Assembly (NCBI GenBank): GCA_012267435.1
Contig: JAAXGM010000009.1
Span: 1 to 48,902, forward strand
Length of the DNA: 48,902 bases
Reading direction: 5' to 3'
Source: Gemmatimonadota bacterium
GTDB taxonomy: Bacteria > Gemmatimonadota > Gemmatimonadetes > Longimicrobiales > Gaopeijiaceae
A model generated the notes under the pieces. It was given only the letters and a program-made list of their open reading frames with translations. It did not search any database and was not told the DNA's origin. Shown here one piece after another: positions 1 to 48,902 of this stretch (positions within the stretch are counted from its first letter, which is position 1; the number at the start of each line of letters is the position of its first letter). The position numbers and the translations under genes were made by a program.

Positions 1-1005
1 ATCCAGCAGGCCAGAAGGGACTTCGCGGTCGTCATCCCCGCATACAACGAGGCCCTCGTGGTCCCCGACCTGGTGCGCGAACTGCGGGAGGCTTTCCGCG
101 AGTTCCATCTCGACGGCGAAGTCGTGCTCGTGGACGACGGCTCCACCGATGGCACGGCGGACGTGGCCCGGCGCGAGGCGGCGGACTGGGACGGGTTTCG
201 CGTCGTCAGCCATCGGCGTAACCGGGGCAAGACCGAAGCGATGGTCACCGGTGTCGACGCCACCGATCGTCCCCGCATCATCCTCTTCGACGCCGATCTG
301 CAGCACTCCCCTCGCGACATTCCCCGCTTCCTGGAGAAGCTCGACGAAGGGTGGGACATCGTCTCCGGCCGGCGCCTCGGCCACTATGACAAAGCAGCGG
401 TCTCCGAGATCTACAACCGCATGTCGCGCTTGCTGTTCCGCGTGCCGGTCACCCACCTCAACTCCGCCATGAAGGGGTTTCGGCGGGAGATCTTGGACGG
501 ACTCACGCTCAGGCACGACTGGCATCGTTTTTTCGTCGTGCTGGCGCACGGGCGCGGGGCCACGGTCACGGAAATCGACATCAAGCTCTACGACCGCAGG
601 GCGGGCGAATCCAAATACCAGGGCCTGTGGCGGGTGGTGATCGGCGTCACCGACTTGGCATCCGTTGCCTTTCTGGTGTTCTTTTCTCGCAAGCCGCTGC
701 TCTTGTTCGGTGCCTCCGGACTGGCATTGGCGGCTCTGGGAGGGGTCGTCGCGGCGGCCGCGCTCTATCTGCGCTACCTGCATCCCGCACTGGGATTCGA
801 GCCCTACGTACCCCCCTTCGGCTACCGTCCGCTGATCCAGTTGGTGGTTTTGCTTGAGACGCTCGGGTTCCTCCTCGCGGGATTCGGCCTGATCAGCGAG
901 CAGATCGCCCACGTCCGGCACGAGGTCGAGGCGCTGCGACGCCAGTTGGCCGACGGGACACGCGATGATGCAGGGTCCCGCCAACGCCGCCGGAGACCGG
1001 ACTGA
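1..1005 (+). CDS. Family 2 glycosyltransferase (dolichyl-phosphate mannose synthase/ArnC-like) with C-terminal TM region; 5' truncated by window edge
   Basis: Frame open from base 1 (IQQARRDFAVVIPAYNEA), DDGSTDGT and DADLQH motifs, two hydrophobic C-terminal segments. Confidence 0.9.
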   Translation: MQQARRDFAVVIPAYNEALVVPDLVRELREAFREFHLDGEVVLVDDGSTDGTADVARREAADWDGFRVVSHRRNRGKTEAMVTGVDATDRPRIILFDADLQHSPRDIPRFLEKLDEGWDIVSGRRLGHYDKAAVSEIYNRMSRLLFRVPVTHLNSAMKGFRREILDGLTLRHDWHRFFVVLAHGRGATVTEIDIKLYDRRAGESKYQGLWRVVIGVTDLASVAFLVFFSRKPLLLFGASGLALAALGGVVAAAALYLRYLHPALGFEPYVPPFGYRPLIQLVVLLETLGFLLAGFGLISEQIAHVRHEVEALRRQLADGTRDDAGSRQRRRRPD

Positions 1006-1051
1006 GCGGCATGCACGGGCTGAAGGGAGGCGGAACCGTGGAACGAGATCG

Positions 1052-3628
1052 ATGAGCGCGAAGCGACGAGGCGGCCGAAAGCGGACGCGAAAGCCGCGCG
1101 TGGAGGCAACCTCCGTGGGCATGGGCGCCCCTTCGCGCGGGCCGGCAGCCCGCGGCGGCGCTCCCGCCATTCCCCAGTGGCTTCCGTGGACGCTCTTCCT
1201 CGGGCTCACCGTCTTCCTGTTCCGCGCGTTCATCTTCAGCGACGCCATGCTCTACGGGAGCGACACGCTGGCCGCCGGCTACGTGGGCCGGTCCATCTAC
1301 GCAACCGCGCTGGCGGAGCTGGGGCGCATCCCGGGCTGGGTCCCGCAGTTCCTCGGCGGGACGCCCTTTGTGGAAGCCCTCAGCGCGGGCGATTCCTTCT
1401 ACCCGCCTTCTCTCCTGCTGCTCATCCTCGTGGAGCCCTACCGGGCGCTCGGATGGAAGCTCATCATCCACGTCGCGGCGGCGGGCTTCTTCATGTTCCT
1501 CTGGGTGCGCGCGCTGGGGGTCTCCCGGGCCGCGGCGCTGGTTGCCGGAACCGGCTACATGCTCGCCCCGGTCTTCGTCGGGCTCGTGTTTGCGGGTCAC
1601 GACGGCAAGATGTTCGTCACCGCGCTGGCCCCGCTCCTGTTCTGGGCGACGGAGCGCCACTTCCTGCGTCCCGGTCTCAAGTCGTTCACCTGGCTGGCCC
1701 TGGTGATCGCGTTGGTGATCCTGACGCCGCACTTCCAGATGGCGTACTTCCTGTTCGGCGCCACCGGGCTGTTCGCGATCTTCCGCGGCATTCAGATCCA
1801 CCGTGGGACGAGTGCGGAAGCCGTTACCGGGGCGGACGACAATCCAGCGGATGCAGACGCCGCCGGGACGCGCTCCGGCTCGCGGTCGCGGGCGACCTCC
1901 CGCTTCGGTCTGTTTCTCGCGGCGTCGATCGCGGGCGCGCTCATCGCAGGCGGCCAGCTCCTGCCGGCCATCGACTACGTGACCGCCGATTCCCGGCGCA
2001 CCGCGACCTCCGAAGCGCTCGACGAGCAGGCCGCGCTTGAGTGGTCCAGTTCCTGGTCGCTGCACCCGGAGGAAGCCTTTTCCCTCGTCGTCCCGGAATT
2101 CGCGGGAGCCAACATCAGCGGTACGGGAAGCTGGGCGGACAACACCTACTGGGGCCGCAACCCGTTCAAGCACAACCACGAATACGCCGGCTTGGTGCTG
2201 CTCCTGCTTGCCGCGATTTCGTTCGTGGGCGGGCGCCGGCGCGGGCTGCGCCGGTTCTTCGCGGGGCTGGCGGGGACTGCGCTTCTCTTCGCTCTCGGGA
2301 CCCATACCCCCGTCTGGCGCATCACCTTCGAGCTCCTGCCCGGCATCAGCCTCTTCAGGGCTCCCTCTCAGGCGGCCTACCTAGTCGCCTTCAGCGCGGC
2401 GACGCTGGCGGCCCTGGGGGTGGACCGCATCTTCGCGTGCGTCCGGGATCCCGAGCTGGGACGGCGGGTCCAGCGGCTGGTTCTGGTCGCCACCGGCGCG
2501 CTGGGAGCCGTAGCGCTGCTCGCCGCCGCGGGCACGCTGACGTCTCTGTGGACCTCGGTCCTCTATCCCGGAATCACCGACGCCAAGCGCCAGGCGCTGG
2601 CGGCCGCGCTGCCCCACATCGGGACCGGCGCCTGGATCGCGGTGTTTCTCGCCGGGGCAGTGGCGGCGCTGGTGTGGGCGATTCGGCAGGCGTACGTGCC
2701 GCCCGGGATCGTACTGGGCGCGCTCCTCGCCTTGGTCGTGCTGGACGCCCACCGCATAGACCGCGTGTTCATCCAGACCATCGACTTCGGGCGCTGGGCG
2801 GCCCCGGACGCCAACATCCAGGCAGTCCTGGACCGCGAGGCCGGCAGCTCCGAACCCTACCGCATGCTGTCCTTCCGAAACGCCGGCCAGGACCTCATGC
2901 CGGCGCTGCACGGCATCGAACTCGCCGGAGGGCACCACCCCAACGACCTGGCCCGTTACCGCGATCTCATCGGCATGGTGGGCTCCGGGCAGCCGATGAA
3001 CCTCTACGGCAGTGAAACCATCCGCAGGCTGCTCAACGTGCGCTACCTGCTCTGGCCCGATCTGCAGATGGGGAGTTCGCCGCGGGGCAATGTCTTCAGC
3101 CGGACGCAACTGCCCGACGGCCGCACCTACGAGACGGTCTTCCTGGTGGCCGGCCTTCCGCGCGCGCGCTTGGTCGGAAGCGCCGTCGTCAAGTCCGACG
3201 ACGAGGCGATGGCGTACATGCTCTCTCCCGGGTTCGACCCCGCGGCGGAGGTGGTGCTGGCGGAGCCACCGCCCTCCGACCTGCCGGGCGCGCCCGTCGC
3301 GGGCGAGGTCGACTGGCTGGAGCGCGGCCCCGACCGCATGAGGCTCGCCGTACGCTCCTCCGCTCCGGCGCTGCTCGCCATTGCGGACAACTGGTACCCC
3401 GCCTGGCACGCCCGCGTGAACGGCCGCGACACCCCCGTGCTGCGCGCCTACCACACCCTGCGCGCCGTTCCCGTGCCGGCGGGGGAATCCGAGGTCGAGT
3501 TGTGGTACCGGTCCGACGTGGTGCTGCGCAGCTTCTGGCTCGGCTTCATCATCCTGACCGGCCTGCTCGCGGCCAACGCGGTCCGGATCTGGTCGGCCCG
3601 CCGCGCGACCCGGAGTGCGAAGCCCTGA
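1052..3628 (+). CDS. YfhO family polytopic membrane protein
   Basis: 858 aa polytopic protein, YfhO-like C-terminal NWYPAWHARVNGRDTPVLRAYHTLRAVPVPAG; start set at internal ATG (MSAKRRGGRKRT). Confidence 0.8.
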   Translation: MSAKRRGGRKRTRKPRVEATSVGMGAPSRGPAARGGAPAIPQWLPWTLFLGLTVFLFRAFIFSDAMLYGSDTLAAGYVGRSIYATALAELGRIPGWVPQFLGGTPFVEALSAGDSFYPPSLLLLILVEPYRALGWKLIIHVAAAGFFMFLWVRALGVSRAAALVAGTGYMLAPVFVGLVFAGHDGKMFVTALAPLLFWATERHFLRPGLKSFTWLALVIALVILTPHFQMAYFLFGATGLFAIFRGIQIHRGTSAEAVTGADDNPADADAAGTRSGSRSRATSRFGLFLAASIAGALIAGGQLLPAIDYVTADSRRTATSEALDEQAALEWSSSWSLHPEEAFSLVVPEFAGANISGTGSWADNTYWGRNPFKHNHEYAGLVLLLLAAISFVGGRRRGLRRFFAGLAGTALLFALGTHTPVWRITFELLPGISLFRAPSQAAYLVAFSAATLAALGVDRIFACVRDPELGRRVQRLVLVATGALGAVALLAAAGTLTSLWTSVLYPGITDAKRQALAAALPHIGTGAWIAVFLAGAVAALVWAIRQAYVPPGIVLGALLALVVLDAHRIDRVFIQTIDFGRWAAPDANIQAVLDREAGSSEPYRMLSFRNAGQDLMPALHGIELAGGHHPNDLARYRDLIGMVGSGQPMNLYGSETIRRLLNVRYLLWPDLQMGSSPRGNVFSRTQLPDGRTYETVFLVAGLPRARLVGSAVVKSDDEAMAYMLSPGFDPAAEVVLAEPPPSDLPGAPVAGEVDWLERGPDRMRLAVRSSAPALLAIADNWYPAWHARVNGRDTPVLRAYHTLRAVPVPAGESEVELWYRSDVVLRSFWLGFIILTGLLAANAVRIWSARRATRSAKP

Positions 3629-4560
3629 AGAAGTGGCTTTCCCTGGCGGCGCGCGTCGCCCTCACGGTCATCGTCACCTGGTTCATCCTCGATCGAGTGG
3701 GGCTGACCGTGGCCGAACTCCGGGAATGGCAGGATGTGCTTGCCCGTCCACGGCTGGTCCCGCTCTCCGCCGCGACGCTGCTTCTGCTTGCATCGTACGC
3801 CCTCAGTTCCCTGATCTGGGGTGGTGTGGTGACCGGGCTCGGCGGACCTCGGCTGGCTGCGCGCGATGCCGTGAGCATCTTCATGATCGCCAATCTGGGC
3901 CGGTATGTGCCCGGCAAGGTCTGGTCGATCGCGGGGATGGCCGCGCTCGCGAAGGGGAAGGGGATACCCGTGGCGGTCTCGGCCACCTCGGCCGTGATCA
4001 TGCAGGGCGTGGGGCTGTTGGCCGCCGGCGCAATCGGGCTGGGCGCGTTCGCCGGAGGACCCCCGCCGCTCCCGCGCTGGGGACTGACCGGCGTCGGGGT
4101 GGCGGCCGGCCTGCTGCTGCTCGTGCTGGTCGTTCCCTCCCTGTTCCGCCGGGTGGTTGCCCTGTGGTTCCGCATGGTCCGGACCAGTCCTCCGGCGAAC
4201 TTGACCGCCAAGCTGGTGCTGCGCTGGCTGCTGCAGCTTACGGTGGCCTGGGTGGCCATGGGCGCATCCTTCTGGATCGTGGCCGCGAGCCTGGGCATGG
4301 AGCTTTCGCCCGTGTACGCCGGCTCCGCCTTCGCGGCGGCCTATGTGGCGGGCTACCTGATGCTCTTCGCACCGGCGGGCGTCGGCGTTCGCGAGGGGTT
4401 TCTGGTCGCTTTTCTCGCGCCCGAGCTGGGAAGCGGCCCGGCCACCGTACTCGCCATTGCCGTCCGGCTCTGGATGACCGCCGCAGAGGTGATTCCCGCC
4501 GCCGCACTGTGGGCGTTCCATCAGCGGTCGCTGTCGCAGCTCGATCCGAAGCAAGGTTGA
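3625..4560 (+). CDS. Flippase-like / lysylphosphatidylglycerol synthase TM region (UPF0104) protein, probable CTG start
   Basis: (M)KKWLSLAARVALTVIVTWFILDRVG..., GRYVPGKVWSIAGM, multiple TM; CTGA overlap with upstream stop and GGAG 9 nt before CTG. Confidence 0.75.
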   Translation: MKKWLSLAARVALTVIVTWFILDRVGLTVAELREWQDVLARPRLVPLSAATLLLLASYALSSLIWGGVVTGLGGPRLAARDAVSIFMIANLGRYVPGKVWSIAGMAALAKGKGIPVAVSATSAVIMQGVGLLAAGAIGLGAFAGGPPPLPRWGLTGVGVAAGLLLLVLVVPSLFRRVVALWFRMVRTSPPANLTAKLVLRWLLQLTVAWVAMGASFWIVAASLGMELSPVYAGSAFAAAYVAGYLMLFAPAGVGVREGFLVAFLAPELGSGPATVLAIAVRLWMTAAEVIPAAALWAFHQRSLSQLDPKQG

Positions 4561-4657
4561 CCACGCCCTCGGGCGCTGCCTAAACTTCGGGCGATTTCGG
4601 AGTCCGCTCGCGTTCAGGGCGAGAACGCGGACGGGTGGGCGAGGAGAGCGACGAATC

Positions 4658-4888
4658 ATGCTGGCGACGGAGAAGATCGAGGAGGTCCTCGAAACCGTGA
4701 GACCCGCGATCCGGCAGGACGGGGGCGACGTCGAGCTGATCGACTACGACGAGGCGGAAGGGGTGGTCATGCTTCGCCTCATGGGCGCGTGCGAGTCCTG
4801 TCCGATCTCCATGCTCACCCTCACAGAAGGCATCGAACGGCGCCTGAAGGACCGGGTTCCGGGGGTAACGAGGGTAGCCGCCGTCTGA
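4658..4888 (+). CDS. NifU C-terminal domain Fe-S scaffold protein
   Basis: RPAIRQDGGDVELIDYDE...GACESCPISMLTL...GIERRLKDRVPGV, CxxC motif. Confidence 0.9.
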   Translation: MLATEKIEEVLETVRPAIRQDGGDVELIDYDEAEGVVMLRLMGACESCPISMLTLTEGIERRLKDRVPGVTRVAAV

Positions 4889-4936
4889 TTCCACGGGCAC
4901 TTCAACATCCCACCTGCACCTCGGCTTGGGCGGGGC

Positions 4937-6094
4937 ATGTCCCAACAAACTCTCATTGATGCGGTAACGAATGCCCTGTCCGGGGTGCGACACCCCGCCA
5001 GCGGGCGCGACATCGTCTCCAGCGGGCGCGTTCAACAGCTCGAGATCGATGGGGAAGGACGGGTAAGCTTCGCCTTCCATCTCAAGCCCGACGATCCCGG
5101 ATCGCTGGTGAAGTCCGCCCGCGCCGCGGCCGGAGGCGTGCGCGGGGTCTCGGGGGTGCGGGTCAACGTCCAGCTCCCCAAGAGCGCGCCCGCCCGCGCG
5201 GCCGGGCCCGCCGGTTCCCCGCCGCCGGCAGGCTCGCCTGCGCCGGCTCCCGCGCGGCCGGGGCCCTCCCGCCTCGTCCCCGGCTCGGTGCCCGCGCCGA
5301 CCCCCCGGCCGGGCATCCTCGCCGACACCCGCTACGTCGTGGCCGTGAGTTCCGGCAAGGGAGGCGTGGGCAAGTCGATGGCCACCACCAATCTCGCCGC
5401 GGCGCTCGCTCGCCGCCGCCTGCGGGTCGGACTTCTGGACGCCGACATCTACGGCCCCGACATCCCGGTCATGTTCGGCGAGCGCCGCCGCCCGAGCGTG
5501 TCCGGCGGCAAGGGCAAGGAGATGATCGAGCCGCTCCGGGCCCATGGCGTCAAGCTCATGAGCCTCGGCTTCCTCCTCGCCGACGAACAGCCGGCGATCA
5601 TGCGCGGCCCGCTGATCGCGGGAGTCTTGAAGCAGTTTCTCGAGCAGGTGCGCTGGGGCACCTTGGATGTCATGCTGGTCGACATGCCCCCCGGGACCGG
5701 CGATGCCCAGCTGTCGCTGGTGCAGAGCGTCAACCTCGACGGGGCCATCATGGTCACCACCCCGCAGGGTGTGGCCACCGCCGACGTCCGGCGCGGCATC
5801 AAGATGTTCGAGCGCGTCAACACGCGGATCATCGGCGTCATTGAGAACATGAGCGGAATGGCCTGTCCGCACTGCGGCGAACCGGTGGACGTGTTCGGCA
5901 CGGGCGGAGGAGAGGTTCTGGCAAGGGAGCAGGGCGTACCCTTCCTGGGTGCCGTGCCCCTCGACCCCGCGGTTCGGCGGTCCGGCGACGACGGGTTGCC
6001 CACCGTGGTGGGCCGGCCGGATTCACCGGTTGCGCGGGCGTTGAACCGAATCTGCGACGAGGTGATGGTGGCGTTGCGCGAGGGGCCCGGTTGA
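4937..6094 (+). CDS. Mrp/NBP35 (ApbC) family Fe-S carrier P-loop ATPase
   Basis: SSGKGGVGKSMATTNLAAALA, DADIYGPDIP, DMPPGTGDAQLS, IENMSGMACPHCG. Confidence 0.93.
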   Translation: MSQQTLIDAVTNALSGVRHPASGRDIVSSGRVQQLEIDGEGRVSFAFHLKPDDPGSLVKSARAAAGGVRGVSGVRVNVQLPKSAPARAAGPAGSPPPAGSPAPAPARPGPSRLVPGSVPAPTPRPGILADTRYVVAVSSGKGGVGKSMATTNLAAALARRRLRVGLLDADIYGPDIPVMFGERRRPSVSGGKGKEMIEPLRAHGVKLMSLGFLLADEQPAIMRGPLIAGVLKQFLEQVRWGTLDVMLVDMPPGTGDAQLSLVQSVNLDGAIMVTTPQGVATADVRRGIKMFERVNTRIIGVIENMSGMACPHCGEPVDVFGTGGGEVLAREQGVPFLGAVPLDPAVRRSGDDGLPTVVGRPDSPVARALNRICDEVMVALREGPG

Positions 6095-6138
6095 GGTGGT
6101 CTCCGCTTCCGCGCGTCGGCCCGGATCGAATCCGGCGG

Positions 6139-6315
6139 ATGCCGGCCCACGTGATGGTGCGCGACTACCCCGAGTCGCTCGCGCCGCTCCTTGCCCGGGG
6201 CGTCGATCTCGACCTGGTGGGTGCGTCTCCCGTGGGAGCGTTCGCCGCCCCTGACCTGATGGCCGAGATCGAAAAGGTCATCGCCTGGCGACCGCCGGCT
6301 CGGCCACCCGCGTAA
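6139..6315 (+). CDS. Small hypothetical protein
   Basis: Short ORF (MPAHVMVRDYPESLAPLLARGVDLDLVGASPVG...) immediately after mrp; no family recognised. Confidence 0.4.
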   Translation: MPAHVMVRDYPESLAPLLARGVDLDLVGASPVGAFAAPDLMAEIEKVIAWRPPARPPA

Positions 6316-6408
6316 CCGACCCCATCACTCGCCTGCCTCACAGCGGCGGTGGAACGGTTTTCCCGCCGACGGAAGCCCGCCTGCCCGATCCGCCGCAAGT
6401 CTGCCTGG

Positions 6409-6648
6409 CTATCCTTCCAGCCACTTGCGGTCGGCCTCACTCAGCTCCTTGCGGTTGCGGGGCGCGATCAGCCTGAGCACGACATACCCGAGGAGTGCGA
6501 TCGGGGCGACCTTGAAGAGCAGGAAGCTGGCCAGGCCGAAGCCGATGGAAAAAACCGTGCCCGCCACCGCGAGCAGGACTCCCACGACCAGCAGCGTAAC
6601 CAAGCCAATGGCGAACAGGGTAAGCAGGGCGCCGATCATGTCGAGCAT
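6409..6648 (-). CDS. Small membrane protein
   Basis: MLDMIGALLTLFAIGLVTLLVVGVLLAVAGTVFSIGFGLASFLLFKVAPIALLGYVVLRLI; hydrophobic; downstream of toastrack gene. Confidence 0.55.
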   Translation of the reverse strand: MLDMIGALLTLFAIGLVTLLVVGVLLAVAGTVFSIGFGLASFLLFKVAPIALLGYVVLRLIAPRNRKELSEADRKWLEG

Positions 6649-6688
6649 CTCCCCGGGCCCAACGCCCGAATCCCGATTGTGAAGTCCA

Positions 6689-7585
6689 TCACGGGGTCCA
6701 CACCACGTCGACCGCTCCGATGTGCGCGTCGATTTCCATCGTAAGCCGCGTTTCGGCGCTATCCCAGTCCGGGGAGAAGTAGCTGTCGCCTCGTCTGAAC
6801 ATTTCCTGGGCATCGACGGATGTCAGAAGCGCGTCCACCACCAGTTGCACGCCGAGCCCCCGCGGAAAGCGAAGTTCCACCGCGCCCAGGTCCAGGGCGA
6901 GATCCACATCGGCGTCGCGCTGCCATTCCCCGCCGAAGTCCAAGGTTGCCTTGCCCGCCTTCGCCTCCAGTCGGATGCGCTCGGCGTTGAGGTTGCCGAG
7001 CCCGGTGGCGACCAGGTTTGCCGCGCCTGCCTCGAAGACGGCGAGTTCCAATTGCGCGGGGTTGGGCATCGACACCTCGATTCGCGTATCGGATGCCCCG
7101 GTCTCGACATGCAGCTCCCTAATCGCGAGCCCTCCCAGATCCAGGTCCGCCCGCGCGGCCCCGAACTCCAGGTCCAGCAACAGGGCAACTTCCGGCGACA
7201 GTTCCAGATCCAGTCGCCCCGATCCGTCGCGTGAGCCCATGCGAATGCCTCTGCCGACCCGATCCATGCCGATCTCGAGGATTCCGTCCTCGTAGTGGGT
7301 CCGCGGCTCCATGAGATCCTGATCGTATCGAAGCTCCATCCGGTACAGGGTGCCCGGCTCCCCCGGACGCACGTCGAGGACGCCCGCTCCATATTCCACG
7401 TGGACGTGGACCTCGCGCTCGCCACTCAGCTGGCGCGACGCGGTCACGGTGCTCCAATCCTGGGCCGTCAGCCCGGTCGCCGTGCAAGCCAGCCCTCCGA
7501 TCGCCGCGCAAGTCACCCTTGCCAGCCCGGCGGCGCCTCGCCGCTCTCGGTGCACGCGCGGATTCATCCACGGACTGCTACTCAT
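6689..7585 (-). CDS. Secreted toastrack/LiaF-like adhesin-type protein
   Basis: VHVEYGAGVLDVRPGEPGTLYRMELRYD and repeated beta-solenoid-like pattern; signal peptide ending near LTAQD; SD GGAGG-CACCC-ATG at 7585. Confidence 0.7.
   Translation of the reverse strand: MSSSPWMNPRVHRERRGAAGLARVTCAAIGGLACTATGLTAQDWSTVTASRQLSGEREVHVHVEYGAGVLDVRPGEPGTLYRMELRYDQDLMEPRTHYEDGILEIGMDRVGRGIRMGSRDGSGRLDLELSPEVALLLDLEFGAARADLDLGGLAIRELHVETGASDTRIEVSMPNPAQLELAVFEAGAANLVATGLGNLNAERIRLEAKAGKATLDFGGEWQRDADVDLALDLGAVELRFPRGLGVQLVVDALLTSVDAQEMFRRGDSYFSPDWDSAETRLTMEIDAHIGAVDVVWTP
7517..7579 (-). repeat. Dispersed repeat copy A
   Basis: AGCAGTCCGTGGATGAATCCGCGCGTGCACCGAGAGCGGCGAGGCGCCGCCGGGCTGGCAAGG (minus strand); 56/60 identical to copy B apart from a 3-nt insertion. 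Confidence 0.9.
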
Positions 7586-9188
7586 GGGTGCCTCCGTCGT
7601 CGGGGTGTCCGGGTTTCTCGCGCGAGCGCCGCCGGGAACGCCTCCGGGTCCATGCCCGCGTCGCCCGAATCCCTCCGCCGTACGTCGCCGCCATCCTGTC
7701 TGGGTCGGAAGTGCGGCCCGCCCCGGTGAGCAGCACGGCTCCGAAGCCGAGCATCAGCGCGATCATCGCGGTAGCCACCGCGACGAGGGTGAACAGCCCG
7801 CTCAGGAGGGAACCCAGCGTCGGTCCGCCCATTTCCGTGACGTGAGAAAGGGCGGACGGAAGAACGAGCGCCGCCAGACCGACGGCCAGCACGTGCAGCC
7901 GGTTCGAGGGCCGGAAGCGGTCCAGGGCCGGGATGCCCTTGCGCGCCAGCCACTCGCCGACAACGCTCGCCACGGCCAGATATCCCAGTCCGCCGGCCAG
8001 GAGTGAGACCAGGGGGAAGAGCGGCAACCAGGCGATGAGCAGGGGGATGCCGATGATCGACACCAGGAGAGCGAGACCTCCCAGCACCCACACCGGCAGA
8101 AGGAGGAAGCCGCCTGCCAGACCGACCAGTGCGGCCCGTCCGGGAGCGGCTCTGACCACTTCCGCCACGTTCTGCAGCCGGTCTCCGGCGAAGTGGGCGA
8201 CCGCGGTCCCCACGGCCAGGATGACCACGAGCCAGAACACGTCCCCGAAGAGACCGCTCAGACCGGATGTGACGTAGCGGAAAGGCCGGGCGCGCGCTTC
8301 GCCCCGACGGGAGGGCGGGCCGCGCTCCTCGTCCCGCGAAGCCGCCGCATCCGCCATCCCCGCTCCCGCGATGTCGCCGGCGTCCACGGTGAGGATGGTG
8401 CCCGCCACCGTCCCCCCGTCGCGCTGCAGTCGTCCGTCGATCACGCGCACCTCGCCCCCGATGTACGCGTCACCCTCGATGCGCAACGTCCCCTCGACCA
8501 CGACCACGTCGCCGGGGACTTCACCGGATATGGTGGCGTCGCCCTCCACCACGAGCAGGGCTCCGCCGATATCGGCGCCGGCGTCGACGATCACGTCCTC
8601 GCCCAGATGAAGCGACAGCTCCGTCAGATCGACGTCCCGGAGCGCCTCTTCCAGAACCCGGCCTCGTTGCAGAAGGAGGCGGAGCAGTGGGGGAACCAGG
8701 GCTGGCGCCATGCCCCCGATCTCGGCGCTCCCCGATACCCGGGGTATCGAGCCGTCTTCCGGCCGCGGACCGGCGAGCGCCTCCTGCAGTGCTCGGTCGA
8801 CACGCTCGGCGACGGCCCGCGGGTCACCGGTCAGCCGCGCTCCGGGCTCCCACGCGAGCAGGGCTTGGGCGAGGGATCCGTCATCCAGCGGAACGACTTC
8901 CGAGAGCAGGGACCGCCACGAGGCCGCGAGCTCCCCACTGGCCTGGTAGCTCCCAACCTGCTCGCCGTCAATCCGGACTTCGCCGTTCTGAAAGGCGATC
9001 TCGAGGGCCGGGCCGGAGTCGAACTCGATCGACAGGGTGGCATCCGCGTCGGAAACGGTCACGCGGTTCGATACCACCTGCCGCTCCTGAGCACCAATGG
9101 GCTGCGCCGCGCCCGCCGCCGACAGCGCGAGCATCGCGCCGAACACCGGAGTCAGGCCAGTGGGGCGGGAGGGGTCAGTTGTAAACAT
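7578..9188 (-). CDS. Membrane protein with bactofilin-like (polymer-forming) beta-helix segment and C-terminal TM domain
   Basis: GEDVIVDAGADIGGALLVVEGDATISGEVPGDVVVVEGTLRIEGDAYIGGEVRVIDGRL followed by several TM helices. Confidence 0.7.
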   Translation of the reverse strand: MFTTDPSRPTGLTPVFGAMLALSAAGAAQPIGAQERQVVSNRVTVSDADATLSIEFDSGPALEIAFQNGEVRIDGEQVGSYQASGELAASWRSLLSEVVPLDDGSLAQALLAWEPGARLTGDPRAVAERVDRALQEALAGPRPEDGSIPRVSGSAEIGGMAPALVPPLLRLLLQRGRVLEEALRDVDLTELSLHLGEDVIVDAGADIGGALLVVEGDATISGEVPGDVVVVEGTLRIEGDAYIGGEVRVIDGRLQRDGGTVAGTILTVDAGDIAGAGMADAAASRDEERGPPSRRGEARARPFRYVTSGLSGLFGDVFWLVVILAVGTAVAHFAGDRLQNVAEVVRAAPGRAALVGLAGGFLLLPVWVLGGLALLVSIIGIPLLIAWLPLFPLVSLLAGGLGYLAVASVVGEWLARKGIPALDRFRPSNRLHVLAVGLAALVLPSALSHVTEMGGPTLGSLLSGLFTLVAVATAMIALMLGFGAVLLTGAGRTSDPDRMAATYGGGIRATRAWTRRRSRRRSREKPGHPDDGGTHE

Positions 9189-10119
9189 GGCGAAGCGCGA
9201 AACGGGGGAAGCCGATGTTGCGGTGAAGAACCCAGATGGAGACGAGCATCAGGATGGTGAAGCCCGCCGCGACCGCGACCGCGGTAGCGGGCGACGCGAT
9301 CAGGTAGTCCGCGAGCGAATAGGCCCTGAAGACCGCCCCGCTCTGCATGACCGCCGCCAGCAGCGAGCTCCCGAACGCCGACAGGGCGTCGCGAGCCTGC
9401 CACCACAGATAGGTGATGAGGCCGCCGGTGGTAAGCTGCGGGACGGTTGAGAGGAAGGCCGCCACCGCCGCGAATGCGGCGACCGGCATGCTGGTCAGCG
9501 TCCCCGCGAGCATCCATCCACGCGGCGAACGAGGCCAGAGTCGGCGCCGTCGCGCAGCCTGGCGCCGGTCGGTGGTCTGTTCGGCCACCTCCCGCCAGCG
9601 CGCCATCACTCTCTCCGCGAAGCCGGCGGCGGGCGCGAGGGAGGGCAGGGCCTCGAGTGTGGCGATCAGACGCCGCCAGCCCGCCAGCCTGCTCTCGCAG
9701 TCACCGCAGGTCGCCAGATGCGCCTTCGCCAAGGTGGCGCGTTTCCTGGACAGCACACCGTCCGCGAGCTCCTGCAGCCGCCTTCCGGAGAGATGCGCGT
9801 CCGCGGCCGACCGGGTCAGCCACCGGCGCAGCCGGACCCACGACCATACCCGGGAGGAACGCGAGGCTTCGCCGTGGAGGTCGATCCCGGAAAGGACTCG
9901 CTCGGTGAACCGGCCGGGAGGGGCGAACCGACGCAGTCGGCCGAGTTCGCCGAAGACCTCCCGCCAAGCGTCCATCCGGGCGCGGCAACCGGTGCAGTCC
10001 GCCAGATGCCTGCGGGCGTATTCGGTCTCCGCGTCGACACGTCCTTCAGCGGCGTCGAGCAGGCCTTGGATCACGTCATCGTCCAGATGCCCGCCGTGGC
10101 TGGATCGATCCGAATTCAT
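9175..10119 (-). CDS. Anti-sigma-factor-like protein with two zf-HC2 modules and TM segments
   Basis: Two HxxxCxxC motifs: HLADCTGC and HLATCGDC, each followed by PGRFTERVL/AAGFAERVM; C-terminal TM; directly downstream of ECF sigma. Confidence 0.75.
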   Translation of the reverse strand: MNSDRSSHGGHLDDDVIQGLLDAAEGRVDAETEYARRHLADCTGCRARMDAWREVFGELGRLRRFAPPGRFTERVLSGIDLHGEASRSSRVWSWVRLRRWLTRSAADAHLSGRRLQELADGVLSRKRATLAKAHLATCGDCESRLAGWRRLIATLEALPSLAPAAGFAERVMARWREVAEQTTDRRQAARRRRLWPRSPRGWMLAGTLTSMPVAAFAAVAAFLSTVPQLTTGGLITYLWWQARDALSAFGSSLLAAVMQSGAVFRAYSLADYLIASPATAVAVAAGFTILMLVSIWVLHRNIGFPRFALRHVYN

Positions 10120-10272
10120 CTGCCGCCTGCCGCCTCCGCCTGTCGTGGCGTTCCCATCCTCGCGGGATCTCCAGGATGCGGGGTCATCGTAGTCCCAAAA
10201 CCCGTGCCCTGCATCGGCTCTCCCGGCGTACGGCACGAGCGCGCGGTAGGTTTCGCGTCCATGAGCATCGAA

Positions 10273-10863
10273 TCATGCCTCCGCGAGCCGAAGCTTGAGT
10301 TCGGCCCTGGCCCGGTGAAGATAGGTCTTTACCGTGCCAAGCGGGATGTCCATGATGCGGGCGATCTCGTCATAGGTGTGTCCCTCGATGTGGCGGAGCA
10401 ACACCACCACCCGATAATCCTCGCGCAGCTTCCCGATCGCGGCCTCGATCTGGCCGGCGAGCTCGCGGTTCTGGACATATTCCTCCGGGCTTTCTCCGGG
10501 CGACCGCACCACCAGGCTGGTGCGCGCCTGGGCCTCCGGGGTGACCGCGTCCGGCGCGCCGTGCATCGAGACCGTGGGCACGCGCCGCTTGCGCAGATGA
10601 TCGATGGTCAGGTTGTTTGCGATCTTGAAGATCCAGCTGGAGAACTTGTATTGGGGATTGTAGGTATCGATCGCGTTGAAGGTGCGGATGAAGGCTTCCT
10701 GCGCCAGGTCTTCGGCGACGGTGCGGTTCCTCACCATCCGGTATATCAGGGAGAAGACGGGGCGTTCATATCTGGAGAGCAGTTCGCGATAGGCGCTCTC
10801 CCGACCCTCGGCGGCGAGGGTTACGAGTTCCGCGTCTTCGACGCTCTGGTAGTTCAAGGACAT
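10273..10863 (-). CDS. ECF-family RNA polymerase sigma factor
   Basis: AEDLAQEAFIRTFNAIDTYNPQYKFSSWIFKIANNLTIDHLRKRR and region 4 HTYDEIARIMDIPLGTVKTYLHRAR. Confidence 0.95.
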   Translation of the reverse strand: MSLNYQSVEDAELVTLAAEGRESAYRELLSRYERPVFSLIYRMVRNRTVAEDLAQEAFIRTFNAIDTYNPQYKFSSWIFKIANNLTIDHLRKRRVPTVSMHGAPDAVTPEAQARTSLVVRSPGESPEEYVQNRELAGQIEAAIGKLREDYRVVVLLRHIEGHTYDEIARIMDIPLGTVKTYLHRARAELKLRLAEA

Positions 10864-10901
10864 CCGCCGGATGAGGTTCGCGCCGTCCCGTACGAGAATC
10901 G

Positions 10902-11630
10902 ATGATGAACGTTTCCGGAGCGCAGCCGTCGTCGGGGGACGACCGCGCGCGCCAGGTGCACGAGATCTTCTCGCGCATCGCGCCGCGGTACGACATCCTC
11001 AACCGCGTGCTCAGCCTGAGCATCGACCGCTGGTGGCGTCGCCGGGCCGTGCGCGCGCTCGACTATTCCTCTCACGACTCGGCCCGATACCTGGATGCCT
11101 GCGCGGGCACCTGCGACCTGGCCATCGAACTGGCGACCCGCCCGGACTTCCGGGGCAGGGTGGTGGCGCTGGACTTCGCGGAACCCATGCTGCGCAGGGG
11201 CGGGAGGAAAAGCGTTGGTCTGCCCGTGCATCCGCTGTGCGGGGACGCGCAGCGTCTGCCTTTCGCCGACGAGTCCTTCGACGGCGCCATGGTGGCCTTC
11301 GGGGTGCGCAACCTTTCGCACCTCGACTTGGGATTGGCGGAGCTGCGCCGGGTGCTGCGCGACGGGAGCCCGCTGGTCGTTCTCGAATTCACCATTCCCC
11401 CGAACCCGATCATCCGGGCCGCATATCTCTGGTACTTCCGGCACATTCTTCCGGCGGTCGGCCGGATCGTGTCGGGGCACCGCTGGGCGTACAGCTATCT
11501 GCCGGCCTCGGTCCGTGAATTCCCGGGTCCGCAAGTCTTGGGCCAGCGACTGCTGGACGCGGGATTCCGCACGGTCCGGTGGCAACTGCCGACCTTCGGG
11601 ATAGTGGCCATCCATGTGGGTGAGAGGTAG
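10902..11630 (+). CDS. ubiE/menG: Demethylmenaquinone/ubiquinone methyltransferase
   Basis: FSRIAPRYDILNRVLSLSIDRWWRR, DACAGTCDLAIELA, GDAQRLPFADESFD, FGVRNL. Confidence 0.93.
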   Translation: MMNVSGAQPSSGDDRARQVHEIFSRIAPRYDILNRVLSLSIDRWWRRRAVRALDYSSHDSARYLDACAGTCDLAIELATRPDFRGRVVALDFAEPMLRRGGRKSVGLPVHPLCGDAQRLPFADESFDGAMVAFGVRNLSHLDLGLAELRRVLRDGSPLVVLEFTIPPNPIIRAAYLWYFRHILPAVGRIVSGHRWAYSYLPASVREFPGPQVLGQRLLDAGFRTVRWQLPTFGIVAIHVGER

Positions 11631-11662
11631 CTCGGAGGGCGGCGGGTCCCGATGGCCCCGCG

Positions 11663-13156
11663 TCATCCGGGGGATGGTCCGGCCGGCGGAACCGGACCGG
11701 AGATTCCCTCCACTTCCCAGATCGTCACTTCGCCGAGCGTATCGACGGGCAGGTCGAACCGGGACGGATCCCCGAGAATGAGGATCACCATCCGGTCCGG
11801 ATCCAGGTGCCTCCGCAGGACGCGGTGCACGTCGGCGGGAGAGACCCGCTGTACGCCCGTCACATACCGCTCCAGCCAGTCTTCCGGCAGCTCCTGGGCA
11901 TCGTGCAGCACGCGCCGGGAGACGACTTGCATCGCTCCCTGGAAATTGAACGAGAAGCCGTTGCTGGCCGCCTCCACGGCGGCTTCCACCTCGTCGCGCG
12001 CGGGGGGAGCGGTGCGCATTTCCTCCATCACCTCGAGGATCGCGCGCGTCGCGGCAATGGTCGACTCGCTTTTCGTTCGCGTGAGGGCGCCCACGATGCC
12101 GTCATTGTCGTCGGGGGTGGTCCAGAAGGAGCCCGCGCTGTAGGAGAGACCGAGTTCGGTGCGCACCCGGTTCAGAATGCGGCTCGAGAAGCCCCCGGAT
12201 CCGAGGATCGAGTTGGCTATGCGGGAGGCGAAGTAGTCGCCCGAGTCCTCTTGGCGGACGGAGCTTCGGTGCGCCATGACGATGGTCGTCTGCTCCAGCT
12301 CCCGCGGGATCAGGTAGATCCCCGGCTCGTCCATGATGTCGGGGGTCGGTGGTTCGGGCAGCGTCTGCTCGCACGCGGGCCACCCGGAGAGAAATCCGCG
12401 CAGGTGGGCCTCGATTTCCTCCCATTCCAGGTTGCCCGACACCCCCAGCGTCAGGTTGTCCCGGCACAGGATGCGTCCATGGGCGGCGAGCAGGTTCTCA
12501 CGCGAGAGATCCTCCGGATCGAGATCGTCGGGTCCCATCTCCCAGCCGATGGGGTGGTCGCCGAACATGAGACGATTGAACTCGGAGAACGCCAGACGAC
12601 CGGGGTCGTCGGGGCGGCGCAGGGCGCTCTCCAGCTCCTGACCGCGCCACACCTCGACCTGAACCGAATCGAAGCGGGGATGAAGTAGCATGTCCTTCCA
12701 GAGGCGCAGGCCGGGCTCCAGGTTGCCGGTGAGCGAGTTGAGGGTCGCGGAGGTGCTCCCGCCGGAGGATCCGAACGCAAGCTGCAGCGCGTGCTGGTCG
12801 ACTTGTTCGTCGACGGAATCGGGATGGAGTTCGATGGTCCCCCCGAACCGGAGCAGCGAGGGGAGCGCGGTGGTGGCGGCGTAGAGTTCCCGGCCAAGGA
12901 GTCCGAAACCGCCCGCAAAGCGCGCGTAGACGTTCACCAGGGGCAGGGAGTGGTCCTCCAGGAAGAAGACGGTCACGCCCTCGATCTCGTGCTCCGAGGG
13001 GGTGGGCGGGGTGAAGGACAGCGGGGCGAATCGGAGCGCCTCGACGGCGTCCCGGTCCGCGGGCGGTCTCTGCGCGGTCGCTCCGTCCGGCGTCGCGGCC
13101 ACCGCTGCGAGCAGGGTGGCGATCAATGCCGGGCGTTCCGGCCCGAATCGGGTCAC
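11663..13156 (-). CDS. M16 family peptidase-like subunit lacking the HxxEH motif
   Basis: M16-like fold signatures; no HxxEH in N-terminal half (HSLPLVNVYARFAGG...); GTG start overlaps upstream TGA (GTGA). Confidence 0.8.
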   Translation of the reverse strand: MTRFGPERPALIATLLAAVAATPDGATAQRPPADRDAVEALRFAPLSFTPPTPSEHEIEGVTVFFLEDHSLPLVNVYARFAGGFGLLGRELYAATTALPSLLRFGGTIELHPDSVDEQVDQHALQLAFGSSGGSTSATLNSLTGNLEPGLRLWKDMLLHPRFDSVQVEVWRGQELESALRRPDDPGRLAFSEFNRLMFGDHPIGWEMGPDDLDPEDLSRENLLAAHGRILCRDNLTLGVSGNLEWEEIEAHLRGFLSGWPACEQTLPEPPTPDIMDEPGIYLIPRELEQTTIVMAHRSSVRQEDSGDYFASRIANSILGSGGFSSRILNRVRTELGLSYSAGSFWTTPDDNDGIVGALTRTKSESTIAATRAILEVMEEMRTAPPARDEVEAAVEAASNGFSFNFQGAMQVVSRRVLHDAQELPEDWLERYVTGVQRVSPADVHRVLRRHLDPDRMVILILGDPSRFDLPVDTLGEVTIWEVEGISGPVPPAGPSPG

Positions 13157-14760
13157 GGGTCGGTGTCTCCGGTCCGCTTCACGAGGGTGGCGACGGTTCG
13201 GTTGTCGCGCGTGAAATAGGTTTGCACCACGCGTTGCACGTCCGCGGGCTGGACGTTGTAGAGCAGGGCGGTCCGCTCGAAGGTGGTCCGCCAGTTTCCG
13301 TAATGGGTGACCGAGCCGGCAAGCTGAAGCGCGAGTCCGAGGTTGGATTGAAGGCGCCGCACGCCGGACGCCACCAGCTGGTTGCGCACGCGCCGCAGCT
13401 CCCTCTGTTCGGGAGGTTCCAGCGCGAGGCGCTCGATTTCCTCGTAGAGGGCCGCTTCGATGTCGGCGGGGGTGCTCGGCGCGCGTGGGGTTACGTGGAC
13501 GACGAACTGTCCCGGGAAGCGCGATCCCGGCACGGTGGTGGCGGTGACCGCGGCGGCCAGGCGGTCCTGCGTGACCAGGCGACGGTAGAGACGGGAGGTG
13601 CGCCGCCCCGCCAGCACGGACGCCAGCATGGTGAGCGCCGGGCTGTCCGGGTGGTGACCGCTCACCGTGTGCCACCCCACCCGCAGCTGCGGCTCGGCGT
13701 CCATTACCAGCTCCACCCGGCGCTCGCCGCGCTGCGGAGGCTCGACGGCGAGGACCGGGGGAGGGGGGTCGCCGGACCGGATGTCGCCCAGGTAGTCGCG
13801 CGCCCAGGCTGTGATCGAATCCGGCGCCACGTCGCCCACGATCGCGACCACGGCATTGCGGGCGCCGTAGTAGCGCCGGTGGTACTCCTCCACGTCGCGG
13901 CGCGACAGCCGCTCCAAGTCCGACATGTACCCGACCACCGGAACCCCGTAGGGGTGCATCAGGAACGCCGTCGCCAGGTGGACCTCGTGCAGAAGGCCGC
14001 CCGGGTTGGTGTCCACCCGGGTGCGGCGCTCCTCCATGACCACGTCTCGCTCGGTATAGAATTCGCGAAAGACGGGGTTGTGCGCCCGGTCGCTCTCGAG
14101 CAGGAACCACATCTTGGCCCGGTTGGCCGGAAGTTCCACGAAATAGGTCGTAGCCTCCGAGGAGGTGGTTGCGTTGAGGTTGCGGGCGCCGTTTCTCGTG
14201 AGGATGCGGCTGAACTCGTTGGAGACCACGGGGGTCTGTGCCTGGCCCTCATAGGCTTTGACACGTTCCCGGAGCGCGCTGAGGCGGGTGGTGTCGGTCG
14301 CTGGCGCGGACAACTCTGCGAGCAGGGAGTCGTGCGCGGCGTCCATGCGCGCGAAGAGATCGAGCTCGGTTTCCACGTCGCGGGTGCCCACCGTGGTGGT
14401 GCCCTTGAAGAGCATGTGCTCGAGGAGATGGGCCGTGCCGGTCGTCCCGAGCGTCTCGTTCACGCCCCCGACCGCGTACTCGACGACGAACGCCGCCGTG
14501 GGGGCCGATGGACGCGGGAGGATCAGCAGGCGCAGCCCGTTGTCAAGCGTCAGTTCCCGCACGGGAAGGTCGGGAACGATGCCGTCCTGGCCCGAGGCCC
14601 GCTCGGGCAGCGAGCTGAGCGCAGCCAGAATCAGGGTCGGGAGGACCCTGGGGGCCTGCGAGCGAAACCGCGCCGCCATCCGTCCTCCGAAGCGCCTTGC
14701 CGGCCCGGCGCCTCGCCGCTCTCGGTGCTCGGACGGATTCATCCACGGACTGCTGGTCAT
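13153..14760 (-). CDS. M16 family zinc peptidase (catalytic), signal peptide; alternative start ATG at 14679
   Basis: TAHLLEHMLFKGTTTVG (HxxEH) and M16 C-terminal domain; alternative start MAARFRSQAPRVLPTLILAALSSLPERASGQ preceded by GGAGG. Confidence 0.88.
   Translation of the reverse strand: MTSSPWMNPSEHRERRGAGPARRFGGRMAARFRSQAPRVLPTLILAALSSLPERASGQDGIVPDLPVRELTLDNGLRLLILPRPSAPTAAFVVEYAVGGVNETLGTTGTAHLLEHMLFKGTTTVGTRDVETELDLFARMDAAHDSLLAELSAPATDTTRLSALRERVKAYEGQAQTPVVSNEFSRILTRNGARNLNATTSSEATTYFVELPANRAKMWFLLESDRAHNPVFREFYTERDVVMEERRTRVDTNPGGLLHEVHLATAFLMHPYGVPVVGYMSDLERLSRRDVEEYHRRYYGARNAVVAIVGDVAPDSITAWARDYLGDIRSGDPPPPVLAVEPPQRGERRVELVMDAEPQLRVGWHTVSGHHPDSPALTMLASVLAGRRTSRLYRRLVTQDRLAAAVTATTVPGSRFPGQFVVHVTPRAPSTPADIEAALYEEIERLALEPPEQRELRRVRNQLVASGVRRLQSNLGLALQLAGSVTHYGNWRTTFERTALLYNVQPADVQRVVQTYFTRDNRTVATLVKRTGDTDP
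14691..14754 (-). repeat. Dispersed repeat copy B
   Basis: AGCAGTCCGTGGATGAATCCGTCCGAGCACCGAGAGCGGCGAGGCGCCGGGCCGGCAAGGCGCT (minus strand); 59/64 identical to copy C. Confidence 0.92.
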
Positions 14761-15587
14761 TGATGTGGTGGCTGGCAGCGGGGACAGTGGAACGCCGATC
14801 GGTTGCCGATCACCGTCTTAAGGACGACCCCCGGACACTTCACGCAGGGCTGGCCTTCCCGACCGTATATCACCAGACGGGGACCGAACGATCCTTCGAG
14901 CCCGGCGGGGTCGCGGTAGTCGCGCAGGGTCGTCCCGCAGGCGGCGATGGCGGCCCGCAGCACCCTGCGGATGGATCGGTGCAGGGGCGCGACCCTGGCC
15001 GCCGGAATCGCGCGCGCCGGCACGGCCGGGTGGATGCCGGCGAGAAACAGCGCCTCATTCGCATAGATGTTCCCGATTCCGGCCACGCGCCGCTGGTCGA
15101 GCAGCCACGAACGGATCGGGGAGCGGGAGCGGGCGAGTTCGGCCGCAAGACGGCGGGCGGTGAACGCGCGGCTGAGAGGTTCGAGCCCCAGCGTGCGCGA
15201 CCAGCTCCGCCACGAGCGCCCGGAGAAGCGCTGCAACCGCCCGAATCGACGCACGTCGCTGTAGACGGCCGCGTCGCCTCCGGCCAGATCGAAGGTGACG
15301 CCCGTGTGGACGGGGAGCGGAGTGGAGTCGCCGCGCGGATGGAACAGAAGGCGGCCGGTCATCCCTAGGTTGATGACCAGAACCGTGTCCGGGGAGCAGA
15401 ACCACACCACGTTCTTGCCCCGTCGTCCCACCTGGTCGATCCTGGCGCCGCCCATTCCGCGGGCGAAGGCGCCGGCCGGCTCCGACAGCAGATCAGGGCG
15501 CCGTACGCTCACACCGGAGATCGTCCGGCCGGCGAGGTGCGGCGCGAGGCCCCGCGCGATCGTCTCCGCTTCGGGAAGTTCGGGCAG
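14757..15587 (-). CDS. mutM: Formamidopyrimidine-DNA glycosylase, probable CTG start
   Basis: (M)PELPEAETIARGL..., RRGKN, DQRRVAGIGNIYANEALFLAGIHP, C-terminal zinc finger CVKC...CPRCQ; coding extends 25 codons upstream of the listed GTG at 15512. Confidence 0.92.
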   Translation of the reverse strand: MPELPEAETIARGLAPHLAGRTISGVSVRRPDLLSEPAGAFARGMGGARIDQVGRRGKNVVWFCSPDTVLVINLGMTGRLLFHPRGDSTPLPVHTGVTFDLAGGDAAVYSDVRRFGRLQRFSGRSWRSWSRTLGLEPLSRAFTARRLAAELARSRSPIRSWLLDQRRVAGIGNIYANEALFLAGIHPAVPARAIPAARVAPLHRSIRRVLRAAIAACGTTLRDYRDPAGLEGSFGPRLVIYGREGQPCVKCPGVVLKTVIGNRSAFHCPRCQPPHQ

Positions 15588-15629
15588 TCTGACTCCGGCG
15601 GCTGGAGGTGGGCGACGGTGAGGTGAGGA

Positions 15630-15938
15630 TCAGGTTTCCACGGCGGTGCCGGCCGCGGTCACCATGAGCATGTTATTGATCACCTCGTAGTCCAGGTCGA
15701 CGGACACGACCGCGTTGGCGCCCCGGTCGGCGGCGCGCTCGGCCATCTCGCGCAGGGCGTGCGCGCGTGCGTTGCTCAGCGCGCGCTCGTATGCGCCGGA
15801 ACGCCCGCCCACGACATCGCGGACGGCTGCAAACAGATCCTTGAAGATGTTGGCGCCGATGATCGCCTCCCCGGTGACGATGCCGAGATAGTCGCGCACG
15901 GGACGTCCTTCCAGCGTTGGCGTGGTGGTAATGATCAT
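15630..15938 (-). CDS. YbjQ/UPF0145 family protein
   Basis: [37 protein letters not shown]...GGRSGAYE...[27 protein letters not shown]. Confidence 0.93.
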
Positions 15939-16014
15939 GGTTTCCCTTCTTCACATAGTGGGTTGTTGAGGTTGCACTGCGGTGCGCGGCCCGGTGTCGG
16001 GGTCGGACGAGAAG

Positions 16015-17292
16015 TCAGCTTCTCGCCAGCTCCCGCCATCCTATGTCGGAACGGAAGTATCTGCCTTCGAAACGGATCCCGCGCGCGGCGCGCCGGGAAC
16101 GCTCGGCCGCCTCCGCCAGCGTAGCGCCGAGCCCGGTCGCGGCGAGCACGCGTCCTCCCGCCGTCAGCACCTTGCCTTCGTCGTGCCGGGTGCCCGCGTG
16201 AAAGAGCAGCATGTCGGGGTCGTCGGCCAGCGACCCGGGGACCTCCATGGCCGCGCCCGTCCGATAGGACCCGGGATACCCCTCGGCCGCCAGCACGGTG
16301 GCCACCGCGGCTCCCCCTGCGGCGTCGGCACGGTATCCGGCGAGCCCGCTCCCGTCGGCGACCGCCATCATCGGGTCCAGCAGGGAACCCTCGAGCAGAG
16401 GAAGCACGACCTGGGTCTCCGGGTCCCCGAAGCGGCAGTTGAACTCAACCACCCTGGGACCCTCGTCCGTTAGCATCAGGCCGGCGTACAGGAGTCCGCG
16501 GAAGGGACAGCCAGCCTCGGCGAGAGCGTGCAGCACGGGATCCAGGATCTCGTCGCCGACACGCGCGATCAAGTCGGCGGTGGCCAGGGAGACCGGCGCG
16601 TACGCCCCCATGCCGCCGGTGTTGGGCCCGGTGTCGCCCTCGCCGATCCGCTTGTGATCCTGCGAGGCGACCAGTGGAACGGCCCGCTCCCCGTCGGCGA
16701 GGGCGAAGACGCTTAGCTCCTCGCCGGTCATGCGCTCCTCGATCACGACTTCGCGTCCGGCATCGCCCATGCTTCCCTCCACGAGCATCCGCCGGATCGC
16801 GACGCGGGCCTCTTCCGGGTCGTCGCATACGACCGCGCCCTTTCCCGCCGCCAGCCCGGAGGCCTTCACCACGCAGGGCCCGCCTCCCTCCACCACATAC
16901 GCTTCGGCCCGAGCCGCGTCGGTGAAGACGCGGTAGTCGGCGGTGGGCACGCCCGCGGCGCTCATGAGGTCCTTGGCGAAGGCCTTGCTCGATTCGATGC
17001 GCGCCGCCGCCCGCGAGGGTCCGAAAGCGGGCACGCCCGCGGCCTCCAGGCGGTCGGCGAGACCGAGCGCGAGCGGGACTTCCGGGCCGATCACCACCAG
17101 TTCCATCCGGTGCGTCCTCGCCCACGAGGTCAGCGCCTCCACGTCCGTCGGGGAGATGTCGACAGGCCGCGCCATCCCCGCCATCCCGGCGTTGGGGCGC
17201 GTCGCGTGGAAGCTGGCGTCGGGCGCGTCCCGGCCGAGCTTCCAGAGCAGTGCGTGCTCGCGCCCTCCGTTGCCGACGATCAGAATGCGCAT
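16015..17292 (-). CDS. purD: Phosphoribosylamine--glycine ligase
   Basis: MRILIVGNGGREHALLWKL, GPEVPLALGLADRLEAAGVPAFGPSRAAARIESSKAFAKDLM, GMGAYAP, EFNCRFGDPETQVVLPLL. Confidence 0.97.
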   Translation of the reverse strand: MRILIVGNGGREHALLWKLGRDAPDASFHATRPNAGMAGMARPVDISPTDVEALTSWARTHRMELVVIGPEVPLALGLADRLEAAGVPAFGPSRAAARIESSKAFAKDLMSAAGVPTADYRVFTDAARAEAYVVEGGGPCVVKASGLAAGKGAVVCDDPEEARVAIRRMLVEGSMGDAGREVVIEERMTGEELSVFALADGERAVPLVASQDHKRIGEGDTGPNTGGMGAYAPVSLATADLIARVGDEILDPVLHALAEAGCPFRGLLYAGLMLTDEGPRVVEFNCRFGDPETQVVLPLLEGSLLDPMMAVADGSGLAGYRADAAGGAAVATVLAAEGYPGSYRTGAAMEVPGSLADDPDMLLFHAGTRHDEGKVLTAGGRVLAATGLGATLAEAAERSRRAARGIRFEGRYFRSDIGWRELARS

Positions 17293-17308
17293 GGCAGTGG
17301 TACCGGGG

Positions 17309-18340
17309 CTATCTGCGGATGTTGTCCCTGATCGAGTCGCTCATCCTGCGGGCCGCCCCGCGCATGGATCCGATGAAGCTGCGGGCCTCCTCCGCGTATG
17401 CCTCGGCCGCCGAGGATATGTCTTCGCGGTAGGACGGGTCGGGGTCGTCGCGCCGAGGGTACTCTCCCGCCACGATCCGGTCGTACTCGCCGCTCTCGAT
17501 CCAGCTCCGTATCTCGGAGAGCCGCAGGACCCAGAACGGATGGGTGACGCCGAGCAGGTTGAGCACCTTGAAGACGTGGTCGGCCACATCTCCGCCCTCG
17601 CGGTAGTCCTCGGCCTGGCTGACGAACTCGCCGAGGTTGAGGTCCGAGGAGGCGCCCCCGCCCGCCATCTTCATCATGGCGGTCATGGCGACATCCGCGT
17701 CCTGGATGGAGAGCAGCCCGGCGCGGTCCGAGGAGAGTTCGCTCTTGCGGGACCACTCCAGCAATCCCATGAGGACGGCGCGCGCGGCGAGTCCGACGAT
17801 CGGGAACCCGAGGCCGGCAAGCTGGATCAGCAGCACCATCATCGTGCGGTAGAGCACGTGTCCACTCACGATGTGACCCACTTCATGACCCAGGATGAAG
17901 GACAGCTCATCATCGTTCAGGATCAGGACGGTCCCCGAGTTGAGGATGATGAAGGGTTTGTCCATGCCGTATGCGCCGGCGTTGGCGATCGGGGTCTGGG
18001 AGACGTAGAGCGGGTACTCCTCGGTGTCCAGCGTCTCCACGATGTCCCGGTATCGCTCGTAGATGTGGCCGTACTGGCGCTCGCTCACCCGCAGCGCGTT
18101 CGCCTGGAACGCGAGCCGGATGGGCTTCTCGCCGAAGAAGCCGAAGAGGGTCTTCAGGACTTCGTCGAAGACGGGAAGCTTGCGCAGCGCCGCCAGGGCC
18201 GCCCGATCCGCGGGGTGTTCCCACGAGCGCGATGATATGCCCGTGAGGATGCGGCGCGCGTGTGCGTGGGGTGCGCCGCTGCCGTTTCCACTGGCGTTCT
18301 CGGCCGCGCCGCTGCCACGGTCTGCGTCAGAACCGTCCAT
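17309..18340 (-). CDS. M48 family metallopeptidase
   Basis: FILGHEVGHIVSGH (HExxH), TM segment, SSDRAGLL motif; start set at MDGSDADRG. Confidence 0.88.
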   Translation of the reverse strand: MDGSDADRGSGAAENASGNGSGAPHAHARRILTGISSRSWEHPADRAALAALRKLPVFDEVLKTLFGFFGEKPIRLAFQANALRVSERQYGHIYERYRDIVETLDTEEYPLYVSQTPIANAGAYGMDKPFIILNSGTVLILNDDELSFILGHEVGHIVSGHVLYRTMMVLLIQLAGLGFPIVGLAARAVLMGLLEWSRKSELSSDRAGLLSIQDADVAMTAMMKMAGGGASSDLNLGEFVSQAEDYREGGDVADHVFKVLNLLGVTHPFWVLRLSEIRSWIESGEYDRIVAGEYPRRDDPDPSYREDISSAAEAYAEEARSFIGSMRGAARRMSDSIRDNIRR

Positions 18341-18481
18341 GGTGATTCTCCTTTGGCGGACGCCTCGCGTCCTGGTACTCGTGTTGGCCGCGCCGGGCTC
18401 CCCCCCGCCGTGGTCGGTTCTCGTACGCCCTGCCCGGAACCCAGGTTTCCGCACCCGGTCCGCCGTACTTGCGGCAATCCT

Positions 18482-19666
18482 TCACCCGCCGGGTCCCCGG
18501 GACAGGGCATGGTCGAGATCCTCGAGCAGGTCCCGCGGGTCCTCGATTCCCACCGACAGCCGTACCAGGCGGCCGCTGACTCCCATCTCGTCCCTGCGCT
18601 CGCGCGGCACCGACGCGTGGGTCATGAGCGCGGGCACCGAGATGAGCGATTCCACCCCGCCCAGGCTCTCCGCGAGCGCGAAGATGCGCGTGCCCTCCAC
18701 CAGCCGCCGCACCGCATCCTCCGTCGGCAGGGTGGCGGACACCATGCCGCTGAACCCGGCCATCTGGCGCGCGGCCAGTTCGTGCTGCGGGTGGGAGGAA
18801 AGGCCCGGGTAGTGCACCTCTTCGACGGCCGGATGGGCCTCCAGGAAGCGCGCCACCGCCAGCCCGTTGGCGTTGTGCTCGCGCATGCGCACATGCAGGG
18901 TCTTGGCGCCGCGCAGACAGAGCCAGCAGTCCATGGGGCCGGGCACGCCGCCGGTGGACTTGCGCAGGAAGCGCAGCCGGTCGTCCAGGTCCGGGTCGCG
19001 CACCGTGAGAACGCCGCCGATGATGTCGCTGTGGCCGTTCAGGTACTTGGTGGTCGAGTGCATCACGATGTCCGCGCCCGTCTCGTGCGGGCGCTGGTTC
19101 ACGGGCGTCGCGAAGGTGTTGTCCACGCACAGGAGCACGCCGGCGTCGCGGATGGCTTCGGCGGCCGCGCGCAGGTCGCACAGGCGCATCATCGGGTTGG
19201 TCGGGGTCTCGAGAAGGACCAGCCGCGTGTTGGGCCTGAGCGCGTCGCGGATCCGCTGCGGATCCCTCGCGTCCACGAAGGAGAAGGAGAGGCCGGCCCG
19301 GTCCAGCACCTGCGTGGCCAGCCGCGTCGTCCCGCCGTAGGTGTTCTCCTCGCAGACCACGTGGTCGCCCGCGGACAGCAGGCGGGCCACGCAGTCGATG
19401 GCGGCCATCCCGCTCGCGAAAGCGATGCCGTGGGACGCCGCTTCCAGAGAGGCGACGTTGCGTTCCAGGGCTTCGCGGGTAGGGTTCTGGACACGCGCGT
19501 ACTCCCAGGGCCATCCCTGGTCCAGTCCCGGCTGCACATAGGTCGAGGTCTGGAAGATGGGGGGCATGATGGAGCCGGTGTGCGGCTCGGGTCCCTGTCC
19601 TCCGTGAATCGCGAGTGTTGCAAGCCGATGATCCGGCGGTTGTATTCTTGCAGAGGGCTGGGTCAT
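18482..19666 (-). CDS. Trans-sulfuration PLP enzyme (cystathionine gamma-synthase/lyase family)
   Basis: TLAIHGGQGPEPHTGSIMPPIFQTSTYVQ, HSTTKYLNGHSDIIGG, SLGGVESLISVPALMTHA; start at MTQPSARIQ. Confidence 0.92.
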   Translation of the reverse strand: MTQPSARIQPPDHRLATLAIHGGQGPEPHTGSIMPPIFQTSTYVQPGLDQGWPWEYARVQNPTREALERNVASLEAASHGIAFASGMAAIDCVARLLSAGDHVVCEENTYGGTTRLATQVLDRAGLSFSFVDARDPQRIRDALRPNTRLVLLETPTNPMMRLCDLRAAAEAIRDAGVLLCVDNTFATPVNQRPHETGADIVMHSTTKYLNGHSDIIGGVLTVRDPDLDDRLRFLRKSTGGVPGPMDCWLCLRGAKTLHVRMREHNANGLAVARFLEAHPAVEEVHYPGLSSHPQHELAARQMAGFSGMVSATLPTEDAVRRLVEGTRIFALAESLGGVESLISVPALMTHASVPRERRDEMGVSGRLVRLSVGIEDPRDLLEDLDHALSRGPGG

Positions 19667-19719
19667 GGATCCGGATTGCGTCCGAAGGGGTTCTGGACAG
19701 CGGTCACGGGCTCGAATGT

Positions 19720-19783
19720 AGCAGTCCGCGGATGAATCCGCCCGCGCACCGAGAGTGGCGAGGCGCCGGGCTGGCAAGGCGCT
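19720..19783 (+). repeat. Dispersed repeat copy C (possibly part of a longer element to ~19901)
   Basis: AGCAGTCCGCGGATGAATCCGCCCGCGCACCGAGAGTGGCGAGGCGCCGGGCTGGCAAGGCGCT; CAGTCCGCG recurs at 19893-19901. Confidence 0.9.
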
Positions 19784-19950
19784 CCCGAGGCCGAATAGCA
19801 GGGCTATTGGGCCGAGAAGCAACGCGGAGCGAAGCGATCCAGCGCGGATGCATCGCCGCTCGAATGCCGGGGGGAGTTTGTCCACGGGCCGCCAGTCCGC
19901 GCGACGGGACGAAGGCGAGTCCCGCCGCCCACCAGAGGAGTTCGCCAGTC

Positions 19951-21369
19951 ATGCCAATCGTTCTTCCGCCCGATCTCATGGTGAGCGTCTCGGGTTTCCG
20001 GGGACGGGTGGGAGATCCGCTCACGCCCGAGCTGGTCACGGCGCTGGCGGCGGCATACGGAGTTTTCCTGCGGGGCGAGGGCGGAGGGCGATCCGTGATC
20101 CTGGGACGTGACTCGCGGACCTCCGGGCCCATGCTCGCCGCCGCCGCCGCCGCCGGACTGGCGTCGGTGGGGTGCGACGTGGTCGACATCGGCATCGTCC
20201 CCACCCCTGCGCTCATGATGGCGGTTCGCGACGCCGGGGCGGCGGGCGGGATGGCGGTCACCGCGAGCCACAACCCGGCGGAATGGAACGCTCTCAAGTT
20301 CGCCACCGCGGAAGGAATGTTTCTGGACGCATCGGGGATGGCCGGCTTCCGTCGGCTACTCGCGGAGGAGATTCCGCGCGCGTCGTGGGATCGGGTCGGA
20401 GAGGTCACGCGGGACGAGGGTGCGGCCCGGCGACACCTGCGGGCGGTGCTGGCGCTTCCGTTCCTGGATGTCTCCGCGCTGCGTGTGCGCGGTTTCTCCG
20501 TGGCGCTCGACTGCGTTCGCGGGGCGGGCGGCGCGGTCATGCCCGAGCTGCTGGAGCGTCTGGGATGCCGCGTGCACGCCATCGGGTTGGACATGGATGG
20601 GCGTTTTCCGCGCGATCCCGAGCCGACGGCCGCGAACCTGGGGGCTCTTGGCGCGCTGGTGCGGGAGAGTGGGGCCGACCTGGGGATGGCGGTGGATCCC
20701 GATGTCGACCGCCTGTCGCTGGTGGATGAGACCGGTGATCCGGCCGGCGAGGACTTCACCCTCGCCCTCGCGGCGGCGGCGGTGACCCGGCGGCTTCCGG
20801 GCCTCGTGGTGACCAACCTGTCCACCAGCCAGGTGGTCGAGGACGCCGCGGCCGCCAACGGGGCGAGGACATTGCGTGCGCCGGTGGGAGAGATCAACGT
20901 GGTGCGCCGCATGCGGGCGGAGGATGCCTTGGTCGGTGGGGAAGGGAACGGCGGGGTGATCGTGCCGGCGCTGCACCACACCCGCGACGCGCTGGTGGGC
21001 GCCGCGCTCGTGCTTCAGCATCTACTCGACGAAGGACTCTCGCTGACGGCGGCCATCGCCCGCTATCCGGACTACCGCATCGTGAAGGAAAAAGTCGCGT
21101 TCCCGAGGGAGGCCCTGGAGGCCGCGTACGCCCGCCTCCGGCAACGCTGGCCCGGCGCCGACCGGGACCGCACCGACGGACTGCGGCTCACCTGGCCCGA
21201 GCGCCGCGAGTGGCTGCACGTGCGACCCTCCGGCACGGAGCCGGTGGTTCGGCTGATTGCGGAAGCGCCGGCCGGGCCGCGGGCGCGGGCGCTCGTGGAG
21301 GAGGCGCGTGGCGAGCTGGCCCGGCTGGCGCGTTCCCCCCAGGACGCGGGCGCGGTAGCTTCCGGGTAG
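19951..21369 (+). CDS. Phosphoglucomutase/phosphomannomutase family protein
   Basis: MVSVSGFRGRVGDPLTPEL, TASHNPAEWNALKF, DPDVDRLSLVDE, RPSGTEPVVRLIAEA. Confidence 0.92.
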   Translation: MPIVLPPDLMVSVSGFRGRVGDPLTPELVTALAAAYGVFLRGEGGGRSVILGRDSRTSGPMLAAAAAAGLASVGCDVVDIGIVPTPALMMAVRDAGAAGGMAVTASHNPAEWNALKFATAEGMFLDASGMAGFRRLLAEEIPRASWDRVGEVTRDEGAARRHLRAVLALPFLDVSALRVRGFSVALDCVRGAGGAVMPELLERLGCRVHAIGLDMDGRFPRDPEPTAANLGALGALVRESGADLGMAVDPDVDRLSLVDETGDPAGEDFTLALAAAAVTRRLPGLVVTNLSTSQVVEDAAAANGARTLRAPVGEINVVRRMRAEDALVGGEGNGGVIVPALHHTRDALVGAALVLQHLLDEGLSLTAAIARYPDYRIVKEKVAFPREALEAAYARLRQRWPGADRDRTDGLRLTWPERREWLHVRPSGTEPVVRLIAEAPAGPRARALVEEARGELARLARSPQDAGAVASG

Positions 21370-21429
21370 CGCCTCCGCCGGCGGGACCGCCGCAGGGGTG
21401 CCCGAACGACATCGTCATCGAAGAAAGGA

Positions 21430-23268
21430 ATGTGTGGAATAGTCGGATACGTGGGTCCAGGTGATGCGACCCCCGTGCTGCTCGAAGGCCTCCGCCGCCT
21501 GGAGTACCGCGGATACGACTCGGCCGGTCTCGCGGTGGTCAACGGCGACGCCCGGCTGAGCGTGGTGAAGCGGGCGGGCAAGCTGGGGCAGGTGGAGGCG
21601 GCCATCGGCCGCGACTCTCCCGAGGGCGGTTGCGGCATCGCCCACACGCGCTGGGCCACCCACGGGGCCCCGACCGAGCGCAATGCCCATCCCCATGTCA
21701 GTCAGGATGGCGGCGTGGCTCTGGTGCACAACGGCATCATCGAGAACGCAGCCCCACTCAGGCGACGGCTCGAGGCGCGCGGATACCGGTTCCGGAGCGA
21801 TACCGACACCGAAGTGGTCGTGCACCTGGTCGATTTCTTCCTCAAGGAGGGGTCTCCGCTGGAGGAAGCCCTCGCGCTCGCGCTGGAACGCGTCGAGGGG
21901 ACCTATGGCATCGCGGCGGTCTCCGCGCACGAGCCGGACAAGCTGGTCGCGGCGCGCCAGGGAAGCCCGCTCCTGCTCGGGGTGGGGACGTCGGGCCAAT
22001 ACCTGGTGGGCTCCGACGCGGCCGCCGTCGTGGCCCAGACGCGCGACGTCGTCTACCTCGCGGACGGCGACTACGCAAAGCTCGAGCGCACCGGCTACCG
22101 GGTCTACCACATGGGGCGGGGCACGGTGCGCCGCTCGGTGCATCAGGTGACCTGGGACCTGTCCGCGATCGAGCGCGGCGGCTTCGAGCACTTCATGCTG
22201 AAGGAGATCTTCGAGCAGCCGAGCAGTCTGCGCGACGTGCTTCGGGGGCGGCTGCTGGAGGCCGACGGAATGGCTCGCCTGGGCGGGATCGAGCGGCACC
22301 GGGAGGAACTGCTCTCGCTGGATCGCGTGGTCATGACGGCGTGCGGGACCAGCTGGCACGCCGCGCTGATCGGCGAGTACATGCTCGAGGATCTCGCGCG
22401 CATACCGGTCGAAGTGGAGTACGCGTCCGAGTTCCGCTACAAGAACCCTGTTCTGGACGAGCGCACGCTGGTGGTCGCGATCAGCCAGTCCGGAGAGACG
22501 GCCGACACGCTGGCCGCGTTGCGGGAAGCGCGCCGCAGGGGAGCGCGCACCATGGGCATCGTCAACGTGGTGGGCTCGTCCATCGCGCGCGAAACCGCGT
22601 TCGGCTGTCACCTGCACGCGGGGCCCGAGATCGGGGTGGCGTCCACCAAGGCCTTCACCAGCCAGCTCATGGTGCTCGCCCTGTTCGCCCTCTGGATGGG
22701 ACGGCGCCGACAGGTCTCGCTGCTGGGCGGGCGTCGCATCGTCCAGGCCATGCGGGCCCTCCCGGGACAGGTGGAGGAGGTCCTGAAGCTGAACGATTCC
22801 ATTCTGGAACTGGCGCGCACCTACCAGGACGCGCCCAACTTCCTCTACCTGGGCCGCGGCCACCAGTTTCCGGTGGCGCTGGAGGGGGCGCTCAAGCTCA
22901 AGGAAGTGAGCTACATCCACGCCGAAGGCTATCCCGCGGCGGAGATGAAGCACGGGCCGATCGCGCTGATCGACGAGGCCATGCCGGTCGTGATCCTCGC
23001 ACCGAGCGACCCCGTCTATCCGAAGGTCGTGTCCAACATCGAGGAGGTGAAGGCGAGGAACGCGCGCGTGATCGCCGTCGTCAGCGAAGGCAACTCGGAA
23101 CTCGAGGACAAGGTGGATCACGTCATCCGCGTCCCGGACACGCTGCCCTTCCTGCGCCCCGTGCTCACCACGGTGCCGCTTCAGCTGCTCGCCTACCACA
23201 TCGCCGTCCTCCGGGGCTGTGACGTGGACCAGCCCCGCAACTTGGCCAAGTCGGTCACGGTCGAGTGA
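21430..23268 (+). CDS. glmS: Glutamine--fructose-6-phosphate aminotransferase
   Basis: [10 protein letters not shown]-terminal Cys, [18 protein letters not shown], two SIS domains, C-terminal NLAKSVTVE. Confidence 0.98.
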
Positions 23269-23329
23269 TGGTGCGGGCGCGGGAACGGGAGGTCACGCCC
23301 GCTGGCGCGGACGGCGCGAGAGGCGCGAG

Positions 23330-23770
23330 ATGAGGATCGTCCTCCAGCGCGTGGCGCGCGCCTCGGTGACCGTCGACGGTTCGGTGGTGGGGCGCATCGA
23401 CGGCGGACTCCTGCTGCTCGTCGGGTTTACCCGAGAGGACCGCGTGGACGCGCTCGAGTGGATGGCGAACAAGGTGCTGGGGCTGCGCGTCTTCAACGAT
23501 CCGCGGGGCAGGATGAACCTGTCGCTCCGGGATGTCTCCGGCGATGTTCTGGTCGTGAGCCAGTTCACGCTGTACGGCGATACCCGCAAGGGACGCCGGC
23601 CGAGCTTCGTGCGGGCGGCGGGGCCCGATGTGGCGGTGCCCCTCTACGAGAACTTCGTTGCGCTCTTGCGGGAGAAGGCTCCGGGTCGGGTCGAGACTGG
23701 CGTGTTCGGCGCCATGATGGATGTGGAACTCGTAAACGATGGCCCCGTGACCCTGGTGTTGGAACGATGA
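23330..23770 (+). CDS. dtd: D-aminoacyl-tRNA deacylase
   Basis: [44 protein letters not shown]. Confidence 0.96.
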
Positions 23771-24426
23771 CCGGCGGGCCGTCGGATGGGCGGGGCCCTG
23801 GCCTCGTTCTCGCGTCCCGGTCGCCCAGGCGCGCGGATCTGCTCACCATGCTGGCGATTCCGTTCGAGGTCGACCCCGCGGACATCGTGGAGGAGGTCCT
23901 GCCCGGAGAGGGCCCGGTCTCGCATACCCGACGCCTAGCCGAGGAGAAGGCGCGCGCCGTGGCGGGGCGCCGGTCGGGCCGGCTGGTGCTGGGTGGCGAC
24001 ACGGTGGTGGTGCGGGACGGGACCATCCTGGGCAAGCCCCGGGGCGTCGATGACGCGGTCGCGATGCTCATGAGCTTGGCGGGCCGGGCCCACGAGGTGG
24101 TCAGCGCGCTGGCGCTGGCGGAGCCCGACGGGTGCGTGCGCGCCGGCGTCTCCCGAACCACGGTGTGGCTGCGATCCTTCGGCGAGAGGGAGGCTCGGGC
24201 CTACGTGGCCACCGGGGAACCGATGGACAAGGCGGGGGCCTATGCCATACAGGGCGCCGGCGCGGTGCTGGTGGAGTCGCTGGAGGGCGACTACTTCACG
24301 GTGGTGGGGCTGCCCGTGCCGCTGCTCGTGGGCCTGCTGGGCGCCGCAGGCGTCCCGTATGGGTTCGGTGGCTGGGCAACGGCGTCCGCGGGAGAAGTGA
24401 TACCGGGAACCGGAGCGCGGTTGTGA
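23767..24426 (+). CDS. maf: Maf family nucleotide pyrophosphatase
   Basis: [41 protein letters not shown] overlap with dtd. Confidence 0.94.
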
Positions 24427-25940
24427 GCGAACGACCGGCGGTTCTGGCCCTCGACCAGGGCACGACCGGCACGACCGCCCTGGTGGTGGGGAGCGACGGA
24501 CGCATCTTGGGGCGCGGCTACTCGGAGTTCACCCAGCACTTCCCACGGCCGGGCTGGGTCGAGCATGACGCGGAGGAGATCTGGCGGGTGACCCGGCGGG
24601 TCGCGCGCGGCGCGCTGGACGACGCCGGAGGGGCGGCGCGCCTGGAGGCCATCGGCATCGCGAACCAGCGAGAGACCGTGGTGCTCTGGGACCGTGCCTC
24701 GCTCGAGCCGGTGTGTCGGGCCATCGTCTGGCAGGACCGCCGCACCGCGTCGATCTGCACGGAGTTGCGCCGCGGCGGCCACGAGTCCTGGGTGCGCCGG
24801 CGGACGGGGCTGGTTCTGGATCCCTACTTCTCGGGAACCAAGCTGACTTGGCTCTTCCGCGAGCGCCCGGAGCTGCGGGCGGCGGCGGAGGCCGGCGATC
24901 TGGCCGCGGGCACCATCGACGCCTGGCTGGTGGCGCGCCTGACGGGCGGGGCGGTGCACGCCACCGACCACACCAATGCCTCGCGCACCCTCCTCTACGA
25001 CCTGCACCGCCGGGCCTGGGATCCGTCGCTCGCCGACCTGTTCGAAGTCCCGGCGGGGATCCTGCCCGAGGTGCGCTCCAGCTCCGGCGGCTTCGGGATC
25101 GCGCGCGGCGAGCACCTGGGGACGGAAGTTGCGGTTGCGGGCGTGGTCGGGGACCAGCAGGCCGCTCTCTTCGGACAGGGCTGCATCCGGGCCGGCCAGG
25201 CCAAGGTGACGTACGGCACCGGGGCGTTCCTGCTCCTGCATACGGGCCAGGAGGTGGTGACCTCGGAGAACGGGCTTCTCACCACGCTGGCCTGCGACGC
25301 GCGCGGTGGCCCGGCGTACGCCCTGGAGGGCTCGATCTTCTCGGCGGGCGCATCCGTGCAGTGGCTGCGCGACGGCCTGGGCATCCTCGACCACGCCGCC
25401 GAGTCGGAGGAGCGCGCCCGCGAGGTGGCGGACAACGCCGGAGTCTACTTCGTGCCCGCGTTCGCGGGGCTGGGGGCGCCGCACTGGATCCCCGAGGCGC
25501 GCGGCACGGTGGTGGGAATCACGCGCGGGACCACCGCATCGCATCTGGCGCGCGCGGCACTCGAGTCGATGGCGTACGGCACGGCGGACGTCATCCGCGC
25601 CATGGAGGAGGACGCCGGGCTGACCACCCGGGAGCTGCGCGCCGACGGCGGGGCGGCGCGCAACCGGTGGCTGATGCAGTTCCAGGCGGACGTGCTGGAC
25701 GTGCCCGTGCGCCGTGCGCCGCGGGTGGAGACCACCGCGCTCGGAGCCGCCGGCCTGGCGGGGATCGCGGCCGGCGTCTGGCCGGACGGCGAGGCGTTTA
25801 CGGCCTCCGCCGGAAATCCCGAAATCCACTCGCCCACGATGCGCTCCGAGGAACGCGATGCGCTCATCGCCGGTTGGGAGAGGGCGGTCGCGGCCGCGCG
25901 CAGTTGGGCCCGCGAGGGAGAGCCGCCCGGCCAGGTTTGA
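24423..25940 (+). CDS. glpK: Glycerol kinase
   Basis: LALDQGTTGTTALV, GIANQRETVVLWDR, GDQQAALFGQ, KVTYGTGAFLL, LRADGGAARNRWLMQFQAD; GTGA overlap with maf. Confidence 0.96.
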   Translation: MSERPAVLALDQGTTGTTALVVGSDGRILGRGYSEFTQHFPRPGWVEHDAEEIWRVTRRVARGALDDAGGAARLEAIGIANQRETVVLWDRASLEPVCRAIVWQDRRTASICTELRRGGHESWVRRRTGLVLDPYFSGTKLTWLFRERPELRAAAEAGDLAAGTIDAWLVARLTGGAVHATDHTNASRTLLYDLHRRAWDPSLADLFEVPAGILPEVRSSSGGFGIARGEHLGTEVAVAGVVGDQQAALFGQGCIRAGQAKVTYGTGAFLLLHTGQEVVTSENGLLTTLACDARGGPAYALEGSIFSAGASVQWLRDGLGILDHAAESEERAREVADNAGVYFVPAFAGLGAPHWIPEARGTVVGITRGTTASHLARAALESMAYGTADVIRAMEEDAGLTTRELRADGGAARNRWLMQFQADVLDVPVRRAPRVETTALGAAGLAGIAAGVWPDGEAFTASAGNPEIHSPTMRSEERDALIAGWERAVAAARSWAREGEPPGQV

Positions 25941-25966
25941 GAAACCGCGCCTCCATCCTATATATT
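25937..25966 (+). promoter_or_regulatory. Candidate sigma70-type promoter of the ccm operon
   Basis: TTGAGA (25937) - N18 - TATATT (25961), or N16 - TATATA; -35 overlaps the glpK stop. Confidence 0.5.
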
Positions 25967-26040
25967 GTGAACGCTGGGAAGACCGTACCCGAGGCCGTCG
26001 GGCCGGGTGCGGGACAAACGGGACACAAGGGGCGCAGCGA

Positions 26041-26453
26041 ATGAAGAACAGCCGCTTCTACATCGGTCTGGTCGGCGTCGCGATGGTCGTGACGTTCCTC
26101 ATCTGGACGGGTGTCGACAAGGCGATGGTCTACTACCTGACCCCGGTCGAACTCATGGCGAAGGCAGCGGAGGACGACACCTTCCACGACATCGGCGTGA
26201 AGGTCAGCGGCCGGGTGGTGAAGGGGAGCTACCAGGCCGAGGGCGCATTCGAGCACTACTTCTCGGTGATGGACTTGGAGCGCGAGGACGCCAGCTTCCG
26301 GGTGGAGTATCGTGACATCCTCCCGGACACCTTCAGCGACGAGACCGAAGTCGTCGTCGAAGGACGTTTCCGGCGCGACGGGGTCTTCGAAGCCACGACC
26401 GTGCTGACCAAGTGCGGCAGCCGCTACGAGGCCATGCCGGACGAGATGGCCGG

Positions 26454-26457
<4 letters not shown>
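26041..26457 (+). CDS. ccmE: Cytochrome c maturation protein CcmE, Cys-type (CxxxY)
   Basis: Single N-terminal TM, YYLTPVELMAKA, VKVSGRVVKGS, C-terminal LTKCGSRYEAMPDEM. Confidence 0.9.
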
Positions 26458-28493
<2,036 letters not shown>

Positions 28494-28547
28494 CCCGGAC
28501 TGGCGTTCCGTCCGGTTCCCGCCGCTGGCTCCGCCGCCGCGTAGCGC

Positions 28548-29027
28548 ATGATGATCCTCCTGGGGGCAGTTCTGGTCGCGGCCGCGGTGGTCCTCTACGT
28601 CGTGCAGCCCGTGTTCAGCGGGGAGAGGGCGCCTCTCGCGAGCCTGGACGAGGAGTTCACCGAGGCGGAGGCGCGCAGGCACCTGAGCCTGGTGGCGCTG
28701 CGCGACGTCGAGTACGACTTCGCGACCGGAAAGATCGACGAACGCGACTACCGCCGATTGCGCGACGAGTTGGCCCGCGAGGCACTGGATGCGTTGCGGG
28801 AGGTGCGGCGAGGCCGGGAGCGGACGAGGGGCTCTCCGCCGGCGCGGGACACCTTGGCGGACGACCTCGAACGGGAAATCGCGGCGTATCGGGCCGCCCT
28901 GCGAGCGGGGACGGTGTGCGACCGCTGCGGCAGCGCCAACCTGGAGGTGGCGCTCTTCTGCGCGGCCTGCGGCGGACGCTTGGAGTCGGCGCGCGGGAAG
29001 GAGGCCGCGCCGGCCGCGCGGGGTTGA
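28548..29027 (+). CDS. CcmI-like N-terminal region fused to C-terminal zinc ribbon
   Basis: N-terminal TM, LRDVEYDFATGKIDERDYRRLRDELAREAL (CcmI-like), C-terminal CDRCGSANLEVALFCAACGG. Confidence 0.65.
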   Translation: MMILLGAVLVAAAVVLYVVQPVFSGERAPLASLDEEFTEAEARRHLSLVALRDVEYDFATGKIDERDYRRLRDELAREALDALREVRRGRERTRGSPPARDTLADDLEREIAAYRAALRAGTVCDRCGSANLEVALFCAACGGRLESARGKEAAPAARG

Positions 29028-29034
29028 TGAGCTG

Positions 29035-29778
29035 ATGCCCGCCGCCGCCGCCGCCCCCCGTGCCGGCTTCCCCGTCCTTGAGGCCGCGTCGCTGGTGCGG
29101 GACTACGGGCCGGTGCGCGCCGTGGATCACGTCTCGTTCCGCCTCGGGGCCGGTGAGTTTCTCTCGGTATTCGGCCCCAACGGAGCGGGCAAGACCTCCC
29201 TCCTGCGGCTGCTCGCCGGAGGGCTCCGCCCGACGTCCGGGGAGGTCCGGGTGTCCGGGGTTCCCCTCACCATCGGGGACCGGGCGGCGCGCGCCCGGAT
29301 CGGTATTCTGTCCCACCTGAGCTTTCTGTACGGCCGCCTCACGGCGCGCGAGAATCTCTTGTTTTACGGCGGTCTGCACGGCCTCGAAGACCTGGGCTCG
29401 CGGGTGCCGGACCGCTTGGCCGACGTCGGCCTCGAACGCTACGCCGAAAGCCCGGTGGACACGCTGTCCCGGGGCACGGTGCAGCGGCTGGCGCTGGCGC
29501 GCGCGCTGCTCCACGATCCCGAGATCGTCCTGCTCGACGAGCCCTACACCGGTCTCGACGCCTACGCCGGCGCGCTGCTCCAGGAGCTGCTCTCGGCACT
29601 GAGGGACGGAGGCCGCACGGTGGTCATGGTCACGCACAATCTTGGTAGGGGGCTCGAGCTGGCCGATCGCGTGGCGATCCAGGTCCGCGGCAAGTTCGTG
29701 TTCGAGGCCAAGCGGGCCGACTTGGATGCCGTTGGCCTGGAGCGATCCTATCGTCGCGCGGTGGAGGGGAAGGCATGA
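29035..29778 (+). CDS. ccmA: Heme exporter ATP-binding protein CcmA-like
   Basis: GPNGAGKTSLLRLLAG Walker A, LSRGTVQRLALARAL signature, VLLDEPYTGLD; followed by ccmB and ccmC. Confidence 0.88.
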   Translation: MPAAAAAPRAGFPVLEAASLVRDYGPVRAVDHVSFRLGAGEFLSVFGPNGAGKTSLLRLLAGGLRPTSGEVRVSGVPLTIGDRAARARIGILSHLSFLYGRLTARENLLFYGGLHGLEDLGSRVPDRLADVGLERYAESPVDTLSRGTVQRLALARALLHDPEIVLLDEPYTGLDAYAGALLQELLSALRDGGRTVVMVTHNLGRGLELADRVAIQVRGKFVFEAKRADLDAVGLERSYRRAVEGKA

Positions 29779-30455
29779 CCGTCTACCTGCGGCAGGTGGC
29801 GGCGATCGTGCGCAAGGACCTCCTGCTGGAGCTGCGCACGGGGGAGAGGCTGGCGGCGATGGGCGGGCTGACCGTCCTGATCGCCATCCTCCTTCATTTC
29901 GCGATCGATCAGGGGCTGGTGCGGATGCAGCAGCTGGCCGCCGGCCTGCTCTGGATGACGATTCTGTTCGGAGGCATGCTGGGCATGGGCCGGACCTTCG
30001 AAATGGAGCGGGAGGGGGGGGCGATCCAAGGCCTGCTCACCAGCCCGGTCCCGCTCGATGGCATATACCTGGCGAAAGTGGTCTCCAATTTCGTCCTGGT
30101 GACCGCGATCGAGGTCGTCGCGCTCGCGGCTTACTGGCTGTTCTTCGGGTTCAACTACGGAAACGCCCCTCTCCTGCTGGCCGCCGTGCTGGGCGTGGCG
30201 ACGCTCGGATTCGTGGCCGTCACCACGCTGTTCAGCGCCATATCGGCGCAGACGAACATGGGACAGACCCTTCTTCCCATCCTGATCTTTCCACTCCTGG
30301 TTCCCGTGGTCATCTTCGGTGTCACGGCCACGGGACGCATCTTCGCTTCGCGTCCCGTGCGGGAGGTCGAGGGCGGCCTCTATCTGCTGGCGGCCTTCAC
30401 GGTGGTGGCGCTGACGGCGGGAACGATCCTGTTTCGATACGTGGTGGAGGAATGA
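29775..30455 (+). CDS. ccmB: Heme exporter protein CcmB
   Basis: Six-TM-like, VAAIVRKDLLLELRTGERL, EREGGAIQGLLTSPVPLDGIYLAK; ATGA overlap with ccmA. Confidence 0.9.
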   Translation: MTVYLRQVAAIVRKDLLLELRTGERLAAMGGLTVLIAILLHFAIDQGLVRMQQLAAGLLWMTILFGGMLGMGRTFEMEREGGAIQGLLTSPVPLDGIYLAKVVSNFVLVTAIEVVALAAYWLFFGFNYGNAPLLLAAVLGVATLGFVAVTTLFSAISAQTNMGQTLLPILIFPLLVPVVIFGVTATGRIFASRPVREVEGGLYLLAAFTVVALTAGTILFRYVVEE

Positions 30456-31156
30456 TGTCACTCGCGCGCATCCGATGGATGGCGATGGTTCTGGGGGTTC
30501 TGGGCGTCGCCGGAGTGGTGGTTCTTCACTGGCTGGTCTTCTTCTGGGTGGGGACGGAGCGCACAATGGGGATCGTGCAGCGGATCTTCTACGTGCACGT
30601 CCCCTCCGCCTGGGTGACCTTCCTCGCCTTCGGCATCACGGCGCTGTGCGGGGCCGCATACCTCTGGCTGCGCGACGAGCGGCTGGACTGGGCGGCGCAG
30701 TCCGCGGCGGAAGGCGGGCTGGTCTTCGGGGCGATCATGCTCACCTCGGGACCGCTCTGGGCGGCGTACGCCTGGGGGACGCCCTGGACCTGGGAGCCGC
30801 GCCTGACCCTGACGCTGCTCATGTGGTTCGTCTTCGTCGGCTACTTCCTCGTGCGCGCCTCGGCGGAGGATCGGCAGGCGGGCAAGCGCATGGCGGCGGT
30901 GACCGGCGTGCTGGGAGCGCTGCTGATTCCGCTCGTCCACGTGAGCGTGCTGTGGTTTCCCTCACTCCATCCCCAGCCGGTGGTGCTCAATGTCGAGGAG
31001 GGACCGACGCTGGATGCGGACATGCTGATCACCCTCATGATCGGACTGCTGGCCTTCACCCTTATCTTCTTCTCCGTCCTATTCTTCAGATACGGCCTCG
31101 AGCATCTTCGCCACCAGCGCGCCCTCGAAACGCGCGAACAGCCTCGGGCAGCCTAA
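30452..31156 (+). CDS. ccmC: Heme exporter protein CcmC
   Basis: QRIFYVHVPSAWVTFLAFG, TSGPLWAAYAWGTPWTWEPRLTLTLLMWF WWD motif. Confidence 0.94.
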   Translation: MMSLARIRWMAMVLGVLGVAGVVVLHWLVFFWVGTERTMGIVQRIFYVHVPSAWVTFLAFGITALCGAAYLWLRDERLDWAAQSAAEGGLVFGAIMLTSGPLWAAYAWGTPWTWEPRLTLTLLMWFVFVGYFLVRASAEDRQAGKRMAAVTGVLGALLIPLVHVSVLWFPSLHPQPVVLNVEEGPTLDADMLITLMIGLLAFTLIFFSVLFFRYGLEHLRHQRALETREQPRAA

Positions 31157-31168
31157 GGAAAACCGACC

Positions 31169-31414
31169 ATGCGCATACTTCGTTCCCGACCCGGCGTCCT
31201 CCTCCTTTCCGCTCTGGCGGGGTCGCTGGCGTCTGCGGTGCCGACGGTCGCCCAAGTGGGAACCGAGGCGTTTGCACAGCAGTCGCTGCGGCCGTACTGG
31301 TACGTCTTCATCGCCTATTCGCTGGCGTGGCTGCTGCTTGTGGGCTGGATGCTCTCCATCGGTCGGCGGATGCGCGGACTGGAGGGCGGAGGAACCGAAG
31401 ATCGCGACGCATGA
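31169..31414 (+). CDS. CcmD-like small membrane protein
   Basis: QSLRPYWYVFIAYSLAWLLLVGWMLSIGRRMRGLE, position after ccmC. Confidence 0.7.
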   Translation: MRILRSRPGVLLLSALAGSLASAVPTVAQVGTEAFAQQSLRPYWYVFIAYSLAWLLLVGWMLSIGRRMRGLEGGGTEDRDA

Positions 31415-31548
31415 ACCGCGTCACGCTGGCTGGATTTCGGAACTGGCTAAAGCCTATTATTTTTCGACTCGACGGTTGCGCCCGAGTGTGATCGGATGAG
31501 GGTCTGGCACGGGCCCGGGCCGCATGGACAAACCCAAGGAGTGACAGG

Positions 31549-32955
31549 ATGAGAGGACGCGACAATCGGGGGCGATGGATCGCCCTGTTCCTCGTGGCGC
31601 TGGCCGGGGCCGCTCAGGTTCAGCCGCTCCACGCTCAGAACACCAAGATGGGCAGCACGCTGCGGTACGGTTCCGGATTCTTCAACGTCCCGGCCGCTTC
31701 CACGCTTCCGCATCTCGCGATCACGGGCACCTATTCGGGGTTCGGGATCAGCGTGGACGAGCGCGTCTTCATTTCCCGGAGAGGGATCGAAAAGGGTCGT
31801 CTCTCGGGCGAGTGGAGTCAGTGGCTGCAGGACGCGTCGGTCGCGATCGGCCTCTTCGACCGCGTCGAACTCGGCGCCTCCTTCCAGAATTTCGCCGATG
31901 CCGAGAACGGTGGGAACATGATCGGCGCATTCGGCCGGGTGGCGCTGGTGAAGCCCGAGTCGTCCGGGTTCGGGCTGGCGGTGGGCACGCGCTTCGTGAG
32001 CGGACCTTCCTTCTCCGGAGAAGGGCACGATTACATTCCCCCCCGCCTCGGATTTCCCGACATCCGGTTCTACGGCGAATACGAGGGAGGCTTGGTCGAC
32101 GACATGGCGACCTCGCTGTCTCCCTACGCGATGGCGACCTTCCAGCTCGCCGGCCTGGACAGCGACGCCCTTCCGGAGCACGACCTGACCTTCGGGCTGG
32201 GGTACGGAATGGGGATGTTCGGCGGGAGCGGAAGCGATCTCGGCTGGTACGGCAGGCGTTACTCGCGCGGCTGGCTCGCGGCCACCGCGCTGCACGTCCA
32301 GCTTTCCCAGGGGGTCCTCCTGAACCTCATGGGGGAATACGACGGATGGGACTTCAACACCGGGCTGCAACTGGATGTCGGCGGGATTCGCGCCGGTGCC
32401 TATGTGCTCGGGATTCAGCACGTCGAGAACTCCACCGTATACCGCAGCTCCCGCTTCGGGGTGATGGCTTCGCTGGCGCTCTGTCCCGGCGGCGGCGGCC
32501 TGCTGTGCAGCCCCGAGCTGATGCCGCGTCCAGAGCCGATTCAGCTTCCGGCGCCGCCGCCGGATACGGTCGTCATCGAGCGCACCACCGAGATCCCGAT
32601 CGAGCTCAGCATGGAGCGGACCCTGTGCCTCGCGACAGGTGAGAACGGCACGGTGATGGCCACGCCCGAAGGCGCGGAAGTGATTGCCGTGGATGCGCTG
32701 GGCGGCGTATACGCGGCGGACGCCGAGTGGTTCAACAACGACAGCGAGATCGAGCACGGGGACTACCCGTACGAGAAGGTGGGCGAACAGATCAGCCCGA
32801 ACTGCACCACGATCACCCGGGTCGGCGAGTGGATGGGCGTCCCGCTCTTCGCGGAGTCCGCCGCCGCGGGCGAGGACCCGATTCCGATGATCTACGTGCC
32901 CGTGACCCCGGGAAGCTGGCAGCCGTACGAACTGCCGGCGCGAGTGCGCGGCTGA
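31549..32955 (+). CDS. Putative outer-membrane beta-barrel protein with C-terminal unknown domain
   Basis: Signal peptide, alternating Gly/aromatic beta-strand pattern, Pro-rich linker (LPAPPPDTVVIE), then ~120 aa soluble domain. Confidence 0.6.
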   Translation: MRGRDNRGRWIALFLVALAGAAQVQPLHAQNTKMGSTLRYGSGFFNVPAASTLPHLAITGTYSGFGISVDERVFISRRGIEKGRLSGEWSQWLQDASVAIGLFDRVELGASFQNFADAENGGNMIGAFGRVALVKPESSGFGLAVGTRFVSGPSFSGEGHDYIPPRLGFPDIRFYGEYEGGLVDDMATSLSPYAMATFQLAGLDSDALPEHDLTFGLGYGMGMFGGSGSDLGWYGRRYSRGWLAATALHVQLSQGVLLNLMGEYDGWDFNTGLQLDVGGIRAGAYVLGIQHVENSTVYRSSRFGVMASLALCPGGGGLLCSPELMPRPEPIQLPAPPPDTVVIERTTEIPIELSMERTLCLATGENGTVMATPEGAEVIAVDALGGVYAADAEWFNNDSEIEHGDYPYEKVGEQISPNCTTITRVGEWMGVPLFAESAAAGEDPIPMIYVPVTPGSWQPYELPARVRG

Positions 32956-32980
32956 CCCGTACCTGCGTTTCGCGCAAGTT

Positions 32981-33025
32981 CGACGAAGCCCGCCCCGGCC
33001 GCCAGCGCCGGGGCGGGCTTCGTCG
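32981..33025. terminator. Bidirectional-type hairpin between convergent genes
   Basis: Perfect 19-bp stem CGACGAAGCCCGCCCCGGC / GCCGGGGCGGGCTTCGTCG with 7-nt loop; only weak T run downstream. Confidence 0.7.
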
Positions 33026-33055
33026 CGGCGGATCCCGGGGGATTCCTTTTGAGCG

Positions 33056-33670
33056 TCACCACGGCGGAGCGTCCGCCCGTTCCAGGTCTTCGACGGTGTC
33101 GATGTCCGGCAGGGGTTCGAGAGTGGCCGTGCGGAGCTTCAGGGCACGAGCCCGAGCCAGGGTCGCGGTCATGACGTCCTCCGTGCTCCAGGGTACGTCG
33201 CGGAAGAGGTCGGGCCAGTAGCCGGTCGCGCCGATCAGGTAGTATCCACCGTCCAGCGCCGGACCCAGCACGAGGTCGTTCGTCGAGAGTTCGGCGAAGG
33301 CCCGCTCGACGACGGGTCGGTCCACCGCGGGAGCATCGGTGCCGATCGCGCACACACGCCGCGCCCGCCGGAACTCGCGCCGGAAGGCGTTGGCCAGGCG
33401 CTCGCCCAGGTCGCCCTCTTCCTGGGGTCTGAAATCGACGCCCGCCGCCCCCAGCCAGTCACGCGCCGCGGCCACTTCGTTCGCGGGATCGATGTAGACG
33501 ACCAGGCGATAGCGCCCGCCGCGAACGCCGTCCAGCACCCGGCGCCCCATGACGCCGTACAGGGATGCGGCCTCGACGTCCCCGATGGCGGCGGCCAGTC
33601 GCGTCTTGACGCGCCCCGGACGGGGCGTTTTCGCGAAGACGATCAGGGTGCGCTCCACGTCGCGCGTCAC
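33056..33670 (-). CDS. TIGR04282-type (arsenosugar-associated) glycosyltransferase
   Basis: TLIVFAKTPRPGRVKTRLAAAIG, GTDAPAVD, LGPALDGGYYLIG, VPWSTEDVM; GTGA overlap with upstream gene. Confidence 0.85.
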   Translation of the reverse strand: MTRDVERTLIVFAKTPRPGRVKTRLAAAIGDVEAASLYGVMGRRVLDGVRGGRYRLVVYIDPANEVAAARDWLGAAGVDFRPQEEGDLGERLANAFRREFRRARRVCAIGTDAPAVDRPVVERAFAELSTNDLVLGPALDGGYYLIGATGYWPDLFRDVPWSTEDVMTATLARARALKLRTATLEPLPDIDTVEDLERADAPPW

Positions 33671-34386
33671 CGGTTGCGCCCGTTCCGAGTTGCCGGGAAT
33701 CGCTCGGGATACCAACGCGCGAGACGCTCGGGAGCGACTCCGGCCAGATACAGGGCGATGGCCGCCCCGTTGCGCAGCCAGACCTTCCATCTTCCAAGGC
33801 GCTGGTAGGTTCTGGGGCTGGTCGGCAGAGGTCCGGGCAGGCGCGCGATCCTGCCCGAGCGACGTAGTCGGCGAACCATCTCCACATCTTCCATGAGGGG
33901 CAGTTCGGGGTAGCCGCCGACCGCTTCGAAGGCCTCGCGCCGCACCAGCAGGCCCTGGTCGCCGTACACGAGGCCGGTCAGGCGCTCGCGCAGGCGCTGC
34001 CCGGTCTCGATCAGGCGCCAAAACCAGCCACGCCCGCGCAGGCGGAACGGGAAATACGCCGCCGCCGGACCGTTGTGGGATTGGAGCGCGGAGACGAGTG
34101 CGGAGCGGGAGGCTGACGGGAGCCGGGAGTCGGCGTGCAGGAAGAGGAGCCAGGGGGTGTCGAGCGCCCGCGCCCCCGCGTTCATCTGGGCGGCTCGCCC
34201 CCGGGGCCCGGAGACGCACACGGCGCCTCCGGCGCGGGCCAAGTCGAGGGTGTCGTCGGCCGAACCGCCGTCGGAAACGACGACGCGAAGCGGAAGCTGA
34301 AGTTCCGCAAGGTCCGCCAGCAGTTGGGGCAGATGACCCGCTTCGTCGATCGTCGGGATCACCACCCCCAGGGTGGCGCCGGTCAC
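33667..34386 (-). CDS. TIGR04283-type (arsenosugar-associated) family 2 glycosyltransferase
   Basis: VVIPTIDEAGHLPQLL, VSDGGSADDTLDLA, GRAAQMNAGA, FLHADSRLP, GDQGLLVRR. Confidence 0.88.
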   Translation of the reverse strand: MTGATLGVVIPTIDEAGHLPQLLADLAELQLPLRVVVSDGGSADDTLDLARAGGAVCVSGPRGRAAQMNAGARALDTPWLLFLHADSRLPSASRSALVSALQSHNGPAAAYFPFRLRGRGWFWRLIETGQRLRERLTGLVYGDQGLLVRREAFEAVGGYPELPLMEDVEMVRRLRRSGRIARLPGPLPTSPRTYQRLGRWKVWLRNGAAIALYLAGVAPERLARWYPERFPATRNGRNR

Positions 34387-35195
34387 GGATCGAGGTCGTT
34401 CAGCGTCCAGTCGTACTCGAAGAAGCGCACTTCAATGCCCGGACGCCGAAGAAACTCGGCATCCTCCTCGGGCAGGTACCGGGCGAAGAAGTCGAGCAGG
34501 CCGTCCCGTCCTCCGAAGTCACCGCCGTACCAGTCGAGCACTCGATTCAGGGTGAGGGATCCGGTGCCCGAGCGGTCGATGAGGAAGTGCTCGGGATTCG
34601 CCACCAGTCCACGCACGGCTCGGTCGAGTTGGCCGTCGAGGCGCTCCGGCACGTAGGCCTCGGCCGCCAGCGGAGGGCAGCTCACCGCGGCGCAGTTGAC
34701 CGCGAAGTGGATGCGCGGCTCACCCCACGTGGGCCGGATGATCTCGTGCTCGATCTCGTCGAGCGAGCGCCTCGCCCCGGCCACGTCGCAGAAAGCTCCG
34801 GTGAAGACGTCGCGGATCTGCCAGACGGAGTTGTCGGGGCGGTCGGCGAACGCGTTGCGGATCGAGCCCACGAGACCGGCGTTCTTCCGGATCGGATAGT
34901 TCGCCGACACCCGATCCAGCATGCAGGCGTTGTAGGCGTTGATCCAGAACGCCAGCCGCACCTCGTCGGACGCGGATTCGAGTGTTGCCGGGTCCGTACC
35001 CGCGAGTTGATCGAGGTAGGCGGCCAGGTCCGCCCGGCGGTCCCGCAGGGCGGCGTAGTCCACCCGCGGCGCCTGGACGATGTCCTCGAGGATCCGTGTG
35101 AAGTCCGCGTGGTCGGCAATGTCCTGCGCCGCGACCGGCGACGCCGCGAGCACGCAGGCGAGCATGGGCGGGAGAAGGGTTTTTCCTGTGGTCAT
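34383..35195 (-). CDS. DUF547 domain protein, secreted
   Basis: FWINAYNACML, HFAVNCAAVSCPPL, FFARYLPE; signal peptide from MTTGKTLLPPMLACVLAASPVAAQ. Confidence 0.88.
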   Translation of the reverse strand: MTTGKTLLPPMLACVLAASPVAAQDIADHADFTRILEDIVQAPRVDYAALRDRRADLAAYLDQLAGTDPATLESASDEVRLAFWINAYNACMLDRVSANYPIRKNAGLVGSIRNAFADRPDNSVWQIRDVFTGAFCDVAGARRSLDEIEHEIIRPTWGEPRIHFAVNCAAVSCPPLAAEAYVPERLDGQLDRAVRGLVANPEHFLIDRSGTGSLTLNRVLDWYGGDFGGRDGLLDFFARYLPEEDAEFLRRPGIEVRFFEYDWTLNDLDP

Positions 35196-35306
35196 TCCCG
35201 GCAGCTCCAGCGAGTGTCTTCCAATCGGGGCGGGCCGGTCGGGACGGCCCTTGGCAAAAAGAGAACAGCAGTCGCCGTGGCTCCGCAACGGGGGTCCCGA
35301 GATCGT

Positions 35307-35383
35307 CCCGAACAGACATTCAAGTGTCTAGGAGGACTCGTTATGTTTCTTTCCGCGCGAGCCCCTTTCGCTTTCTGTTCGGG
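35307..35383. promoter_or_regulatory. Inverted pair of 10-bp motifs upstream of recA (candidate SOS/LexA operator)
   Basis: CCCGAACAGA at 35307-35316 and its exact reverse complement TCTGTTCGGG at 35374-35383. Confidence 0.4.
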
Positions 35384-35440
35384 TCTCGTATCTTGGATTG
35401 CATGTCCTCGTTCACGTGAACCCGACGGAGACACACAGCG

Positions 35441-36592
<1,152 letters not shown>

Positions 36593-36604
36593 ACCATGAC
36601 AGGA

Positions 36605-36632
36605 GCGGGCCGGGCGTATTGAGCCCGGCCGC
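36605..36632 (+). terminator. GC-rich hairpin downstream of recA
   Basis: GGCCGGGC-GTATTGA-GCCCGGCC 8-bp perfect core stem; no T tract. Confidence 0.4.
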
Positions 36633-36648
36633 GGGGCGCGGTTATTCT
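36619..36648 (+). promoter_or_regulatory. Candidate sigma70-type promoter of alaS
   Basis: TTGAGC - N18 - TATTCT; -35 lies inside the recA hairpin. Confidence 0.35.
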
Positions 36649-36704
36649 AAGGGCTGGCGTCCCGTATCGGGCGGCGGCGCCTCCCCGCATCAGGCCCTTT
36701 GCAG

Positions 36705-39409
<2,705 letters not shown>

Positions 39410-39413
<4 letters not shown>

Positions 39414-39703
39414 CCGCGCTCGGAGACTGGCTCGCCGCATGCCGTCCGGCCGTACCGAACGGGTTGAAGGAGTGGCTCGCGGTCGACGGCGATCCCGCCC
39501 TCTCGGTCGCCGACCTCGCCGACCTCGGTATCGCCGCGCTCGACCGCGCCGAGGTGTCGCAGCGACTTGATCGGCACGCGGCCTTTCAGCTCCTCGCGGC
39601 GGACGCGTTCCTGACCTACGCCTGCGAGGCCGCCGTCGATGAACCCGAGGTCGCCTCCCGGCTGCACCTGATTCTGGATCGCTGCGCGGCTGCCTGGCGG
39701 TGA
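39410..39703 (+). CDS. Small hypothetical protein between alaS and cca
   Basis: 97 aa ORF; GTGA overlaps with alaS stop and with cca start; no recognised family. Confidence 0.6.
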
Positions 39704-41070
39704 CGGACGGGAAGGCACTGCCGGCCGCCCCAGACTCGGTCCGGTGGGTGATTCGAAAACTCGAACGGGCCGGTTTCGAGACGTGGGCGGTAGGGGGCAT
39801 CGTACGGGACGCGCTGGCGGGGCGGCCCGCGCGCGCCGACGACTGGGACCTGGCCACGCGCGCCCGGCCCGAACAGGTGCGGGCGGTGTTCCGGAGGGTC
39901 GTGCCCATCGGGGTGGAGCACGGCACGGTGGGGGTCCTCACGCGCGAGGGGATGTACGAGGTCACCACCTTCCGGCGCGACGTGGAGACCTTCGGGCGCA
40001 GAGCCACGGTCGAGTTTGCCGACGACATCGACGAGGACCTGGCACGGCGGGACTTCACGATCAACGCCATCGCCTGGCACCCTCTGCGCCGCGAGATGCG
40101 CGACCCCTTCGGCGGTGCCGGGGATCTTGCCGCTGGCTTCCTGCGCACGGTCGGAGACGCCTCGACGCGGTTCGCGGAGGACTTCCTGCGCATCCTGCGC
40201 GCGCTGCGCTTCGCCGGACGCTTTTCCCTCGCCATCGAGCGGGAAACGTGGTCCGCTCTGTGCGGGCACCGGCGGCATCTGACGGACCTATCGCCCGAGC
40301 GGGTGCGGGAGGAGCTGATGAAGATCCTCGGCTCCGCGCATCCATCGCGCGCGCTTGCGCTGTACGCCGCTTCCGGCGCGCTCGCCATCCTCTACCCGGA
40401 GCTGGCGCGGTGTCTGAACCGGCTCGAGGAAGGTCGGCTCGACTCGTGGAGCGCCGCCCTTCAGATGGTGGACATCATCTCCACGAGATATCCGCTCGCA
40501 CGTCTGACATGTCTCCTGGGCGTGATCGGCCTGCCCGCACGGGGTGTGGGCGAGGAACTGCCCCCAACGGAGCGCGCCGGGATGCGCGCGGTTGCGCTGA
40601 TGGAGCGCCTTCGCTATTCCCGCGCCGACACCGAGGGCGTGAGCGCGCTGGTGCGCGCGGTCGCGGCCGGCCCCGGGATCGGTGCCGGACCGGCGTTGCG
40701 CCGCTGGCTTCGTCAGACCCGCCGGGTAGACCGCCGCCACCTGTTCCGCATCTGGATCGCCCGCGCGCGCCTGGAGACCGGTTTGGGAGGCCGGGACCGG
40801 GAGCACGCCGTGCTCGCCCGCTGGAAGGCGGTCCGGGCGGAGTTGGAGATGGATCCTCCGCTCACGCTGGCGGATCTGGCCCTGAGCGGCCGCGATCTCA
40901 TCGAGATGGGCATGCGGCCGGGTCCCGGTTTCGGCGCCGTGCTCGCTCATCTCCTGGACTTGGTTCTGGAGGACCCCGCGCGGAATCGTCGTTCGGTTCT
41001 GGCGCCGCGCGCCCGGCGTTACATTGATGGCCGCGCGCAGGCTTCGGATACCCCGGAGAGGTCCGCGTGA
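39700..41070 (+). CDS. cca: CCA tRNA nucleotidyltransferase / poly(A) polymerase family
   Basis: [67 protein letters not shown]. Confidence 0.93.
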
Positions 41071-42512
41071 ACGAGCCCACGCTCTTCGGCGATGCCGGCA
41101 CCGGGGTCGGATCCGGTGGATCCGGTGGAGCGGGTCCGGCCAGCCGTGACACGTATCCCGGACGGGCACCCCCTGCCGGTGCCGCCGCCCCGCTCGCGGC
41201 CCGAATGCGCCCGCGCACGCTCGCCGAATTCGCGGGACAGGCCCGGCTCCTGGAAGACGGCGGCCCGCTCAGGCTCATGCTCGAGGGGGGCGCTCTCTCG
41301 AGCCTGATTCTCTGGGGCCCCCCGGGGAGCGGCAAGACCACGCTGGCGCGGCTCTTGGCCCGCCGCGGCGATGCCGCCTTCGTCGCATTCTCGGCTGTGA
41401 CCGAGGGGGTGGCGCGCGTCCGCGCGATCATCGCGGAGGCCCGGGAGCGCATGGCCGCGACCGGCCGCGGAACGATCCTCTTCTGCGACGAGATTCACCG
41501 CTTCAACAAGGCGCAGCAGGACGCGTTCCTCCCCCATGTCGAGGAGGGGATGGTCTTCCTGGTAGGGGCGACCACCGAGAATCCGAGCTTCGAAGTCATC
41601 CGTCCGCTGCTTTCGCGAGCTCCGGTGTTTGTTCTGGAACCACTCTCGACCGAGGAGCTGACGGACATTCTGAGGCGCGCGCTTGAGGATGGCGAGCGGG
41701 GTCTGGGGCGGGTGCCGGGGGACGCCAGCGCGGGTGTGCTGGACTGGATCGCCGGACGCGCCGACGGGGACGCGCGACGCGCGCTCGGCGTGCTCGAACG
41801 GGCCGGCGATCTGGCCGGTGCGGGGCGCGCCATAACCTTGGAGCACGCACGACAGGCGGCCCAGCACCGCTTCTCGCGCTTCGACAAGGCCGGCGAGGAG
41901 CACTACAACACCATCTCCGCGCTGCACAAGGCGGTGCGCGGCAGCGACCCCGACGCCGCCCTCTACTGGCTCGCGCGCATGCTCCAGGGCGGGCAGAACC
42001 CGCTCTACATCGCGCGGCGACTGGTGCGCATGGCCTCCGAAGACATCGGGCTCGCGGATCCCCGGGCGCTGACGCTCGCGCTCGCCGGACGGGACGCCTT
42101 CCACTTCCTCGGCTCGCCCGAAGGGGAGCTGGCCCTCGCCGAAGTCGTCGTTTATCTGGCGTCGGCGCCCAAGTCGAATCGGCTCCATCGGGCGTGGCTC
42201 GACGCAGGACAGGCGGCGCGGCAGACGCCCGCCGCGCCGGTGCCCCTTCATCTCCGCAACGCGCCCACCGACATGATGAAACAGCTGGGGTATGGTGCCG
42301 GGTACCAGTACGATCCCGATGCTCCGGAGGGTGTCGCCGCACAGAGCTATCTCCCCGCCGAACTCGAAGGCAGGCGCTTCTATGCCCCTGGGACCGCGGG
42401 CGACGAACGGGATGTCGCGGCGAGACTCGAGCGTTTCAGGGCCCTGCGCGCACGGGCTTCATCGCATGGGGAAGAGCGCGGCTCGAAACCGCCGCCGGAC
42501 TCCCGGACGTAG
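41067..42512 (+). CDS. rarA: Replication-associated recombination protein A (RarA/MgsA AAA ATPase)
   Basis: [80 protein letters not shown]. Confidence 0.97.
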
Positions 42513-42617
42513 GCGAGGGCGGGATGCTTGAACTTGCCATGGGCGGCCCCGGCTCCGAGGCTTGCGGGCGCGGGCGGAACGAGCCCGGGGAGGCTCGCCA
42601 CCCACGGAGGCACCGCC

Positions 42618-43958
42618 ATACCTGATCGATTCATCGACAACCGCCCCGCCACCGATCGCGCGATTCTGGTCGGGGCGCCCCGTGGGCGCATGCGCCCGGT
42701 CACCGCGCGCGAGCACCTCGCGGAGCTCGCCCGTCTGGCGGATACCGCCGGCGCGGATGTCGTGGGGATCGTGCGGCAGCGTATCCGCAGTCCCCATCCT
42801 CATTTCTACATCGGCAAGGGCAAGGCTGGCGAGCTACGCTCGACGGCGCGGGCCACGGAGGCCGATCTGGTCATCTTCGACGATGAGCTGAAGCCGGACC
42901 AGGCCCGCCACTTGGAGGACTTCCTGGGGATCCGGGTGATGGACCGCGCCGAACTCATCCTGGATATCTTCGCGACCCGGGCACGCACCCGCGAAGCGCG
43001 CATGCAGGTGGAGCTGGCGCAGCTCGAGTACCTGCTGCCGCGCCTCAAGTGCATGTGGAGCCACCTCTCGCGCATCCGCGGCGGGATCGGGCTCAGGGGG
43101 CCCGGCGAGACCCAGCTCGAGACCGACCGGCGCCTGATCGGCACCCGGATTTCGGAGCTGAAGCACAAGCTGGAGGGGGTCGCCCGGTCGCGCGCCACCC
43201 AGCGCAAGGGACGCGCGAACTCCTTCCGGGCGGCGCTGGTCGGGTACACCAACGCCGGCAAGTCGTCGCTGCTCAAGGCGCTCTCGGGCGCCGACCTGCT
43301 GGTGGAGGACCGCCTCTTCGCCACTCTCGATTCCGCCACGCGCGTCGTGCCGGTGGGAGAGGGGCACCAGGCGCTGCTGACGGACACGGTGGGCTTCATC
43401 CGCAAACTCCCGCATGATCTCATTGCCTCCTTCCGGTCGACGCTCGAGGAAGCGCGCGAAGCGGATCTGATCCTGCATGTGGTGGATGCCGCGGCTCCCG
43501 ACTGGGAGGGCCGGCTGGCCGTCGTGCACGAGGTGCTGGAGGAGCTCGAGCTTCTGGACGCGCCCCGCGTGCTCGTGTTCAACAAAACCGACCTCATCAC
43601 CCACGCCGAGGAAGAGGTGCTGAGGGAACGCGTTCGGGGGCGCGAGCATACTCCCTCCGTCTTCCTGTCGATCTACCAGCCGGAGACGCTCGAGCGGCTG
43701 CGCGGCGTGCTGCTGACGTGCATCCGGGCAGCCCTTCGGAGCGTGCAGGTGGTGCTCAAGGTGACCGACGGGGGGACGCTTGCAGCGCTGTACCGCGAGG
43801 GTGAGGTTGTGAGGACGACGCGAGACGATTCCGCCCTCACGGTCACGGCCCGACTTCCCGCGCCGGCCCTGGGCCGCCTCCAGGCCCGCGGGGACATCGA
43901 GATTCTGGAGGTCGCCGCTCAGGCGGGGTCCGGGGGCATCGTCCCTTCAGCCGGTTGA
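42618..43958 (+). CDS. hflX: GTPase HflX; start uncertain (ATA 42618, or TTG 42528/42534)
   Basis: [11 protein letters not shown], ELSPxQ-equivalent [68 protein letters not shown]. Confidence 0.93.
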
Positions 43959-43966
43959 GGCACGCC

Positions 43967-44731
43967 ATGCGCTTCTACGTCAACATCGATCACGTGGCCA
44001 CCGTCCGGCAGGCGCGCCGGACGGATGAACCCGATCCCGTGCGCGCGGCGGTACTGGCCGAACTGGGAGGCGCCGACGGGATCACGGTGCACCTGCGCGA
44101 GGACCGCCGCCACATCAGCGACCGCGATGTCCGGTTGCTCGTGAAGACGGCGCGCACGGGGATCAATCTGGAGCTGGCGACCGCGCCCGACATCCTCGAG
44201 CTGGCGTGCGAACTCGCGCCGATGCAGGCCACGCTCGTCCCCGAGCGCCGCGAGGAGGTGACCACCGAGGGCGGACTGGCGCTCGATTCGGCGGAGGTGC
44301 GAGCCTCCATGCGGGACGCGCTCGGCCGGCTCGCCGACGCCGGCGTCCGGACGTCGCTCTTCATCGACCCGGACGAGGACGCGATCGAAGCCAGCGCCGA
44401 ACTGGGCGCCGACGCCGTGGAACTGCACACGGGAGAGTATGCGCTGGCGGACATGGACGGCCGTCCCGCCCAACTGGGTCGCATGGTTTCGGCGGCGCGC
44501 GCCGGGCGGGCCGCGGGACTGGCGGTGCACGCCGGGCACGGGCTTACCTACGAGAACGTCATCCCCGTGGCTGCGGTCGGCGAGATCGAGGAGCTCAACA
44601 TCGGCCACAGCATCATTTCCCGCGCGGTGCTGGTGGGGCTCGAGCGGGCGGTGCGGGAGATGAAGGAGATCATCCGGGGCGCTCCCGGGAGGATGAGCGC
44701 CGAGGGCTGGCTGCCTCCCATCGGCTTCTGA
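43967..44731 (+). CDS. pdxJ: Pyridoxine 5'-phosphate synthase
   Basis: [72 protein letters not shown]. Confidence 0.98.
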
Positions 44732-44741
44732 TGTCTTGCCC

Positions 44742-45773
44742 GTGACATCGTTCTGGAAGCCCCTCGTCGGGCTTTCCGTCAGCGTCCCGCTGCTTTGGTG
44801 GGTATTCCGCGGCGAGGATCTGGGCGCCATCGCCGCGGAGGTGGCGGCCGCCCATCCGTGGTGGCTGCTCGCGTCGGTGCTCATCGCGACCGCCGGCTAC
44901 CTGCTGCGCGCCATGAGATGGAGGGTGCTGCTCACCCCGCTCCGATCCCGGACCGGCCTGCGGGCCCGCTTTGCCGCCACCGCCATCGGCTTCATGGTCA
45001 ACAACCTGCTTCCCGCCCGGGCCGGCGAGTTTGCCCGCGCCTGGTCGCTCGCGCGCATGGAGAAGATGAGGACCTCCGCGTGCCTGTCCTCCCTGGCCGT
45101 CGAGCGCCTCTTCGATGGCATGACGGTTGTCGCGCTGCTCGTGGTTTCGCTGTCGCTGCCGGGGTTCCGTGCCGACTCCGAACTCGCAGGCGAAATCGTG
45201 GGCGGAGCGGTCGCCGGGTTCCTGGCCGTGCTCGTAATCGTCATCCTGGTCGTGGTGCTGGTACTTGCGCGGCCGGATGTGGTGCGGGCCGCCGCGCGTC
45301 CGCTGGCCTCCCGGATGCCGGGCACCGCTGGGAATGGGGCACTTTCCATTCTGGACGGGCTCATCGAGGGACTGGATGCGCTTCGAAGTCCAATGCTGGT
45401 GGCGCGCGCGGCGGCATGGAGCCTGGTCTTCTGGCTCTGGCATTCGGCGTCCTTCTGGCTCGGTTTCCGCGCGTTCGGCATCGATGCGGGATATGCGGAA
45501 GCACTCTTCCTGAACGGGATCACCGCGCTGGCGGTTGCGCTGCCCTCGGCGCCGGGGTTCTTCGGCACGTTCGAGGCCGGAGTGCGGGTCGCGCTCGTCG
45601 AGGTCCTCGGCTTTGGTGAGAACCCGGCGCTGGCGTTCGCCGCCGGGTACCACGTCACGACCTTCATCCCCGTGACTGCCATCGGGCTCTGGTACTTCTG
45701 GCGCATGGGGTTTTCGCTCCGGGAGATCGGGCCCGCGCGGAAGGGTGGTGAAGCGGAGAGCCCGGCGCGGTGA
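44742..45773 (+). CDS. Flippase-like / UPF0104 TM protein (second paralogue type in the window)
   Basis: RAMRWRVLLTP, GFMVNNLLPARAGEFARAWSLA, LAVERLFDGMTVVALL, LPSAPGFFGTFEAGV. Confidence 0.85.
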   Translation: MTSFWKPLVGLSVSVPLLWWVFRGEDLGAIAAEVAAAHPWWLLASVLIATAGYLLRAMRWRVLLTPLRSRTGLRARFAATAIGFMVNNLLPARAGEFARAWSLARMEKMRTSACLSSLAVERLFDGMTVVALLVVSLSLPGFRADSELAGEIVGGAVAGFLAVLVIVILVVVLVLARPDVVRAAARPLASRMPGTAGNGALSILDGLIEGLDALRSPMLVARAAAWSLVFWLWHSASFWLGFRAFGIDAGYAEALFLNGITALAVALPSAPGFFGTFEAGVRVALVEVLGFGENPALAFAAGYHVTTFIPVTAIGLWYFWRMGFSLREIGPARKGGEAESPAR

Positions 45774-46672
45774 AGCGCGCGGTCGTGGTCGAGGCTCCGG
45801 CCAAGGTCAACCTCGTGCTGCGCGTGGGCGCGCGGCGCGCCGACGGATATCACAACGTGGACACTCTCTTCGCGGCGGTCGGGTTGTGCGACCGCCTGCG
45901 GGTGGAGCGCGCGTCGGCCGGGATTGCCGTGGAGGTCGCCGGCACCGACCTGGGCGACCCGCGCGACAACCTGGTGTACCGCGCGGCGCGGGCGTACCTG
46001 GAGGCGCGTGGCGAGCCGGGCGGGGTGGCCATCCGGCTGGAGAAGCGCATTCCGGTCGGTGGCGGGCTGGGGGGTGGCTCCTCGGACGCGGCGGCGACGC
46101 TGCGCTGCCTGGACGAGCTGTTCGAACCTCCCGCGGGCGTCGCCGCACTCACCGGGATGGCGCGCGGCTTGGGTGCCGACGTCCCCTTCTTTCTGTCGCC
46201 GTCGCCGCTCGCACTGGGTGGCGGCCGCGGCGACCACCTCACGCCGCTGCCCCCGCTACCACCCCGGCCCGTGCTTCTGGTGGGGTCGCCGGAGGGAGTG
46301 GGGACGACCTGGGCGTACAACCTGCTCGCCCGGGGGAGGGGTGGGGGGTTGGAGGAGCCGTCCGCCGGAAAGCCGGTTCCCCTCACGACGGCCCGCTGCC
46401 GGGATTGGGCGACCGTGGCCGGAATGGCCCAAAACGACTTCCAGACGCCCATCTTCGCCGTCCGCCCCGACCTCCGCGAAGCGATGCTGTCGCTACGGGA
46501 CACTTCGCCCCTGATGGCGCTCATGTCGGGCAGCGGCAGCACCATCTTCGCGGCCTACCGGGACGAGGAATCGGCGATGCGGGCGCGGCGCCGAATCCAA
46601 CCGATTCACGGCGACGCACACGTCCATCTGACGAGCACTCTTTCGAGCTTTCCCGCCTTTCGGCCGGTGTAG
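45770..46672 (+). CDS. ispE: 4-diphosphocytidyl-2-C-methyl-D-erythritol kinase
   Basis: EAPAKVNLVLRVGARRADGYHNVDTLF, IPVGGGLGGGSSDAAATLR, MSGSGSTIFA; GTGA overlap with previous gene. Confidence 0.96.
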   Translation: MKRAVVVEAPAKVNLVLRVGARRADGYHNVDTLFAAVGLCDRLRVERASAGIAVEVAGTDLGDPRDNLVYRAARAYLEARGEPGGVAIRLEKRIPVGGGLGGGSSDAAATLRCLDELFEPPAGVAALTGMARGLGADVPFFLSPSPLALGGGRGDHLTPLPPLPPRPVLLVGSPEGVGTTWAYNLLARGRGGGLEEPSAGKPVPLTTARCRDWATVAGMAQNDFQTPIFAVRPDLREAMLSLRDTSPLMALMSGSGSTIFAAYRDEESAMRARRRIQPIHGDAHVHLTSTLSSFPAFRPV

Positions 46673-46756
46673 GGTGTACCGTGCGATGCCGCAATCGCTC
46701 TGCGGACCAATGCCGGCGCCAAGCCGCTCCGGTCGTGCCGCCGCGCCGTCTCGCTC

Positions 46757-46785
46757 TTGAGACCGCACCGGAGCACGAGTAGGAT
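46757..46785 (+). promoter_or_regulatory. Candidate sigma70-type promoter of tRNA-Gln
   Basis: TTGAGA - N17 - TAGGAT, about 19 nt upstream of the tRNA 5' end. Confidence 0.6.
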
Positions 46786-46803
46786 TCCGAGAGCCATCGT
46801 GAG

Positions 46804-46874
46804 TGGCCCGTCGTCTAATGGCAGGACACCGGTCTTTGGAACCGGCGGTGGTGGTTCGAATCCACCCGGGCCAA
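46804..46874 (+). tRNA. tRNA-Gln (anticodon TTG)
   Basis: 7-bp acceptor TGGCCCG/CGGGCCA, anticodon arm CCGGT-CTTTGGA-ACCGG, T arm GGTGG-TTCGAAT-CCACC; 3' CCA not encoded. Confidence 0.95.
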
Positions 46875-46903
46875 TTCGCCCTCGCCGTGAAGGAGGAGCC
46901 CTC

Positions 46904-48730
46904 ATCGCGAATCCGGTTCTCGCTCCCGCCACGCTCGCGCTGGCGATGACCCTGGGAGCGTGGTCCGCCGGTGCGGCCGCGATTCCTCCCTGGGAGGATC
47001 GCAACCTGTCGGCGGATCCGTCTCCGCGGGAGGTGCCGGCGCGACCCGACTCCTCCGCGATCCACGACCGGGCCCGCGAGGCGCAGCGGCGCTTCGAGCG
47101 GTTGCGCGTGCGACACCTGCCCCTGTCCGTGGAGCCCGGTTCCTCCCCGTGCGACGAACTCGTCGGCCGCATGTGCTACTGGCACGGAGACAATCACCAC
47201 GAACCCGATCCGGAGGCCGCGGAGATCACCGTGGCGCGCGAGGAGCTGCTCGACACCCTGGCGCGCGCCGCGCGGCTGCTGCCCGGTGACGGCTGGATCG
47301 CGGGCCAGCGCGTCTTCTACCTGGTGGAGGCGGGCCGCGCGCGCGAAGCGCTCGAGGTGGCCCGGGCCTGCGCCGCGCCGGAGTCCGGCTTGTGCGAGAT
47401 GCTGCGCGGTCTCGCGCTCCATCGCCTGGAGCGCTTCGAGGACGCGGAGCGTACCTACCGCCTGGCCCTGGAAGCGATGGATTCGCGCGAGGCCGAGGAG
47501 TGGCTTTCGCTGGCCCTGCTGCTGGAGAGGACGGATGAATCCGGCTTGGACCAGCTTGATCCGGAAGCGCGCGAGGCGACGCGCCGCAGGCTTTGGGCGC
47601 TCGCCGATCCCTACTACCTGGTGCGCGGCAACGACCGCTGGACCGAACACATGAGCCGGCACGCCGTGGGTCGCATTCAACGGCGCGCGCACAATCCCCA
47701 CGGGCTGTCGTGGACGTCCGGGCTGGATGAACTCGCCATTCGCTACGGGCAGGAAACCAGCTGGACCCGATACGTACCCACCAGCGGATCGAGCATGCGT
47801 CCGCGGGTGACCGGGCGCCATCCTCCCCACTCCGAGCGGTACATGCCCCCGGACGGCGTGCTGACCGGCGTTGCCAGCCTGCCCCCGGGCATGGTCTGGG
47901 GTGACCCGGTTGAACGGCCTCGCAGCGCGTACGCGCCGTCCTACGCCCCCGAACTGGGAACGATGCACACCGTGCTCGCCCGTTTCCGGCGCGGCGACTC
48001 GCTGCTGGTTGTGGCGCCGTTCCGATTCGAACCGCGGGACACGTCCAGAGCAGCGCCCAGCCCGGGCGGCTCCGAAGGAGGGAATGAGCATCGGCGCGAT
48101 GTTCAGGCGGGACTGTTCCTGGTGCCCTGGGCGGAGACGGCCGGGCAGATGCGCCCGCCGACGCGGCGCGTGCTGTCGGAAAGCGGCACGCTGTCGCTCA
48201 CGGTGCCCCTCGGCAGCTACGTGTACAGCGTGGAAGCCCTCGACCGCAGGGCCGGCCAGGGAGCGCGTTTTCGGGGAGACCTCGCCTTGGCTCCGCATCC
48301 GGATGACATCCCCGATCTCTCCGACTTCCTGATCATCGAAGCCCCGGATCGGATGCCCGAGTCGGTCGATGACGTGTTGGACCATGCGCTGCCATCCCTG
48401 GCGCTCGGCGGGCTGCGGGAGCTGGCGGTCGCGTGGGAGGCCTACGGGCTCGGGACGGGTGAAGCCCGGATCGCCTATCGCCTCCGAGTCGAACCGCTCG
48501 ACCGGTCGTTCCTCCGCCGGCTGGGAGAATTCCTGAGGCTGCTCGGGAAAGGGGATCCCCTGACGCTGGAGTGGAGCGAGCCGAGCCCGGAGCGACCGGG
48601 TGCGCACTTCCGCTCCGTCGATCTCGATTTCAGAAACCTGGAACCCGGGATCTACGAGCTTCGGCTGGAGCTCAGCGTCGACGACTGGGCTCCCGTGATA
48701 CGACGCCGGCGCGTGCAGATCGTCGGGTAG
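46904..48730 (+). CDS. Secreted/exported TPR-like protein with GWxTD-like region; start uncertain (ATC 46904 or ATG 46946)
   Basis: Helical repeat region EAGRAREALEVARACAAPESGLCEMLRGLALHRLERFEDAERTYRLALEA, then LWALADPYYLVRGNDRWTEHMSRHA...W...LDELAIRYG. Confidence 0.65.
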   Translation: MANPVLAPATLALAMTLGAWSAGAAAIPPWEDRNLSADPSPREVPARPDSSAIHDRAREAQRRFERLRVRHLPLSVEPGSSPCDELVGRMCYWHGDNHHEPDPEAAEITVAREELLDTLARAARLLPGDGWIAGQRVFYLVEAGRAREALEVARACAAPESGLCEMLRGLALHRLERFEDAERTYRLALEAMDSREAEEWLSLALLLERTDESGLDQLDPEAREATRRRLWALADPYYLVRGNDRWTEHMSRHAVGRIQRRAHNPHGLSWTSGLDELAIRYGQETSWTRYVPTSGSSMRPRVTGRHPPHSERYMPPDGVLTGVASLPPGMVWGDPVERPRSAYAPSYAPELGTMHTVLARFRRGDSLLVVAPFRFEPRDTSRAAPSPGGSEGGNEHRRDVQAGLFLVPWAETAGQMRPPTRRVLSESGTLSLTVPLGSYVYSVEALDRRAGQGARFRGDLALAPHPDDIPDLSDFLIIEAPDRMPESVDDVLDHALPSLALGGLRELAVAWEAYGLGTGEARIAYRLRVEPLDRSFLRRLGEFLRLLGKGDPLTLEWSEPSPERPGAHFRSVDLDFRNLEPGIYELRLELSVDDWAPVIRRRRVQIVG

Positions 48731-48762
48731 CGCGGGCGTGTTGGCGTTGAGCAAGGCGCGCG

Positions 48763-48791
48763 TTGACGCTCCTCTCCGGCGTGTCTACACT
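48763..48791 (+). promoter_or_regulatory. Sigma70-type promoter upstream of the last partial gene
   Basis: TTGACG - N17 - TACACT, good consensus match and optimal spacing. Confidence 0.7.
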
Positions 48792-48849
48792 TAACGGCTA
48801 TCGTCACGTCGAACGCCTCCTCTGAACGCCAGCCTACGGTGACGCCCCC

Positions 48850-48902
48850 ATGGACGATCAATACCGTCGCGGTCCGCTATTGCTCCTGGCTGGCCGGGCC
48901 AA
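48850..48902 (+). CDS. prs: Start of a gene truncated by the window end; probable ribose-phosphate pyrophosphokinase
   Basis: MDDQYRRGPLLLLAGRA... resembles Prs N-terminus (LLLAGRANPELA-type) and the ispE/prs neighbourhood; only 17 codons visible. Confidence 0.45.
   Translation, partial: MDDQYRRGPLLLLAGRA

What the first reader, a model, noticed from the sequence alone, without database searches (positions are those of the whole stretch)
14757..15602. mutM appears to initiate at CTG
Fpg/MutM uses its N-terminal Pro (after Met removal) as catalytic nucleophile. The conserved PELPEAET is encoded directly after a CTG (15587-15585, minus strand), and reading upstream in frame I find no ATG/GTG/TTG before an in-frame TGA. 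GGAG lies 5 nt upstream of the CTG. The listed ORF starting at GTG 15512 would delete the catalytic residue.
Basis: partly seen in the sequence, partly recalled or inferred. Interest (0 to 1): 0.6.

Follow-up and report, generated by a model that had tools for sequence, protein, structure and literature searches.

The report
DNA-repair gene mutM starts at CTG
In a genus of uncultured Gemmatimonadota bacteria, all eleven sequenced species begin the DNA-repair gene mutM with CTG, a start codon that hardly works in E. coli, and related bacteria begin a second gene the same way, so CTG appears to be a real, inherited start signal here.

Summary
On the minus strand, CTG (15587-15585) directly precedes the catalytic Pro-Glu codons of an intact Fpg/MutM. 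No ATG/GTG/TTG lies between it and the in-frame TGA of ybjQ (15632-15630), and GGAG lies 5 nt upstream. All 11 species of the genus carry CTG at this codon. In a class scan of 394 genomes, 346 have ATG/GTG/TTG there and only these 11 have CTG. This excludes a sequencing error and argues against a pseudogene. A start at GTG 15512 would remove the catalytic residues, and that GTG is GTC in one species.

CTG is not unique to mutM. A comparative scan found three genes that need a start upstream of every canonical codon; all three have an invariant CTG. One is a YbhN-like gene (window 3625-4560) whose CTG overlaps the upstream stop as CTGA. That CTG is shared by eight genera, while others have ATG, GTG or TTG at the same spot. 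Initiator tRNA and anti-SD are normal.

Best reading: genuine CUG initiation by ordinary fMet-tRNA, Shine-Dalgarno-guided and probably weak. No protein data exist.

The parts
15585..15587 (-). CTG, proposed start codon of mutM
   Evidence: invariant in 11/11 species of the genus; position of the initiator Met in PDB Fpg chains.
15593..15596 (-). GGAG, Shine-Dalgarno of mutM, 5-nt spacer to CTG
   Evidence: GGAG in 10 species, AAGGG at the same spacing in G001; 16S 3' end with CCTCC in three congeners.
14757..15587 (-). mutM/fpg coding sequence read from CTG (276 aa plus stop)
   Evidence: PRK01103 261.6 bits, cut-off 212, residues 1-272; PF01149, PF06831.
15579..15584 (-). Catalytic Pro-Glu codons (CCC GAA)
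   Evidence: invariant in 11 species; role of Pro1-Glu2 in PMC5422863.
15510..15512 (-). GTG, codon 26: first canonical start in frame; would delete the catalytic residues
   Evidence: GTC in G001.
15630..15938 (-). ybjQ, upstream gene; its TGA (15632-15630) is the in-frame stop upstream of the CTG, 42 nt away
   Evidence: PF01906.
3625..4560 (+). Second CTG-started gene in the window: YbhN-like, LPG_synthase_TM; CTG 3625-3627 overlaps the upstream stop as CTGA
   Evidence: PF03706; CTG in 10/10 congeners with the gene and in seven other genera.
965..3628 (+). YfhO-like gene upstream of the YbhN-like gene; its TGA 3626-3628 lies inside CTGA
   Evidence: (PF09586 below its cut-off).

Best explanation
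mutM of this genus is translated from the CUG codon just before the catalytic proline. A normal 30S subunit is placed by the GGAG (or AAGGG) Shine-Dalgarno, perhaps helped by ribosomes that have just finished ybjQ 42 nt upstream. Ordinary fMet-tRNA (anticodon CAU) decodes CUG with a first-position mismatch, and methionine aminopeptidase removes Met to expose Pro1. The protein is ordinary Fpg/MutM; what is unusual is a weak start codon fixed in a genus. Low MutM output is the expected result. CUG starts occur in other genes of the family, notably as CTGA overlaps. Shown from sequence: the codon, its conservation, the Shine-Dalgarno, the coding boundary, normal initiator tRNA and anti-SD. Inferred: actual initiation at CUG, its strength, coupling to ybjQ, any IF3 dependence.
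For: CTG sits exactly where the family has its initiator codon: in the class scan 346 of 394 genomes have ATG/GTG/TTG there and 11, all of this genus, have CTG. No canonical codon is available between the upstream stop and codon 26 in the window. The base before codon 2 marks a boundary: 27 changes in the 42 bases before CTG against 16 in the 72 bases of codons 2-25 (Fisher p = 1.7e-5). The Shine-Dalgarno is kept although its letters changed in G001. The enzyme needs a free N-terminal Pro (PMC5422863), so no upstream start would serve. In the YbhN-like gene CTG exchanges with ATG, GTG and TTG at the homologous site across genera, as a start codon should. Initiator tRNA and anti-SD are normal.
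Against: No transcript, ribosome-profiling or protein data. In E. coli CUG gives 0.86% of AUG output (PMC11497404). Invariance of CTG alone is weak: 11 of 25 Leu CTN columns in the same gene are equally invariant. The third-position contrast between codons 2-25 and the upstream bases is not significant alone (p = 0.21). G001 has an in-frame GTG 18 codons upstream, although a start there would bury the catalytic Pro.
Confidence: 0.9

Rival explanations
1. Translation starts at GTG 15512 and gives an N-terminally truncated, catalytically dead MutM.
For: It is the first canonical codon in frame in the window and is what a standard ORF list reports.
Against: It removes Pro2 and Glu3, which are invariant in 11 species. 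The GTG is GTC in G001. Codons 2-25 change at a third of the rate of the bases upstream of CTG. Family models match from residue 1.
Confidence: 0.04
2. The CTG is an assembly or sequencing error, or the gene is a decaying pseudogene.
For: The window genome is a fragmented metagenome assembly, 68% complete.
Against: The same CTG is in 11 separately assembled species; the frame is intact with strong third-position excess and invariant catalytic motifs.
Confidence: 0.01
3. Translation begins further upstream (another rare codon, or readthrough of the ybjQ TGA giving a YbjQ-MutM fusion) and the product is cut to expose Pro.
For: ybjQ and mutM are in the same frame with a single stop between them in the window.
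Against: The 42 bases before CTG evolve like non-coding DNA (changes 6/9/12 at positions 1/2/3, 27 in 42 bases); G001 has a 52-nt insertion there; other genera start at this very codon with ATG/GTG/TTG.
Confidence: 0.02
4. CUG is maintained by selection as a regulatory device that keeps MutM low or ties it to IF3 level (add-on to the best explanation, not an alternative to it).
For: CTG is kept in all 11 species although one substitution would give ATG, GTG or TTG. infC appears to start at ATA in three congeners, so start-codon discrimination by IF3 seems to be monitored as usual.
Against: 27 of 59 fourfold-degenerate C sites in the same gene are also invariant, so retention needs no selection. 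Whether CUG is IF3-sensitive here is unknown.
Confidence: 0.3

Closest known systems
Fpg/MutM DNA glycosylase (NCBIfam PRK01103, TIGR00577; Pfam PF01149, PF06831)
   Same: Full-length match, catalytic Pro-Glu, H2TH domain, two CxxC zinc-finger pairs.
   Different: Start codon CTG instead of ATG/GTG/TTG.
Rare CUG start codons of bacteria (0.024% of annotated starts; PMC11497404, PMC5622118)
   Same: CUG read by normal initiator tRNA after a Shine-Dalgarno.
   Different: Here fixed in 11 species in a gene whose catalytic residue pins the start, and in the YbhN-like gene shared by eight genera; published switches to CUG are single events (4 among about 69,000 reconstructed starts, PMC5622118).
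ATGA/GTGA four-base overlaps with termination-reinitiation
   Same: The YbhN-like and acylase genes overlap the upstream stop by four bases.
   Different: The overlap is CTGA; mutM itself has a 42-nt gap.
infC with a non-canonical start (AUU in E. coli, general knowledge)
   Same: Another gene of this genus with no canonical start before codon 27, probably ATA.
   Different: Known kind of case with IF3 feedback; no such role is shown for mutM.

Membership tests
Fpg/MutM | Whole-length match above curated cut-off from residue 1 | tested here: met
   PRK01103 261.6 against 212 bits, TIGR00577 250.6 against 203.3 bits.
Fpg/MutM | Pro then Glu directly after the initiator residue | tested here: met
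   Invariant in 11 species.
Fpg/MutM | H2TH domain and C-terminal zinc finger with four Cys | tested here: met
   PF06831 93.2 bits against 34.7; PF06827 19.8 bits, slightly below its 21.3 domain cut-off, but both CxxC pairs are present.
Fpg/MutM | Glycosylase/lyase activity on 8-oxoguanine | not testable with these tools
   Needs protein.
Bacterial CUG start codon | CTG at the homologous start position, with no canonical alternative that keeps the protein intact | tested here: met
Bacterial CUG start codon | Shine-Dalgarno at proper spacing and anti-SD present | tested here: met
   GGAG or AAGGG 5 nt upstream; CCTCC in three congeners.
Bacterial CUG start codon | Standard initiator tRNA (anticodon CAU, three G-C stem pairs) | tested here: met
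   Six congeners complete, one partial; the window genome's own copy was not found, its assembly is incomplete.
Bacterial CUG start codon | Translation shown to begin at CUG | not testable with these tools
   No proteomic or ribosome-profiling data.
Four-base-overlap (NTGA) coupled start | Start codon overlaps the upstream stop by four bases | tested here: not met
   Not met for mutM (42-nt gap); met for the YbhN-like gene and the acylase gene.

The most novel reading that the evidence does not exclude
CUG is a regular fourth start codon in this Gemmatimonadota family: used by about 1-2% of genes, inherited over tens of species, and efficient enough for housekeeping functions because some feature of its ribosome or initiation factors tolerates the C-U mismatch; gene callers therefore systematically truncate its proteins.
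Probability: 0.3. Interest if true: 0.7.

Novelty: new member of a known kind. Interest (0 to 1): 0.48.

Why it matters
CUG is the one NTG codon that bacteria avoid, and why is unsettled (PMC11497404). A CUG start fixed across a genus in a gene whose catalytic residue pins the start, plus one conserved across eight genera in a CTGA overlap, gives natural test cases for how CUG initiation can be kept. It also shows a practical fault: an ORF list limited to ATG/GTG/TTG shortens mutM by 25 residues, including its active site, and would wrongly suggest an inactive repair enzyme.

Tried and rejected
A per-codon Shine-Dalgarno enrichment test over 108 genes did not separate start codons from background and was dropped. 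Looser versions of the upstream-coding scan gave many false flags from overlapping frames. The final scan flagged eight genes; five have an obvious canonical start a few codons downstream. A control scan in genus g25 gave 0 flags among 55 genes, which does not differ from 3 of 144 (upper 95% limit 6.5%), so I do not claim that the window genus is special in its CTG rate. RNA folding of the mutM start region showed nothing evidently special. A mutant initiator tRNA was considered and rejected. No paper on CTG starts in Gemmatimonadota or on fpg with a CTG start was found in the held library.

Full report
Observation. The minus strand reads CCGGAGTCAGA-CTG-CCC-GAA-CTT-CCC-GAA with CTG at 15587-15585, GGAG at 15596-15593 and no ATG/GTG/TTG back to the in-frame TGA at 15632-15630, which is the stop of ybjQ. 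The frame matches the Fpg/MutM models over its whole length from residue 1 and aligns with solved Fpg structures with the Leu opposite their initiator Met. The first canonical codon in frame is GTG 15512, codon 26.

Error or pseudogene. The window genome is a 2.0-Mb, 68%-complete assembly. The ten other species of its genus encode MutM at 92-95% identity. Their named counterparts include the BD2-11 clade record MPMR01000002; two records are labelled Gammaproteobacteria, evidently wrongly. All ten have CTG at the same codon. A degenerate pattern for the N-terminus found CTG before Pro-Glu-Leu-Pro-Glu in exactly these 11 of 394 class genomes, while the same pattern with ATG/GTG/TTG matched 346 genomes in 133 genera and none of the 11. 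The gene shows strong third-position excess, and the catalytic Pro-Glu and the GRRGKN and GNIYANEA motifs are invariant. An error is therefore excluded and a pseudogene is unlikely.

Where coding begins. Across the 11 species the 42 bases before CTG have 27 minimal changes, and codons 2-25 have 16 in 72 bases (Fisher p = 1.7e-5). Upstream changes hit all codon positions (6/9/12); downstream changes favour the third (3/2/11), although this contrast alone is not significant (p = 0.21). One species, G001, has a 52-nt insertion before the start and AAGGG in place of GGAG at the same spacing, so the ribosome-binding site is kept although its letters changed. The GTG at codon 26 is GTC in that species. 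Conservation of CTG is not by itself evidence of selection: 11 of 25 Leu CTN columns and 27 of 59 fourfold-degenerate C sites in the gene are equally invariant. The argument rests on the position, not on the invariance.

Is mutM alone? I compared a 440-kb contig of congener G009 with syntenic contigs of six others and asked which genes show a coding pattern upstream of every canonical start. Of 144 genes with at least two orthologues, eight were flagged; five have an obvious canonical start a few codons on. The remaining three are mutM, a YbhN-like membrane protein (PF03706) and a penicillin-acylase-like protein (named from its sequence by recall; no profile search was run on it). All three have an invariant CTG at the coding boundary after GGAG or GGAGG; mutM has one exception, AAGGG in G001. 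Three of 144 (95% interval 0.4-6%) compares with 0.024% CUG among bacterial start codons (PMC11497404). The binomial p is 7e-6, but the published figure rests on annotation, which in general knowledge rarely allows CTG, so it is a lower bound. A control scan in genus g25 gave 0 of 55, which does not differ significantly.

The YbhN-like gene is the strongest support. Its CTG overlaps the upstream TGA as CTGA. Among the family members read, the homologous site is CTG in all g1, g6, g13, g20, g24, g37 and g39 genomes read and in four of five g34, TTG in the fifth g34, GTG in g4, and ATG in g7 and g31. Several copies have an in-frame stop upstream and no canonical codon before position +11 to +21, with GGAGG 4-6 nt before CTG (L224, L308, L310, L311). 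Exchange of C with A, G and T at one site is what is expected of a start codon.

Mechanism. Initiator tRNA in six congeners has anticodon CAU and the three G-C anticodon-stem pairs, so a re-matched tRNA is not the answer. The 16S 3' end carries CCTCC in three congeners. infC has no canonical start before codon 27 and appears to begin at ATA after GGAGG in three congeners, as expected if IF3 feedback on start-codon quality still operates (inference). The simplest mechanism is Shine-Dalgarno-placed initiation at CUG with a first-position mismatch, helped in the CTGA cases by termination-reinitiation and in mutM perhaps by ribosomes leaving ybjQ 42 nt upstream. In E. coli CUG gives 0.86% of AUG output (PMC11497404), so low MutM levels are predicted; whether that is selected is open.

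Novelty. The enzyme is ordinary, and CUG starts are a known rarity. New are the fixation of CUG in a genus at a start pinned by catalysis, and its sharing across genera in a CTGA overlap. I file it as a new member of a known kind. The stronger claim, that this family uses CUG as a regular start codon, is not excluded but needs whole-genome counts and protein data.

Noticed in passing
window 3625-4560 (+): YbhN-like (LPG_synthase_TM) gene whose CTG start overlaps the upstream stop as CTGA; CTG at the homologous site in eight genera of the family, ATG/GTG/TTG in others.
   Followed up: yes
L140:3898 (+), G009:C8, and orthologues in five congeners: A penicillin-acylase-like gene also starts at CTG in a CTGA overlap, 7 nt after GGAGG, behind a gene ending ...RALEASR.
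   Followed up: partly
L335, L337, L338 (infC): infC (IF3) has no ATG/GTG/TTG between an in-frame stop and codon 27 and appears to start at ATA, 8 nt after GGAGG.
   Followed up: partly
window 7532-7579 (-), 14707-14754 (-), 19720-19767 (+): A dispersed repeat of about 50 bp (AGCAGTCCGTGGATGAATCCG...CACCGAGAGCGGCGAGGCGCC) in three copies; one lies directly after the mutM stop, over the listed 5' end of the M16 peptidase ORF, whose start may thus be listed too far upstream.
   Followed up: no
   Followed up: no
L002 (G000:C206): A second Fpg/Nei-type gene in the same genome starts at ordinary ATG with MPELPEVRLY, so CTG is not a feature of the whole glycosylase family here.
   Followed up: partly
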